64,000 bases of DNA from Thermococcus sp. 21S9 (GCF_012027635.1 NZ_SNUS01000001.1:1798001-1862000), one strand, 5' to 3'; shown: positions 1 to 64,000, counted from the first letter of the stretch. The notes: generated from the letters alone by a model not told the origin. Numbers and translations: made by a program.

Positions 1-1
1 C

Positions 2-112
2 GAGGAAAACGAGGTTCTCCTTGTATCCAGGGACGAGATAAAGAAACTGCCCAGGATGGACAAGCGCGAGCTGGCAGAGAGGCTCTGGGACGAGATTGAA
101 CGGCTTATCTAA
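2..112 (+). CDS. C-terminal fragment of an unidentified protein (5' end outside window)
   Basis: An open frame enters from the left edge and stops at TAA 110-112, giving 36 residues with a charged, probably helical end (RELAERLWDEIERLI). The MscS promoter begins only about nine bases after the stop. The fragment is too short for family assignment. The frame is supported by its composition, rich in Glu, Arg and Leu like genuine proteins of this genome, and by the lack of a competing frame. Confidence 0.6.
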   Translation, partial: EENEVLLVSRDEIKKLPRMDKRELAERLWDEIERLI

Positions 113-120
113 CCCGAACC

Positions 121-130
121 TTTTTAAGTT
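121..130 (+). promoter_or_regulatory. TATA-like promoter of the MscS gene
   Basis: TTTTTAAGTT follows a CC and lies about 50 bases before the chosen start at 177. This would place transcription start near 150, leaving a leader that contains the GGAGGT at 164-169. Assigned by position and resemblance to the archaeal TATA consensus only. Confidence 0.5.
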
Positions 131-176
131 CCTTTTCTCACCTTTCTTGATAAAACTTCGTATGGAGGTTGTTGGT

Positions 177-983
177 ATGGTGAACTTAAACCAGGCGCTT
201 CCCTACATAGGTGTAACGCCATTTCAACTGATTTCTGCCCTCGTCATCCTGATAGTGGGCTACGTAATCGCGAAGGCCATCGTTGGGACATTCAAGAGGG
301 CCCTCAAGAAAACCAAGCTTCCGCCCCTCGTTGTTGAGTTCCTGGGCAGGTTTTTGGCCATTGGTCTCTACCTGATAGTCCTTATAGTGGCCCTCGGGGC
401 CGTTGGAATCTCGGTATCGCCGATAATCCTTGGCCTGTCGGCGGTGATAGGCCTAATCCTCGGCTTCGGTCTGCAGGACACCCTTACGAACCTCGCCGCT
501 GGGGTGTGGCTCGCCGCGCTGAGGCCCGTTGACATAGGGGAAGTTGTGGAAGTTGCCGGCAAGACGGGCAAGGTCAACAACATCGGCCTGATGGGAACTG
601 AACTCCTGACACCTGACAACAAACTGATAACGATTCCCAACAAGCTCGTCTGGGGAAGCGTCATCACCAACTACACCCGATTACCCACGAGAAGGGTTGA
701 GGTTGACGTTGGAGTGGCCTATGGAACAGACCTCGACAGGGCCATAAAGCTCGCGATAGACCTCATGAAGAGCCACCCGAAAGTTCTCAGCGATCCCGAG
801 CCGAGCGTGGTTATAACGGCCCTCGCCGATTCCTCGATAAACCTCCAGCTCCGTGCCTGGGCGAAGACCGAGGACTACTGGGCAGTCAAGGGCGACCTTA
901 CGAAGGGCATTTACGAGCTCTACACCAGGGAAGGCATCGAGATTCCGTTCCCGCAACTCGACGTCCACCTGAAGAACGAATGA
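177..983 (+). CDS. MscS-family small-conductance mechanosensitive channel
   Basis: 268-residue membrane protein that should open under membrane tension and release solutes during hypo-osmotic shock. Three N-terminal hydrophobic helices (roughly residues 12-35, 58-80 and 85-115) are followed by the MscS pore-lining and beta-domain signature: GFGLQDTLTNLAAG, then RPVDIGEVVEV, then a soluble alpha/beta tail. Length is typical of the minimal MscS core. The ATG at 177 is chosen because GGAGGT at 164-169 sits at the right spacing. ATG 162 and TTG 96 are also in frame, but the latter would overlap the upstream gene. Monocistronic from the sequence. Confidence 0.93.
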   Translation: MVNLNQALPYIGVTPFQLISALVILIVGYVIAKAIVGTFKRALKKTKLPPLVVEFLGRFLAIGLYLIVLIVALGAVGISVSPIILGLSAVIGLILGFGLQDTLTNLAAGVWLAALRPVDIGEVVEVAGKTGKVNNIGLMGTELLTPDNKLITIPNKLVWGSVITNYTRLPTRRVEVDVGVAYGTDLDRAIKLAIDLMKSHPKVLSDPEPSVVITALADSSINLQLRAWAKTEDYWAVKGDLTKGIYELYTREGIEIPFPQLDVHLKNE

Positions 984-1097
984 TTTTCGCATTTTTCTCC
1001 ATTTTCCCGCAGTTTGTGTGCGGGTCTCTTCTCAAACCTTTCGTTTTAAACCAAAAGGTTCATATCAAACCCGGGTTACTACCTCTGGTGAAGCCGG

Positions 1098-1778
1098 ATG
1101 AAGAAGATAGGCCTTATCGGAGGGACGACCCCGGAGTCAACCTGCTATTATTACAGGAAGTACCTTGAGGTCAGCAGGGAGCGCTTCGAGCCCAACGTTT
1201 ATCCCGAGCTGATAATCTACTCCATAAACTTCAAGGAGTTCGTGGACAACCCGAGGGGCTGGGAGGGCAGGAAGGAGATACTCATCAACGCGGCGAAGGC
1301 CCTTGAGCGGGCGGGGGCGGAGATAATAGCCCTGACCGCGAACACTCCCCACATAGTCTTTCCCGACGTCCAGAAGGCTATTAACACGCCGATGGTCAGC
1401 ATAATCGACGCCCTCATAGAGGAGATGAGAAAGAGGGGCGTTAGGAAGGTTCTCCTCCTCGGAACGAAGACGACGATGACAGCCGAGTTTTACAAGAAGG
1501 CCCTCCGCGAAGCCGGCTTCGAAGTCCTGACGCCGAACGCAGAGGAAATCGAAGAAGTTGAGAGGATAATCAAGGAGGAGCTTGCCCTCGGCAACTTCGC
1601 GAGCAGGGACTGGATAATAGACCTAATCAACCGCTATATCAAAGAAATGAGCATCGAGGGAGTCATACTCGGTTGCACGGAACTCCCGCTCATCGTCAAG
1701 GCCGGAGACGTCGATGCCGAGGTCTTTGATACCGTCGACATCCACATGAGAAAGCTCATCGACCTCGCGAGCGAGTGA
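1098..1778 (+). CDS. aspartate/glutamate racemase family protein
   Basis: 226-residue soluble protein of the Asp/Glu/hydantoin racemase superfamily. The N-terminal GLIGGTTPESTCYYY matches the aspartate-racemase start, and the second catalytic cysteine is present in ILGCTELPL (Cys193). Canonical two-base racemases carry a first cysteine in a C-N-T-x-H motif. Here that motif reads ANTPH, with Ala81 in the cysteine position. The E. coli relative YgeA has Thr there. The protein may therefore be one-sided, L-specific, or have a different activity. The start is supported by GGTGA about ten bases upstream. Confidence 0.85.
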   Translation: MKKIGLIGGTTPESTCYYYRKYLEVSRERFEPNVYPELIIYSINFKEFVDNPRGWEGRKEILINAAKALERAGAEIIALTANTPHIVFPDVQKAINTPMVSIIDALIEEMRKRGVRKVLLLGTKTTMTAEFYKKALREAGFEVLTPNAEEIEEVERIIKEELALGNFASRDWIIDLINRYIKEMSIEGVILGCTELPLIVKAGDVDAEVFDTVDIHMRKLIDLASE

Positions 1779-1787
1779 CTGGCTCCT

Positions 1788-1800
1788 CTCCTTTTTCCTG
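1788..1800 (+). terminator. T-rich terminator candidate after the racemase-like gene
   Basis: A pyrimidine-rich tract ending in TTTTTCCTG lies 10-20 bases after the TGA. Oligo-T tracts without strong hairpins terminate archaeal transcription. Assigned by composition only. Confidence 0.35.
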
Positions 1801-1836
1801 TCATTGTAGGCTACAAAGTTAAAGAAAATGAGAAAA

Positions 1837-3159
1837 TCACTTCGTCGCCCTCGTTATGCCGACGTCCTTAACGAGGACGTAGGGCGTGATTACGGGCCTC
1901 GAAACCTCCCACCAGTGCACCTGGAACGGCTCGTTGCCTATAGCGACCACGTTGCTCAAAATTCTCTGAAGGTTGTCGCTCACCCTAATGTTCCTTATCG
2001 GCTTGAACTCACCGTTCTCGACCAGGAAGATTCCGTCGCGCGGTATCGTCGAGAAGTCGCCGGTCACGTAGTTCTGGAAGCGCGTGTACCAGACGTTGGT
2101 AATGTAGATGCCCCGCTTAACCTCGCTGAACAGCTCGGCCTTGGAGTAGTCGCCCGGTTCGAGGACGAGGTTCCAGGGCCTCGGCATTATCAAGCCGGCG
2201 TTGGCAGTCGTCTCGGTTCCGTACTTCTTGGCGAGGCTCGTGTTGAGGAGGAACGTCTTGAAGGTTCCGTTCTCTATGACGGTAGTTTCCCTCGTAGGAA
2301 CGCCCTCGTCGTCGAATTTCCTCGTGCCGTAGCCGTTGGGCAGGTTGCCTATATCCTTGAGCGTTACCAGCTCACTCGCGACCTTCTGACCCAGCTTTCC
2401 GGCCAGGAAAGAGAAGCCCGCCTCGGCCGCGTAGGCTGAGAGCATGAAGCCCATGTAGCTGAGAAGGTTCGCGAAGGCGAGCGGGTCGAAGATGACGTCG
2501 AACCTCCCCTCGGGCCCCTGCACAGGGTCCTTGGCCATGTGGGCAATCTCGCCGGCCTTCCTCCCGGCAAGCTCGGGGTCGAACTTCTTCAGAACCCTCG
2601 CGGAGCACGTCCCGTGTCCGCTCTCAAGGTCGCCCACGAAAGCGCGAACGCTTATCTCTATTCCGGTTCCCTCGTCGAAGGCCTCCACCCCGTTGCTCGT
2701 GGTCAGGTAAAGCCTGTTGTGGTCGGTGTAGAGAACCCCTGCCACGCGCTTCGCCCCCTCGCTCAGGGCGGTGTTTATCGCTATTTCCACGTAGTCGTTC
2801 GGTTCGTCGAGCTCAACTATCGCCTTATCGAAGGTCTCGGGGATGTCTTTATACTGGAACGGCCCCTCTGCGATGCCGTAGTAGTCCTCCTTGGGCGAGA
2901 GGTTCTCGATGTTCTTCTTGAGGGTCTTCAGAACCCGCTCGACGTTCTCCTCGCTCAGCTCGGTTATAGTTGTGCTCGCTATCCTCTTGTCCTTCTCGAC
3001 GAAGAGTTCAACCTTCCTCTCGTGCCAGTGCTTGGCAACGGTAATCTCGTTGTTCGCAAAGCGCACCTGCCTCCTGTTCGTTTCGTAGCTCAGAACGACG
3101 ACGTCGCCGAAGCCAAGCTCTTCAGCTTTTTTGAGTATGAACTCGTTAAGCTCGAACAT
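1837..3159 (-). CDS. tldE: TldE/PmbA-family subunit of the TldD-TldE metalloprotease
   Basis: 440-residue protein with the PmbA/TldE fold. It lacks the HExxxH zinc motif, as expected for the non-catalytic subunit that forms the TldD/TldE heterodimer cleaving unfolded peptides. It lies 10 bases downstream of tldD on the same strand. The ATG at 3159 is chosen over the in-frame GTG at 3168 because GAGGTG lies about six bases upstream and overlaps the GTG. Cotranscription and overall similarity to its partner support the call. Confidence 0.9.
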   Translation of the reverse strand: MFELNEFILKKAEELGFGDVVVLSYETNRRQVRFANNEITVAKHWHERKVELFVEKDKRIASTTITELSEENVERVLKTLKKNIENLSPKEDYYGIAEGPFQYKDIPETFDKAIVELDEPNDYVEIAINTALSEGAKRVAGVLYTDHNRLYLTTSNGVEAFDEGTGIEISVRAFVGDLESGHGTCSARVLKKFDPELAGRKAGEIAHMAKDPVQGPEGRFDVIFDPLAFANLLSYMGFMLSAYAAEAGFSFLAGKLGQKVASELVTLKDIGNLPNGYGTRKFDDEGVPTRETTVIENGTFKTFLLNTSLAKKYGTETTANAGLIMPRPWNLVLEPGDYSKAELFSEVKRGIYITNVWYTRFQNYVTGDFSTIPRDGIFLVENGEFKPIRNIRVSDNLQRILSNVVAIGNEPFQVHWWEVSRPVITPYVLVKDVGITRATK

Positions 3160-3169
3160 CGCCACCACC

Positions 3170-4588
3170 TCACGGCCTCCTCAGCGGTATGTCCCTAAGC
3201 CTCGCGTGCGCTCCACCCATCCAGACGGGGACGCCCTGTCCCGGCTCGCCCTTGCCACAGGTTCCGGGGTAGAACTCAACCTCCTTACCAACGGCGTCAA
3301 CACTGCTCCACAAAGCTCTCGTGGTTATCTCAAGGATTGGCCTCCTGACCGGGTACTTTATCTCGCCGTTCTCGATGAGGTAGGCTTCCCTGCCGATGTA
3401 CCTCTGCTGGTAGCGCCTGTCGTCGATGTTCCACTCGTTGAAGGACACCATGTAGACGCCGAGCTTGATGTCCTCAATCAGCTCTTCGAAGGAGTAATCG
3501 CCGGGCGCGAGGTATGTGTTGGCCATCCTCACTATCGGCTCGCGGTTGTAGTTTATCGCCCTCGCGGAGGCGTTCGAGCGCTGTCCGAGCTTTCTGGCGT
3601 ATTCCCGGTTGGTGAGGAACTCTGTTATGATTCCGTTCCTAATCAGGTAGCGCGGTCTCGCCTTAACGCCCTCGTCGTCATACAGATAGAAGCCCCAGCT
3701 GTTCGGAATCGTCGGGTCGTCTATGACAGTGACTACCTCGCTTCCGATTCTCTCGCCGAGCATGTCGGGCTTGACAAAGCTCTCCCCGGCTTGAGCGGCC
3801 TCCCTCCCGAAAATCCTGTCGGACTCGTATGGATGCCCAACGCTCTCGTGAACCGCTATACCGGCAACTTCGGGGCTTATGACGAGGTCAACCCTTCCCT
3901 CAGGTGGCTTCTTGCCCTCGGTTATGAGCCTCTTCAGGGCTTTGACGTCCTTCACCGCCCAGTTCCAGGGCTCGTCCTTCTCGATTAGCTCGAAACCACC
4001 CGAGAATGCCCTCTGGACGAAGGGAGCCTGCTCCATCTGGCCGTTCTCGAAGACGACGAGGTTGTAGACAACGGAAACGCGCGGGATTTTACTCTTCACG
4101 TAGGCGCCTTCGCTGTTGACAAAGACCTTCTTCCAGAGCTGGTCGGAGTACATTAAATAGCGCATCGGCACGTTTGCACCGGTGGCCTTAACCTCTTCCT
4201 CGATTTTCCTCAGGATTTCGAGCTTCTCCTCCGGGGAAATATCCCTGAAGTCCTTCTTCATCTTGACCTTGTAGGAAACGCGGTGGAAGTCCTCATCGCT
4301 GAACTCAATCGGCTCGTTTCTGACCTGGGAAGCCGCTTTCGCCAGCTTGACGGCCCTCTTAACGGCCTCGGCGACGCTTTCCTTAGTTAGGACGTTAGTG
4401 CTCGCGAACCCCATTCCGCCGTTGGCGAGGACCCTTATCCCTATTCCCCTGTCGGCCTCGATGCCTATTCCCTCGGGAGAACCGTTCTTCATGGCAAGGT
4501 GAGTCCCGCTCTTCTCCTCGTAGCGGGCCTCGGCGTAGGAAGCGCCAAGCTCAAGGGCCTTCTCGACCGCGAACTCCAAAAGCTCCAT
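3170..4588 (-). CDS. tldD: TldD zinc metalloprotease
   Basis: 472-residue catalytic subunit of the TldD/TldE protease. The zinc-binding HExxxH motif is visible as VHESVGH in the middle of the protein (near residue 245). TldD/E is known from microcin B17 maturation and CcdA turnover in bacteria; the archaeal role is probably peptide or unfolded-protein degradation. Start at ATG 4588, six bases after GAGGTG; the ATG at 4594 would abut the ribosome-binding site. First gene of a two-gene operon with tldE. Confidence 0.93.
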   Translation of the reverse strand: MELLEFAVEKALELGASYAEARYEEKSGTHLAMKNGSPEGIGIEADRGIGIRVLANGGMGFASTNVLTKESVAEAVKRAVKLAKAASQVRNEPIEFSDEDFHRVSYKVKMKKDFRDISPEEKLEILRKIEEEVKATGANVPMRYLMYSDQLWKKVFVNSEGAYVKSKIPRVSVVYNLVVFENGQMEQAPFVQRAFSGGFELIEKDEPWNWAVKDVKALKRLITEGKKPPEGRVDLVISPEVAGIAVHESVGHPYESDRIFGREAAQAGESFVKPDMLGERIGSEVVTVIDDPTIPNSWGFYLYDDEGVKARPRYLIRNGIITEFLTNREYARKLGQRSNASARAINYNREPIVRMANTYLAPGDYSFEELIEDIKLGVYMVSFNEWNIDDRRYQQRYIGREAYLIENGEIKYPVRRPILEITTRALWSSVDAVGKEVEFYPGTCGKGEPGQGVPVWMGGAHARLRDIPLRRP

Positions 4589-4715
4589 GCACATCACCTC
4601 GGATTACTGCATAGAATAGTTCACGGGGGAGTATAAAAGTCTTTTCGCTCAGATGACGGTCGAAAGGAAGGGAAAGTTTAAGTCTCCCAATGTCCAATGT
4701 TAGGAAGGTGAGAAG

Positions 4716-4934
4716 ATGAGCGAGAGCGTAAATATTGCCCTCATACTTCGTGACATTCAACTCATGCGGAAGAAACTGGACGAGATAGAGGAGGAACTTC
4801 TCAAGCTGAAGGTTAGGGAGCTTGAGGAAGAAGAGGTCAGTGATGAGGAGCTTAGGGAGCTGGAGAGACTCTCCAAAGAAACCCTTGAAAACGGGATTCC
4901 CTGGGAAGAGGCTAAGAAAGAGCTTGGCCTTTGA
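4716..4934 (+). CDS. putative RelB-type antitoxin
   Basis: 72-residue, strongly acidic and helical protein with a C-terminal segment ending in GIPWEEAKKELGL, the usual short antitoxin tail. It sits 10 bases upstream of a RelE-family gene. Antitoxins of this kind wrap the toxin with the C-terminal half and autorepress the promoter with the N-terminal half. GGTGAG precedes the ATG at the right distance. Identified mainly by size, charge and position before the toxin. Confidence 0.75.
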   Translation: MSESVNIALILRDIQLMRKKLDEIEEELLKLKVRELEEEEVSDEELRELERLSKETLENGIPWEEAKKELGL

Positions 4935-4944
4935 GGTGCTTTGA

Positions 4945-5211
4945 ATGGTTTACAACGTTCTCCTCCACAGAAACGTCTTAAAAAGATTGAGAGACGCTCC
5001 CGAGCACATAAGACGGAAATTTGAAGAACTCGTTGAAGAACTCAAATATAACCCAATCCCTTCTGAAAAGTTTGACGTTAAGAAGCTCAAGGGAAGAGAG
5101 AACACCTTTCGAGTTCGTCTGGGTGAGTACCGGGTAATCTACGAGCTTCAGAGAAAGAAACTGCTTATTCTCGTTATCAAATTTGGAAAGCGGGAGAACG
5201 TTTACGAATAA
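4945..5211 (+). CDS. RelE/ParE-family toxin
   Basis: 88-residue basic protein of the RelE fold. It has an N-terminal helical hairpin (RNVLKRLRDAPEHIRRKF), the core strand motif FRVRLGEYRVIYE, and a C-terminal KFGKRENVYE typical of archaeal RelE. RelE cleaves mRNA in the ribosomal A site. It forms a two-gene module with the upstream antitoxin. A second, only distantly similar RelE is encoded at 50397-50654. Confidence 0.88.
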   Translation: MVYNVLLHRNVLKRLRDAPEHIRRKFEELVEELKYNPIPSEKFDVKKLKGRENTFRVRLGEYRVIYELQRKKLLILVIKFGKRENVYE

Positions 5212-5252
5212 AGCAACGAAAACGTTTAATGAAAAAACCCGCACCTTTCACC

Positions 5253-6380
5253 ATGAACTACGTCAGACGGTTCTACATCTCAAGCCTCCTTCACCTGACT
5301 TTCTACTCAGGCTTCTACCTAATCTACCTCCGGAGCCTCGGCCTCACCGACGGACAGATTGGCCTCCTCATCGGCCTCTCGCTCGTTCTCGTTGCCCTGC
5401 TTGAGGTCCCGACCGGGGTGGTTGCAGATAAAATCTCGAAGAAGGCGAGAGTCCTGCTCTCTAAACTCCTGCTGGTTCCCGGGACGCTCCTCCTCTACCT
5501 CGCGCACTCCTTCCCCGGCGTTCTCCTTGCAACCCTCTTTAATTCGCTCGCGGTTGCGTTCCTAACCGGCGCGGAAACGGGCTGGCTCTACGAACTACTT
5601 TCCAGAGACGGAAGGGAGGGCGAATACCCGAAGGTTTATGGGAGGTTGAGGTCGTTCGAGATGGCCGGAAGCTTCCTCGGAGCCGTTGGCGGAGGTTTCA
5701 TCGCACACTCCCTCGGCATGCGTTTTGCGGTTCTGCTCAGCGTCCCCTTCGCGCTCCTCTCGGCACTAATCCTCGCCACGGTTCCAACGGATACCGCGAA
5801 AAGTAGTGCCTCTTACGGTAGGCACCTGCTCGAAAGCCTCCGCTTCGTCAGAAACTCTCCGGAAGTCCTCTGGCTCTTCATCTACGCTAACCTCATAGGC
5901 CTTCCCCTAACGGTTTTCACGTCCTTCATTCAACTCTACTTCTACGGCCTCATCGCTTCCGTTATAGTAATCTCGTGGATTTCCGCCGGCTACACCATGA
6001 TAAGCGGAATCTCGTGGTACTTTGACTTTGGCGAAAAGCTCAGGGCGGTCATTTACAGGTGGTCTCCCGTGTTAATTCCCTCCCTAACCTTACTCGCGGG
6101 GTTAAACGGCTACCTCGGTTTCCTCACGCTGGTTTTTGGAAGTCTCCTCTTCGCTCAGGTGTTCAAGGAGTGGCAGGGACGCTTTCAGAGAGCCATTCCC
6201 GACGAGAAGAGGGCAACAATAGGTTCGTTCTACTCCCTCTTCACGGCAACGCTGAACGGAGGTTTAAACACTTTGGCCGGCTGGCTCTATGGGCGCGTTG
6301 GGATAATGAAAGGCCTCATTTTGCTGTCCGTCGTTTTCCTCCTGCTCGGAGCCGGGACAGCCCTGAAAAAAGAGAGGTAG
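5253..6380 (+). CDS. MFS transporter
   Basis: About 375-residue membrane protein with 11-12 predicted helices. It carries the MFS loop 2-3 pattern GVVADKISKKAR and a long N-terminal half beginning YISSLLHLTFYSGFYLIYL. The substrate cannot be read from the sequence. Two starts are possible: ATG 5229 and ATG 5253. Neither has a ribosome-binding site. TTTAATG at 5224-5230 is a TATA-like element about 26 bases before 5253, which favours a leaderless start there. It is convergent with the MazG-like gene and ends one base from that gene's stop. Confidence 0.85.
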   Translation: MNYVRRFYISSLLHLTFYSGFYLIYLRSLGLTDGQIGLLIGLSLVLVALLEVPTGVVADKISKKARVLLSKLLLVPGTLLLYLAHSFPGVLLATLFNSLAVAFLTGAETGWLYELLSRDGREGEYPKVYGRLRSFEMAGSFLGAVGGGFIAHSLGMRFAVLLSVPFALLSALILATVPTDTAKSSASYGRHLLESLRFVRNSPEVLWLFIYANLIGLPLTVFTSFIQLYFYGLIASVIVISWISAGYTMISGISWYFDFGEKLRAVIYRWSPVLIPSLTLLAGLNGYLGFLTLVFGSLLFAQVFKEWQGRFQRAIPDEKRATIGSFYSLFTATLNGGLNTLAGWLYGRVGIMKGLILLSVVFLLLGAGTALKKER

Positions 6381-6683
6381 TCAGAACTTCTCCTCGCACT
6401 CACAGGGCTTCTTCCCGCAGTAGGGACAGACGCCAGGGTACTTCTCCTTGACGGCCTCCTCCAAATCAACGTCGAGTAGGTTTGCAAGGCTCGCGAGCCA
6501 AGCTAAAACGTCGGCAAATTCTTCCTCCATAGCCTCGCGGTCGTTTTTCCGTATCGCCTCGCTCAGCTCGCCTACTTCCTCGACGAACCAGAGGAAGGTT
6601 TTTTCCACTCCCCTCTTTGAGTCCTTGTGGAAGTAGATTTCCCGAATCATCTCCTGGAATTCCCTGAGCTCCACCTTCACCAC
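6381..6683 (-). CDS. MazG-like nucleotide pyrophosphohydrolase
   Basis: 100-residue all-helical protein of the MazG/dUTPase-like NTP pyrophosphatase group. The metal-binding pattern EEVGELSEAI followed by EEFADVLAWLASL gives the expected ExxE...ExxD arrangement. It probably hydrolyses non-canonical NTPs. The C-terminus carries an unusual CPYCGKKPCEC tail that could bind zinc. The start is uncertain: GTG at 6683, 6680 or 6674, the last preceded by GGTGG. Its start lies just 12 bases from the tRNA-Arg 3' end on the same strand, so it may be transcribed from the tRNA promoter. Confidence 0.82.
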   Translation of the reverse strand: MVKVELREFQEMIREIYFHKDSKRGVEKTFLWFVEEVGELSEAIRKNDREAMEEEFADVLAWLASLANLLDVDLEEAVKEKYPGVCPYCGKKPCECEEKF

Positions 6684-6695
6684 CGAAAAGAGTTC

Positions 6696-6772
<77 letters not shown>

Positions 6773-6795
6773 TCGCTCATAGGGTTTCGGGGCGG

Positions 6796-6806
6796 TTTTA
6801 TAAAAG
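6796..6806 (-). promoter_or_regulatory. TATA promoter of tRNA-Arg
   Basis: On the minus strand CTTTTATAAAA lies 24-34 bases before the tRNA 5' end at 6772, the expected spacing for an archaeal tRNA promoter. Confidence 0.75.
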
Positions 6807-6835
6807 TTGCGGTGGAAATGGAAAGAAAAGAAAGC

Positions 6836-8845
6836 TCAGCGCCTCTTCCTGAGGAGGAGTGGCACTATGGCAAGTCCGACGATTAAGGCAGGACCACAGA
6901 TACCCTTCTTGGAGGTAGTGGCAGTGGTGGTAGTGGTTGGACTCGTGCTCGCGGGTGGCTTGCTCTCGGCTATGTTGAGCTCCTTGGTGACGACGGCCTT
7001 GTTTCCGTAGAAGTCCTCGGCCACTATCTCAAGCTTGTACTTGCCGGCCTTGAGTCCCGGAAGCTCGACGATGTAGAAGGTATCGCCGGGCTTTCCGCTT
7101 GAGGGCTCGGCCGGGAACTTATCAACCTTGCCGTACTTGACGATGTTGCCGTTTGAGTCGTAGAGAACCGCGTAGAGGTCCCTGATGCCAAGGTTGTCCT
7201 GGGCGGTGAAGTAAACGGTGAACTGTGAGTCTGGCTTGGGGTGGCTGGGCTGGAGGTAGGCAATCTGAACGACCGGCTTCTCGGTGTCCTTTCCGGTGTC
7301 AACGACGAGCTGGGAGACACCCTTAGGAACGGTCACGTTGAGGAGCATGTAGTACTGGCCGGCTATCTCCCTTGAGGCTATAACCTTGTAGGTGACGTTG
7401 GTGACGCTCGGGTCGACCTTGGCGTTGGCTGGAACCGGGATGACAATAGGGCCGGTAACGCTGTTGTTGAGCTCGTTGATGAACTTGAGAATAGTTCCCA
7501 TGCTGGTCTGGTGCTTGAATATCATGAACTCCTGCGGAACGGGAACGCTGATGAAGTCGCTCCTGACCTTGTCGTTCTCAATCTTAACCGGGGTGTAGGG
7601 CATTTCAACGCTACCGTTCTCGCTGATAACAACGAGGTTGCTTCCGTACCAGGTCGGGCTGTGCCTCGGGTTGGCCGGTGGGTTCGGCTCCTTGTCGGGA
7701 GCGCCGGTCGAGGTGAGGGTGAGGAAGTAGTGCTTGTGGCCCTCCTTGTCGATGTAGAGCCAGTACATGTCGTGGTGGATGTGACCGCTCATCGTGAGCG
7801 GGATGTTGTACTTAACGACGTCCTCAAGGAAGCGCTTCGCGACCTCCTGGTCGGCACCCCAGTAGCGACTGACGTACTCCTTAAGCTGGTCCCAATCGGT
7901 GCTCGGGTCAAGGCCCTGGATGACACCGCCGAGGTAGTTCCAGCGCGGGTTGAAGAAGTACGGGTGGTGGTAGAGGACTATCGGAATGTAACCCTTGTGC
8001 TCGTCGAGAACCTTCTCCATCCACTCAATCTCGTCCATCGTCGGGTAACCGCGGTCTCCTCCGGTGTCGAGGCCGATTATGATGAACTTGCCGATGGTGA
8101 CGTAGAAGTACTTGGGACCGAGAACCTGGGTGTAAACGGTCGGCGGGTCGTCGTGGTTGCCCTTGATTCCAACGACCGGAAGGCCGGAAGCGGAGGCGAG
8201 CTTGGTTATGTTGTAGATTATCTGGTATCCGGTAACGTCACCGCTGGTGTCGACCTCGTCACCGGTGTTTATCATTATGGTAGCACCGTTCATTGCCCAG
8301 TACTGGTAGGCGCTGTAAGTTGCCACAACGCTGTGGAGCGGAATCGGGTTGGAGCACATCTCCTCAAGCTTGTAGACGTTGCTCTGGAAGTACGGTCCGC
8401 AGACGAAACCGACCTTTGCACCGGTGGTGACGTGGGTGTCACTCGTCCAGGCAATCTTGAGGGTCTTCGGCCACTCCTTGAAGACCTTGAGACCGTTCGG
8501 GAGAACGAGAGTTCCCTTGTTGGTCTTTATGAGGAGGAAGTAGTCGTCCGGGGCAATGTCATCCGGGGTCTGAAGGGTGACTGAATTGTCGTCCTTGGAA
8601 ACTATTTGAAGGTCATACGGGCCGTGAAGGACTGAAACAGCTGTCACTGACTCAACCTGAACACCTTCTTTGGGATAGAGCTTGAAGGTGCCTCCGGGGA
8701 TGGCGAACGCCGGAACAACGGGCGCGGGCAGGTAAACGTAGTCGCTGTAGGTCGTTGAGTAGTCCTGAGCCAGCGCTGGAACCGCTCCAAGTGCAGAAAG
8801 GGCAGTTGCAAACGCAATCAGCAGAGCCAACAGCCGCCTGGCCAT
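6836..8845 (-). CDS. secreted calcineurin-like metallophosphoesterase with CGP-CTERM tail
   Basis: 669-residue exported enzyme. It has a signal peptide (residues 1-26, ending ALAQ) and an N-terminal beta domain. The metallophosphoesterase core shows its metal motifs in order: TSDTH (Asp136, His138), NTGDEVD, GIKGNHDD, HHPYF and SGHIHHD. A C-terminal beta domain follows, then a Thr-rich linker and the CGP-CTERM tail GICGPALIVGLAIVPLLLRK. The tail is a known Thermococcaceae surface-sorting signal, so the enzyme should hydrolyse phosphoesters outside the cell. The ATG at 8845 follows GGTGAT; a longer frame to 8938 lacks a signal peptide. Downstream of an ABC importer block on the same strand. 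Confidence 0.9.
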   Translation of the reverse strand: MARRLLALLIAFATALSALGAVPALAQDYSTTYSDYVYLPAPVVPAFAIPGGTFKLYPKEGVQVESVTAVSVLHGPYDLQIVSKDDNSVTLQTPDDIAPDDYFLLIKTNKGTLVLPNGLKVFKEWPKTLKIAWTSDTHVTTGAKVGFVCGPYFQSNVYKLEEMCSNPIPLHSVVATYSAYQYWAMNGATIMINTGDEVDTSGDVTGYQIIYNITKLASASGLPVVGIKGNHDDPPTVYTQVLGPKYFYVTIGKFIIIGLDTGGDRGYPTMDEIEWMEKVLDEHKGYIPIVLYHHPYFFNPRWNYLGGVIQGLDPSTDWDQLKEYVSRYWGADQEVAKRFLEDVVKYNIPLTMSGHIHHDMYWLYIDKEGHKHYFLTLTSTGAPDKEPNPPANPRHSPTWYGSNLVVISENGSVEMPYTPVKIENDKVRSDFISVPVPQEFMIFKHQTSMGTILKFINELNNSVTGPIVIPVPANAKVDPSVTNVTYKVIASREIAGQYYMLLNVTVPKGVSQLVVDTGKDTEKPVVQIAYLQPSHPKPDSQFTVYFTAQDNLGIRDLYAVLYDSNGNIVKYGKVDKFPAEPSSGKPGDTFYIVELPGLKAGKYKLEIVAEDFYGNKAVVTKELNIAESKPPASTSPTTTTTATTSKKGICGPALIVGLAIVPLLLRKRR

Positions 8846-8918
8846 GGTATCACCGGTACAAGGGGAGAAAAGGCGCTTAAAACCTTTCCCGTTTGAAATC
8901 TGTCCAACGAGACGCCCG

Positions 8919-9497
8919 CTAATGTTCTTTTTGAGCATTTTCTGTCAAAAAAGATACCATGTGGTCCACAGCAGTGGAGCGACCGCCGAGGTGTGTATAG
9001 AGGGAGTGCATCTCCAGAAGCCTGGCCCTTAGCTTCTCCTCCGGTTTCACGAGGTAGCGCGTGAAGAGGACGGCCATCTCAATTAGCAGGCAGTCAGCTC
9101 TGCTGAACGGTTTAACCGGTAGCGTCCCCTCGATTTCGCCCTCCGGGATAAACTCGCAGAGCAGAACCTCCGTTTCGCCGAGTTCATCCTTCCAGCGCTC
9201 GACCTTCCACTCCACCCGCCCGTACAGGCCGGGGAGGCCTTTAATCCAGCGGTGGGCGTTCGCCTCAACGAACTCCAGCTCGACGGGAAGGTTCAGAGCG
9301 GTCCTGACGAGCAGTTCGGGGTCGTTGGTGAGCTGGATTGAGGCTTTACCAGTTTCGATAATCTCACGGAAGCTCCTACCGGGGAAGAGCTTGAACCTCA
9401 GCCTTTCGCCCTCCCGGACGACGCCAACGGGAGTACCGTTCGAGCGCGTGACGAGAAGAACCTCGTAAACCTTGCCCTCCTCGAAAACGTCAAGCAT
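8919..9497 (-). CDS. DUF447 family protein (flavin-reductase-like split barrel)
   Basis: 192-residue soluble protein beginning MLDVFEEGKVYEVLLVTRS with the TPVGVV element of DUF447, a family with an FMN-binding split-barrel-like fold and no established reaction. It lies 33 bases downstream of the ABC ATPase and upstream of the phosphoesterase, all on the minus strand. ATG 9497 follows GGTGGT. Family assignment is from recall of the conserved N-terminal block; function unknown. Confidence 0.75.
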   Translation of the reverse strand: MLDVFEEGKVYEVLLVTRSNGTPVGVVREGERLRFKLFPGRSFREIIETGKASIQLTNDPELLVRTALNLPVELEFVEANAHRWIKGLPGLYGRVEWKVERWKDELGETEVLLCEFIPEGEIEGTLPVKPFSRADCLLIEMAVLFTRYLVKPEEKLRARLLEMHSLYTHLGGRSTAVDHMVSFLTENAQKEH

Positions 9498-9529
9498 TCC
9501 GACCACCGGGCCAAATGAAGAAGAAAAAA

Positions 9530-10594
9530 TCAGAGGTTCTGCTTGGGGAGAACGATTATGTCGTCCCTGTCGACGTAGAAGGTAACCGGCTGAGTCGGCC
9601 TGAGGTTGGCTATCTCCTTGTCGCTTATTGCCCTGGCTATGATTCTCGTCTCGCCGAAGAGACCGACGACCTCGGTGAAGAAGCCGTAGTACTCGATGAG
9701 GTCAACGGTTCCCTCAAGTGAGACGGTGTTCTCGCCGGGCCTGAACTTTATGCGCTCCGGCCTTATGACGAGGACGACGTTGTCGCTCTTCTCGGTGTAG
9801 TGGAGCCCGTCGAGACGGAAGCTCTCGAACTCAACGGTGACCTTGTCGCCGTTCCTCTCGACGACCTTAGCCGGGATGACGTTGGTCTTGCCCATGAAGC
9901 TCGCGACGAATTCCGTCCTCGGCCTCTCGTAGATGTCCCTTGGGGTTCCAACCTGCTCGACGGTTCCGACGTTCATAACCGCTATCCTGTCGCTTATGGC
10001 CATTGCCTCCTCCTGGTCGTGGGTAACGTAGATGACGGTGATTCCGAGCTCACGCTGGATTCTCCTGATTTCCGAACGCATCTCAAGTCTCAACTTGGCG
10101 TCAAGGTTGCTCAACGGCTCGTCAAGGAGGAGGACCTTCGGCTCGACAACGAGCGCCCTGGCTATGGCAACACGCTGCTGCTGTCCGCCGGAGAGCTGGG
10201 TCGGGTAGCGGTTTTCGAAGCCCTTGAGCTTGACGAGCTCGAGCGCCCACTCGACTTTCCTCTTGATTTCCTCCTTGGGCACTTTCCTAATCTTGAGACC
10301 GTAGGCAACGTTGTCAAAGACCGTCATGTGGGGCCAGAGGGCGTAGTTCTGGAAAACCAAAACGGCACCGCGCTGGTAGGAGGGGAGGTAGGTGACCTCC
10401 TCGTCGCCGAAGTAGATGTGTCCGCTGTCAGGGTAGTCGAGGCCCGCTATAATTCTCAGCGTCGTGGACTTTCCACACCCGCTCGGGCCGAGCAGGGTAA
10501 AGAGTTCCTTGTGCTTTATGTGAAGGTTTATGCCCTTCAGGGCGGTCGTTCCATCGAAGGTTTTCACGATGTTCTCAAGCTTAACGTCAACCAT
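9530..10594 (-). CDS. ABC importer ATP-binding protein (Fe/thiamine/polyamine/phosphonate type)
   Basis: 354-residue ATPase. Walker A is GPSGCGKST, the signature is LSGGQQQR, Walker B is VLLLDEPLSNLDAK and the switch histidine lies in YVTHDQEEA. The last 120 residues form the TOBE-type regulatory domain of importers in the FbpC/PotA/PhnT class. It is the third gene of a cluster with lipoprotein and permease; 13 bases separate it from the permease stop. ATG 10594 is nine bases after GAGGTG. The substrate is not deducible. Confidence 0.92.
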   Translation of the reverse strand: MVDVKLENIVKTFDGTTALKGINLHIKHKELFTLLGPSGCGKSTTLRIIAGLDYPDSGHIYFGDEEVTYLPSYQRGAVLVFQNYALWPHMTVFDNVAYGLKIRKVPKEEIKRKVEWALELVKLKGFENRYPTQLSGGQQQRVAIARALVVEPKVLLLDEPLSNLDAKLRLEMRSEIRRIQRELGITVIYVTHDQEEAMAISDRIAVMNVGTVEQVGTPRDIYERPRTEFVASFMGKTNVIPAKVVERNGDKVTVEFESFRLDGLHYTEKSDNVVLVIRPERIKFRPGENTVSLEGTVDLIEYYGFFTEVVGLFGETRIIARAISDKEIANLRPTQPVTFYVDRDDIIVLPKQNL

Positions 10595-10607
10595 CTCAAT
10601 CACCACC

Positions 10608-12452
10608 TCAGGTAAGACCGATGAAGGAGTACCTCTGCTTGGTTATGATGTTGGCTATAACTATGGCCGTTATCTGCACGAGCATGAGGAAGACACCGAG
10701 GGCCGCGGCGAGGTTGGCGCTTCCGACTGCACCCATGATGAGCTCCCTCATCTTTGCCGTTATCGGGTACCATGTTGAGTTGATGGAACCGAGGGTGATG
10801 CCGACGCTGGTCTCGCTCATACAGTAGACGAAGCTCAGCATCGCTCCACCGAGCAGGTTGAGGGAAATCATCGGCAGAAGTATGCTCGTCAGTGCCTTCC
10901 ACCTTCCTGCTCCAAGGTTCATTGCGGCCTCTTCAAGTGAAACGTGGACCTGCTGAAGGCCAGCGGAAATCGAACGCGCCGCGAACGGCAGACGCCTGAT
11001 GGAGTAGGCCAGTATGAGCGCCGCTCCCGGGAAGAAGTACAGCAGGTTGGTGGGGTCAAGGATTGTTCCCTTGAACGGTGGGACCGTCGAGAAGAAGAAG
11101 AAATAGCTCATTGCTATGACGATTCCGGGGACGGCTATCGGTATGGTGGCGAGGCTGTCGAGTATCGGGGCAAGCTTGGCCTTCTTGAACCTGCCGGAGG
11201 CATAGGAAGCAGTAAGCGAGAGCAGGATGATGATGACTATCGCCACCGTCGAGTAGAGGAGGCTGTTAAGGATAACGCGCTCTATGTCCGGCTGGGTGAT
11301 TATTGCCTTCATGTTCTCAAGGGTGAAGCCGGTTGGCCAGGTGCCGTACCAGGACTTGGAGAACGCGAGCAGGACGACACCAATCTGCGGGAAGATGGTT
11401 ATGAGCAGGAGCGGGACGGCGACGAACGCGATGATAAGGGCCTGCCACCACTTGGGCTTGGCAACCCTCGGCTTCCATCTGCCACCCTTGCTGAGCATGG
11501 CGTACTGCTTGAGGCCGACGTACCAGCGGACGGCGAGGAACATTATGAGGGCGATGGTGAGCATTATCAAGGCCAAAGCTGCCATCTGCGGGTTGCCGAC
11601 GGCAAAGCCAGAGACGAAGGAGCTGTAAATCTGGTAGGACATGAGCTTCTTGGCTATGGCACTTCCCTGGAAGACTATCGGCGCGGCGAGGTCTTCAAGG
11701 CTGAAGATGCCGACGAGTATTGCTCCCGCCATAATTCCCGGCATCGCGAGGGGAAGCGTGACCGTTCTGAAGAGGTGGAAGCCCCTGCTACCGAGGTTCT
11801 CGGCCTGCTCCTCAAGGCTCGGGTCAATGTTGATGAAGCTCGCGTAGGCGTTGAGGTAGACTATCGGGTAGTAGGTTATAGTCTGGGCGATGATGACACC
11901 GACGAGACCGTCAATCCATATGGGCTTCGGGAGAAGGTGCAGGTGCTGGTAGAAAATCCAGTTGATGATTCCGTCCGGAAGGAACATCTTCTTGACAACG
12001 ACGACGTTGACGAACGGAGTAACGAGGAGCGGGATGAAGAGGAGAACGCGCATTATGTTCTTGCCTGGGAACTCATAGCGGGCCATTATGAAGGCGAAGA
12101 ACGTTCCGAGAAGCGTTGTCAGAATCATGACGCTCACTGAAACGATTATTGAGTTGAGGACGACACCGAAGTCCCAACCGGAGAAGTGATAGACCTCCTG
12201 TCCTCCATAAATCGTTGTCTTGACAAGGTATCCGTCAGGATGGAGGTTCACATAGTAGCTCGAACTAAAGATGCTCTTGAACCAGTAGAGCGAGATGTGG
12301 CCGTTGTACTCGAAGGCCGTTCCGAGCATGACTATAACTGGAATTACCAGAAACGCTATGAGGTACAGCAGGGGGAACAGGAAGGACGCTATAACAACCG
12401 GGTCCGGCAACGGGGTTCCGAAGAGCTTTTCACTCCACTTGCTGACCTTCAT
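10608..12452 (-). CDS. ABC importer permease with two fused transmembrane domains (FbpB type)
   Basis: 614-residue membrane protein made of two homologous halves, each with about six helices and its own EAA coupling loop: EEQAENLG in the first and EEAAMNLG in the second. Fused permeases of this length are typical of ferric, thiamine or 2-aminoethylphosphonate importers. It is flanked by its binding protein upstream (150-base gap) and its ATPase downstream. GAGGAGGT precedes the ATG. A TTTAAAA element at 12513-12519 on the minus strand could give it an additional promoter. Confidence 0.92.
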   Translation of the reverse strand: MKVSKWSEKLFGTPLPDPVVIASFLFPLLYLIAFLVIPVIVMLGTAFEYNGHISLYWFKSIFSSSYYVNLHPDGYLVKTTIYGGQEVYHFSGWDFGVVLNSIIVSVSVMILTTLLGTFFAFIMARYEFPGKNIMRVLLFIPLLVTPFVNVVVVKKMFLPDGIINWIFYQHLHLLPKPIWIDGLVGVIIAQTITYYPIVYLNAYASFINIDPSLEEQAENLGSRGFHLFRTVTLPLAMPGIMAGAILVGIFSLEDLAAPIVFQGSAIAKKLMSYQIYSSFVSGFAVGNPQMAALALIMLTIALIMFLAVRWYVGLKQYAMLSKGGRWKPRVAKPKWWQALIIAFVAVPLLLITIFPQIGVVLLAFSKSWYGTWPTGFTLENMKAIITQPDIERVILNSLLYSTVAIVIIILLSLTASYASGRFKKAKLAPILDSLATIPIAVPGIVIAMSYFFFFSTVPPFKGTILDPTNLLYFFPGAALILAYSIRRLPFAARSISAGLQQVHVSLEEAAMNLGAGRWKALTSILLPMISLNLLGGAMLSFVYCMSETSVGITLGSINSTWYPITAKMRELIMGAVGSANLAAALGVFLMLVQITAIVIANIITKQRYSFIGLT

Positions 12453-12602
12453 TAGTGTTACCTCCTCGCGGTTTTTAAACTACTCGCAACTACCTTAGGA
12501 TTTGCGGGCTTGTTTTAAAGGTTTCTGAAAAGAGTCTGGAAAGTTCGGGGAGAGAGAATGGCTTTTCTTAACTTTGTCCTGTCAAAATGAAGAAAAGAAA
12601 GG

Positions 12603-14063
12603 TCAGCTACCCTCCATCTTCTTGAGGTCATCCATGACCTTGTTGTACTTAGCCTGGGCGGCGTTCCTCCACTCCTGCATGAGCTGGCTCTGGAAGCCGG
12701 CGTCGGTGGCAATCTTGTCGTTTATCTTGGCCGCGTACTCCTCAGTGAAGGTGACCATCTTACCGGTCTCGGGGTCCTTGAACTGAATCGGGGCGGTGAG
12801 TTCCTGCTTGAGCTGTTCAAACTGCTCCTTGGTTATCTTTCCGTTCTTGTAGGCGTTGACTATCGCTATCCAGGTCTGGTGGAGGGGACCGTTAACGTCG
12901 ATGAGGGTGGCCTTGAAGTAGTACTGGAGCGCGTTCACGGTCTTGAGGGCCTCGTTGTCGTTGAACGGTATGCCCTTGCTCGATATTGAGAGCTTGTACG
13001 CCTTGAGGAGGGTCGGGCGGGCCTGGGCAAAGGTCTCACCGGCGTACTTGCCGTTGAAGAGAACCTTCGCCTCTTCCTCGGTGATGGTCTTGTTGAAGAT
13101 GGTCGGGTTAATCGGAAGCCTGTTGATGTCCGGGCTCATCCAGACGGCCTGGCCCTCGGTGAGAACCCAGTAGATAAAGGCCTGGGCCGCCTCGGGGTGC
13201 TTGCTGTACTTGAGGAGTGCAATCGGGTCACCGTTGATGATACTCTCACCCTGCGGGATGACGTAGACACAGTTCGGGTTCTGCTTCATGGCAGTGTAAC
13301 CGTAGAAGTCGATGGTGTTTCCAGCGGCAATCTCGCCGTTGATGACGGCATCTCTAACCGCGTCACTCGCCTCGTAGACCTTGGAGTTGGCTGCGATGAG
13401 GGTCATAATCCTCCATCCCTGGTCCCAGCCAAAGGCCTGGAGGATAATCTGGTAAATCCTCGTGTTCGAGGTGCTCCTGGTCGGGTCGGCGATACCGTAC
13501 ATCGGCGGGTCGCGGGCCCAGTCAGCGGTGGCTATGTCCTCCCACTTGTGCGGGAACGGGAGACCCTGCTTCTCAAGAACCTGCTTGTTGACGGTGAAAC
13601 CGAACGACGAGAGGGCCGCCGCAATCCAGTAGACCTTACCGTTGTCCTCCCTAATCATGGGCATTCCGGCAAGCTCCTTTGGAATCTGCTTGCCGATGAG
13701 ACCGAGAACCTTCTGGTCGGTTATCGGCGCGAGGTAGCCCATCTTGTACATGTCGTCGAAGAGTGTCGGACCTCCACCCCAGCCGACGTCGGCGCCCTTC
13801 TTAATGTACTCGGGCCAGAGGGACTCGGGAACGCCTATGAACTTCAGGTCGGTGATGTGGTACTCCTTGGCTATCTGGCTCTTGAGGAAGAGCTCCTTGA
13901 CCTTGTACTGGATTGTAGCATCGTGTCTCGTGACAATAACGAGGGTGATTCCACTGGTTCCGGTGCTACCGCTACCACTGCTACTGCTACCGCTAATACA
14001 TCCACTGGCCACGACGCTAAGGCCCAAAACAAGTATTAGGAAGACTCCGAGCATGCGCCTCAT
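12603..14063 (-). CDS. extracellular solute-binding lipoprotein of an ABC importer
   Basis: 486-residue binding protein with a signal peptide and the lipobox VVASGC at about residue 23, followed by a Ser/Gly-rich linker. Lipid anchoring at the cysteine is expected. The mature part matches the periplasmic-binding fold of the Fe/spermidine/phosphonate group (start LVIVTRHDATIQ, later GADVGWGGGPTLFDD). First gene of the cluster with the fused permease and ATPase. The ATG at 14063 follows GGTGG. A TATA element lies at 14091-14101. Confidence 0.9.
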   Translation of the reverse strand: MRRMLGVFLILVLGLSVVASGCISGSSSSGSGSTGTSGITLVIVTRHDATIQYKVKELFLKSQIAKEYHITDLKFIGVPESLWPEYIKKGADVGWGGGPTLFDDMYKMGYLAPITDQKVLGLIGKQIPKELAGMPMIREDNGKVYWIAAALSSFGFTVNKQVLEKQGLPFPHKWEDIATADWARDPPMYGIADPTRSTSNTRIYQIILQAFGWDQGWRIMTLIAANSKVYEASDAVRDAVINGEIAAGNTIDFYGYTAMKQNPNCVYVIPQGESIINGDPIALLKYSKHPEAAQAFIYWVLTEGQAVWMSPDINRLPINPTIFNKTITEEEAKVLFNGKYAGETFAQARPTLLKAYKLSISSKGIPFNDNEALKTVNALQYYFKATLIDVNGPLHQTWIAIVNAYKNGKITKEQFEQLKQELTAPIQFKDPETGKMVTFTEEYAAKINDKIATDAGFQSQLMQEWRNAAQAKYNKVMDDLKKMEGS

Positions 14064-14090
14064 GGCAATCCCCACCCCTTTTTCGGGCTC

Positions 14091-14101
14091 CCTTTAAAAA
14101 G
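14091..14101 (-). promoter_or_regulatory. TATA promoter of the ABC importer operon
   Basis: Minus-strand CTTTTTAAAGG is centred about 33 bases before ATG 14063. It would start transcription just upstream of the GGTGG ribosome-binding site. Confidence 0.55.
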
Positions 14102-14134
14102 CGTGTTGGTTCAAAGGTATAAAAAAGAGGGAAA

Positions 14135-15244
14135 TCACTTCCTCCTCCTGAGGAGGAGTGGCAGGACGGCGAGTCCGACTATGAAGGCCGGACCGCAGAT
14201 TCCGCTGCTTCCGCCCGAGCTTGAGGTCGAGGTCGGGGCCTCCTTGGTCATCTCAACGCTCCACTCGAGGATGTTGGTGATGACGGTCGGACCGTCGAGC
14301 TTGACGCCGTAGTACTCGCCGGCCCACATGGGCTCGTAGCCTCCAATCGGGGTCTCACCGCTGACGATGATGACGTCCGGCTTCTTGTTGTCTCCAACCT
14401 TGACAATCTGGGCGGCGACAATCGGGAACTCGCCGGTCTGGCCAGCCTGGTAGGCGTTGGCAGCGGGCGCGTTGTTCTCAGTGATGTCCGAGCTCGAGTT
14501 GGAGTGGACTATAACGTAGGCCTCGTCGGGCTTGCTGTTGGGGGTAAGCGGGTGCCAGTTTCCGCTTCCGTCCTTGCCGTCGACCCAGGCAACGACACCC
14601 GGACCGTGGGCGAGAACCTTACCGCCGTACTTGAGGTTCTGGACGAGGATGTCCCTCTTCGGGGTGTCCTTCCACGGGTCGTCGTAGGCGATGACACGGT
14701 AGGACTTTCCACCGGCGTTGCTGACGGCGTCCTCGACTGAGGCGAGGTCAACGCGGAGGTTGGTTATGTTGAGCTGGTCAAGGAGGCTGTCAACGAACTG
14801 CTGGGTCTTGGCACCGTTTCCGTAGTCGGAGTCACCGGCAACCCAGAGAACCTTACCGCCTTCCTCAAGCCACTGCCTTATGGCCTTAATCTCGTCCGGG
14901 AGAAGCGGGCTGGTCGGCTGGCCGAGGATGAGAATGGTAACGTTGTTGCTCTTGAGCGCATCGTAGGTGATTTTGTCACCGAGCCTCTTGATTCCAAGGT
15001 CCGCCTCGTACTTGGGGTCACCGAAGTAAACGAAGGTGTACTGCGTCAGGGTCTTGAGCATTCCCGGGGTCAGAACCTTGCCCTTGTAGGTAACGTCGTC
15101 GAGTCCCTTGGGGTTCTCGCCGTGGGCGAGGTCCACTGCTATGACAACCTTGCCGGTGTCAGCGGCGCTGACCATTGGGCTGGCAACCACCCCAAAAACC
15201 GACAGCAGAACAACTGCCGCCAACAGTACTGCAACCTTCTTCAT
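14135..15244 (-). CDS. secreted GATase1-like protein with CGP-CTERM tail
   Basis: 369-residue exported protein: signal peptide (MKKVAVLLAAVVLLSVFGVV..., cleavage near VSAA), then a globular alpha/beta domain resembling class I glutamine-amidotransferase/DUF4350-like folds. It has the pattern VTILILGQPTSPLLPDE followed by WLEEGGKVLWVAGDSD, as in the ThuA/GATase1 group. A Ser/Thr/Gly linker leads to the CGP-CTERM tail GICGPAFIVGLAVLPLLLRR. No catalytic cysteine is evident in the nucleophile-elbow position, so a binding role is possible. ATG 15244 follows GGTGAT. A longer frame to 15988 is antisense to tyrS and is rejected. Confidence 0.82.
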   Translation of the reverse strand: MKKVAVLLAAVVLLSVFGVVASPMVSAADTGKVVIAVDLAHGENPKGLDDVTYKGKVLTPGMLKTLTQYTFVYFGDPKYEADLGIKRLGDKITYDALKSNNVTILILGQPTSPLLPDEIKAIRQWLEEGGKVLWVAGDSDYGNGAKTQQFVDSLLDQLNITNLRVDLASVEDAVSNAGGKSYRVIAYDDPWKDTPKRDILVQNLKYGGKVLAHGPGVVAWVDGKDGSGNWHPLTPNSKPDEAYVIVHSNSSSDITENNAPAANAYQAGQTGEFPIVAAQIVKVGDNKKPDVIIVSGETPIGGYEPMWAGEYYGVKLDGPTVITNILEWSVEMTKEAPTSTSSSGGSSGICGPAFIVGLAVLPLLLRRRK

Positions 15245-15367
15245 GGTATCACCGTCCCCTTTAGCGATGATTCGGTTATAAATCTTATCGCCCGAAAGTT
15301 TAACGGGCCAGAAAAACTTCCGCAAAGCCCTTAAAGTCTTCCACCGTTTCAGGCTCAGGTGGTAGTG

Positions 15368-16495
15368 ATGGACGTTGAAGAGAGGATTCAGCTCATAAAG
15401 CGCAAGCCGACGGAGGAACTCCTCACCGAGGAGAACCTCAGGCACCTCTTCGAGGTTGGAATCCCGATGCAACACTACATCGGCTTCGAAATCAGCGGTT
15501 ACATTCACCTCGGAACCGGACTCATGGCCGGAGCGAAGATAGCTGACCTTCAGAAGGCCGGGATAAAGACGAGGATTTTCCTTGCTGACTGGCACAGCTG
15601 GATAAACGACAAGCTCGGTGGCGATTTGGAGACCATACAGAAGGTGGCTTTGGGTTACTTCAAGGAGGGAATGAAGCAGAGCATCAAGGTGATGGGCGGA
15701 GACCCCGACAAGGTCGAGTTCGTTCTGGCCAGCGAGATACTGGAGAAAGGTGATTACTGGCAGACTGTAATAGACATCTCCAAGAACGTCACCCTCGCGA
15801 GAATGATGCGCTCGATAACGATAATGGGGCGTCAGATGGGAGAGGCGATAGACTTCGCCAAGCTGATTTACCCGGCGATGCAAGTTGCTGACATCTTCTA
15901 CCAGGGCGTTACCATCGCCCACGCGGGAATGGACCAGAGGAAGGCCCACGTCATAGCGATTGAAGTTGCCCAGAAGCTCCGCTATCACGCCCTCGAATGG
16001 AACGGCGAGAAGCTCAAGCCCGTTGCTTTACACCACCACCTCCTCCTTGGCCTGCAGGAACCGCCGGTCTGGCCGATTGAGAGCGAGGAGCAGTTCAAAG
16101 AGCTCAAGACCCAGATGAAGATGAGCAAGAGCAAGCCCTACTCCGCTGTATTTATCCACGACAGCCCCGAGGAGATTAAGCAAAAGCTCAGGAAGGCCTT
16201 CTGCCCGGCGAGAGAAGTTAAGTACAACCCCGTCCTCGACTGGGCGGAGTACATAATCTTCCGCGAGGAGCCGACGGAGTTCACCATACACCGCCCGGCC
16301 AAGTTCGGTGGCGACGTCACATACACCACCTTCGAGGAGCTCAAGAGGGACTTCGCGGAAGGAAAGCTCCACCCGCTCGACCTCAAGAACGCGGTAGCGG
16401 AATACCTCATCGAGCTCCTCAAGCCGGTTCGCGAGTACTTCGAGAAGCACCCGGAGCCCCTTGAGCTCATGAGGCAGGTCAAGATTACCCGCTGA
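15368..16495 (+). CDS. tyrS: tyrosyl-tRNA synthetase
   Basis: 375-residue archaeal/eukaryotic-type class I TyrRS that charges tRNA-Tyr. The HIGH-equivalent is HLGT in SGYIHLGTGLMAG, and the KMSKS loop is present as MKMSKSKP. The tRNA-anticodon C-terminal region is short, as in archaeal enzymes. ATG 15368 follows AGGTGGT; GTG codons at 15359 and 15365 are in frame but overlap the ribosome-binding site. The Lrp-like regulator follows 27 bases later. Confidence 0.96.
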   Translation: MDVEERIQLIKRKPTEELLTEENLRHLFEVGIPMQHYIGFEISGYIHLGTGLMAGAKIADLQKAGIKTRIFLADWHSWINDKLGGDLETIQKVALGYFKEGMKQSIKVMGGDPDKVEFVLASEILEKGDYWQTVIDISKNVTLARMMRSITIMGRQMGEAIDFAKLIYPAMQVADIFYQGVTIAHAGMDQRKAHVIAIEVAQKLRYHALEWNGEKLKPVALHHHLLLGLQEPPVWPIESEEQFKELKTQMKMSKSKPYSAVFIHDSPEEIKQKLRKAFCPAREVKYNPVLDWAEYIIFREEPTEFTIHRPAKFGGDVTYTTFEELKRDFAEGKLHPLDLKNAVAEYLIELLKPVREYFEKHPEPLELMRQVKITR

Positions 16496-16522
16496 TTTTC
16501 CTTTCCCTTTGCCGGTGATAAA

Positions 16523-16999
16523 ATGCCAGGGATTGACGAAAAGGACAGGGAAATTCTAAGAATCCTTCGCTCAAACGGCAGGATTACCCTAACCGAGCTC
16601 GGAAAAAGGGTTAACCTCTCTCCCGCGAGCGTGAAGAGCAGACTTGAGAAGCTCGAAAGGCTCGGGGCGGTTAAGGGCTACTCAGCGGTGATTGACCCTG
16701 CTTTCCTCGGGAACTTCGTGAGGGCTTTGGTGTTCCTGCACTTCGAGCGCTTCGACGAGGGGCTCGGCCCCATGATAGGGGACATAGCGAAGCTCGACAA
16801 CGTGGAGTTCCTGTACATAAAAACCGGTGACTCACAGGTGCTCATCAAGGCCACGTTCCGAGACACCGCGGAACTGGAAGAGTTCCTGAAGAGCCTGAAG
16901 CGGAAGTTCGGCAGGAACCTGAAGTTCATCGAGGCGAACCTCGTCGTCGAGGAGCTTAAAAACTGTTGGCTCGCCGATGAGGACGCCTCCCGACGCTGA
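16523..16999 (+). CDS. Lrp/AsnC-family transcriptional regulator
   Basis: 158-residue regulator with an N-terminal winged helix-turn-helix (IDEKDREILRILRSNGRITL...LSPASVKSRLEKLE) and a C-terminal RAM-type ligand-binding domain. Family members bind amino acids and act as octamers. The ATG follows GGTGAT. Possibly cotranscribed with tyrS and the helicase gene; the effector cannot be predicted. Confidence 0.92.
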   Translation: MPGIDEKDREILRILRSNGRITLTELGKRVNLSPASVKSRLEKLERLGAVKGYSAVIDPAFLGNFVRALVFLHFERFDEGLGPMIGDIAKLDNVEFLYIKTGDSQVLIKATFRDTAELEEFLKSLKRKFGRNLKFIEANLVVEELKNCWLADEDASRR

Positions 17000-17005
17000 G
17001 CCGTG

Positions 17006-19534
17006 ATGAGTGGACGGCTGACCGAGGCGGTGAAGATGCTCTTCGTAATCAGACCCGGAAGGAAGAAGAACGAGCTTGAGGCCTTCTTTATCGAGAACGA
17101 GCCGGAAAAGCTTAGCGAGATGAAGAACCTGAAGGCCGAGCGGATATTCCGCCTCATAATGCGAGAGGGAAGGCTCTTCAAGGTTCTGGAGGGGAGCAAC
17201 TATCGCAACCCGAAGGAGATTGAGAAGCTTTTAAGGCAGGCGAGAATCGTCCTCGTCAACGCGGACGAGTGGGAGGACTACTTTAAGAGGAGGCTCCAGA
17301 ACAAGCGCGTTGAGAAGGCCGAGCTGTGCCGTCTCTGCCTCCTCGAGGGCAGGATAACCGTCCTGACGCCCGGCAACAGGATAAAGTACCGCAACGAGTA
17401 CATCTGCGAGCGCTGTGCCGAGGACGAGCTGAAGAGGGAGCTCAGGTTTAGATTCAACAGCATAGCGATGTTCGAGCAGGCAAAGAAGCTCCTCGACAGG
17501 TTTAGGGACCTTGATAAAGTGCTCTACGCCTTTGACCCGCGCTTCGACCCGACTAAGCACCCGGAAGTTACCAAGTGGGACGAGCTGAAGGCCAAGCACG
17601 TCAAGGTCGAGAAGGTCAAGGTTGATGAGCTCCCGCTTCCGGAGAGGTTTAAGGAAGTTCTGAAGGCCGAGGGCGTGAAGGAGCTCCTCCCGGTTCAGAG
17701 CCTGGCCGTCAAGAACGGCCTCCTCGAAGGCGAGAATTTACTCGTTGTTTCCGCGACTGCGAGCGGTAAAACGCTAATCGGTGAGCTGGCCGGAGTCCCC
17801 AAGGCGATGGAGGGCAAAAAACTCCTCTTTTTGGTTCCGCTCGTTGCCTTGGCAAACCAGAAGTACGAGGACTTCAGGAGGAGGTATTCGAAGCTCGGGC
17901 TGAGGGTTGCCATTCGCGTTGGAATGAGCCGTATAAAGACCCGGGACGAGCTGGTCGTTGTCGATACCGGGATTGACGCTGACATCATAGTGGGAACCTA
18001 CGAGGGAATAGACTACCTCCTCAGGGCGGGAAGGAAGATAGGCAACGTCGGGACGATTGTGATAGACGAGATACACACGCTCGACGACGAGGAGCGCGGG
18101 CCGAGACTCGATGGACTAATCGCAAGGCTGAGGAGACTTTATCCAAAGGCCCAGTTCATAGGCCTCTCCGCAACCGTCGGGAATCCTGAGGAGTTGGCTA
18201 AAGAGCTCGGCCTCAAGCTGGTGCTCTACGACGAGAGGCCGGTTGACTTGGAGAGGCACATCATAATAGCGCGCAACGAGTCCGAGAAGTGGCGCCACAT
18301 AGCCAACCTCTGCAGGGCCGAGGCGATGAGAAAATCCAAGCAGGGCTACAAGGGTCAGACGATAGTCTTCACCTTCTCAAGAAAGCGCACGCACGAGCTT
18401 TCGGCATATTTAACGAGCAAGGGCCTCCGCGCGAAACCCTACCACTCCGGTCTGCCATACAAGCAGAGGAAGCTCACCGAGATGGAGTTTCTGGCTCAAA
18501 GGCTCGACGTCGTCGTCACGACCGCCGCGTTGGGAGCAGGCGTGGACTTTCCAGCGAGCCAGGTCATTTTCGAGAGCCTCGCGATGGGCAACAAGTGGCT
18601 CACCGTCAGGGAGTTCCACCAGATGCTTGGAAGGGCCGGAAGGCCCCTCTACCACGAGAAGGGCAAGGTCTACCTCGTAGTCGAGCCCGGGAGAAAATAT
18701 TCGGCCCAGATGGAGGGAACCGAGGAAGAAATAGCCTTCAAGCTCCTGACGGCCCCGATAGAGCCGGTTCAGGTTGAGTGGAGCGACGAGCTTGAGCAGG
18801 ACAACGTTCTCGCTCATTCCTGCGTTTTCAACAGACTTGACGTCATCGAAGAGGTCCAGGAGCGTTGTTTGGGGGCCAACCAGAGCGCCGAGAAGGTTTT
18901 AGAAAAGCTGGAGGAGTTCGAGCTCGTAAGGCTCAAAAAGCCCCTCGTCGAGGTTACTCCTTACGGAAGGGCCGTGAGTATGAGCTTTTTACTGCCAAAG
19001 GAGGCCGAGTTTATCCGGAAGAACCTTCGGGAGAAGCCCGCTCGCTGGATTGCGCTCAAGCTTCACCCCTTCGAGAACCTGTATCTAAGCGGAACGCTCC
19101 AGCGGGAGCTTGAGGGGGCCGTGAGAGGCAGGATAAGCGCCAACGTCTTCTCGCCGAGCTTCGCTTCTATTCTGGAGGAGCTTGACAAGGTGATTCCCGA
19201 GCTCAGCCCCAACTCCGCGGAAAGGCTGTTCACGATTTACCAGGAGTTCTTCATGTGCGGTGAAGAGGACTGCACCGAGTACGCGATGGAACGGGTTGGA
19301 AACCTCATAATCGAGCTCCGCAGGAGCGGGAAGCACCCGAGTCAGATAGCGGAGCACTTCAGGAAGGTCTACGGTCTAATCGTTTACCCGGGCGACGTCT
19401 TCACGTGGCTCGACGGCATCGTCAGAAAGCTTGAAGCGGTGGAGAGAATCGCGAGGGTCTTCCGCGTGAGGAAGGCCGAGGAGGAAGCAAAGCTCCTCAG
19501 AAGGGAAATAGAGGAGGGGAGAACCCTCAGCTGA
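17006..19534 (+). CDS. superfamily 2 DEAD/DEAH-box helicase with N-terminal zinc-finger domain
   Basis: About 842-residue helicase. The first 230 residues are not helicase and hold two CxxC pairs (CRLC, then CERC about 38 residues later), likely one zinc site. The helicase core follows: Walker [15 protein letters not shown] box [29 protein letters not shown] and the motif VI block QMLGRAGRP. This is the Ski2/Hel308-related group, seen in euryarchaea as a DUF5814-type fusion. Start uncertain: GTG 17003, ATG 17006 or ATG 17036 (GAGGCGGTG precedes the last). Its stop overlaps the convergent chemoreceptor by eight bases. Confidence 0.88.
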
Positions 19535-21278
19535 GCCCGAGCTTTCCCTTTATCTTCTCCTTGAGGCCGACCTTGAAGGAGCTTATAATCGGAACCATCC
19601 GCTCCACTGCGTCGTGTATCTCCGATGCAACCTTCTCAAGGTTCCGTATCAGGTTCTCCTGTTCCTCCATCGTTGACGTCACTTCCTCCGTTGAGGCCGT
19701 CGTCTCCTCTGAACTGGCCGCGAGGTTCTCCATCGCGCGGAGGGCCTTCTCTACCTCCTCTCTCGTCCGGAGTATGCTCTCCTTGACCTCCTCCATCTTT
19801 GGAGTGACCTCCTCTATGAGAGTTGCTATGTTGCCGAGGTACTCAACGGTTTCCTCAAGCCCCTTTGAGCTCTCTCCCACCACAGAGACGCTCTGGTCCG
19901 TGAGCCGTGAGGCCTCATCGATGCGTTCGGTTATCTGGACGATTATGTTCCTTATGTTGTCGGCGGCCTGCTTGCTCTCCTCCGCGAGGTCCCTTATCTC
20001 CTGGGCAACCACCGCGAAGCCCCTTCCGGCTTCTCCCGCCCTCGCCGCCTCAATAGCCGCGTTCAACGCGAGCAAATTCGTCTGCTCCGCGATACTCGTT
20101 ATGACGTCGGTTATGCTGACGATGTTCTTGCTCATCTCCTTGATGTTGTCAACCGCCTCTTTGACGAGCTCTATGGTGCGCTGGATTCCCGCTATCTGGC
20201 TGGCCGAGGCCCTGCTCCTCTCGCGTCCCTCGTTCGCTATCTCCACCACTTCCCTCATCGAGACCTCGAACTCCTCCATGGCCTTAACGCTCTCCCCGCT
20301 GATTTCCTCAACGTAGCGCATTCCCTCGGTTATCTCGTTGATGTTCTCCTGCTGTCTCTGCGCCTCGACCGCTATCTGCCGTATCGCCTCGGTCCCCTGG
20401 GCGACGAGGTTAACGCCCTCGCGGGACATCTCAAGTAGTCTCTGGGAACTGTCCTCGAGCCTCTCCGTTGTCTCCTTCAGCGTGCCGAGCATCTCAATGA
20501 GCCTCTTCCTGAATGTCTCAAGGGCCTGGTGGAGCTTCGCGAACTCTCCTTTGCCCTCAGGCAGGCTAACGGACAGGTTTCCCTTGGATAGCTCCGTGAT
20601 GTAGCTTATCAGGATGTCAAGCTCGCGCTGGAGCTCATCGCGCTTTCTCTCGCTCTCCTCGTGGACGCCGACGAACTCCGACGTAATGTTTCCAAGGTAG
20701 CGGAGGAGGAGAACCGCGATAACGACGCTGAGAACGAGCATAACTATGAGATAGTACTCAAGGTAGGTCATTTTCCTGCCAAAGGTCTCGCTGTAAAGGC
20801 CCACAGCGGTGTTCATCTCCGCCAGGAGCTGGTCGTTGTGGGTTATGATGTAGTTAAGCGCCTTCTTGAACTCAGGACTGTTGGGGTCGTCCTTGGCGAC
20901 GATTTTGACGCTCTCGTAGAACGGTTCCCAGAGCTTCTCAACCTTTTCAAGCTGGTCGCGGACTTCGGGAGGTGCCGGCGGTACGTTCCACTCCTTGTCG
21001 TGAATGGGGGCCTTTCCACCGTAGAGGAGGGCCTTGAGGCATGTGTCAAAGAGCTCCGCTGTCGAGAGGAGGTCATCGCGGTAGGAGTCGTTTCCGAGGG
21101 CAACAATGAGGGCTTCCTTGGACATCTTCTGCGTGAGCATCCTCTGCCTGCCCGCGATGTCAATGACGATTCCGTCCGCCTTTGCCTTGCTCGCGTAGAG
21201 GAACACCCCCGCAACGGACACGACGTTGAGGATGAGCATCACTATAATCCCCAGTCGAACAATCCGCTCCATTCTCAT
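19527..21278 (-). CDS. methyl-accepting chemotaxis protein with PilJ-type sensor domain
   Basis: 583-residue receptor. One N-terminal helix (residues 8-28) is followed by an extracellular helical PilJ/NIT-like sensor with the signature [15 protein letters not shown], a second transmembrane helix (about 174-195), a HAMP-like linker and a long coiled coil. The hairpin tip [19 protein letters not shown] binds CheA/CheW. Methylatable Glu/Gln pairs are plentiful. No che, pil or fla genes are nearby, so it is an orphan receptor feeding a cluster elsewhere. ATG 21278 or 21272 are both possible starts. Confidence 0.93.
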
Positions 21279-21355
21279 GAGCGTTCCCCAAAATTGTTAC
21301 CTTTGGGAACTTAATTGGGTTTTGTGTAGGTGCAGATGTAGAAACAAAAGGAAAA

Positions 21356-22150
21356 TCAAACCTGGAGAACCATCTGGGCCGGGTCACGGATTGCAGGCCC
21401 GAGACCGAGTATGTAAACCGCAAGATACCAGAACCGCCGTTCCTCCTCGTCCTGAACGAGCTCCTGGAGGGCGTAGTAAACGACGGCGAGGATTAGGGTT
21501 ATCCAGGGGTAGTAGATGTAAGCCCCGAACCAGCTGACGAGGTGGCTCTCAATCCAGTGAACCTCGTGGTAGCCGTAGAAGTGAATTCCAACGACGGTCG
21601 ATGCAACGTCGAAGTAGTGGGCCAGAACGGGGTAGAGGTAGAGCCTGTCGAAGGGCCTCCACCGGTAGAAGGCAAGAACCACGGCCCAGCTGACCGCAGT
21701 GTGGAGAAGCGTGAGCTCATAGGGACGCCAGTCCTTGGCGTGGGTAACGAGAAGGTAGTTCGCCCAGAGGGCCAGAATCGTTCCCCAGGCTATCGTTATC
21801 TTGGGATAGGTCTTGAGCTTTGCGTCGGCAACTATGGCTGGCAGGATGAGGACGAAGGCCGTGAAAAAGATTCCCGGGGTTAATATCAGCGGGTTCTCCG
21901 GAAGGACACCGCCGTCGACCAGGGCCCTGACCGTTGCTCCAAAGACAACCATCGGCGTTACCGCCCAGAACAGCCTCTCGTCAACCTTGATTTTCAGGGG
22001 CTTTATTATGTAGCGGTATGAGTATATGACGCCAAAGCCGAAGAGCAGTGCGTAGACGAGTGTGTTGATGGCGTTGTAGCCACTCCTTGTGAACATGGGC
22101 TCCCAGAAGTAGTTGTAGAAGAAGTTCCACAGTGCACTCTCGATGCCCAT
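21356..22150 (-). CDS. DUF63 family multi-pass membrane protein
   Basis: 264-residue protein with about seven transmembrane helices and the DUF63 pattern (VFGATVRALVDGGVLP, later HYFDVASTVVGI). DUF63 is a widespread euryarchaeal family of unknown function. ATG 22150 follows GGTGG; the frame open to 22255 is not used because it would run into the divergent membrane-protein gene. It lies downstream of no clear partner. Confidence 0.85.
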   Translation of the reverse strand: MGIESALWNFFYNYFWEPMFTRSGYNAINTLVYALLFGFGVIYSYRYIIKPLKIKVDERLFWAVTPMVVFGATVRALVDGGVLPENPLILTPGIFFTAFVLILPAIVADAKLKTYPKITIAWGTILALWANYLLVTHAKDWRPYELTLLHTAVSWAVVLAFYRWRPFDRLYLYPVLAHYFDVASTVVGIHFYGYHEVHWIESHLVSWFGAYIYYPWITLILAVVYYALQELVQDEEERRFWYLAVYILGLGPAIRDPAQMVLQV

Positions 22151-22243
22151 TTTAACCACCGGCTCCCGTTGGAGTCGGACCTTATAGGCCTTTTGGGACA
22201 ACTTACTTAAAGTAGAACGTTGTAGGTTCAATGAGGTGATAGC

Positions 22244-22654
22244 ATGTACGGTCATCCAATGGAGCCCGCACTCACGGGTCTTGGAACCCTTGCCCTCTTC
22301 GGGTTCCTCTTCGCACTCTTTATAGCTGGACTAATCCTGGCATTCAGCGCGAAGCTCGTCGGCATAAGGGACGCGTCCATAGTCGGCGCAATGGTCGCGA
22401 TAGTCGGAGGAGGAATCCTCGGCGCGATAGTGGGAGGAATAGTGGCTCTGGTGTTCTCAATCGCGGGCCCGATGGGAGTAGCGCTTGGCTGGCTCGCCTT
22501 CATGATTACGTACATCTGGGTCATCAAAGTGGTGTTCCACACCGACTGGCTCAGGGCGTTCCTGGCGTGGCTGATAGCGATAGTGGTGGAGATACTCATA
22601 GCCGGGATACTCAGCATCGCGGGGATAGCCACCCTTGGAATGCTCCATCCCTGA
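22244..22654 (+). CDS. small membrane protein, unknown function
   Basis: 136-residue, very hydrophobic protein with four predicted helices, several Gly-rich (GAMVAIVGGGILGAIVGGIV). GAGGTGAT sits seven bases before the ATG, so it is a genuine gene. Divergent from DUF63. I do not recognise a family beyond small integral membrane protein; glycine-zipper-like packing suggests oligomers. Confidence 0.7.
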   Translation: MYGHPMEPALTGLGTLALFGFLFALFIAGLILAFSAKLVGIRDASIVGAMVAIVGGGILGAIVGGIVALVFSIAGPMGVALGWLAFMITYIWVIKVVFHTDWLRAFLAWLIAIVVEILIAGILSIAGIATLGMLHP

Positions 22655-22693
22655 GTGGAAAAAGATAAATAGAACCTCCGCGAAGGATGAGCG

Positions 22694-23332
22694 ATGCCGG
22701 GCTTTTTCCAGCCAGTTGAGGAAATCAGCGGGGTAAAACCCTTTGAAGGATTCCCGGTTGAATTCAGCCGGGGTTCACTGTCGGCCCTCGTTTCGACGGA
22801 CGAGTTAGCCGGCTCGCTGTTCGTCCACACCCTCCTCAGCGAGGCCCTCAAAGCTGGAAAAGCCTACCACGTCGGGCCGAAGAGGGTCTTTTCCCCATCA
22901 ATCCTGAGGACACTCGAAGTTGAGCCCTCAAACCTTCTATCGGCCAGCGTTTACAGCGCCGATGAGCTCGTCCAAGCCCTCGATTACGTTGAAGACGACT
23001 CAACGGTCCTCGTTTCACAGTTCCCCACGCTAAAAGGTGTCTCCAGGGAAACACTTCTGGAACTGAGAAGGAGGGCCGACGAGGGTTCGCTCACACTCGT
23101 CCTCCACCACGAAACCCTTACTTTCAACGAGCTCGACCTTCCAGGAGAATTTGCCCGGCTCTTCCTCCTACCGGAGCTCTTCGATTCTCTCATCGTCCTG
23201 AGAACCAGCTCCTACCGCGGGCACTACAAGCTGAACGCCACCGTCCTCAAGGCCCCGCCAGAGCAGATAGCGACCCTTGGAGACCACTCGATTCCCGTTG
23301 ATTCGCTCGTCAGGACGCTCACCGGTAGATGA
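22694..23332 (+). CDS. hypothetical soluble protein
   Basis: 212-residue protein without signal peptide or membrane helix. Its layout suggests a degenerate RecA/KaiC-like alpha/beta fold: alternating strands such as TVLVSQFP and LTLVLHH at the places of Walker B-like strands, but no Walker A is visible. It begins 39 bases after the preceding membrane protein and its 3' end overlaps the convergent ecfT by 14 bases. Codon use matches neighbouring genes. The fold suggestion is inference. Confidence 0.6.
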   Translation: MPGFFQPVEEISGVKPFEGFPVEFSRGSLSALVSTDELAGSLFVHTLLSEALKAGKAYHVGPKRVFSPSILRTLEVEPSNLLSASVYSADELVQALDYVEDDSTVLVSQFPTLKGVSRETLLELRRRADEGSLTLVLHHETLTFNELDLPGEFARLFLLPELFDSLIVLRTSSYRGHYKLNATVLKAPPEQIATLGDHSIPVDSLVRTLTGR

Positions 23333-24080
23333 CAACGTGCCCGAAACCAAGGGCAAAGCGGAGGTACAGGAGGGACGCGAAGCAAACCAGCAGGATTGCA
23401 AGGGCCAGATAGTCCCTTCCCTTCATCGAAATGTCCCGGTAAAAGGTTCTCTTCTTGCTCGCCCCGAAGGCCCTGCTCTCAAGGGCTATGCTGAGCTCAT
23501 GGGCCGTTTTGAGCGAGGCCACGATGAGGGGAATCAGGATTGGAATCGTCTTCCGAATTCTCTCCAGGAGGTTTCCCCTGTCGAGCTCGAGACCGCGACT
23601 CCTCTGGGCGTCCATTATCGTGCCCGCAATGCCGTAGAGCGTCGGAATGTAGCGGAGCGCTATCGTCAAAGTTAGGCCAAGCTCGTAGGGAAGGCCAAGC
23701 CTGACGAAGCCGAGTATCAGCTCCCTCTGCCTCGTCGTCATCAGGAGCTGGAATGTCACCAGCCCAAAACCGAGCAGGCGGAGCGAGAACGAAATGCCGA
23801 GCAGAAGGCCCGTAAGCCTCGGTTTGTAAACGAGTGGCCAGATTAGAACCGTTAGAACGACGATGAAGAGGAGGGGTTTGAGGAGTCTCAACTGCTCGCC
23901 TATTCCAAGCTTTCCGAACAGTCTGCCCGAGAGAAGGATGAGCAGGAATAGGGGGATGAGAACCTTCGGGTCGTTGAAGAGCATCAGCGAGGTTATTCCG
24001 ATGAGCATGCCGATTATCTTGACTCGTGGGTCGAGCGAGTGCAGGAGCGAGCCCCTTTCGACGTAAAACTGATAAATCAA
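23319..24080 (-). CDS. ECF transporter transmembrane component EcfT (BioN/CbiQ family)
   Basis: 253-residue membrane protein of the CbiQ/EcfT family: start SLLHSLDPRVKIIGML, then helices, then the coupling helices with the conserved Ala-Arg-Gly-type motif seen here as DAQRSRGLELDRG. It links the ATPase to the substrate-binding subunit. Its start overlaps the ATPase stop by four bases (ATGA). With bioY divergently adjacent, the complex most likely imports biotin. Confidence 0.92.
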   Translation of the reverse strand: MIYQFYVERGSLLHSLDPRVKIIGMLIGITSLMLFNDPKVLIPLFLLILLSGRLFGKLGIGEQLRLLKPLLFIVVLTVLIWPLVYKPRLTGLLLGISFSLRLLGFGLVTFQLLMTTRQRELILGFVRLGLPYELGLTLTIALRYIPTLYGIAGTIMDAQRSRGLELDRGNLLERIRKTIPILIPLIVASLKTAHELSIALESRAFGASKKRTFYRDISMKGRDYLALAILLVCFASLLYLRFALGFGHVVIYR

Positions 24081-24856
24081 TGCCTAACCCTCCCCGCAAG
24101 CTCCTCAACGCTCCTCACGAAGCCGGCTCCAAGCTTCTCAGCGAGGACGAGCAGTTCGGGCATCTCAAGCCCGTGGCGCTCAAGGTCGAGGCTGAAGAAC
24201 TCCTCAACCGGGCCGTCGAAGGTCTTCTTCCCATCCTTAAGGAGAAGGACGCGCTCGGCGAGCTCGAGCACCAAATCCATGTCGTGGGTTATGAGCAGAA
24301 TTCCATGGCCATCCTCGCGGAGCGATTTAATCGTCTCGACAACGCTCCTCTCGGCCTTCCAGTCGAGTCCCGTCGTCGGCTCGTCAAGGATTAGGTACTT
24401 CGGCCTCATCGCGAGCACACAGGCTATAGCCAACCTCTGCTTCTCCCCACCGCTCAGGGAGTAGGGCGTTCTCTCCTCGAATCCCTCAAGGCCAACCGCT
24501 CCGAGGGCCCAGCGAACCCGCTCCTCGACTTCCGAATCATCCAGCCCGAGGTTCTTCGGCCCAAAGGCGACCTCCTTGAATACGGTCTCCTCGAAGAACA
24601 TGTGCTCGGGGTTCTGGAAGACGTAGCCGACCTTTCTGCTCAGCTCCGCTACCGTGTGCTCCCTCGTGTCCATCCCGTCAACGAGAACCCTTCCCCTGGT
24701 CGGCTTGAGAAGGCCGTTGAGGTGCTTGGCCAGCGTCGTCTTCCCGCTACCGTTTGGGCCAACTAACGCGAGGATTTCCTCCCCAAAGGCCAGGTTTATT
24801 CCCCTGAGGACTTCCCGTCCGTTGTAGGCGAAGTGAAGGTTCTCTACCCGTATCAT
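24077..24856 (-). CDS. ECF transporter ATPase (BioM/EcfA)
   Basis: 259-residue ABC ATPase: Walker A GPNGSGKTT, Q-loop VFQNPEHMFFEETV, signature YSLSGGEKQRLA, Walker B YLILDEPTTGLD, switch His in LLITHDMD. The FQNPE-type Q-loop is characteristic of ECF/CbiO ATPases. Only one ATPase gene is present, so a homodimer is expected. The promoter TTTAAA at 24883-24888 is about 30 bases before the ATG and appears shared with bioY. Confidence 0.93.
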   Translation of the reverse strand: MIRVENLHFAYNGREVLRGINLAFGEEILALVGPNGSGKTTLAKHLNGLLKPTRGRVLVDGMDTREHTVAELSRKVGYVFQNPEHMFFEETVFKEVAFGPKNLGLDDSEVEERVRWALGAVGLEGFEERTPYSLSGGEKQRLAIACVLAMRPKYLILDEPTTGLDWKAERSVVETIKSLREDGHGILLITHDMDLVLELAERVLLLKDGKKTFDGPVEEFFSLDLERHGLEMPELLVLAEKLGAGFVRSVEELAGRVRH

Positions 24857-24881
24857 CCCACACCTACGGGAGCGTTAAGGC

Positions 24882-24889
24882 TTTTAAAG
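24882..24889. promoter_or_regulatory. shared palindromic TATA element of the bioY / ecfAT divergent promoter
   Basis: The 53-base divergent gap holds one TATA-like element, TTTTAAAG, whose TTTAAA core (24883-24888) is its own reverse complement. It is centred 24-25 bases before ATG 24910 (bioY) and 29-30 bases before ATG 24856 (ecfA). Both mRNAs could thus be nearly leaderless. Confidence 0.55.
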
Positions 24890-24909
24890 ATAAGCCCCAT
24901 CCCGTCAAC

Positions 24910-25428
24910 ATGAACGCGAGGGAAGTCGCTCTGGCCGGACTGTTCGTGGCATTGACCGCTGTAAGCGCCCAGATTCAAATTCCCCTCGGGCCCGTTCCCT
25001 TCACGCTTCAGGTCTTCGCCGTCATCATCTCAGGCCTCTTACTCGGTTCGAGGCTCGGCTTTATAAGCCAGGCCCTCTACATCCTGGCTGGCGCCGTCGG
25101 CCTTCCGGTCTTTGCGGGCTTTACAGGTGGTTTCGCGCACCTCTACGGCCCAACCGGCGGTTATCTACTCGCCTTTCCCCTCGCCTCGTTCATAGCGGGT
25201 CTCTTCGCCGAGCGCTCAGAGAGGGTGGAAGTGTGGCTCCTCGGGTCAATCCTCGGAATCGGCATAATTTACCTCCTCGGCTGGTTCAGGCTGGGCCTCT
25301 ACCTGAACGGTGACTTCGGAAAGGCCCTCGCCGTTGGAGTGCTCCCGTTCGTCCCCTTCGACATGGCGAAGGCAATCCTGGCCGTTGGAGTTGCAAAGGC
25401 CGTTAAAAGGGCTCTCCCCTGGCTTTGA
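24910..25428 (+). CDS. bioY: BioY biotin-binding S component of an ECF transporter
   Basis: 172-residue membrane protein with six helices and the BioY signature: PLGPVPFTLQVFAV near residue 27, GLPVFAGFTGG, and the biotin-site block YGPTGGYLLAFPLASFIAG. It captures biotin and docks on EcfT/EcfA encoded divergently. No ribosome-binding site is present, consistent with leaderless translation. Its 3' end overlaps the convergent MobA-like gene by 26 bases. Confidence 0.95.
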   Translation: MNAREVALAGLFVALTAVSAQIQIPLGPVPFTLQVFAVIISGLLLGSRLGFISQALYILAGAVGLPVFAGFTGGFAHLYGPTGGYLLAFPLASFIAGLFAERSERVEVWLLGSILGIGIIYLLGWFRLGLYLNGDFGKALAVGVLPFVPFDMAKAILAVGVAKAVKRALPWL

Positions 25429-26011
25429 GCTCTTCAATCGTTTTCTCCGCAAAGGCGACGTCAAGGGAGTTCCTGACGCGAAAGAAGCTGAGCGTAACCT
25501 TGGGGTTTCTCTTCGCCAGCTCTTCTATTGAGACCGGCTCGTAGTCAAGGAACTCGGTAACCCTTGAAAAGCTCCTGTAACCCTCGGCGAGCGCCGATTC
25601 TATTGCATCCCTCAGCGCGTCCGGCTCGTAGACTGCGTGAAATACCTCCGCGCTTCCGTCGTTCCAGACGGGGATTAGCGCCTCAGGCTCGTTCTCGTAG
25701 AAGAGGCCGACGAGGTAGTTCACGAGGAAGGGCATTATAAGGGGCATGTTGCCCTCGACCAGGAAGAAGGGCTTGTCGGGGAGGGCCTTGAGGAGCGCCT
25801 CCATCTTGCTTCTCGCGGTCACGGGAAAGGGGTTTGAAACGTGGAGCGAGTAAGTCTTCAGCTTGTCCTTTCTGACTATTGTGAGCGTTTCGTTGATTCT
25901 CTTGGCGGTTAAGAGCCTCCTCTCCGTGAGCCTGACGACGGGCTCCCCATTCACAGGTAGAGTGTAGTTCTCCCACCTCTTCTCCGGAAACGCCAGTATA
26001 ACGCCGAGCAT
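25403..26011 (-). CDS. MobA-like nucleotidyltransferase, degenerate active site
   Basis: 202-residue protein with the layout of molybdenum-cofactor guanylyltransferase MobA: a first strand leading to the nucleotide loop, VNGEPVV, and a strand leading to the metal-binding GD-x-P. In canonical MobA the loop is LAGGxSxRMG; here it is LAFPEKRWENYTLPV. The metal Asp position reads EGNMP (Asn88). Both catalytic elements are thus altered, so activity is doubtful. ATG 26011 is leaderless, 22-29 bases after the TATA element at 26033-26040. The frame open to 26140 crosses the DUF1931 start and is not used. Confidence 0.65.
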   Translation of the reverse strand: MLGVILAFPEKRWENYTLPVNGEPVVRLTERRLLTAKRINETLTIVRKDKLKTYSLHVSNPFPVTARSKMEALLKALPDKPFFLVEGNMPLIMPFLVNYLVGLFYENEPEALIPVWNDGSAEVFHAVYEPDALRDAIESALAEGYRSFSRVTEFLDYEPVSIEELAKRNPKVTLSFFRVRNSLDVAFAEKTIEELKARGEPF

Positions 26012-26032
26012 GGTGCGAACTAAAGGGCCCGG

Positions 26033-26040
26033 TTTAAAAA
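26033..26040 (-). promoter_or_regulatory. TATA promoter of the MobA-like gene
   Basis: Minus-strand TTTTTAAA at 26033-26040 lies 22-29 bases before ATG 26011, and no ribosome-binding site follows, which fits a leaderless transcript. Confidence 0.55.
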
Positions 26041-26056
26041 TCTCCCGGCCCGAAAG

Positions 26057-26065
26057 TTTTATATA
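26057..26065 (+). promoter_or_regulatory. strong TATA promoter of the DUF1931 gene
   Basis: TTTTATATA after GAAAG is a near-consensus archaeal promoter. Transcription would begin near 26087, leaving a short leader with GGAGGTGAT before ATG 26113. This is the strongest-looking promoter in the window, consistent with an abundant product. Confidence 0.7.
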
Positions 26066-26112
26066 CCCCGGGTTACTAAAAAACCACGGCAAGAACGCGG
26101 AGGTGATGGGAA

Positions 26113-26574
26113 ATGGCCGAGATGATAATACCCTATCCACAGCTCCAGAAGATTCTGGAGAGGACCTGTGAGCTCGCGGTCATCAAGCCGAGGGCCGAGG
26201 AGATGATGGACATCGTTGAGAAGAAGCTCAGCGACCTCTTCGAGGTTGCCTACGAGAACGCCAAGGCCGAGCGCTCAAGCACGATAAAGATGCGCCACAT
26301 ACCGATTACCAAGGGCTTCAAGAACAGCCTGAACCTCTTCAGGGCGGTCATCGAGGACGAGAAGGTCCAGATTGAGCCCATCAGGAAGTACGTCCTCAAG
26401 AAGATACCCGGCGACATCCCGCTCGAGGAAGAGGTTGTCAACGAGCTTCCGATTATCGCGGGAACCCTCTTCGTGCTCATCGGAAGGGTAATCAAGGCTC
26501 TCCACCCGGAGATTAAGAACGTCTACCCGGAGCACATCGAGGAGGCCAAGAAGGTTCTGGACTACACGCTCTGA
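26113..26574 (+). CDS. DUF1931 double-histone-fold protein
   Basis: 153-residue, all-helical protein. DUF1931 proteins consist of two histone-like folds in one chain; archaeal members are abundant and proposed to act on DNA, but the role is not settled. The sequence shows the expected two repeats separated near residue 75 ([20 protein letters not shown], then [19 protein letters not shown]). GGAGGTGAT is ideally placed and the promoter is near consensus. Confidence 0.85.
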
Positions 26575-26663
26575 TGCCTTTCTTCTACTTTAAAGTTACT
26601 TTTCTTTACGCTTCTAAGAGGAAACGCTTATAAGCGCTGGGCCGTATTCTGAGCGGTGGTTGG

Positions 26664-27821
26664 GTGAAGAGGGGCATCGTTGCGCTCATCGTTTCACTCC
26701 TCCTGTTCCTTCCGCTCGTCACAGGTGCAACTATGAAATGTCCTTCTAGAGCTCCGGCCGATAAAGTCGTTTGCAGGTTAGAGGGTAACGGGACGGGAAA
26801 ACTCTACCTGAAGAGCGTTGATGGGATTCCTCCTAGGGGATACTTAATCACGATAAGGGACTCGAAGGGATACAAGCACTCTATCAACGATGAGTGGGAT
26901 ACCTTCGAACTCCCCGCCAACATTAGTTTCAGTATAAGGTGGATTCTGAGTGGAATAAAAGACCACTACTTTGACTTCGTTCCCGACTGGGTTCTCTTCA
27001 ACAAGAAGCACACGTTTATGTTCGTTTTCATTGGGGAAAATGGAACTCAAAAGACGTTTGATGTACGGGTTTATGTTGAGGGGAAGCCGAACTGGGCCGA
27101 ACTGGAGGACAATTTGATTATTTCTCTCATAGCGTCATTTCTCACAGGTTTTGTGGCTCTAGGTTTACTGCTTCTTGCAACTTGGGGCGGAAAACGTAAG
27201 AATAAATCTTTGACATATAAGTTTGCGGTTCTGTCTGGGTTGTTGCTTATTTTGCTCATGGCAGAGTTCTACTTCCTCGGTCCCAATACTTTCGGATTGC
27301 TATACTACTATTTCGGAACTGGTAAAAGCCTTTACGGGGATATCGTTTTTGGACTCTCAATCTGGGTTGTTTTAATTCTCGTTACAATCCTTCTCTGGGG
27401 CTATTACATCATTCCCCTTCAGTTATCCTCTGTCGCTTACAATAAATCCCTCTCGAAACTCAAACATCAAAGAACGTATCCACTGTTTGGACTAAGCTGG
27501 GCACTGTTCCCGTTCCTTTTCATTTATCCACTTTCCAAACTTGAAACATTGCTTCTAATTGTTGGGTTTTTCATTCTTGCCACCAGACCAGCCCTAAGTA
27601 AAGTCCGCTTGGAGTTGGTTCTTCTTGTAAACCTCGCCATTGCGGGCTTCCTCATGCTCAAATACCGCCCGGATTTTGCGTTCGTGGCATTTCTGATCGT
27701 CCTCCTCTTCGTGATGTACTTTATTCAGAAAAAGTGCTTCAAGCGCTTCACGGCGGAAAAAGAACGCCTGATTGCGGAAATTGAAGAGAAGGTCGCAAAA
27801 ATTGAGGGGGCAGGAAGATGA
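26664..27821 (+). CDS. ectodomain plus polytopic membrane protein, paralogue A of a five-gene family
   Basis: 385 residues. Signal peptide 1-22, then an extracellular region of about 120 residues opening with Cys26 and Cys37 (x10 between them), with NGT sites and ending in the strand pattern NGTQKTFDVRVYVEG. About eight transmembrane helices follow from residue 150. The C-terminus is a charged helix that may form a coiled coil. It shares ectodomain layout with the genes at 27818, 28963 and 30723. No known family recognised. GTG start after GGTGG; the stop overlaps the next ATG by four bases. AT-richer than flanking genes. Confidence 0.8.
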   Translation: MKRGIVALIVSLLLFLPLVTGATMKCPSRAPADKVVCRLEGNGTGKLYLKSVDGIPPRGYLITIRDSKGYKHSINDEWDTFELPANISFSIRWILSGIKDHYFDFVPDWVLFNKKHTFMFVFIGENGTQKTFDVRVYVEGKPNWAELEDNLIISLIASFLTGFVALGLLLLATWGGKRKNKSLTYKFAVLSGLLLILLMAEFYFLGPNTFGLLYYYFGTGKSLYGDIVFGLSIWVVLILVTILLWGYYIIPLQLSSVAYNKSLSKLKHQRTYPLFGLSWALFPFLFIYPLSKLETLLLIVGFFILATRPALSKVRLELVLLVNLAIAGFLMLKYRPDFAFVAFLIVLLFVMYFIQKKCFKRFTAEKERLIAEIEEKVAKIEGAGR

Positions 27822-28924
27822 GAAAGCTCGCCGTCCTGCTCATTGTCCTGTCATTGGTACTTCCTCACGTTTCAGCCACCGAGCTGACCTGCCAGAAAAC
27901 CCTTCCTCCCACCCCCAGCGACATGTACTGCAACCTGACCGGGCAGGGAAACCTAAGCGTGAGGGTGGTTGCATTTGACAATATTTCCGTTATGGATAGA
28001 TACTACAGCTATGGTCACTGGGTAAAAGTGCCAGGAAAGAACATCCTGGGTATAAAATCGATTTCCAGTCCAATTTTCCTTGGGCCCAATTCAACCGCTG
28101 AGTTTCGGATTGATATGGGGGGTATTATAAGCACGGCCTCTTCGAGGATAGGTCTCGATAGCTCATATAATTGGATTTTCAACGGGAAAGAGAACTACAT
28201 AACCTTTGAAATCGTCCACTCGAACGGGACGGTTGAGAAGAAGACCATTGAAGTCTTCATTGAAGGAGGACCGAAGTCCCCTCTCGAGCTTGACAGGTAC
28301 ACGCGGATTCTCATAATCTTTCTTGCCCTCTACCTGGCAATAGTGGCAGTTTGGGAAATACGGCGCTCCAAGAAAAAACGAAAAGAGAAATCGGAATACA
28401 ACCCATCGAGACTGACATACATGGGAGTAACGCTCGGTATGGTTGGTCCCCTCCTCAGCGTTTCGCCGTGGTTGCTCTACTACCTTGGAACTCCAACCGG
28501 TTATTACGGGGACTTCCGCCTGTATCTCTCCACGATTCCGTTAATAACCCTCACACTGTACTTCCTCGCGGACTTTTGGAAGTTCAAGAGAGAGGGAAGA
28601 GCTTATGTTTTCAAAAATCCGCCGGTGACGGGCGTTGAATGGATTACCCTCACACTGCTGGCGTTCAACCCCTGGTACTTCCCCGTGGTCATCGGTGCTT
28701 TCTTCCTGCTATTCGTCCTCAACCTTAAGGAAAGGCTCAACAGGTTAATGCGCCTAGCAGGTTTAATCTCGCCCCTCTGGGCGTTCTACCTCGCTAAGAC
28801 GTTCGGTGGGGACGCGGTTTTCAAGTACTCGCTCATTGCCCTGGCCGTCCTTCACGTCGCACTGATTAACTGGGTCGTGATGAACATTCCTAAAAAACCG
28901 AAGAGAAGTCCCGGGGTAGAGTAG
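27818..28924 (+). CDS. ectodomain plus polytopic membrane protein, paralogue B
   Basis: 368 residues. Signal peptide 1-20, Cys25 and Cys38 at the start of the mature chain, then a beta-rich extracellular domain closing with NGTVEKKTIEVFIEGGP. A membrane anchor (about 165-180) and a basic cytoplasmic stretch RRSKKKRKEK follow, then six or so helices containing the family signature PPVTGVEWITLTLLAF. Clear paralogue of the gene at 30723, which has PPVTGIEWIPLALISF in the same place. Translation probably coupled to paralogue A through ATGA. Function unknown. Confidence 0.8.
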   Translation: MRKLAVLLIVLSLVLPHVSATELTCQKTLPPTPSDMYCNLTGQGNLSVRVVAFDNISVMDRYYSYGHWVKVPGKNILGIKSISSPIFLGPNSTAEFRIDMGGIISTASSRIGLDSSYNWIFNGKENYITFEIVHSNGTVEKKTIEVFIEGGPKSPLELDRYTRILIIFLALYLAIVAVWEIRRSKKKRKEKSEYNPSRLTYMGVTLGMVGPLLSVSPWLLYYLGTPTGYYGDFRLYLSTIPLITLTLYFLADFWKFKREGRAYVFKNPPVTGVEWITLTLLAFNPWYFPVVIGAFFLLFVLNLKERLNRLMRLAGLISPLWAFYLAKTFGGDAVFKYSLIALAVLHVALINWVVMNIPKKPKRSPGVE

Positions 28925-28962
28925 GTCCCCCATACGTTCGAAAGGGCATGGAGGTAAGGGGC

Positions 28963-30042
28963 ATGAAAAAAGTATTCACAGCAATAGCTCTGTTACTCCT
29001 TTTTAGCCTGATTCCTTTAGTTAATGCAGTTCACGTTGAGTGCTCTAAGACAGCAGAATACAATGAAAACTTTGGAGTTTGGGTGTTAAAATGCAACGTT
29101 GGTGAAGCCCCCCGTTATCCTGATTATTATGCCAAAGTTGGATTAAAAACGACAGGAATTGAACCAATTCGGAGAGGATTGTTTGGAATATGGATTTCTG
29201 AGGCGGATTTGGTTAATTTTACACCTACTGTTTTACCCGACGTTGCTTTCGCTCAAATGAACGTCCCGGTTACAATTTATATTATCACATACGACTCCAA
29301 TGGAACGCCGGTAATCATTGCAACGAAAAGTACCGAGGCGAAACTAAAAATGCCTGTAAAGGGCTATGTCCTCTCTTTGATATGGGGCCTCTTAGGGTTG
29401 TTTCTTCTGTTCATAGCAGGCTACACTAAATGGGACAGCGGAAAGGGCCTCGTTGGAGACCTATTGTCGACATACTTCATTTTTAGAGGGGCTTTCGTGC
29501 CTTCCCTCTCAGCTCTTCTGATGATACCCTTCGCGACGTTTTCAATGATGTCAAACGGAAGAAACGAGACGTCCGCCCTCGTTCTTTCTGGTCTCTCTGC
29601 CCTTCTGCTGTTCGAGAGTGCGTACGCCTACGGAATCGCAAAGTCGAAGTATCCAAAGATATCCTTCTACACCGGCCTCGGCTGGCTTGCAGGCCTTCCG
29701 CTCGCGTTTAGCTTCCACTGGAGCGACTACTTTTACCCGTTTACACTTCCCCTCCTGCTGGCCGTTCCTCTGATGATAATCCTTTGGAGGTATGCCGAAC
29801 TGCCGTACTCAAAGTGCCGTCGGGTTCTCTTGTTCTTCAGAACTTACTCCACACCGCTAAGCATCGGCGTTGCGCTCGTTCTCGCGCTCCAGTACACAAC
29901 CGAGGAAACGACTTCGCTGTTTTCGGTGTTCATCGTTTCACTGTTTATCTACGCGCTCACCTCAAAGCTCGCCTTTGAAAAGCTGGAATGGGCGAAAAGA
30001 AAGTTCGACGAGGACATTGAGAGAATCAAAAAGAGGTGTTAG
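28963..30042 (+). CDS. ectodomain plus polytopic membrane protein, paralogue C (divergent)
   Basis: 359 residues. Signal peptide 1-22; Cys27 and Cys44 follow directly; the ectodomain of about 95 residues is shorter than in A, B and E and lacks the Gly/Pro-rich end. The membrane part has about eight helices, with FYTGLGWLAGLPLAF in the position of the TG-x-EW block. GGAGGT precedes ATG 28963; an upstream ATG at 28948 overlaps that site. Codon use is noticeably AT-rich in the first 400 bases. Starts 38 bases after B. Confidence 0.78.
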   Translation: MKKVFTAIALLLLFSLIPLVNAVHVECSKTAEYNENFGVWVLKCNVGEAPRYPDYYAKVGLKTTGIEPIRRGLFGIWISEADLVNFTPTVLPDVAFAQMNVPVTIYIITYDSNGTPVIIATKSTEAKLKMPVKGYVLSLIWGLLGLFLLFIAGYTKWDSGKGLVGDLLSTYFIFRGAFVPSLSALLMIPFATFSMMSNGRNETSALVLSGLSALLLFESAYAYGIAKSKYPKISFYTGLGWLAGLPLAFSFHWSDYFYPFTLPLLLAVPLMIILWRYAELPYSKCRRVLLFFRTYSTPLSIGVALVLALQYTTEETTSLFSVFIVSLFIYALTSKLAFEKLEWAKRKFDEDIERIKKRC

Positions 30043-30045
30043 AGC

Positions 30046-30726
30046 ATGGCCACTCCTGAAATCATTAAAACTTTAGAGCACGTTGCAGTTGCATTTTTCA
30101 ACGGACTTTTTAAGACGATAGTTGAAAACCTGATATGGATAATTGCAATCACATTCTTTTTGATTGTAAGCTGGGCCCTCGAAACGTCGAGGCTTGTGAT
30201 GGGTAAAGCACCAGAGCCAAGAAATAATAAAGAGCCGGTGGGAACTCTCGATTTGGTACTGGTAATGTTGTTCCTGCCGGGTCTCATATACTCCCTCATC
30301 TGGTATCCTCTTTCATGGGTTGCCGGCCCCGGTGTCGTTGAGGGGCATATCCCGGAAATTCTCACGCTCTCCGTTATGGTGGCCATGATAATGTTTGAGA
30401 GGGCGGAGGCAAAAAATGAAAAGTACGTCTCAACAGGACTGGAGTGGATTCCACTATCGGCCATAGGATACCCAGACGAACTGAGCTACCTCCTTCTGGG
30501 ATTTCCCCTCGTTGTGTTCTTAGGACGATTCGACAGACCGAGAAATGCCCTGAGAAAAGTTTCGCCTGTTGTCTCAGCCCTGTGGTTGGGTCTCGGTTTC
30601 GTAATGGGAGCCTTCCCACCAACGACCATTCTCTGGCTCGGACCGGCGTGTTTGGTCCTGTGCGCAACGGTTGCCGGCAGGGACATTCCATTCTTCTTGA
30701 GAAGTGATAAGGGGTGGGCGGCATGA
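30046..30726 (+). CDS. membrane protein, paralogue D lacking the ectodomain
   Basis: 226 residues with no signal peptide and no cysteine-pair ectodomain, but with the family's membrane core: about five helices and YVSTGLEWIPLSAIGY, matching the PPVTG-x-EWI-x-L block of B and E. It looks like a family member reduced to the membrane domain. It starts three bases after C and overlaps E by four bases (ATGA), so C, D and E are probably one translational unit. Confidence 0.78.
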   Translation: MATPEIIKTLEHVAVAFFNGLFKTIVENLIWIIAITFFLIVSWALETSRLVMGKAPEPRNNKEPVGTLDLVLVMLFLPGLIYSLIWYPLSWVAGPGVVEGHIPEILTLSVMVAMIMFERAEAKNEKYVSTGLEWIPLSAIGYPDELSYLLLGFPLVVFLGRFDRPRNALRKVSPVVSALWLGLGFVMGAFPPTTILWLGPACLVLCATVAGRDIPFFLRSDKGWAA

Positions 30727-31943
30727 AGAAAGGAAACTGGTGGAAGCTTATTGTAACGCTAATCGTCATAATGGTAGCAGTCCCATCTGCTAAACCTGTG
30801 TTTGGAGCGGATATTGTATGTTCTCAAATGATAAACGCAACCCACCCCGTCTTAGAATGCACAATCTCGGGAAGTCCAATGGAGAATGTTAAGGTTAAAT
30901 TAAAGTCCTTCAACGGTGTTCCAGTTCACGTCAAACTCTCAGGAACAAAACTTGTAAATGGCCAGGAAGTTCAAGTTAACCCCGAAAAAGAATTCGTAGA
31001 AGTGCCCTTTAGTATCTCGCTGGGTTTAAACTCCTCCATAGAGCAGTTCATGGAATATCTCCATCTTAATTCAAGCAATAAGTGGATTCTCTACAACAAG
31101 GTTAGCACGCTGACCTTTGAGCTCAGCTATCCGAACGGAACGGCCAAAGAAACACAGGTTGGAGTTTATATTTCCGGGAAGGTGCCCTCTCCCCTCAGCG
31201 ACAAGGAAACGAGAGATTTTTTACTTCATTTAGCTTTTCCATACATTCTGCTGTTGCTCATAGTTCTTGCGTATCAGGCCTACAGGTTTATTCGATGGAA
31301 TCCCCTTGAAAGCGGGGAGCGTGAGGAAAAGGAAGACGAGGAAATACCGAAGCTTGGGAAGTTGAGAACGTCCTTTGCGTTTTCTGGTCTTATAGGAGCT
31401 GGTTTTGGACTTTTCCTGCTCCCATGGGCACTGTACCTTTTTGCAACCCCACCAAAGATGGTGAGCGATGTCGTTCTCTACATCCCAATCACGGCTATGC
31501 TTGGTCTTATCATTGAATGGAGGGCATTTACAAGCGTAGTCGAGAAGAGTGGCAGGGTTTATCTGCTCAGGACTCCACCTGTTACGGGAATCGAATGGAT
31601 ACCTCTTGCGCTCATTTCATTCAGGGGCTGGATTGTCCTCGCTGGATTTTTTGGGTATCTCGCCACCTTTGCACTCAGCATGAACAGAAAGCTCAGCAGG
31701 CAACTCATTAAGGTAGCCGTGATAATATCTCCCATCACTGCTCTGCTTCTTATCGTCTGCTTTACAGGAGATTTCACCTTCATCGCCGGAATTCTCCTGC
31801 TCTCATACCTCTATCCATACCTGATTAAGTCAAAATCAGAAACTGCTCCCAGTTTAGAAGAGGTTCAGCCCGTCTTCAGAAGTCCCGAAGTCCAAGAAAT
31901 ACTTGAGACCTTTGAGAAAGTGCTGAGGGAAAGAAAAGATTAG
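30723..31943 (+). CDS. ectodomain plus polytopic membrane protein, paralogue E
   Basis: 406 residues. Signal peptide 1-28, Cys33 and Cys46, a beta-rich ectodomain ending NGTAKETQVGVYISG, an anchor helix (about 175-193), an acidic cytoplasmic stretch EREEKEDEE, then membrane helices with PPVTGIEWIPLALISF. The C-terminal 35 residues are soluble and charged. Start at ATG 30723 through the ATGA overlap; the GTG at 30714 is less likely. Its stop overlaps the convergent peptidase by four bases. Confidence 0.8.
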   Translation: MKKGNWWKLIVTLIVIMVAVPSAKPVFGADIVCSQMINATHPVLECTISGSPMENVKVKLKSFNGVPVHVKLSGTKLVNGQEVQVNPEKEFVEVPFSISLGLNSSIEQFMEYLHLNSSNKWILYNKVSTLTFELSYPNGTAKETQVGVYISGKVPSPLSDKETRDFLLHLAFPYILLLLIVLAYQAYRFIRWNPLESGEREEKEDEEIPKLGKLRTSFAFSGLIGAGFGLFLLPWALYLFATPPKMVSDVVLYIPITAMLGLIIEWRAFTSVVEKSGRVYLLRTPPVTGIEWIPLALISFRGWIVLAGFFGYLATFALSMNRKLSRQLIKVAVIISPITALLLIVCFTGDFTFIAGILLLSYLYPYLIKSKSETAPSLEEVQPVFRSPEVQEILETFEKVLRERKD

Positions 31944-33835
31944 CCCCTCAACCACCTCTCCATCCACCCTACGATAAGTTCAAGCCTCTTAACCCTGTGC
32001 TTCGGCTTTCCGCTCCTGCTCAGGTCGTGGTTCTCGCCAGGGAAGAGGGCGAGCTCAACGGTCTTGCCGAGGTATTTCAGAGCGGTGTAGAACTGCAACG
32101 CTTCCGGAAGCCAGCAACGGTAGTCCTCCATCGAATGGATTATCAGGAGAGGAGTTTCCACGTTCGGCGCGTACTTAAGCGGGCTCTTCTCCCAGTAGCC
32201 GTCGGTGTTGCTCCAGGGGTCGCCACCTATCTGGTCTGGAGCAAAGAAGTAGCCGATGTCCGTTGTGCCGAAGAAGCTCACCCAGTTCGAAATCGAGCGC
32301 TGGGTTACGGCAGACTTGAAGCGCTTGGTGTGGCCGACTATCCAGTTGGTCATGAAACCCCCGTAGGAACCGCCGGTAACTCCAAGCCTCTCCCCGTCAA
32401 TGAAGTCGAATCTCCTTAGGGCCTCGTCAACGACCTCCATGAGGTCCTTATAATCCCGCTCCCCGTAGTGGCCCCTTATATCGGCGAACTCCTCACCGTA
32501 GCCGTCGCTACCGCGCGGGTTGGAGAATATCACGACGAAGCCTTTAGCCGTCAAAACGTGGAACTCGTGCATGAAGGCGTAGCCGTAAGCCGTCTTCGGC
32601 CCGCCGTGGATTTCGAGAACGGCCGGGTACTTCTTTCCCGGCTCAAAACCAACGGGCTTCATAATCCAGGCGTCTATCTCAACGCCGTCGCTGGCCTTAA
32701 CCGTGAAGTGCTCCGGTCTGGAGAGATTATATTCCCTAATCCAGCCGTTGAAGTCGGTGACCCTCTTCTCATTGCCGTCGCGGAGGACGTAGAGTTCCAG
32801 TGGAGTGACCGCGTCCTGGGCGGTGAAAGCTATGTAGTCGCCGATTGCGAAGCTCTCGACGCTCCTGTCACCGCCGATGACGCGCTCTATCTTCCCCTCA
32901 AGGTTCACCCTGAAGAGGTTCGCCCTCGGGCCGTCGGTTGCAACGTAGTAGACCCAGCCGTCCCTGAAGACCAGCTCGGCCCTCTGTGCTCCACGAACGT
33001 CGCTGTTGAGGGAGTTGTAGGCCGAGCGGTCGAGCTTAGCGGTTAGCTTCCTCAGCTCGCCCGTCTCGGGGTTGTAGTGGTAGATGTGCGTGTTCGTCGG
33101 AATGCCCCTCTCCCTCGTGTTGGCCTTGAGGATAAACGTCCCGTCGTCGAGCGGAATGAAATCGCTCACGCCCCACTCTCCGGGAGTTAGCTTTTTCGCT
33201 TTCCTGCCTTCAAGGACGTAGAGGTCGCTCACCATCGGCTTCCTCTCGCGGTCTTCTTGAGCTATAAAGTAGAGCTTTCCATCGTGGAAGCGAACCTGCG
33301 AGACGTCGAGGTTCTTAGGGGTTACGCGCCTCTTCCTTCCGCTCTCGACGTCAACGAGGTAAACGACGCTCCTCTTCCCGTAGACCCAGCCGACGCCGTT
33401 GAACCAGAAGGGAATCTCTTTGATAAGGTGAACGTCATCCTTGGGCTTTTTCTCGACGTCTATCGGCGTTATAACGGCTATGCTCTTACCGTCCTCGGTG
33501 AAGCGGAGGTTTTTGATGCCGTACTTGAACTTCGCTAAAAGCCTCGCCTCACCGCCGTCGGTTGGGATGACGTAGAGCTCGGACTCTTTGCTCTCCCTAT
33601 CGCGCTTGGAGGTGAAGGCTATCAGCTTCCCGTCTGGCGAAAATCTCGGGTTTGAGTCCTTCCTTCCCGAGGTGAAGGGTTTAACCTTCCTGCCGTCGTA
33701 GAGGTAAAGCCTTGAGAAGTAGTCGTCCTTCTCGACGCTTATCTCGGTAACCTGGAAGACGACCTTCCGCCTGAAGGCATCGAGGTTGCCGACGAGCTTG
33801 AACTTTCCGAGGTCCTTCTCGGTCAGACCTTTCAT
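31940..33835 (-). CDS. S9-family prolyl oligopeptidase / acylaminoacyl peptidase
   Basis: 631-residue cytoplasmic serine peptidase. The N-terminal part (to about residue 370) is a beta-propeller with repeated S-P-D-G-K-like blades (NPRFSPDGKLIAFTS). The C-terminal alpha/beta hydrolase has the nucleophile in VTGGSYGGF, the acid in HSMEDYRCW and the histidine in PGENHDLSR. Such enzymes remove acylated or short N-terminal residues from peptides. ATG 33835 follows GGTGG. It is monocistronic and convergent with the five-gene membrane cluster. Confidence 0.93.
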   Translation of the reverse strand: MKGLTEKDLGKFKLVGNLDAFRRKVVFQVTEISVEKDDYFSRLYLYDGRKVKPFTSGRKDSNPRFSPDGKLIAFTSKRDRESKESELYVIPTDGGEARLLAKFKYGIKNLRFTEDGKSIAVITPIDVEKKPKDDVHLIKEIPFWFNGVGWVYGKRSVVYLVDVESGRKRRVTPKNLDVSQVRFHDGKLYFIAQEDRERKPMVSDLYVLEGRKAKKLTPGEWGVSDFIPLDDGTFILKANTRERGIPTNTHIYHYNPETGELRKLTAKLDRSAYNSLNSDVRGAQRAELVFRDGWVYYVATDGPRANLFRVNLEGKIERVIGGDRSVESFAIGDYIAFTAQDAVTPLELYVLRDGNEKRVTDFNGWIREYNLSRPEHFTVKASDGVEIDAWIMKPVGFEPGKKYPAVLEIHGGPKTAYGYAFMHEFHVLTAKGFVVIFSNPRGSDGYGEEFADIRGHYGERDYKDLMEVVDEALRRFDFIDGERLGVTGGSYGGFMTNWIVGHTKRFKSAVTQRSISNWVSFFGTTDIGYFFAPDQIGGDPWSNTDGYWEKSPLKYAPNVETPLLIIHSMEDYRCWLPEALQFYTALKYLGKTVELALFPGENHDLSRSGKPKHRVKRLELIVGWMERWLRG

Positions 33836-33958
33836 AGAAACCACCGGGGTAAGTCGGTGTTTTTCGTATAAAAGCTTAGCGTTTCGATGGATATCGAGAC
33901 ATCTCGAAAGCTCCGAAGGTTTTTAAATTCCCCTTCTCCCCTTTAGCGGGGGGAAGCC

Positions 33959-36388
33959 ATGACCGTGAAGGTCAGATTTGACAAAGAAGTGAGAGACTAC
34001 GCGAAGGGCGAGAAGGTTAAGGACTCAATCTTAAAGCTCACCGAGACCGCTTTAGCCCAGGCCCTCGAGAACTTCCACAGGAGAATGATTGTAATCGAGG
34101 GCGACACGCTGAGGAAGGCCGAGCTGGCCGGAATACTCGCGGGGGCCTCTGCGAGGGTTTTGAGCGGGGTTCTCGACGAGCTGATGAAGAAGCGCCTCCG
34201 CGACGAGAGCGAGGATAAAATAGAGGTTCTCTACGCCACCGACGCGCTCGGCGAGGAGACCTTCGGCAGGAAGCGCTACGAGGCATTCAGGAAGCATTTC
34301 GACGTTTTAGCAGGCTCAAACGTCGAGGTAAAAGCCGTTACCTTCAAGCACACCCGTGACATCCTTGGAAGAACCTACGATTTGCTCATCCTTGACATGA
34401 GCTACGACTACTCGCCGAACGACCTCGGAAGGATTATCGAGACCGTTCGCGGTGGGGGGCTGATTTTCATTCTCGCCCACCCCTTCGAGAAGTGGAAGAA
34501 CATGTGGACGGGCTTCCACAAGAGCCTCGTAACGCCACCCTACACCATAGACGACGTCAAGAAGCGGTTCAACAGAAGACTCATCAGGAAGTTCACGGAG
34601 CACGAGGGCATCTACATCATCACCGAGAACGGAAAGGCCAAGAAGAAGCCGAAGAGGAGCAAGAGCCAGGCGAGGATTAAGGCCAGAAAGGGCGTCCCCA
34701 TTCCCGAGGAGACCCTCTTCCCGAAGGAGCTCTACGAGATGGCCCTGACCGAGGGGCAGGTTGAGGTTTTGAAGGCCTTCGAGGAACTGGTCGAGGGCGG
34801 AATGCTCGTTCTGACGGCAGATAGGGGAAGGGGCAAGAGCGTTTCCGTTGGAATCGGCGCGATAGGTCTAGCCTTAGCTCTAAAGAAGAGGACAAGGATT
34901 GTTGTCACAGCCCCCGAGCTTGAGAACGTTCAGGCCCTCTTCCGCTTCGCCAAGCGCGCCCTTGAGAGGCTCGGCTTCAAGCCCTACGTCGTTGAAGAGC
35001 GCGGACTGATAAAGGAGCTCTACGCGAGGAAAATCGGCCTGCGCTATTATCCGCCGGCCGAGGGCTACAGGAAGAGCGCCGACCTCTACATTCTGGATGA
35101 AGCGGCCGGAATCCACGTTCCGATACTCCACAAGTACCTCAACAAGGAGCGCGTCGTTTACTCCTCAACGATTCACGGCTACGAGGGGGCAGGAAGGGGC
35201 TTCTCGGTGAAGTTCCTCAAGAGGGCGAGGGAGAAGAGGGAGTTTAAGGAGCTTCACATGGACGAGCCGATTCGCTACGCGGAAAACGACCCGATTGAGC
35301 GGTGGCTCTTCGACGTTCTCCTGCTCGATGCTGAGCCCGTGGAGCTCACCGATGAGGACTTCGAACTGATTGAGAAGAAGGAGGTCTATCTGGAAGAGCC
35401 AGATTTGGACGACTGGTTCGAGAACGACAGGCCCGATTTGAGGCACTTCGTCGGAATATACATTCTCGCCCACTACCGCAACAGGCCGAGCGACGTGGCT
35501 TTACTCGCTGACGCGCCCCACCACGAGGCTAGGGTTTTAAGGCTCAAGAACGGCAAGATAGTGACGGCAATACAGATTGCCAAGGAAGGCGGGATTCCGA
35601 AGAAGGTAATAGACAAGATGGCCAAGGGGTACAAGCCTCGCGGAAACATAATCCCGGACATGATGGTCAAGCACCACTATCTCAAGGAGTTCGCGAAGCT
35701 GAAGGGCTACCGCATAGTGAGGATTGCAACCCACCCGGACGCGATGGACAGAGGCTTGGGAAGCAAGGCCTTAGAACTCCTCGAAAAGGAAGCGAGGGAA
35801 AAGGGCCTCGACTGGATAGGCTCTGGCTTTGGAGCCAGTGAAGAGCTCGTCCGCTTCTGGGTCAGGAACGGCTTCGCGGTAGTTCACCTCAGCCCCGCGA
35901 GAAACCCGGTCAGCGGTGAGTTTACCGCCATAGTCCTCAAGCCGATAAGCGAGAGGGCCAAGAAGCTCATCAAGAAGGCCAACGACGAGTTCAGGATAAG
36001 GCTTACCGAGTGGCTCGGAGACACGCACAGGGAGCTTGAGCCCGAGATAGCGCGCTGGCTCTTCGAGACGCCCTTCGGTGAGGCCGTTGACTACCCGGTT
36101 CACCTCACGGAGATTCAGAAGAAGAGGCTTGATGCGTTCACGGGCAAGGTCCTGACCTACGATACCGTGGTAGATGCTGTGAAGCCGATAGTGAAGCTCT
36201 ACTTCCTCGATGGCTGGATGAAGCCGTACCTCGACGAGAGGCAGATAAAGCTCCTCATCTACCGCGTTCTCCAGGCCCACAGCTGGGAAGAGACTGCGAA
36301 GCTGATAGACAGAACCGAGACCTTCACAATGATTGAGGTGCGCGACATAATAAGGGGCCTCTGGTACTACTACAAGAGGCTCCTCTGA
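33959..36388 (+). CDS. tmcA: RNA cytidine acetyltransferase TmcA / Nat10
   Basis: 809-residue enzyme that makes N4-acetylcytidine in tRNA and, in Thermococcales, widely in rRNA and mRNA. Order of domains: DUF1726-like N-terminus (to about 200), RecA-like helicase with Walker A LTADRGRGKS (near residue 285) and the DEAA box YILDEAAGIHVP, GNAT acetyltransferase with the acetyl-CoA loop DRGLGSKALELLE (near 600), then a tRNA-binding C-terminal region. Length equals archaeal TmcA. A good ribosome-binding site, GGGGGGAAG, precedes the ATG. Confidence 0.95.
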   Translation: MTVKVRFDKEVRDYAKGEKVKDSILKLTETALAQALENFHRRMIVIEGDTLRKAELAGILAGASARVLSGVLDELMKKRLRDESEDKIEVLYATDALGEETFGRKRYEAFRKHFDVLAGSNVEVKAVTFKHTRDILGRTYDLLILDMSYDYSPNDLGRIIETVRGGGLIFILAHPFEKWKNMWTGFHKSLVTPPYTIDDVKKRFNRRLIRKFTEHEGIYIITENGKAKKKPKRSKSQARIKARKGVPIPEETLFPKELYEMALTEGQVEVLKAFEELVEGGMLVLTADRGRGKSVSVGIGAIGLALALKKRTRIVVTAPELENVQALFRFAKRALERLGFKPYVVEERGLIKELYARKIGLRYYPPAEGYRKSADLYILDEAAGIHVPILHKYLNKERVVYSSTIHGYEGAGRGFSVKFLKRAREKREFKELHMDEPIRYAENDPIERWLFDVLLLDAEPVELTDEDFELIEKKEVYLEEPDLDDWFENDRPDLRHFVGIYILAHYRNRPSDVALLADAPHHEARVLRLKNGKIVTAIQIAKEGGIPKKVIDKMAKGYKPRGNIIPDMMVKHHYLKEFAKLKGYRIVRIATHPDAMDRGLGSKALELLEKEAREKGLDWIGSGFGASEELVRFWVRNGFAVVHLSPARNPVSGEFTAIVLKPISERAKKLIKKANDEFRIRLTEWLGDTHRELEPEIARWLFETPFGEAVDYPVHLTEIQKKRLDAFTGKVLTYDTVVDAVKPIVKLYFLDGWMKPYLDERQIKLLIYRVLQAHSWEETAKLIDRTETFTMIEVRDIIRGLWYYYKRLL

Positions 36389-36456
36389 CGAACATTTTTT
36401 ATATCATTGGCCCGTAAAAGGCCGTGTTAGTTTCAGTGATTTCAACGGTGACACCT

Positions 36457-43492: not shown

Positions 43493-45232
43493 CTACTTCT
43501 CAACGCCTCTCCTGACTTTCACCGCCAGCCCGCTCTGGAAGACCTTCAACTCCTCGCCGTTCAGGAGAGTCTGCCCGGTCGCGAGGAGTTCATCTTTTTC
43601 ATTCACAACCAGAACCTCGTCGTAGGGCCTGATTGAGGGGTCGGCATCGACCACGAACTTGGCGAAGACGTTCTTGCCCTTTCTCGCGAAGGGTTCGGCA
43701 TCCTCGTTGACAACGACGCGCATCCTCGGGAACGGCAGGAGCGCGTGGAGTCTCTTTGCCCCTTCGATGCCGAGCGTTAACAGGCCGTCCTCCGCCCTGA
43801 AGGTCGCGAGGTGCTTACCCTTCGCCTTCACCTGCCTCGGCATGCCAGTCTTCCGCGAGAGTTCGACGAATGCATCTTTGAAAGCCTCGCTCGCTCCTTC
43901 GCCGAACTGATACTCCGCCACCGCCATGATGTACTTCCTCGCTTCATTCTTCCTCGGCTTTTCTATCGTGAAGTCCTCCTCACCCTCGCTTTGGGCGAAG
44001 GGGTAGCTCAAACTCAGGTACTTTGGAATCTCGCCAAATATCGGGTGTTTTACCTTCTCGGGGAACTTTCTGGCGACGCGCTCGGCCCTCGTCTTGGCGC
44101 GGTAAACGATGGGCCATCTCATCGCTTCCTCGCTCACCTTGAAGAAGGCGCTCGCCTTGGTTACCGGCTCGTTCCTCTCAAGGTAGTCCCTGTACTCGAG
44201 CAGTCTCTTGTAGGCGGAGTAAAGCTTCGGATGGGAACGGGCGCGCTCGTCAACGAGGCGCCAGAGTTCCCCTTCCTTTATTGCCTGCTTGACCCTGTTT
44301 AGCTCCTCGCGTATCACCCAGAGGTTGTGAAGAGCTAAAAGCCTCGTCCGTTCCTCCTTCGGCATCTCACGCAATTCCTGCGGAGTGTAGCGGGAGCAGA
44401 CCGGGCAGGAGCAGGGGAAGTACTCAAGCTCTTCGAGCCTTTTCGTTCCCTCGGGCGTCAGGTAGCGGTCGTCTTTAGCGTACAAAGCGTAGCTCGCCGA
44501 GTCGAATAGGTCAACGCCCATAGCGACTGCCAAAGCGAAAATCATCGGATGGCCTGCACCGAAGAGGTGAACGGGCCTGTCCGGTCTTAAGCCGAGCTTG
44601 GAAGCTATAACAACGTCCACCAAATCGCGGTAGCGGTAGCCCTCCATGAGCGGAACGACGGCCCCAATCGGGTGGATTTCGAAGTTCATCTTACTGAGCT
44701 CCCGCGCGGCATAAGTTCTCAGGTCCGGGTAGGTGGACCCCTGAACTGCCGCGTTCATGGCGATGTTCTTGATGCTCTCGGCTTCCCTCGCCCGCTCGAG
44801 GGTTATCCTGAGGTCCTCCTCGGCCTTCTCCCTCGGCGCATCGGGAGGGGTCGGAATGTCGAGGAAGGTGCCTATATCAACGCCGATTTTCTCCTGGAAC
44901 TCGATTATCTCCCCGTTGGTAACCTCAACCTCGCCGTAGCGCATGAGCTGGAAACTGCCAGAATCCACCTCGATTATCCCGTCGTAGTCGAGAAGCCTGT
45001 GAATGCCCAGCTCAAGGGCCTTTTCTCTCAGCTCCGGCGTCTTGTAGATGATGTAGGAGTTGGTGATTATCATCCCAAAGCCCATCTCCTTGAGCTCCTT
45101 CGGCGTCACGATGAGCTGTTTCGGGTTGATGACGGGCATTATGGCGGGAGTTTCGATGCTCTTGCCGTTGACGGTGAGCTTTCCTATTCTTCCGGCCGCG
45201 TCGCGCGCCTTAACCTCGAACCTGAACTCCAT
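43493..45232 (-). CDS. tgtA: archaeosine tRNA-guanine(15) transglycosylase
   Basis: 579-residue ArcTGT that swaps guanine-15 of tRNA for preQ0, the first step to archaeosine. Catalytic TIM barrel with EVDSGSFQLMRYGEVEV and FLDIPTPPDAPREKAEEDL; zinc site CSCPVCSRYTP with a following His; C-terminal C2/PUA region (residues about 500-579) with VDADPSIRPYDEVLVVN. The ATG at 45232 follows GAGGTGAGAGC. It lies 33 bases downstream of the phosphate transporter gene on the same strand. Confidence 0.96.
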   Translation of the reverse strand: MEFRFEVKARDAAGRIGKLTVNGKSIETPAIMPVINPKQLIVTPKELKEMGFGMIITNSYIIYKTPELREKALELGIHRLLDYDGIIEVDSGSFQLMRYGEVEVTNGEIIEFQEKIGVDIGTFLDIPTPPDAPREKAEEDLRITLERAREAESIKNIAMNAAVQGSTYPDLRTYAARELSKMNFEIHPIGAVVPLMEGYRYRDLVDVVIASKLGLRPDRPVHLFGAGHPMIFALAVAMGVDLFDSASYALYAKDDRYLTPEGTKRLEELEYFPCSCPVCSRYTPQELREMPKEERTRLLALHNLWVIREELNRVKQAIKEGELWRLVDERARSHPKLYSAYKRLLEYRDYLERNEPVTKASAFFKVSEEAMRWPIVYRAKTRAERVARKFPEKVKHPIFGEIPKYLSLSYPFAQSEGEEDFTIEKPRKNEARKYIMAVAEYQFGEGASEAFKDAFVELSRKTGMPRQVKAKGKHLATFRAEDGLLTLGIEGAKRLHALLPFPRMRVVVNEDAEPFARKGKNVFAKFVVDADPSIRPYDEVLVVNEKDELLATGQTLLNGEELKVFQSGLAVKVRRGVEK

Positions 45233-45265
45233 GCTCTCACCTCTCAATGCCCTACCACTTCGACC

Positions 45266-46192
45266 TTAAAAGCCTGCCGAGAAGAGCTTGATGAGCAGGA
45301 AGGCGAGGATTCCGGCGAAGAGTGGCGCGCGAACCCAGCTCTTCACGATGTCCACGAGGAGCTTTTTGTTAACGTGCTCCCCCTTGTAGGCGCTCAGCCC
45401 GCTTATCGCCCCGACTATCGCCTGGCCCGAACTGACGGGCAGACCGAAGAGGTTCGCGGTGCTGACAGCTATTGATGCCCCAAACTGACTCGAGAATGCC
45501 GAGGTCGGGCCGAGGGGTGCTATGTCCTTTCCTATCGTCATCATAACCTCATAGCTGAAGGTAAGCGTTCCGAAGGCCATCACAAGGGCGAGAAAGGCGT
45601 TTGGGTCGGACATTCCGCCGGCCTTTGCGAGTCCGATGACGTTCGAGACCTCGTTCGTGCCGAGATTGAAGGCTGAAAAGGCCGAGGCGAGAAAGACTAA
45701 CCACTTCTGAGTGAGTTCGAGGTTCTTGAGGCACTTTATCCTCCTGAGGAATGGCTTGTAGAGTTTGTATATCGCTATCGCTAAGAGAGAGGCGAAGACC
45801 GGCGAGAAGAACCACGCCGAGACGATTTTACCTATCGTCCACCAGTCAACGGGAAGACCGAGGGCGAGGGAAGAACCTATGAGCGCGCCTATTATGGACT
45901 GGGTCGTCGATATCGGCCGTCCCCACAGGCTCGCAATTGTAACGGCCGATGCCGCGCTGAAGAGCGCCAAAGCGACTTCTCCAGCCGATAAACCGCTCGC
46001 TAGTCCAGTTATCGTCCCTGAAACGGCGGAGTGGCCGATAACTGCACCTAACGTAGTGAAAACCGCTATTATTAGAACGGCCCGTTTGAAGCCCACTATC
46101 CCTGAACCGACCGCTGTGCCAACTGCCTTTGCGCTGTCGTTCGCTCCGACGGCCCATGCCATAAAGAACGCCGCTGCGATGAGAGCTATCAT
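45266..46192 (-). CDS. PiT-family inorganic phosphate transporter
   Basis: 308-residue permease with about nine helices and both PiT signatures: GANDSAKAVGTAVGSG near the N-terminus and GTNEVSNVIGLAKAGG in the second repeat. These are inverted-topology repeats that form the phosphate site. It imports phosphate with a cation. A perfect palindrome overlaps its predicted transcription start. No phoU-like gene is adjacent. Confidence 0.94.
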   Translation of the reverse strand: MIALIAAAFFMAWAVGANDSAKAVGTAVGSGIVGFKRAVLIIAVFTTLGAVIGHSAVSGTITGLASGLSAGEVALALFSAASAVTIASLWGRPISTTQSIIGALIGSSLALGLPVDWWTIGKIVSAWFFSPVFASLLAIAIYKLYKPFLRRIKCLKNLELTQKWLVFLASAFSAFNLGTNEVSNVIGLAKAGGMSDPNAFLALVMAFGTLTFSYEVMMTIGKDIAPLGPTSAFSSQFGASIAVSTANLFGLPVSSGQAIVGAISGLSAYKGEHVNKKLLVDIVKSWVRAPLFAGILAFLLIKLFSAGF

Positions 46193-46204
46193 TCCCTCAC
46201 CTCT

Positions 46205-46219
46205 CTATATTCTATATAG
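46205..46219. promoter_or_regulatory. operator-like palindrome at the phosphate transporter promoter
   Basis: CTATAT-TCT-ATATAG is a perfect 6-bp inverted repeat with a 3-base spacer, followed by the near-palindrome CTATGTAG at 46221-46228. It lies downstream of the likely TATA box (minus-strand TTTTAAAG, 46243-46250), over the expected start site near 46220. Binding there would block transcription. Confidence 0.5.
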
Positions 46220-46326
46220 TCTATGTAGCACGGGGTTGGGCACTTTAAAAGGGTTTCGGATTTAAAAGCGTTGCGGTAGTGGTGTTGAAATCGGGGAACA
46301 AAAGCGGGATTTAGATTCGCAGTGAA

Positions 46327-47382
46327 TCACAACCGCCCGGTGAGAAGCCTAATGTAACCATAAACGTGGAGCGAGAGGTAGAAGAGCGCCCAGAACCAGA
46401 CAATTATGGGGAAGAGAAGGGCGTTGGATAGCTTTCCACCCTCAACGAGTGTTGGGAGAAGCATTGTGACAACCTCGAACCACCACCAGAGGGCGAAGAG
46501 GTCAAAGTTGCCGGTCGCGAGCAAAAAGAGAGGAACCAAAACGTCGAGGAGGGCTATGAAGTCGCCGAGCAGGAGGAAGCTCCAATCCTTGGTAAAACCT
46601 CCGCCGAGGTTCTTGAGGTCGCCGAGGAACCAGCGCTTCCTCTGGCGCCAGAGAACTGAGAGGTTCTTCGGCATCTCCGTCCAGACCCTTGCCCTCGGCG
46701 CGTAGACCACCTTCCCGAGCCTCTTGACGGCCTTTGTGGTGGCGTAGTCCTCGACGATGTCCTCGACGAAGCCCCCGATTCTCTCGAGGGCGTCTCTGCG
46801 GAAGGCTGAAACCGGGCCGGGAGCGAGGCTAAGGTCGTCAAGCTCCTTGGCCCTGCGGAACATCGCTATCCTAAGGTGCTCTGCGTCCTGCGCCCTCTCA
46901 AGGAAGGAATCCCCCATGACCCTTACCTGTCCTCCAACGGCGAGCACTTCGTCGGAGTAGAAGCGCCTCACGAGTTCCCTAACCGCGGTCGGTTCGAGGT
47001 AGCTGTCGGCGTCGGTCGTCACTATTATCTCGCCAGACGCTTTGGAAAGGCCGAAGTTCAGGGCCCTGGCTTTGCCCCCGTGCTCCTTCCTGTAGACCTT
47101 CAGGCGTGGGTCCTTCACGGACGAGGCGACTTCAAACGTGCTGTCCTCACTGCCGTCATCGACGACGATGACCTCAAAATCCGGATAATCCTGAGCGAGC
47201 GCCGAGCGTATAGCCTTGAGAACCCTTTCCCCCTCGTTGTAAGCGGGGATTATGATTGAAACCCCCGGCGTCCATTCCCTAATTCCGTAATTCCTGAAAA
47301 GGCTAATTATGTAATTGAAGAAGAAGTAGCCGTCCCAGAGGAAGATGAGCGCGAGCGCAACGGCGAGGAGAGAGGGGTTCAT
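46327..47382 (-). CDS. membrane glycosyltransferase, family GT2
   Basis: 351-residue processive-type GT2. An N-terminal helix (5-28) is followed by the GT-A domain: SIIIPAYNEG, VVDDGSEDST, the metal-binding TTDADSY and the acceptor motif QRKRW. Three C-terminal helices follow. This arrangement is shared with cellulose/hyaluronan-synthase-like enzymes that make surface polysaccharides. The exact sugar is unknown. It lies 24 bases downstream of the small CxxC protein gene. Confidence 0.9.
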   Translation of the reverse strand: MNPSLLAVALALIFLWDGYFFFNYIISLFRNYGIREWTPGVSIIIPAYNEGERVLKAIRSALAQDYPDFEVIVVDDGSEDSTFEVASSVKDPRLKVYRKEHGGKARALNFGLSKASGEIIVTTDADSYLEPTAVRELVRRFYSDEVLAVGGQVRVMGDSFLERAQDAEHLRIAMFRRAKELDDLSLAPGPVSAFRRDALERIGGFVEDIVEDYATTKAVKRLGKVVYAPRARVWTEMPKNLSVLWRQRKRWFLGDLKNLGGGFTKDWSFLLLGDFIALLDVLVPLFLLATGNFDLFALWWWFEVVTMLLPTLVEGGKLSNALLFPIIVWFWALFYLSLHVYGYIRLLTGRL

Positions 47383-47406
47383 GTCTGAAAAATCTGCCCA
47401 AAAGTT

Positions 47407-47715
47407 TTAATCCTTACCCCTCACCGCGAGGACGGGCTTTCTCCCGAGCCTGTATTTCACAACGTAGCGGCCGTGCTCGAAATCGTCCTCCTCGGCCTCA
47501 ATAACCTCAACCGGCTCAAGCTCAAGGCCCAAATCCATCGCCTCCCACTTGATGTCATCGAAGTAGTCGTAAAGCCCGCAGGTGGCGCAGAAGGAACCCT
47601 CGAACTCTATGATTACCTCGTCACCCTCGAACTTTAGAATCCTCGCGCTGGCCTCGCTACCGTGAAGGCGGTTGAACTCGTCGAGAACCTTCCTGAGCTT
47701 CTCCTCTACCTCCAT
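47407..47715 (-). CDS. small acidic protein with CxxC motif, unknown function
   Basis: 102 residues, strongly acidic, with a single FCATCGLYDYF motif in the centre after two beta strands (VIIEFEGS). The alpha/beta layout and position of CxxC resemble the NifU C-terminal scaffold only loosely. GGTGGGAG precedes the ATG. Upstream in a likely operon with the GT2 enzyme. Confidence 0.65.
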   Translation of the reverse strand: MEVEEKLRKVLDEFNRLHGSEASARILKFEGDEVIIEFEGSFCATCGLYDYFDDIKWEAMDLGLELEPVEVIEAEEDDFEHGRYVVKYRLGRKPVLAVRGKD

Positions 47716-47805
47716 TCTCCCACCGGATTTAGTTCGCCAAGCCCACTTAAAAAGTTTGCTTAACTAACCGAATAGTTTAAAAACCGAAAGTCCAACGGGT
47801 GGCCG

Positions 47806-50400
47806 ATGGCGAGGAAAAGGATAAGGTGGGCGAGAAGAGAATACAGCGACGAGGAGATATTCTCAATCCTCAGCGAGCCGGTTAGGGAGTGGTTTAGGCG
47901 AAAGTTCGGAAGTTTCACGCCACCACAGCGCTACGCGGTCATTGAGATTCACAAAGGCGAGAACGTTCTCATCTCCTCGCCGACCGGCTCCGGAAAAACG
48001 CTCTCCGCTTTCCTCTCGGCCATAAACGAGCTAATTCTCCTCGGGAAGGAGGGCAAACTCGAGGATAAAATCTACGTCCTCTACGTCTCGCCGCTGAGGG
48101 CTTTGAACAACGACATAAAGCGCAACTTAGAAGGACCTTTGGCCGAAATCAAGGAAGTGGCAAAGGAGCTCGGCTACGATTTACCCGAAATTCGCGTCGG
48201 CATAAGGACGAGCGACACGTCGAGCTACGAGAAGAGCAAGATGGTTAAGAAACCTCCCCACATTCTGATAACCACCCCGGAGAGCCTTGCGATAGCTCTA
48301 AACGCCCCCAAGTTCCGCGAGAGGCTGAAGACGGTTAAATACCTCATCATAGACGAGGTTCACGCTTTGGCTGAAAACAAGCGGGGCAGTCATTTGGCCT
48401 TGAGCGTCGAGAGACTTCAAGAGATGGCCGAGGAGAGGTTCGTGAGAATCGGCCTCAGCGCGACGATACACCCACTGGAAGAGATAGCGAAGTTCGTCTT
48501 CGGCTTCGATGACGATGGGAAGCCGAGGCCGGGCCTTATCGTTGACGTAAGCTTCACCAAGCAGACCGAAATAAAGGTCGAGAGCGTCGTCGAGGACCTA
48601 ATCTACACTCCTGCCGGAGCGCTGAGCGAGGCGCTCTACAGGAGACTGGCGGAGCTTATCAGGGAGCACAGGACGACGCTAATCTTCACCAACACGAGGA
48701 GCGGTGCCGAGAGGGTCGCCTTCAACCTGAAGAAGCGCTACCCCGAGTTTGAAGGCCTCATAGAGGCGCACCACTCGAGTTTGTCGCGCGAGGTTAGGCT
48801 GGACGTGGAGGAGAAGCTGAAAAGGGGCGAGCTGAAGGCCGTTGTTACGTCAACGAGCCTTGAGCTCGGGATAGACATCGGAACGATTGATTTAGTGGTT
48901 CTAATCGGCTCGCCGAAGAGCGTGAACCGCGCTTTACAGAGAATTGGGCGAGCGGGCCACAGGCTCCACGAGGTCAGCAAAGGCGTCATCTTGGCCCTCG
49001 ATAGAGATGACCTGGTTGAGGTTACCGTTTTGGCGCACAACGCGAGGAACAGACGACTTGACCGCGTCAGAATTCCAAGGAACCCGCTTGACGTCCTCGT
49101 CCAGCACCTTCTCGGAATGGCCTTAAACAGGGTCTGGGAGGTTGACGAAGCTTACCGCGTCGTCAGAAGGGCCTATCCATTCAGGGATTTGCCCTTCGAG
49201 GACTTCATGAGCGTTTTGAAATATCTGGCCGGAGAATACACCGGACTGGAGGAGCGGAAGGTCTACGCCAAGATATGGCTGGAGGACGGGAAGTTCGGAA
49301 AGCGCGGAAAGATGACGAGGGCGATTTACTACATGAACGTCGGCACGATTCCCGATGAGGCCAAAATCAGGGTTTACACAATGGACAAAAAGCTAATAGG
49401 CACAGTTGAGGAGGAGTTCGCCGAGAGGCTGATGCCCGGCGACATCTTCGTCTTAGCAGGAAGAACCTACGAGTTCGTCAAGAGCCGTGGAAACAAGCTC
49501 TACGTCATTCCGCGCGAGGGTGCCAAGCCGACCATTCCAGCGTGGTTCTCGGAGATGCTCCCGCTCAGCTTCGATTTAGCGGTGGATATTCAGCGCTTTA
49601 GGAGGGAGGTTAAGGGCCTCCTCAGCAGGAAGGACGCCCTTAAAAGGCTCATAAAGAAGTACGGGATAGATGAGAAGGCCTCGCGCGCCATAATCGCCTA
49701 CTTCCGCGAGCAGGCGAGGTATTCAATAGTTCCAGACGACGAGACGGTTCTTGTTGAGTTCGTTCCGGGGGACAGGAGGAACCGCTACTTCTTCCACACG
49801 CTAATTGGGAGGCGCGCCAACGACGCTCTAAGCAGGGCCTTCGCCTACCTCGTGAGCAAGAAAAAGAACTGCAACGTAGGGATAGCGATAAACGACAACG
49901 GCTTCGCCCTTCTCCTTCCGCCGGAGGTTGAGCTGAGCGAGGAGGAGGTGATGGAGCTTTTTGAGGTTGATGACCTGAGGGAAACGTTAAAGCGGGCCCT
50001 GGACAACACGGAGCTTTTGAAAAGGCGGTTCAGGCACGTCGCCAACTGCGGGTTGCTAATTTTGAGGCGCTACGTCGGGAGGAGCAAGAGGCTCGGCAGG
50101 CAACAGGTCATGGCGGTCTCGCTCCTCAAGGTGCTCAAGGAGAACTACCCCGACTTCCCGCTCCTGAAGGAGGTCTACCGCGAGATTATGGAGGACAAGA
50201 TGGACGTGGAAAACGCGGAGCTGTTCCTGAGCTGGGTTCAGAAGGGGAAGATAAGGGTAATCTTCCAGAGGAACGCCGTTCCGAGTCCCTTCGCCTTCAA
50301 TCTGGAAGCTATTGGCTCGAGCGACGTGGTCCTGATGGAGGACAGGAGGGAGCTGATTAAGGCCCTGCACAGAAAAATAATGGCGATGATAGGGAATTAG
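47806..50400 (+). CDS. Lhr-family ATP-dependent helicase
   Basis: 864-residue superfamily 2 helicase: Walker A LISSPTGSGKT, DEVH box IIDEVHALAE, LSATIHP, motif V TSTSLELGIDIG and motif VI QRIGRAGHR, then the Lhr-specific winged-helix and beta-sheet core (residues about 430-860). Archaeal Lhr proteins unwind DNA and RNA:DNA forks and act in repair or RNA metabolism. GGTGG precedes the ATG. Its stop overlaps the convergent RelE gene by four bases. Confidence 0.93.
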   Translation: MARKRIRWARREYSDEEIFSILSEPVREWFRRKFGSFTPPQRYAVIEIHKGENVLISSPTGSGKTLSAFLSAINELILLGKEGKLEDKIYVLYVSPLRALNNDIKRNLEGPLAEIKEVAKELGYDLPEIRVGIRTSDTSSYEKSKMVKKPPHILITTPESLAIALNAPKFRERLKTVKYLIIDEVHALAENKRGSHLALSVERLQEMAEERFVRIGLSATIHPLEEIAKFVFGFDDDGKPRPGLIVDVSFTKQTEIKVESVVEDLIYTPAGALSEALYRRLAELIREHRTTLIFTNTRSGAERVAFNLKKRYPEFEGLIEAHHSSLSREVRLDVEEKLKRGELKAVVTSTSLELGIDIGTIDLVVLIGSPKSVNRALQRIGRAGHRLHEVSKGVILALDRDDLVEVTVLAHNARNRRLDRVRIPRNPLDVLVQHLLGMALNRVWEVDEAYRVVRRAYPFRDLPFEDFMSVLKYLAGEYTGLEERKVYAKIWLEDGKFGKRGKMTRAIYYMNVGTIPDEAKIRVYTMDKKLIGTVEEEFAERLMPGDIFVLAGRTYEFVKSRGNKLYVIPREGAKPTIPAWFSEMLPLSFDLAVDIQRFRREVKGLLSRKDALKRLIKKYGIDEKASRAIIAYFREQARYSIVPDDETVLVEFVPGDRRNRYFFHTLIGRRANDALSRAFAYLVSKKKNCNVGIAINDNGFALLLPPEVELSEEEVMELFEVDDLRETLKRALDNTELLKRRFRHVANCGLLILRRYVGRSKRLGRQQVMAVSLLKVLKENYPDFPLLKEVYREIMEDKMDVENAELFLSWVQKGKIRVIFQRNAVPSPFAFNLEAIGSSDVVLMEDRRELIKALHRKIMAMIGN

Positions 50401-50654
50401 AGGTCGTAAACGTTTTCCCTCCTTCCTATGCGAACGACGTAGACCGTTTTTGAGTCCTCGTCAACGCTGTAGATTATGCGATAATCTCCAACCCTTATGC
50501 GATAAAACGGATAACCCCTGAGCTTTTTATACTGTGTGAACCAGGGATTCTGGCTGAGTTTAAGAAGGGCCCCCTTTATTCGCTCCCTGTCAGTGGGGGG
50601 CAGTTTCTTGATGTACTTCAGAGCGTTTCTCGAAAGAACGACCTCATAGCTCAT
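50397..50654 (-). CDS. RelE-family toxin (second locus)
   Basis: 85 residues, basic. RelE hallmarks: NALKYIKKLPPTDRERI helical hairpin, KKLRGYPFYRIRVGDYRIIY, and the C-terminal RIGRRENVYDL. GAGGAGGTT precedes the ATG and lies within the antitoxin gene. The two toxins of the window share the R-x-GDYR-like core and RRENVY end but differ elsewhere. Confidence 0.9.
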   Translation of the reverse strand: MSYEVVLSRNALKYIKKLPPTDRERIKGALLKLSQNPWFTQYKKLRGYPFYRIRVGDYRIIYSVDEDSKTVYVVRIGRRENVYDL

Positions 50655-50838
50655 GGAGAACCTCCTCGAGCTTTACGCCCTTTTTCTTAGCGTCCTCCAA
50701 CTCAGCCATCAGCTCCTGAAGCTCGTCCTCACCGGCTTCGAAATAGCCCGCAAAGTTGTCAATCTTCGAGTTGAGCACTCTAAGCTCCTCTTTAATCTCG
50801 CGAAGCTCTTGGAGGATGAGTTTCTCAACGCTCTCCAT
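50644..50838 (-). CDS. antitoxin partner of the second RelE
   Basis: 64-residue acidic, coiled-coil-prone protein (EKLILQELREIKEELRVLN) ending EEVLHEL. It overlaps the toxin start by 11 bases. ATG 50838 is preferred because GGTGG is five bases upstream; ATG 50841 and an in-frame start at 50868 are alternatives. Confidence 0.78.
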   Translation of the reverse strand: MESVEKLILQELREIKEELRVLNSKIDNFAGYFEAGEDELQELMAELEDAKKKGVKLEEVLHEL

Positions 50839-50892
50839 CATTACCACCGCCGAATTGTTAATACGCATCGGTGGAATAAAAAGTTAGTGGAA

Positions 50893-51939
50893 TCAGATTA
50901 GCTCCCTCTCCGTCCTCGTCAGCCTCCTGGCCCCGTTTTCGGTTATGACTATCGTGTCCTCTATCCTAACGCCACCGAACTTTGGAATGTAAATGCCAGG
51001 CTCGACAGTGACGACCATACCGGGCTTGAGGACGGTCTCGTCGCTCTGGTTCACTCCGGGCCACTCGTGTATCTCAAGGCCGACGCCGTGTCCAGTCGAG
51101 TGAATGAAGTAGTCACCATAGCCGTACTCCCTGATAACGTCCCTGACGATTGTGTCGAGCTCCTTCGCCGTTATTCCCGGCCTCGCCATCTCGACACCTT
51201 TCTTCTGGGCCTCCAAGACGGCATAGTAGATATCCTTCTGCTTCTCGTTCGGACTGCCGACCACTATCGTTCTCGTCGTGTCGGAGTTGTAGTGGTTGTA
51301 GAGGGCACCTTCGTCAATGACGACGAGTTCGCCCTTCTCTATCCTCTTGTCACTCGCGACACCGTGGGGAAGGGCCGAGCGCCAGCCACTCGCGATTATC
51401 GTGTCGAAGGCAGGCTTTTCTGCGCCGTTCATCTTCATGACGTACTCCATCTTGGCGGCTATTTCCCTCTCGCGCTTGCCCTCGCTTATCTCCTCTATGG
51501 CAACGAGCATCGCTTGGTCAGCTATCTCGCACGAGGCCTGGATGACCTCAAGCTCCTCCTTTGTCTTGACCATTCTTAGCTCCTTTATGACGTCGTCAAC
51601 GGTAACGAACTCCTCAACTCCGAGCTTCTCGCGGTAGCTCTGGACGGTTGAGTAGGCGGTTCTTCCCTCGATTCCGAGTTTCCTCAGCTTGAAGGACTTG
51701 AGCCTCTCGAAGAGCTCGGTTCCCCTTTTGAAAGCCTCAACGGGGATGCGTGAGGTTTCTTTGGCTTCCTCATACTCAAGCTGGGGGACGAGGAAAAGGG
51801 CTTCATCAGCCGTTACGAGCAGGTAGCCACCGAGAACGGGGGCCGAGCCGGTGAAGTAGTAGAGGTTCGGCTTGTGTGTTATTATCACGCCATCGAGTTC
51901 CTTGTCCGCTATGAACTCCCTCAGCTTTTCAATCCTCAT
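50893..51939 (-). CDS. pepQ: Xaa-Pro dipeptidase (prolidase)
   Basis: 348 residues, the same length as the characterised Pyrococcus furiosus prolidase. All five metal ligands of the pita-bread fold are visible: two Asp in VIDEGALYNHYNSDTT, His in STGHGVGLEIHE, Glu in VTVEPGIYIP and Glu in GVRIEDTIVI. It cleaves dipeptides with C-terminal proline, completing protein catabolism. ATG 51939 follows GGTGATGG. Confidence 0.96.
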   Translation of the reverse strand: MRIEKLREFIADKELDGVIITHKPNLYYFTGSAPVLGGYLLVTADEALFLVPQLEYEEAKETSRIPVEAFKRGTELFERLKSFKLRKLGIEGRTAYSTVQSYREKLGVEEFVTVDDVIKELRMVKTKEELEVIQASCEIADQAMLVAIEEISEGKREREIAAKMEYVMKMNGAEKPAFDTIIASGWRSALPHGVASDKRIEKGELVVIDEGALYNHYNSDTTRTIVVGSPNEKQKDIYYAVLEAQKKGVEMARPGITAKELDTIVRDVIREYGYGDYFIHSTGHGVGLEIHEWPGVNQSDETVLKPGMVVTVEPGIYIPKFGGVRIEDTIVITENGARRLTRTERELI

Positions 51940-52029
51940 CACCATCACCGGGGGAAGTTGGAGGGGTTGGATAAAACGGTTTCGGAAACGATATAAACTC
52001 CGAGGTGGAAACCTGAACAGGTGTTAAGT

Positions 52030-52695
52030 GTGACGGTTTACCTCTTCGACTTCGACGGAACGCTCGTTGACAGCACCGGCGCGGTCGAGAAGGCGTTGAG
52101 GATAGCCATCGAGAAGACGATTCCAGTGGTAATAGAGAGCGACCTGTACGATGAGTACTACAAGGCACTCTTCCTCTTCATCAAGGGCAAGCTCACCTAC
52201 GGTCACCTCGGTGTCATCCATGAGCTCGTGGCGCAGGGCACGATTCACGAGTACTACAATCTGATGCCCAAGTACATCAAAGACTTCCCCTTCGCCCGTG
52301 AAGTCGTCAGGGAGCTCAGGAGGCGCGGGAGAAAAGTGATAAGCTTCTCGGGCGAGCACACTTACCCCGGCGGAAAGGTCATCTTCATGAAAAAGACCAA
52401 CTGGTACGACGAGTTCGACGAGGTCATAACCTTCAAGGGAACGAAGGACATGCTCAAGAAGTTCGAGACACTCAGAGAGCTTTACCCGGATGAACCCTTC
52501 GTGTGGATTGACGACAGCCCGAGTCGCTTCACCTACGTCCTCGACGAGAACACGCTCCTCGTTCAAAAGGCCTCACCCTACAAGAGCGACGTTCCGCTCC
52601 TCTTTGACAGGGTGAACTTCGTGAAGATAAAATCCATCCGAGAGGTTCTCGAGATAGACGATGGCCTGAGCGAGTTCCTGGGAGATAAAACTTAA
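52030..52695 (+). CDS. HAD-superfamily hydrolase
   Basis: 221 residues. HAD motif I is [11 protein letters not shown] with both aspartates, motif II lies in [10 protein letters not shown] and motif IV in [11 protein letters not shown], so the core is intact. A helical cap occupies residues about 20-90. Likely a phosphatase of unknown substrate. GTG 52030 is chosen because AGGTG lies six bases upstream; GTG 52021 overlaps that site. Confidence 0.85.
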
Positions 52696-52730
52696 AAATC
52701 CAGCCCCCAAACCAAGGCCTGGTGAGGGCG

Positions 52731-52997
52731 ATGGCAAGGGTGAAGGCTGTCGTCCTCTCCTACGCGGGTTCTCACGAGCACCAGGACAACCACAGAATGA
52801 TTCTCAAGCCCATTGGAATCGACGACAGGGGAAGCGCGGCCCAGCTCATCGGCAGGAAGGTCGTCTGGAGGACGCCGACGGGAAGAAAGATGTTCGGCAG
52901 GGTCATCAAGACCCACGGCAACCGCGGTGAGGTCAAGGCCGTCTTCAAGCCTGGTCTTCCTGGGCAGGCCCTTGGAGACATCGTCGAGATTCTCTAA
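52731..52997 (+). CDS. large-subunit ribosomal protein eL33 (L35Ae)
   Basis: 88-residue basic protein matching L35Ae throughout, including [20 protein letters not shown] and the end [20 protein letters not shown]. It binds 23S rRNA in archaeal and eukaryotic large subunits. ATG 52731 follows GGTGAG. It precedes trm1 by 41 bases. Confidence 0.95.
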
Positions 52998-53038
52998 ACC
53001 TTTAAAGCCCCTCAACCCTTTTCTTTACGGGTGAGAGA

Positions 53039-54169
53039 ATGGAGCTGATTGAGGTCAGTGAAGGTTCCGCGAGGTTCCTCGTACCGAAGGCCGAACGGAT
53101 CTACGACGCACCTGTCTTCTACAACCCCGTGATGGCGCTCAACAGGGACATAAGCGTCCTCGTCGCCCGTGCTCTTGAACCCAAGAGGGTTCTCGATGCG
53201 CTCTCGGCGACGGGAATACGGGGAATCCGTTACGCCCTCGAAAGTCCAGCGGAGGAAGTCTGGCTCAACGACATAAGCGACGAAGCCTACAGCCTGATGA
53301 AGCGGAACGTCGCCCTCAACTTCGAGGGGGAGCTCTACGAAGAGGGCGACCGCTCCTACCTCTGGGGCGAGAAGCTAATAGTCATAAACAAGGGCGACGC
53401 CAACAGGTTGATGGCGGAGAACTTCCGCTACTTTGACCTGGTTGATTTGGACCCCTTCGGCTCGCCGATGGAGTTCCTTGACACCGCTCTAAGGAGTGTG
53501 AAGAGGAAGGGCGTTCTGGCCGTTACAGCAACGGATACCGGAGTTCTCTGCGGGGCCTACTCAAGGGCCTGCGTGAAGAACTACCTCGCGAGGCCGATAC
53601 GGGGAGAGCTGTGCCACGAGGCCGGTTTGAGAATCCTCATCGGGACAGTGGTTAGATACTCTGCAAAGTACGACCTTGGAGTTGAAGTCCTCCTCGCCTA
53701 CTACCGCGACCACTACTTCAGGGCCTTCCTCCGCTTTAAGAGCGGGGCAACGAAGGCCGAGAGGAGCCTCGCCCAGCTCGGCTACCTCTGGCAGGAAAAA
53801 ACCGGAAGGTTCACATACGAGAAAGCCTTCCTCCCGGAGAAGCCCAAGGCCTTCGGCCCGATGTGGCTCGGCCCGCTGAAGGATTCTGAGTTCGTGGAGA
53901 AACTTTCAAAGGAGCTTGAGACCTTTGAACCGGCCCATAAGAAAACGAGGCCCTTTATAGAGCTACTCGCGGGCGAACTCGACGTCCCCTTCCACTATGA
54001 CACCCATTCACTGGCGCGGAGGAACGGCCTGGAAGTGAGGAAGGTGAGCGAAATAATTGAAAGACTTGAGAAACTCGGCTACAGGGCGAGCAGGACGCAC
54101 TTTTCTCCAACGGCGATAAAAACCGATGCCCCCTTTGAGGTGGTGCTCGATGTCCTCGGAGGCAGTTAA
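53039..54169 (+). CDS. trm1: tRNA (guanine26-N2)-dimethyltransferase Trm1
   Basis: 376 residues. SAM-binding motif [17 protein letters not shown], catalytic motif [11 protein letters not shown], and the conserved cysteine-containing [12 protein letters not shown]. It methylates G26 at the D-arm/anticodon-arm junction of tRNA. The C-terminal Trm1-specific domain (from about 265) is complete. GGTGAGAG precedes the ATG. Its last 20 bases overlap the next gene in another frame. Confidence 0.96.
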
Positions 54170-55247
54170 ACTCGCAAGGCGCTTCTACCTCGACGAGTGG
54201 GCCGACGCGGAGCTGTACGAGAGGCTCGCCGAGTGGGAAAAGGACGAGAAGATAAGGGCAGAGTTCAAGCGTCTGGCCGAGCTTGAGCGCTGGCACGCCG
54301 AGTTCTGGAAGTCGTTCCTTGAGAAGAGAAAAGAGAAACCGCCGAGGCCGAGGGTGAACCGACTGACGGTATGGAGCGTTAAGCTCCTTCGGAAGTTCCT
54401 CGGGCCGGGTTCCGTCGCTTCCCTCCTTGAGATGGGCGAGAACAGCGCGATAGAGAAGTACTTCCGCTTCCTCAACGAATACGCCCGCGAGATGAGCGAT
54501 GAGGAACGCGAAACCCTCAGGAAGGTAATCCTTGACGAGATAGAGCACGAGAAGTTCTTCCGCGAGGAGGAGAAGGCCTTCCACGTGGAGAACATCAGGG
54601 ACCTCGTCCTCGGAATGAACGACGGCCTCGTCGAGATACTCGGGGCAGTTACGGGCCTCTCGGCGGTTTACCCGAACAACCCCCAGCTCGTCGGGATAAG
54701 CGGTCTCATCGTCGGCGTAGCAGGAGCGCTCTCGATGGCGATAGGCACCTTCGTCTCGGTCCGCTCGCAGAGGCAAGTAAAGGAATCAATCCGCTCGAGG
54801 ACCGAGGTCCTCTTCGAGGTCTCGCCCGAGAAAACGGCCGAAGAACTCAGGGAGAAGCTGGTAGAGGGCGGAATGCCCGAGGACATGGCTAAGGAGATAG
54901 CAGAGAAGCTCAAGGACAACCCTGATGCCGTTAAAAAGCTCCTTCTTCCAGAGGCCGAGGAGAACGAGGTTCGCGCCGCATTGTATACGGGCTTATCTTA
55001 CCTTCTCGGCGTCGTCTTCCCGGTTACTCCCTACTTCCTGGCCTCGAACTCGCTCACGGCGCTCGCCTTCTCGATACTCTTCGCGGGTTCGGCCCTCGCG
55101 ATAGTGGCGACGCTGATTTCGCTCCTCTCGGGGATATCGGTCAAGAAGAAGGTCGCGGAGATGGTCGCGACAGGCCTCGGCGCGGCGTTCCTGAGCTATC
55201 TCTTCGGAAGGGCTATGGAGGCAATCTTCCACGTCTCGGCGCTTTAG
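54150..55247 (+). CDS. rubrerythrin-VIT1 fusion: ferritin-like domain plus Fe/Mn membrane transporter
   Basis: 365 residues. The N-terminal 145 residues form a four-helix diiron domain with [24 protein letters not shown] and DEIEHEKFF (ExxH ligands). The C-terminal part is a VIT1/CCC1-like transporter with [14 protein letters not shown] and five helices. This architecture (MbfA type) senses or oxidises iron and exports it. GAGGTGGT precedes ATG 54150. Overlap with trm1 suggests coupled expression. Confidence 0.92.
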
Positions 55248-55648
55248 AGGTAGACCACCTCAACGCCGAGCTTTTCCGCTATTTTTCCCTGCCTCTCATC
55301 GGCCGTCGCGAGCCTTCCGTACTTGAGGGCCTGGGCGATGTAAAGGGCGTCGTAGATTGGTATGCCGTTTTCAAGGGCAACCTTCTCGCCCTCAGGAAGG
55401 TATTCAATGGGATTCTCGTAGATGATAATCTCCCTCGTTGCGTGGAGGTAGTCCAGCAACCTCTGGGCGGTTTCAAAGTTTATGTCCCTGTACAGGCGGT
55501 AGCGTTTCCAGACGGCGTTTGCCCCTCCAATTAAGGCAAGCTCCAGAGAGGTGATTTCTCGGTTCTTCCTCAGGAAAGCGGAAACCCCTCTCCAGCCCTC
55601 CTCCTTGAGGAGGTACTTGATGAGGGCCGAGGTGTCAATTACTATCAC
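55244..55648 (-). CDS. PIN-domain VapC toxin (RNase)
   Basis: 134 residues. The PIN acidic tetrad is present: Asp in VIDTSALIKYL, Glu in SLELALIGGANAVWK, Asp in IPIYDALYIAQAL and Asp in ATADERQGK. VapC cleaves tRNA or rRNA unless bound by VapB. GTG 55648 follows GAGGGG; GTG 55654 is an alternative. The gene overlaps vapB by 14 bases and ends four bases into the convergent rubrerythrin-VIT gene. Confidence 0.9.
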   Translation of the reverse strand: MIVIDTSALIKYLLKEEGWRGVSAFLRKNREITSLELALIGGANAVWKRYRLYRDINFETAQRLLDYLHATREIIIYENPIEYLPEGEKVALENGIPIYDALYIAQALKYGRLATADERQGKIAEKLGVEVVYL

Positions 55649-55856
55649 GGTCACCCCTCACGAGCTTTGTCGCCTTCCCCTTGGGCAACTCGGGCACGTT
55701 CTCAAGGAACGAGTCTATCTCGTCCAGCAGTTTTTCCCTCTCAATTTCCATTACCCTGAGTTCTATGAACCGCCGTATCTCCTCGCTCCAGTTGATGTTG
55801 TACTTCTTCATCTTCTCCTTAAGCTCGTCGGGAACGCGGACGCTTATGACCGCCAT
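55635..55856 (-). CDS. VapB-like ribbon-helix-helix antitoxin
   Basis: 73 residues. The N-terminal MAVISVRVPDELKEKMKKY is a ribbon-helix-helix DNA-binding domain; the C-terminal ENVPELPKGKATKLVRGD wraps the toxin. First gene of the vapBC pair. The start at 55856 follows GGTGG. Confidence 0.87.
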   Translation of the reverse strand: MAVISVRVPDELKEKMKKYNINWSEEIRRFIELRVMEIEREKLLDEIDSFLENVPELPKGKATKLVRGDRDSN

Positions 55857-55903
55857 ACAACCACCGTTTACAGAAACGCATTACAGAGATATAAACGTTC
55901 CCG

Positions 55904-57304
55904 TCATACCTTCACGTGCTTCCACTTGCCCTTCCTGAAAATCCACCAGTACATTCCTGCGCTCGTGAAGGTCTCGAGGCTCATCGCAATCCACGCCGCT
56001 ATAACGCCGAGACCCTCGAAGGTAAAGCCCGGGAACGTGAATCCGAGCAGGTGAAAGCTCGGAATCGAGAACCCGAAGCCGAGAAGGTAGGCAGGGATAA
56101 TCCGGAACAGGAGCTTGCTTATCGCGGTAACGTACATCGGGCTCTTGGTGTCGCCGGCTCCCCTTAGAGCCCCGCTGAGGACGAAGACCCACGCGAGGGG
56201 AACCTCACTCACGCCAACGATTATGAGGTAGATGCTCGCGAGGTGAAGGACCTCGGCGTAGTTCGGGTCGTTCGGGTTGAGGAAGGGCATGACGAGGTAG
56301 CGCGGGAAGAGGATTAGCACCGCGCCCATGACGCCCATGAAGAGGCCTGCCATCTTCATAGCTTCATAAACCGTCCTCTCGGCCTCTTCGGGCTTCCCGG
56401 CGCCAAGGTTCTGGCCTACCAGGGCCGATGTTGCGACGTTGAAGCCGAAGGCAGGCATGTAGGCGATGCTCTCAATCCTGAGGCCTATCTGGTGCGCCGC
56501 GAGGGCAACGTCACCGAAGCGGGTGACTATGCTCATGTAGAGGAAGTTGTAGAAGCTGAAGAGGCTCCTCTCAACGAGCGTCGGCGTGCCTATGCGGACT
56601 ATCTTCTCCACTATCTCCCGGTTAAAGCGCCAGTTCGGCTCGAACTTCAGGATGAGCCGGTTGGATAGCAGGAGAACCAGAAGAACAACGAGTGCCGAGC
56701 TTATGCCGATTCCAGATGCCCAGGCCGCTCCAACGGCTCCGAGCCTCGGAAAGCCGAGCTTCCCGTAGATTAGGAGGTAGTCAAAGAGCGCGTTGAGAAC
56801 GTTCATCAGGATTCCTACCTTCATAGGGGTCTTTGTATCGCCGGCTCCCCTGAGGGCCGAGTTTATCGTGAAGACCACGAAGCGGACGGGATAGAACAGG
56901 AAAACGACCTTGAGGTAGGCGTAGGCGAGACTTAAAAGCTCTCCCTTCGCGCCCATGATTCTCAGCACGTCGTCGCCGAAGAACCAGCCGAAGAGGAGAA
57001 CCGGGATTCCGAGGAGAAAAGCCAGGTAGAGGCTCTGCTCGAGAACGAGCTCCGCCCGCCTGAAGTCCTTTGCACCTATCGCGCGCGCGACGAGGGCGAG
57101 GGTTCCGACGGAGACCGACATCATTATCGGGAACATGAACCAGCTGACCTGTCCGCCGAGGCCCACCGCGGCTATCGCCAGGGAACTCACGTGGCCGACC
57201 ATCAAGGTGTCCACTAAGTTGAGAAGGGTCTGGGAGATGTTGGCGATGATAGCGGGCCACGCAAGTTGCCATATCCTGCGCTGGGTCTCGTTGCGGAGTA
57301 TCAT
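55904..57304 (-). CDS. MATE-family multidrug/sodium antiporter
   Basis: 466-residue protein of 12 helices in two homologous halves, each with the MATE patterns (LVDTLMVGHVSSLAIAAVGL; later YNFLYMSIVTRFGDVALAAH and LSGALRGAGDTKSP). Exports cationic compounds using Na+ or H+. GAGGGG lies nine bases before ATG 57304. Monocistronic. Confidence 0.94.
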   Translation of the reverse strand: MILRNETQRRIWQLAWPAIIANISQTLLNLVDTLMVGHVSSLAIAAVGLGGQVSWFMFPIMMSVSVGTLALVARAIGAKDFRRAELVLEQSLYLAFLLGIPVLLFGWFFGDDVLRIMGAKGELLSLAYAYLKVVFLFYPVRFVVFTINSALRGAGDTKTPMKVGILMNVLNALFDYLLIYGKLGFPRLGAVGAAWASGIGISSALVVLLVLLLSNRLILKFEPNWRFNREIVEKIVRIGTPTLVERSLFSFYNFLYMSIVTRFGDVALAAHQIGLRIESIAYMPAFGFNVATSALVGQNLGAGKPEEAERTVYEAMKMAGLFMGVMGAVLILFPRYLVMPFLNPNDPNYAEVLHLASIYLIIVGVSEVPLAWVFVLSGALRGAGDTKSPMYVTAISKLLFRIIPAYLLGFGFSIPSFHLLGFTFPGFTFEGLGVIAAWIAMSLETFTSAGMYWWIFRKGKWKHVKV

Positions 57305-57409
57305 TAAGATGCCCCTCTAAACGGGCAAAAGAGCGTTTTAGTTAATAAGGGTTACGGTCTCGCGAACGAATGAACAGAATGGAACGCAATGAAACAAAAG
57401 AAAAGGGGT

Positions 57410-57601
57410 TCAGTAGGAGAGGTTCCTCTTCTTCTTCCACTTGTGGCTCCAGCTGTACTTTCTCATTCTCCTGCTCCTGCCGAAGCCACAGGCGGCGCAG
57501 TAGCCCTTCTTGACGTTGAAGGCCCTCCTACCACAGCGCCTGCACCTGATGTGGGTAGGGGTCCTATTGCGCTTGCCCTTCGGCGCGGTTCCGGCTCCCA
57601 T
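57410..57601 (-). CDS. large-subunit ribosomal protein eL37
   Basis: 63-residue, very basic protein with the zinc-binding CRRC...CAAC pairs and the conserved start [16 protein letters not shown]. Binds 23S rRNA. It lies 15 bases downstream of the LSm gene, an arrangement common to archaea. Confidence 0.97.
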
Positions 57602-57616
57602 GGTATCACCCCGTCA

Positions 57617-57847
57617 TCACTCTATCTCGACCGGGGAGATGGCCAGAACGTTGTCTCCCCTGATGACGATTTTACCGTACTTCTTAATCTCCTCGCCGTC
57701 CTGCATGAGCGAGGCGTCGGCGAGGACGACGTTCAGGTGGATGTCGTAACCGATGAGCCTTCCCCTGAACTCGCCACCCCTCTTGAGGAGCACGAGGACA
57801 TCCTTGTCAAGGGACCTGTGAATAACATCGAGTGGTCTTTCCGCCAT
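57617..57847 (-). CDS. LSm (Sm-like) RNA-binding protein
   Basis: 76 residues with Sm1 (VLVLLKRGGEFRGRLIGYDIHLNVVL) and Sm2 (KIVIRGDNVLAISP) motifs. It forms a heptameric ring that binds U-rich RNA. ATG 57847 follows GGAGGTG; the frame open to 57871 is upstream noise. First gene of the pair with eL37. Confidence 0.96.
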   Translation of the reverse strand: MAERPLDVIHRSLDKDVLVLLKRGGEFRGRLIGYDIHLNVVLADASLMQDGEEIKKYGKIVIRGDNVLAISPVEIE

Positions 57848-57996
57848 TTTCACGCACCTCCAAACAATCAAAGCTCATAGCCTAAACGACGGGAACGGTT
57901 TATAACTCTTTCCGTTTTTCGGCATCGTCAGAACTCCAAGGGAGGCCCCAAAACATTTTTATGAAATTCGCCCGCTCAACTCTCAGGTGATAGAGC

Positions 57997-59706
57997 ATGG
58001 GAGAGCCCGACAAGTATGAGATTCTTCAGGATTTGATGAGGAGGCGAGGTTTCGCGTGGGGTAGCTTTGAAATCTACGGCGGTTCACGCGGATTCTACGA
58101 CTACGGCCCGCTCGGCGCGACGATAAAGAGGAAGATAGAGCGGAAGATAAGAGAAGCCTTCCAGAGGGAAGGCTTCTTCGAGCTCGAAACGCCTGACATA
58201 ACGCCCGAGAAGGTCTTCATAGCGAGCGGACACGTGGAGAAGTTCGTAGACCCCCTCGTCGAGTGTAAGAAGTGCGGTGCCCGCTTCAGGGCCGACCACC
58301 TCGTCGAGGAAGCCCTTAGCATGGACGTCGAGGGGTTATCGGCTGAGGAACTCACGAAGCTCATCAGGGAGCACAACATTCGCTGTCCCGAGTGCGGTGG
58401 GGAGCTGAGCGACGTCTGGTACTTCAACCTCATGTTCGAGACGAAAATCGGCCCCTACGGCGACCAGAAGGGCTACCTGAGGCCAGAAACTGCCCAGGGC
58501 ATATTCGTGAACTTCAAAAGGCTGAACGCCTTCGCAAGGAACAAGCTCCCCTTCGGCGTCTTCCAGATTGGGAAAGCTTACAGAAACGAGATTTCACCGA
58601 GGCAGGGGATGTTGAGGCTCAGGGAGTTCACGCAGGCCGAGGCCGAGATATTCTTCAACCCGAAGGAAACCGAACACCCGCACTTCGACGAGGTCAAGGA
58701 CGAGGTTCTGAGGCTCTACCCGATAGAGCACCAGCTCAAGAACCTTGGCGAGATTGAGCTCACCGCCGAGGAGGCGGTAAAGAGGGGCTACATCATGAAC
58801 ACCTTCTTCGCCTACTACATGGTCATGGTCAAGAGAACCCTCCTCGACATCGGCATTCCGGAGGACAAGATACGCTTCCGCCAGCAACTGCCGGAGGAGA
58901 GGGCGCACTACTCGCGCGACACCTGGGACGCGGAAATCCACAGCGAGCGCTTCGGCTGGGTCGAGTGCGTTGGAATAGCGAACAGGGGAGACTACGACTT
59001 AAGCCGGCACATGCGCGAGAGCGGAGCCGACCTTACGGTGCTCATCCACTACGACGAGCCGAAAATCGTGAGGAAGCTGGAGGTTTCCCTCAACCTCAAG
59101 CGCGTCGGTCCGAAGCTGAGGAAAGACGCCAAGAGGATAAACGAGCTCATCAAGGGCTGGGACGAGGAGAAGAAGCGCGAGCTGGTTGAGCTTCTTGAGA
59201 ATGAGGGCAAGGTCACGATTGAGGGCTACGAGCTGGAGAAGGACGACTTCATAATCAGGGAAGTCGAGGAAAAGATAACGGGCGAGAAAATAGTCCCCCA
59301 TGTGCTGGAGCCGAGTTTCGGAATAGACAGGCCCTTCTACCTGCTCCTCGAGAACAGCCTCGTCATCGAGGAGGACAGGACTTACCTCAGGCTCAAGAAG
59401 GACATGGCGCCGATTGAGGTTGCCGTCCTCCCGCTCGTGGCCAAAGAACCGCTTAAGGGCATAGCCTACGACGTCTTCAGAAAGCTCCAGAAAGCGGGCT
59501 TTATAGCGGTCTACGACGAGAAAGACACCATCGGAAAGCGCTACCTCCGCTACGACGAGATTGGAACGCCCTACTGCGTGACCATCGACAACCAGACGCC
59601 CGAGGACAACACGGTGACGATTCGCGACCGCGACACGAGGGAGCAGGTAAGGGTGAGCATCGAGGAGCTACCGTCAAAGCTCAGGGAGCTGATTTTTGGG
59701 GAGTGA
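57997..59706 (+). CDS. glyS: glycyl-tRNA synthetase
   Basis: 569-residue class II alpha2-type GlyRS. Core motifs: GGSRGFYDYGPLG (motif 1 region), zinc-like CKKCGARF and CPECGGEL pairs, FNLMFETKIGP, motif 2 RNEISPRQGMLRLREFTQAE, motif 3 EPSFGIDRPFYLLL, and the anticodon-binding domain from about residue 470. It charges tRNA-Gly. The ATG follows GGTGAT. First of three genes with DUF402 and DUF167. Confidence 0.97.
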   Translation: MGEPDKYEILQDLMRRRGFAWGSFEIYGGSRGFYDYGPLGATIKRKIERKIREAFQREGFFELETPDITPEKVFIASGHVEKFVDPLVECKKCGARFRADHLVEEALSMDVEGLSAEELTKLIREHNIRCPECGGELSDVWYFNLMFETKIGPYGDQKGYLRPETAQGIFVNFKRLNAFARNKLPFGVFQIGKAYRNEISPRQGMLRLREFTQAEAEIFFNPKETEHPHFDEVKDEVLRLYPIEHQLKNLGEIELTAEEAVKRGYIMNTFFAYYMVMVKRTLLDIGIPEDKIRFRQQLPEERAHYSRDTWDAEIHSERFGWVECVGIANRGDYDLSRHMRESGADLTVLIHYDEPKIVRKLEVSLNLKRVGPKLRKDAKRINELIKGWDEEKKRELVELLENEGKVTIEGYELEKDDFIIREVEEKITGEKIVPHVLEPSFGIDRPFYLLLENSLVIEEDRTYLRLKKDMAPIEVAVLPLVAKEPLKGIAYDVFRKLQKAGFIAVYDEKDTIGKRYLRYDEIGTPYCVTIDNQTPEDNTVTIRDRDTREQVRVSIEELPSKLRELIFGE

Positions 59707-59740
59707 GTCCCCGTTTCCTACACTCTTTCTGGTGGGAGAC

Positions 59741-60244
59741 ATGAAAATCCACCTTATCTACCGGCGGATTCCGAACCGGGTTCTCGAACGGGACGACGAA
59801 GTTGTGGCAGATTTGGGCGATGTAATCGTCGCCAAGGCCAAGTTCGAAGGAATGCTCGCCCCTCTGAGGGTGAACGGAGTCGAAGTCATCAGAAACGGCT
59901 ACACCATGCTCTACTTCGCCTTCGTCGGAAAGAACTACGACATCTTAAAGGTCTACGATGAGCGGGGCAACTTCAGGGGACTCTACGTTGATGTCTTAGC
60001 ATACACGAAGCGCGAGGGAAACACCTTGGAGATGCTCGATTTGTTTCTCGACGTTTTCATCTTCCCGGACGGGAAAGCGTTCCTCCTCGACGAGGACGAG
60101 CTTGAGATGGCCCTCAACTACGGGCTGATTGACAGGGAAACCTACGATTTTGCCTACTCCGTCGCGAGGGAGATACTCGAAAAGGCCGGGCGCGGTGAAT
60201 TTCCACCCGAAATCGTGTGGAAGTACGGGGAGGGTTCGAGATGA
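59741..60244 (+). CDS. DUF402 family protein (FAU-1-like RNA-binding domain)
   Basis: 167 residues with the DUF402 pattern DILKVYDERGNFRGLYVDV and the end DLFLDVFIFPDG...LDEDEL. DUF402 is also the C-terminal domain of FAU-1/RNase E-G-like proteins that bind AU-rich RNA. ATG 59741 follows GGTGGGAG. The next gene starts in its stop codon (ATGA). Confidence 0.82.
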   Translation: MKIHLIYRRIPNRVLERDDEVVADLGDVIVAKAKFEGMLAPLRVNGVEVIRNGYTMLYFAFVGKNYDILKVYDERGNFRGLYVDVLAYTKREGNTLEMLDLFLDVFIFPDGKAFLLDEDELEMALNYGLIDRETYDFAYSVAREILEKAGRGEFPPEIVWKYGEGSR

Positions 60245-60528
60245 GCGCAAAATTCATAAAGGAGACGAAAGAGGGAACGCTCCTTCTCGTTTACGTCCAG
60301 CCGAAGGCAAAGAAGAACGAGATTGAAGGAATCGACGAGTGGCGTGGAAGATTGAAGGTCAGGGTGAAGGCCCCGCCCGTTGGAGGAAAGGCGAACAAGG
60401 AACTCGTTAAGTTCCTCTCGAAGGTTTTAGGGGCTGATATCGAACTGGTTCGCGGAGAGACGAGCAGAGAGAAGGATTTGCTGGTCAGGCTGAGCGCGGA
60501 GGAGGTAAAGGGAAAGCTGGGGCTTTAA
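60241..60528 (+). CDS. DUF167 (YggU) family protein
   Basis: 95 residues with the family block YVQPKAKKNEI...LKVRVKAPPVGGKANKELVKFLSKVLG. The alpha/beta fold is known but the function is not. It starts through ATGA overlap with DUF402 and ends directly at the stop of the convergent gap gene. Confidence 0.9.
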   Translation: MSAKFIKETKEGTLLLVYVQPKAKKNEIEGIDEWRGRLKVRVKAPPVGGKANKELVKFLSKVLGADIELVRGETSREKDLLVRLSAEEVKGKLGL

Positions 60529-61536
60529 TCACTTCAAAATCCCCAGGCTCTCGTTCGTCTTCTTTATGCTCTCCCACTTGTCCGCGAGCTCGAACATCGC
60601 CCTTATCGCGTCGATGTTCTCCGGAACCACGTCGCTCTCCTGATGCACTGCCTGAATGTAGAACAGCCTGTTTCCACGCACGTTTACGCTCTCCTTCCAG
60701 ACGGCTATCTCGTAGAGGTTGTTCCACTCGCGGTGCAGGTCGCGGGCGAACTCTATGAGCTGGGCGGTGCTCTCGAAGCCCTTCTCCTTCTCGAAGAGCA
60801 GAACGCGCGTGGTGTTCTCAAAGATATCCACGACGTCCTTCGCCTCGACCGGCTTCTTCAGCTCAACCATTACGCTGTGAACGTGCATGAGTGTCGTCGG
60901 AACGACGAAGGCGCTCGTCTCGATGTTAATCGGTATAACCGTCTGGACGTCCGGCCCGTGGTGGGAAGGAACGGTAACGCTCGGCGTTATGGCGTTTATC
61001 GGCCCTCTCTTAGTGTCGTTGGGGTCAGCTGCCCTTCTAATCATGACCGCGTAAACGTAATCGATGTACTCCTGAATCGCGCTCAGCGTTCTGGTTAAAC
61101 CCGTCGTGTTGCAGGAGACGACGCGGACGTAGTCCTTGCCGAGGGCCTTCTCGTAGTTGGCTTGGGCCACGAAGGAAACCTCGGCGACGTTCGCCTTCTC
61201 ACCGCCCTGGAAAACGGCTTTAACCCCGGCCTTCTCGTAGAGGGCCTTGTTTTTCGCCCCCATTCCTCCGGGGGTTGCGTCCACGATTACGTCAACCTCG
61301 TTGAGAAGGTCCTCCAGCGTTCCGGCAACCTCGAAGCCAGCCTTCTCAAACCTTGGCAGGAACTCCTCGCTCGCGGCGTAGACCGGGATTCCAAGTTCCC
61401 TCGCGCGGTAGGCTTCGAAGTCCGGCTTGGTCTTGGTTACGCCGATGAGCTTCATATCGTCCTGTTTGGTTACGGCGTAGGCGACACGCTTTCCTATCGT
61501 GCCGTAGCCGTTGATTCCTACCTTAACCCTGGCCAT
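60529..61536 (-). CDS. gap: type II glyceraldehyde-3-phosphate dehydrogenase (phosphorylating)
   Basis: 335-residue archaeal GAPDH. Rossmann start [18 protein letters not shown], catalytic cysteine in [11 protein letters not shown] (near residue 140) and the conserved [15 protein letters not shown]. In Thermococcales it works in the gluconeogenic direction, because glycolysis uses GAPOR. ATG 61536 sits at the end of the longer frame, after GGTGG. A Tgr-like palindrome lies upstream of the promoter. Confidence 0.96.
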
Positions 61537-61568
61537 GGCAACCACCGGGAGTTTTATAGCGATAAAAT

Positions 61569-61577
61569 ACTTAAACC
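61569..61577 (-). promoter_or_regulatory. TATA promoter of gap
   Basis: Minus-strand GTTTAAGTA after AAG is a TATA-like element centred about 37 bases before ATG 61536, so the leader would be about 10 bases. Confidence 0.55.
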
Positions 61578-61581
61578 TTGT

Positions 61582-61598
61582 TTTCACTCGTGGTGAAA
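61582..61598. promoter_or_regulatory. Tgr/TGM-like palindrome upstream of the gap promoter
   Basis: TTTCAC-N5-GTGAAA, a perfect inverted repeat that differs from the Thermococcales glycolytic motif TATCAC-N5-GTGATA by one symmetric base per arm. It lies 5 bases upstream of the TATA element. In gluconeogenic genes, TGM placed upstream of BRE/TATA gives Tgr-dependent activation. Confidence 0.6.
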
Positions 61599-61691
61599 AG
61601 CACTTCAAGAAGTGGCTGTTTTGACATTCTCCTGCAAAACCCCTCCGCTGGCGTTATAAGTCCCTAAGTTGAAAATTCTCCGGTGGTGGGA

Positions 61692-62450
61692 ATGTTCGCG
61701 GAGATACTGACGGTAGGCGACGAGCTCCTCACGGGGAACACCGTTGACAACAACTCCGCCTTCATAGCCCAGAAACTCACCGAGCGGGGCTACTGGGTGA
61801 GGAGGAAAACGACTGTGGGAGACGACGTGGAGGAGATAAAGACCGTCCTCAGAGAAATCCTAGTGAGAAAACCCGAGGTTCTGGTTATTTCCGGCGGTCT
61901 CGGCCCGACCCACGACGACGTTACGATGTTGGCGGTTGCGGAAGCCCTCAATAGGAGGCTCGTCCTCTGCGAGGAGTGTCTTGAAAGGATTAGAGCGTTT
62001 TACCGCGAGCTTTACGAGAAGGGCCTCATAGACGACCCTGAGCTGAACGAGGCGAGAAGAAAGATGGCCTACCTGCCGGAGGGCGCGGAACCGCTTGAGA
62101 ACACCGAGGGCGCCGCTCCGGGAGCGTACATCGAGCACGGGGGTGTTAAGATATTCGTCCTTCCCGGAATGCCGCGCGAGATGAAGGCGATGCTCGAGAA
62201 GGAAGTCCTCCCAAGGCTTGGGAAGAAGAAGTTCGTCCAGAGAAAGCTACTGGCGGAGATAACGGACGAGAGCAAGCTCGCGCCGATACTCAACGAGACG
62301 CTGGAGCGCTTCAAGGTTAGAATCCACTCCTCGCCGAAGGGCTTCGGGAAGTACATCGGGATAATCCTCTTCGGTGAAAGCGAGGAGGAGATAGAGCGCG
62401 CGAAGGCCTTCATGGAGTCAAAGGGAATCCGCTTCGAGGAGGGCTGGTAA
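61692..62450 (+). CDS. CinA-like / MoaB-Mog domain protein
   Basis: 252 residues. MoCF-binding fold: EILTVGDELLTGNTVDNNSAF, then VISGGLGPTHDDVT, and VFVLPGMPREM-like block (IFVLPGMPREMKAML). These are the CinA N-terminal motifs (NMN deamidase-related, competence/damage-inducible protein homologue). No C-terminal deamidase domain, so pyridine-nucleotide or molybdopterin-like ligands are possible. ATG 61692 follows GGTGGTGG. Confidence 0.88.
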   Translation: MFAEILTVGDELLTGNTVDNNSAFIAQKLTERGYWVRRKTTVGDDVEEIKTVLREILVRKPEVLVISGGLGPTHDDVTMLAVAEALNRRLVLCEECLERIRAFYRELYEKGLIDDPELNEARRKMAYLPEGAEPLENTEGAAPGAYIEHGGVKIFVLPGMPREMKAMLEKEVLPRLGKKKFVQRKLLAEITDESKLAPILNETLERFKVRIHSSPKGFGKYIGIILFGESEEEIERAKAFMESKGIRFEEGW

Positions 62451-62490
62451 CCTTTAAATTCTCTCCTCCAAGTTCGTTAGGGGTGAGAGG

Positions 62491-63564
62491 GTGCAGATAC
62501 TCGAAGAGAAGCCCAAGGAGGGCATAGTGAAGGTAAAGGCCGAAACGCTGGACGACCTTTGGCACCTCTATCACGTCATAGACCCCGGGGATATAGTTTA
62601 CGCGAAGACCCTTAGAAAGCAGGCCCAGAGGACGGACTCGCTGAGGGCCGAGAAGGTCGAGGTCATTCCGGTTTATCTCGGCGTTAAAGCCGAGAAGATA
62701 AACTTCCACAAGTTCGCGAACCAGGTTCGCGTTACCGGGCCGATAGTCTACGCGAGCAGGGACGACGTTCCCCTCGGCAAGTACCACACGATAACGATTG
62801 AAGAAGGAACGGTTGTAACAATCCAGAAGCCCCGCTGGAAGGAGCACCACATAGAGCGCCTTAAGGAGGCGATTGAGGCCTCGAAGAGAGCCAAGGTCAT
62901 GATTGTTGTCATCGACGAGGGAGAGGCTGACATAGCGCTCGTCCGCGAGTACGGCGTCGAGATGGTCGCGAGCATAAGGAGAAACCTCGGCGGGAAGCGC
63001 TACAACACAGACAGAGAAAGCGAGGAAAAGAAGTTCTTCCACGACTTGGCCAAGACTATGGCCGAGCTAATGGAGAGGGAGAAAATCGAGAAGGCGATTG
63101 TAGCTGGCCCGGGCTTCGTCAAGGAGGACTTCCACAAGTTTTTGAGGGAGAACTACCCCGAGCTGGCCAAGAAGGTCGTCATTGAAGACACCAGCGTAAC
63201 TGGAAGAACGGGCATCTACGAGGTTATCAAGCGCGGAACCGTTGATAGAGTTTACCACGAGAACAGGGTTGCGAAGGAAGTCCAGCTCGTTGAGAAGGTC
63301 CTTGAGAACATCGCGAGGAACACCGGGTTGGCCACCTACGGCCTCAGGGAAGTGGAGGAAGCCGTGAACTACGGGGCCGTTGAGACGCTTTTGGTTCTCG
63401 ACGAGCTTTTGAAGGGCCAGCACAGGGGGAAGGTCGAGGAACTCATGGACGCCGTGAGGTATTCGAGAGGTGAAGTGGTCATCGTCAGCTCGGAGCACGA
63501 AGGAGGAGAAAAGCTGAAGGCCCTTGGTGGCCTCGCGGCGTTGCTGAGGTTCAGGGTGAAGTAA
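62491..63564 (+). CDS. pelA: aPelota, ribosome rescue factor
   Basis: 357 residues. Pelota/Dom34: N-terminal Sm-like domain with KPKEGIVKVKAETLDDLWHL, central and C-terminal eRF1-like domains (IVVIDEGEADIAL, AGPGFVKEDFHKF, GAVETLLVLDELLKG). With aABCE1 and aEF1A it splits stalled ribosomes. The start is GTG after GGTGAG. It converges with the following gene. Confidence 0.96.
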   Translation: MQILEEKPKEGIVKVKAETLDDLWHLYHVIDPGDIVYAKTLRKQAQRTDSLRAEKVEVIPVYLGVKAEKINFHKFANQVRVTGPIVYASRDDVPLGKYHTITIEEGTVVTIQKPRWKEHHIERLKEAIEASKRAKVMIVVIDEGEADIALVREYGVEMVASIRRNLGGKRYNTDRESEEKKFFHDLAKTMAELMEREKIEKAIVAGPGFVKEDFHKFLRENYPELAKKVVIEDTSVTGRTGIYEVIKRGTVDRVYHENRVAKEVQLVEKVLENIARNTGLATYGLREVEEAVNYGAVETLLVLDELLKGQHRGKVEELMDAVRYSRGEVVIVSSEHEGGEKLKALGGLAALLRFRVK

Positions 63565-63567
63565 TAT

Positions 63568-63999
63568 TCAGTAAAGCTCCACATAGGGGTCGCCTTCGAA
63601 CTCAGGGAAGGGCCTTTCCTCGCTACCCTCCACGAGAATTCTCTCCTTTTCCTCCGTGAACTCACCGAGCTCGAAGGCCTTAATCCCATTTTTATTCAAT
63701 TCTGCAATCAGAGAATCGACGTTCTCCGGAGGCGTTATCGCTATCAGCGTTCCCGTTGAGGAGACACTCCACGGTTCCAGCCTGTAGAAATCAAGGACTT
63801 TCCTTACAAGGGGGTTCAGCTCGAGCCTCTCACCGTAAACCCTGAAGCCCACCCCCGAGTTATCTGCAATCTCGTGGAGCGCCGTTAATCCGCCTTCGGT
63901 AGCGTCATGCATCCCCCTGACGAAGGGCTCCGCTATCAGAGCATCTGGAAGAACCGTCTCGAGCCGATAGAGCGAGCGGAGTTCGGCGATTTGCCGGGG
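63568..63999 (-). CDS. AIR-synthase-related protein, partial (5' end outside window)
   Basis: 144 residues of a PurM/HypE-like AIR synthase C-terminal domain, read from the right edge: GMHDATEGGLTALHEIADNSG, then LNPLVRKVLDFYRLEPWSVSSTGTL, then a short tail ending PYVELY. The C-terminal PRIC-like cysteine of HypE is absent, so it is not a canonical hydrogenase maturation HypE. Similar proteins occur as AIR-synthase-related proteins in Thermococcales. It lies three bases from the pelota stop, convergent. Confidence 0.8.
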   Translation of the reverse strand, partial: PRQIAELRSLYRLETVLPDALIAEPFVRGMHDATEGGLTALHEIADNSGVGFRVYGERLELNPLVRKVLDFYRLEPWSVSSTGTLIAITPPENVDSLIAELNKNGIKAFELGEFTEEKERILVEGSEERPFPEFEGDPYVELY

Positions 64000-64000
64000 G

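Follow-up and report, generated by a model that had tools for sequence, protein, structure and literature searches.

A mosaic array of predicted Ig-headed membrane proteins at an accessory hotspot of the Thermococcaceae, a candidate surface recognition complex

Bacterial receptors of the 7TMR-DISM type combine a signal peptide, a beta-sandwich ectodomain, seven TM helices and a cytoplasmic C terminus. In the Thermococcales, hypervariable islands named VARTIG have been described, in which a gene for a large multi-Ig protein comes first and genes for membrane proteins follow, and adhesion or self-recognition between cells was proposed as their role (Makarova et al., 2021; PMC8416519). Tandem immunity paralogues of polymorphic toxin systems are known to evolve by recombination (PMC9484751).

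Genes A to E of Thermococcus sp. 21S9 are five consecutive genes on the plus strand, at 26664-31943 of the window, that is, of the whole analysed stretch of 64,000 nt. Their positions, parts and neighbours are as follows.

26113-26574, plus strand: DUF1931 protein gene, a conserved neighbour and the left hotspot boundary
26627-26634, plus strand: TATA-like element CTTATAAG, the probable promoter of the array, proposed from sequence and comparison
26664-27821, plus strand: gene A, encoding a signal peptide, a predicted Ig-like ectodomain with Cys26/Cys37, a membrane core and a short cytoplasmic tail
27818-28924, plus strand: gene B, planned as A, with PPVTGVEW in TM4
28963-30042, plus strand: gene C, planned as A, the most divergent, with Cys27/Cys44
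30046-30726, plus strand: gene D, a membrane core only, with neither signal peptide nor ectodomain, containing STGLEWIPL
30723-31943, plus strand: gene E, planned as A, whose protein was modelled with AlphaFold
30810-31178, plus strand: E ectodomain, residues 30-152, a predicted beta-sandwich with Cys33-Cys46 and a conserved WILYNK motif (AlphaFold, alignment, Foldseek)
31203-31844, plus strand: E membrane core, residues 161-374, about seven short predicted TM helices (AlphaFold and loop charges)
31584-31604, plus strand: TGIEWIP in the E membrane core
31884-31937, plus strand: predicted cytoplasmic C-terminal helix of E, residues 388-405, within a RSPEVxELLExFDRVL-like tail (model and alignment)
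31940-33844, minus strand: S9 (acylaminoacyl-type) peptidase gene, a conserved neighbour convergent with E and the right hotspot boundary

Between the DUF1931 and peptidase genes, this genome has no gene other than A to E. The A/B and D/E junctions are ATGA overlaps, C and D are 3 bp apart, and the gap between B and C is 38 bp, or 23 bp with the alternative C start at 28948. GC content is 45-49% inside the segment against 54-59% outside. The context of CTTATAAG upstream of A is kept, with small changes, in three relatives (G062, G054 and G019). A to E are likely one operon, since CTTATAAG is the sole promoter candidate noted.

Proteins A, B, C and E begin with a signal peptide and, directly at the start of the mature chain, a Cys pair: C26/C37 in A (10 residues between), C25/C38 in B (12), C27/C44 in C (16) and C33/C46 in E (12). 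A beta-rich ectodomain and a multi-helix membrane part follow, and we infer a disulfide between the paired residues. The motif PPVTGxEWIxL is common to B and E, with STGLEWIPL as its counterpart in D; the ectodomains of A, B and E end in an NGT...VxVY/FIxG pattern, of which C has NGT only. The Cys pair is invariant in an alignment of 26 relatives, where only four positions are invariant altogether (C33, C46, F132 and G289). With two Cys, one Phe and one Gly as the sole invariant residues, and no catalytic residue set common to the 26 members, an enzyme is unlikely and this reading was rejected. The RSPEVxELLExFDRVL-like tail is conserved among E-type members. Most A-type proteins carry a second Cys pair, in TM4 (CSGLxW) and after TM7, the TM4 Cys being lost in the A protein of the window.

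In phmmer comparisons, B and E matched with an E-value of 1e-32, A and E with 7e-14, and A and B with 1e-8. D aligned with the membrane part of B (E about 5e-4), and its best profile matches are the B-type membrane cores of G057 and G060. C was aligned by hhalign with the profile of A, B and E (98.1%, E 1e-13) across signal peptide, Cys pair and ectodomain. Judged by these scores, A, B and E are paralogous over their full length, C is related at the level of profiles and D is a headless membrane core. Neither Pfam-A nor NCBIfam had a family above the curated cut-off for the array proteins; a Pfam search of the 26 members at E 0.1 had neither CARDB nor another Ig family among its matches, and matches of single members were taken as chance. 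PADLOC gave no significant defence-model match for A to E, the only hit being that of C to a model of unknown function (E 0.005). PDB sequences contained no match to the family, rhodopsin matches of its profile (E 0.07) being taken as chance. No member was found among the viral contigs, phages and plasmids searched, and an origin from a mobile element, virus or plasmid was rejected on that ground. A to E are, on the evidence of these searches, a previously unnamed membrane-protein family.

The AlphaFold model of E, made with the alignment of 26 relatives, has a mean pLDDT of 83.5 and a pTM of 0.73. Residues from about 30 to 151/152 form an Ig-like beta-sandwich carrying the invariant Cys33-Cys46, and helices span 161-191, 207-231, 243-276, 292-299, 303-318, 322-346 and 351-374, with a tail helix at 388-405. 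We interpret the bundle as seven short helices crossing the membrane, with the N terminus outside, the C terminus inside and the tail helix in the cytoplasm. Loop charges (positive-inside counts), which have loops 2 and 6 facing outward and loops 1 and 3, like the tail, facing the cytoplasm, fit this orientation; TM4 and TM5 may be two short helices or a re-entrant hairpin, the C terminus being inside under both. Alignment and model indicate that TM4 is broken and conserved (TGxEW) and that an extracellular Asp is conserved. The model of C has a confident beta-sandwich as ectodomain; its membrane part, with pLDDT mostly <50, was left out of interpretation. Foldseek matched the E head to generic Ig/E-set folds only, with weak E-values, and TM-scores by target length of about 0.4-0.5 against small Ig targets indicate likeness at the level of fold only. 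As modelled, the E ectodomain is of Ig-like (E-set) fold. The membrane part of E had no convincing Foldseek match, and none to a transporter or channel fold; matches to methane monooxygenase and the like (TM-score 0.2) were taken as chance.

Much of this had been anticipated in a preliminary description of the locus. The five same-strand genes with ATGA overlaps or gaps of 3-38 bases, the AT-richer segment, the signal peptide and Cys pair of spacing 10-16 at the mature start of four proteins, and the related motifs of B, E and D all agree with the gene coordinates, base composition and protein sequences. Its beta-rich ectodomain is a beta-sandwich in the models of E and C, and the suggested shared ancestry of an unrecognised membrane-protein family is upheld by phmmer, hhalign and the database searches. 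The NGT...VxVY/FIxG ending, attributed to four proteins, holds for A, B and E and fails for C.

Profile matches to the family were found in 20 of 115 genomes of the phylum, all Thermococcaceae, and in 22 of 396 relatives, of which 21 are Thermococcaceae and one lies outside the family (among about 300 other genomes). This single outside match is weak, covers the head only and falls in a secreted beta-rich protein adjoining ABC-transporter genes. A contig scan with E-type members gave five Thermococcaceae records, all of them MAGs. Most Thermococcus carriers have their family genes between the DUF1931 and S9 peptidase genes, an interval that is empty in eight genomes (59-93 bp) and elsewhere filled with up to 8 kb. 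By this comparison, which covers 26574-31940 of the window and loci L092-L111, the interval is an accessory hotspot across the Thermococcaceae. Loci carry one to five copies, and decayed copies occur; the combinations are as follows.

Window genome (G000): A-B-C-D-E
G062: decayed A with B-C-D-E
G033: E alone with a D remnant
G019 and G054: A-C
G042: gene F (see below) with C-A
G046, G048 and G067: F with E-A
G060: F with E-B
G057: F with E-B-A
G068: F with E and a broken A
G028: broken C

Pseudogenes occur in G062, G068, G050, G028 and others. Relatives on the Pyrococcus side (genus g3: G009, G011 and G007) carry the genes at another site, as one or two copies of which some are broken. A lone family member of ~450 aa is present at another locus common to G033 and G019 (L041:5949-7316 and L049:7895-9244).

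Other cargo of the hotspot includes VapBC-like genes, an ABC transporter, an unknown two-gene pair, a Ppl-like pair and a Tiamat homologue. The Tiamat (TmtA) homologue of G046 (L043:6894-11462; PADLOC E 6e-280) lies between the family genes and the peptidase gene, and the PHP and AAA-ATPase gene pair in the G087 hotspot (L101:1077-3697) resembles a split Ppl defence protein. A 477-aa protein adjoining the ABC transporter in the G018 hotspot (L094:2700-4133) partially matches the prokaryotic viperin model (PADLOC E 4e-23). The unknown two-gene unit recurs (L093, L095, L104, L106 and L110) and encodes a protein of about 267 aa, starting MTRLALFYYAG or similar, followed by a ~285-aa protein with two hydrophobic segments. 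No defence match was obtained for the proteins sampled from the hotspot in L092, L093, L099, L100 and L102. Since the cargo also includes non-defence genes (the ABC transporter, the unknowns), location in the hotspot is weak evidence for a conflict role.

Gene F, placed divergently from E in six genomes, encodes a protein with the plan of the array proteins; homology of F to the A-E family (hhalign 3.5%) is unsupported and was rejected. Exactly 60 bp separate the start codons of F and E in all six (L042-L047), and the interval holds a conserved near-palindromic AACTTTTTAAAGTT, with one base different in one genome. It can be read as a two-way TATA element, and the 60 bp as a probable two-way promoter. 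The F profile matched 11 genomes, weaker relatives occurring outside the hotspot at a second locus in G049, G057 and G061 and, broken, in G022 (L117-L120). Next to this second locus lies a gene whose start was recognised by eye as TrkA-like and NAD-binding. The preliminary description had mentioned neither this sixth family, paired with E elsewhere, nor the missing ectodomain of D, the fixed accessory hotspot or VARTIG (PMC8416519).

Compared with the sister species G062, the flanking peptidase gene differs at synonymous sites by 0.34, and E by only 0.08 (p 3e-16); against G033, E differs by 0.11 compared with 0.34 for the flank (p 8e-13). E has, on these figures, been exchanged recently between species, its synonymous difference lying far below that of the flanking peptidase gene. 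B differs from its G062 counterpart by 0.61 (p 3e-12). The head of C has a synonymous difference of 0.75 and 31% amino-acid identity, against 0.42 and 79% for its core, the two parts differing with p 2e-6 for synonymous and 4e-27 for nonsynonymous differences. By this measure, B and the C ectodomain are foreign alleles relative to G062, whereas D and the C core show the pattern of vertical descent (p 0.1) and look vertically inherited. For pairs whose synonymous sites are saturated, A of the window genome and of G054 among them, the data agree with exchange but do not prove it.

For the 26 relatives, the AU test rejects the head tree and the core tree against one another (p 0.004 and 0.0006). 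Both trees recover the A type and the E type as clades; the B type is a clade in the core tree (81%) and a loose grouping in the head tree. A, B and E are, as these trees are read, old and distinct subunit types, largely recognisable as groups across genomes. Omega is about 0.2-0.4 among intact members, against 0.03-0.06 in neighbouring genes, which by this estimate is selection that is relaxed yet purifying; it is <=1 for whole domains wherever estimable, so there is no direct sign of diversifying selection. Tree conflict, exchange and omega of 0.2-0.4 together describe a family that is constrained, fast and mosaic. The rapid evolution and variable copy number expected in the preliminary description were observed, mosaicism being an addition, and neither outcome named there as contrary, namely parts matching different known families or dissimilar paralogues, was encountered.

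We tentatively propose, as a reading that falls somewhat short of probable, that the array encodes a complex for recognition at the cell surface, diversified by recombination and probably serving in conflict between microbes or with viruses. Each ectodomain-bearing subunit would consist of a membrane core of roughly seven helices, a short helix on the cytoplasmic side and, facing outward, a single Ig-like domain bearing an N-terminal disulfide hairpin. Some subunits may assemble as a heteromer. The Ig heads would bind a changing partner outside the cell (a virus, a vesicle, a secreted toxin or a surface structure of another cell), and the cores and tails would relay or block the recognition event. 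Interspecies recombination would replace heads and whole subunits, and gain and loss of the array would take place at a hotspot where some toxin-antitoxin and defence-like genes are also found; a conflict role fits this picture. Paralogy, the invariant Cys pair, the modelled Ig-like head, N-out/C-in charges, patchiness and exchange all fit surface recognition. Against this reading count the lack of a PADLOC match, absence from the viruses, phages and plasmids searched, and omega <=1; the lone relative at a locus shared by two Thermococcus genomes need not be a conflict gene either. The broader idea of an archaeal class of Ig-headed seven-helix receptors, with arrays re-assorted by recombination for variable recognition in viral or inter-microbial conflict, is an unlikely one.

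Tandem diverging paralogues, pseudogenes, exchange between species and the hotspot location would also suit an immunity or exclusion system, in which each subunit shields the producer from one secreted toxin, bacteriocin-like peptide or surface attack and the paralogues widen protection; recombining tandem immunity paralogues are known (PMC9484751). However, no toxin gene adjoins A to E in the DUF1931-peptidase interval of the window genome, and the old A, B and E subtypes have kept their identity, which points to a division of tasks more than to immunity alleles that can replace one another, and we hold this explanation to be improbable. The same lasting subunit types, together with the multi-helix cores, the conserved broken TM4 (TGxEW) and the conserved extracellular Asp, could instead point to a transport or channel complex, or an envelope-assembly module of some Thermococcus, with Ig heads for assembly only. 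This is equally doubtful, as conserved polar membrane residues are very few, no transporter or channel fold was matched, and presence differs between close species.

Adhesion or self-recognition between Thermococcus cells, with no part in attack or defence, would account for surface Ig-like heads, exchange between species and lineage restriction, and was proposed by the VARTIG authors for similar biology (PMC8416519); the array has no secreted or cell-wall adhesin partner and some genomes have a single copy, which makes this less probable still. Finally, pseudogenes (in G062, G068, G050, G028 and others), AT-richness and patchiness might reflect weakly selected accessory genes of little present function riding a permissive chromosomal site. 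Omega of 0.2-0.4 in intact members and Cys residues invariant over deep divergence indicate maintained constraint, and this view is very improbable.

Archaeal surface recognition and conflict systems are poorly known. The array is a compact candidate amenable to genetics, in which alleles naturally swapped between close Thermococcus species could serve as experiments. Its position also reveals a fixed site on the chromosome at which accessory genes, defence-like ones in part, are exchanged among Thermococcaceae.

Among described systems, 7TMR-DISM receptors are alike in the predicted general plan, but the A-E proteins match no 7TMR-DISM family in Pfam and have a tail of about 30 residues only, in place of a cytoplasmic signalling enzyme. 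The Foldseek matches of the E head are of the same generic sandwich type as the CARDB and E-set Ig domains of archaeal surface proteins, and the weak profile match likewise concerns a beta-rich secreted protein, from a different archaeal family; yet none of the 26 members matches a Pfam Ig family at E 0.1. Polymorphic-toxin immunity arrays are likewise strings of related, non-identical genes evolving by recombination, and differ from A-E in that the latter has no toxin and has lasting distinct subunit types.

VARTIG is closest in character, being Thermococcales-specific, patchy and of no known function, with many membrane proteins in its operons and two Cys in its Ig-fold domains; its shuffling between Thermococcales species is likewise found in the A-E array. 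The large multi-Ig, arCOG07710-type first gene has no counterpart in the array. The arCOG07710 tail motif D[ND]NxxxG[GD] is absent from the window and its genome, though such a protein may exist elsewhere in the genome, as some arCOG07710 proteins do not have the motif; it was present in 37 of 94 relatives, never at A-E loci. In the array, Ig head and membrane core belong to a single polypeptide; VARTIG membrane proteins are short (mostly about 130-220 aa in eight sampled regions). Against about 160 VARTIG-locus ORFs, the best matches were marginal (whole-family E 0.013, head-only 7e-4, F profile 0.0045), no genome-wide family match fell within VARTIG loci, and the chromosomal sites differ. 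Membership in VARTIG was rejected for want of the large Ig protein and tail motif and for the different membrane proteins and locus. With the tail motif absent and the membrane proteins showing no convincing homology, the array is best seen as a separate module of similar character, and would be the second case, independent of VARTIG, in which membrane modules with Ig domains have been shuffled in this lineage.
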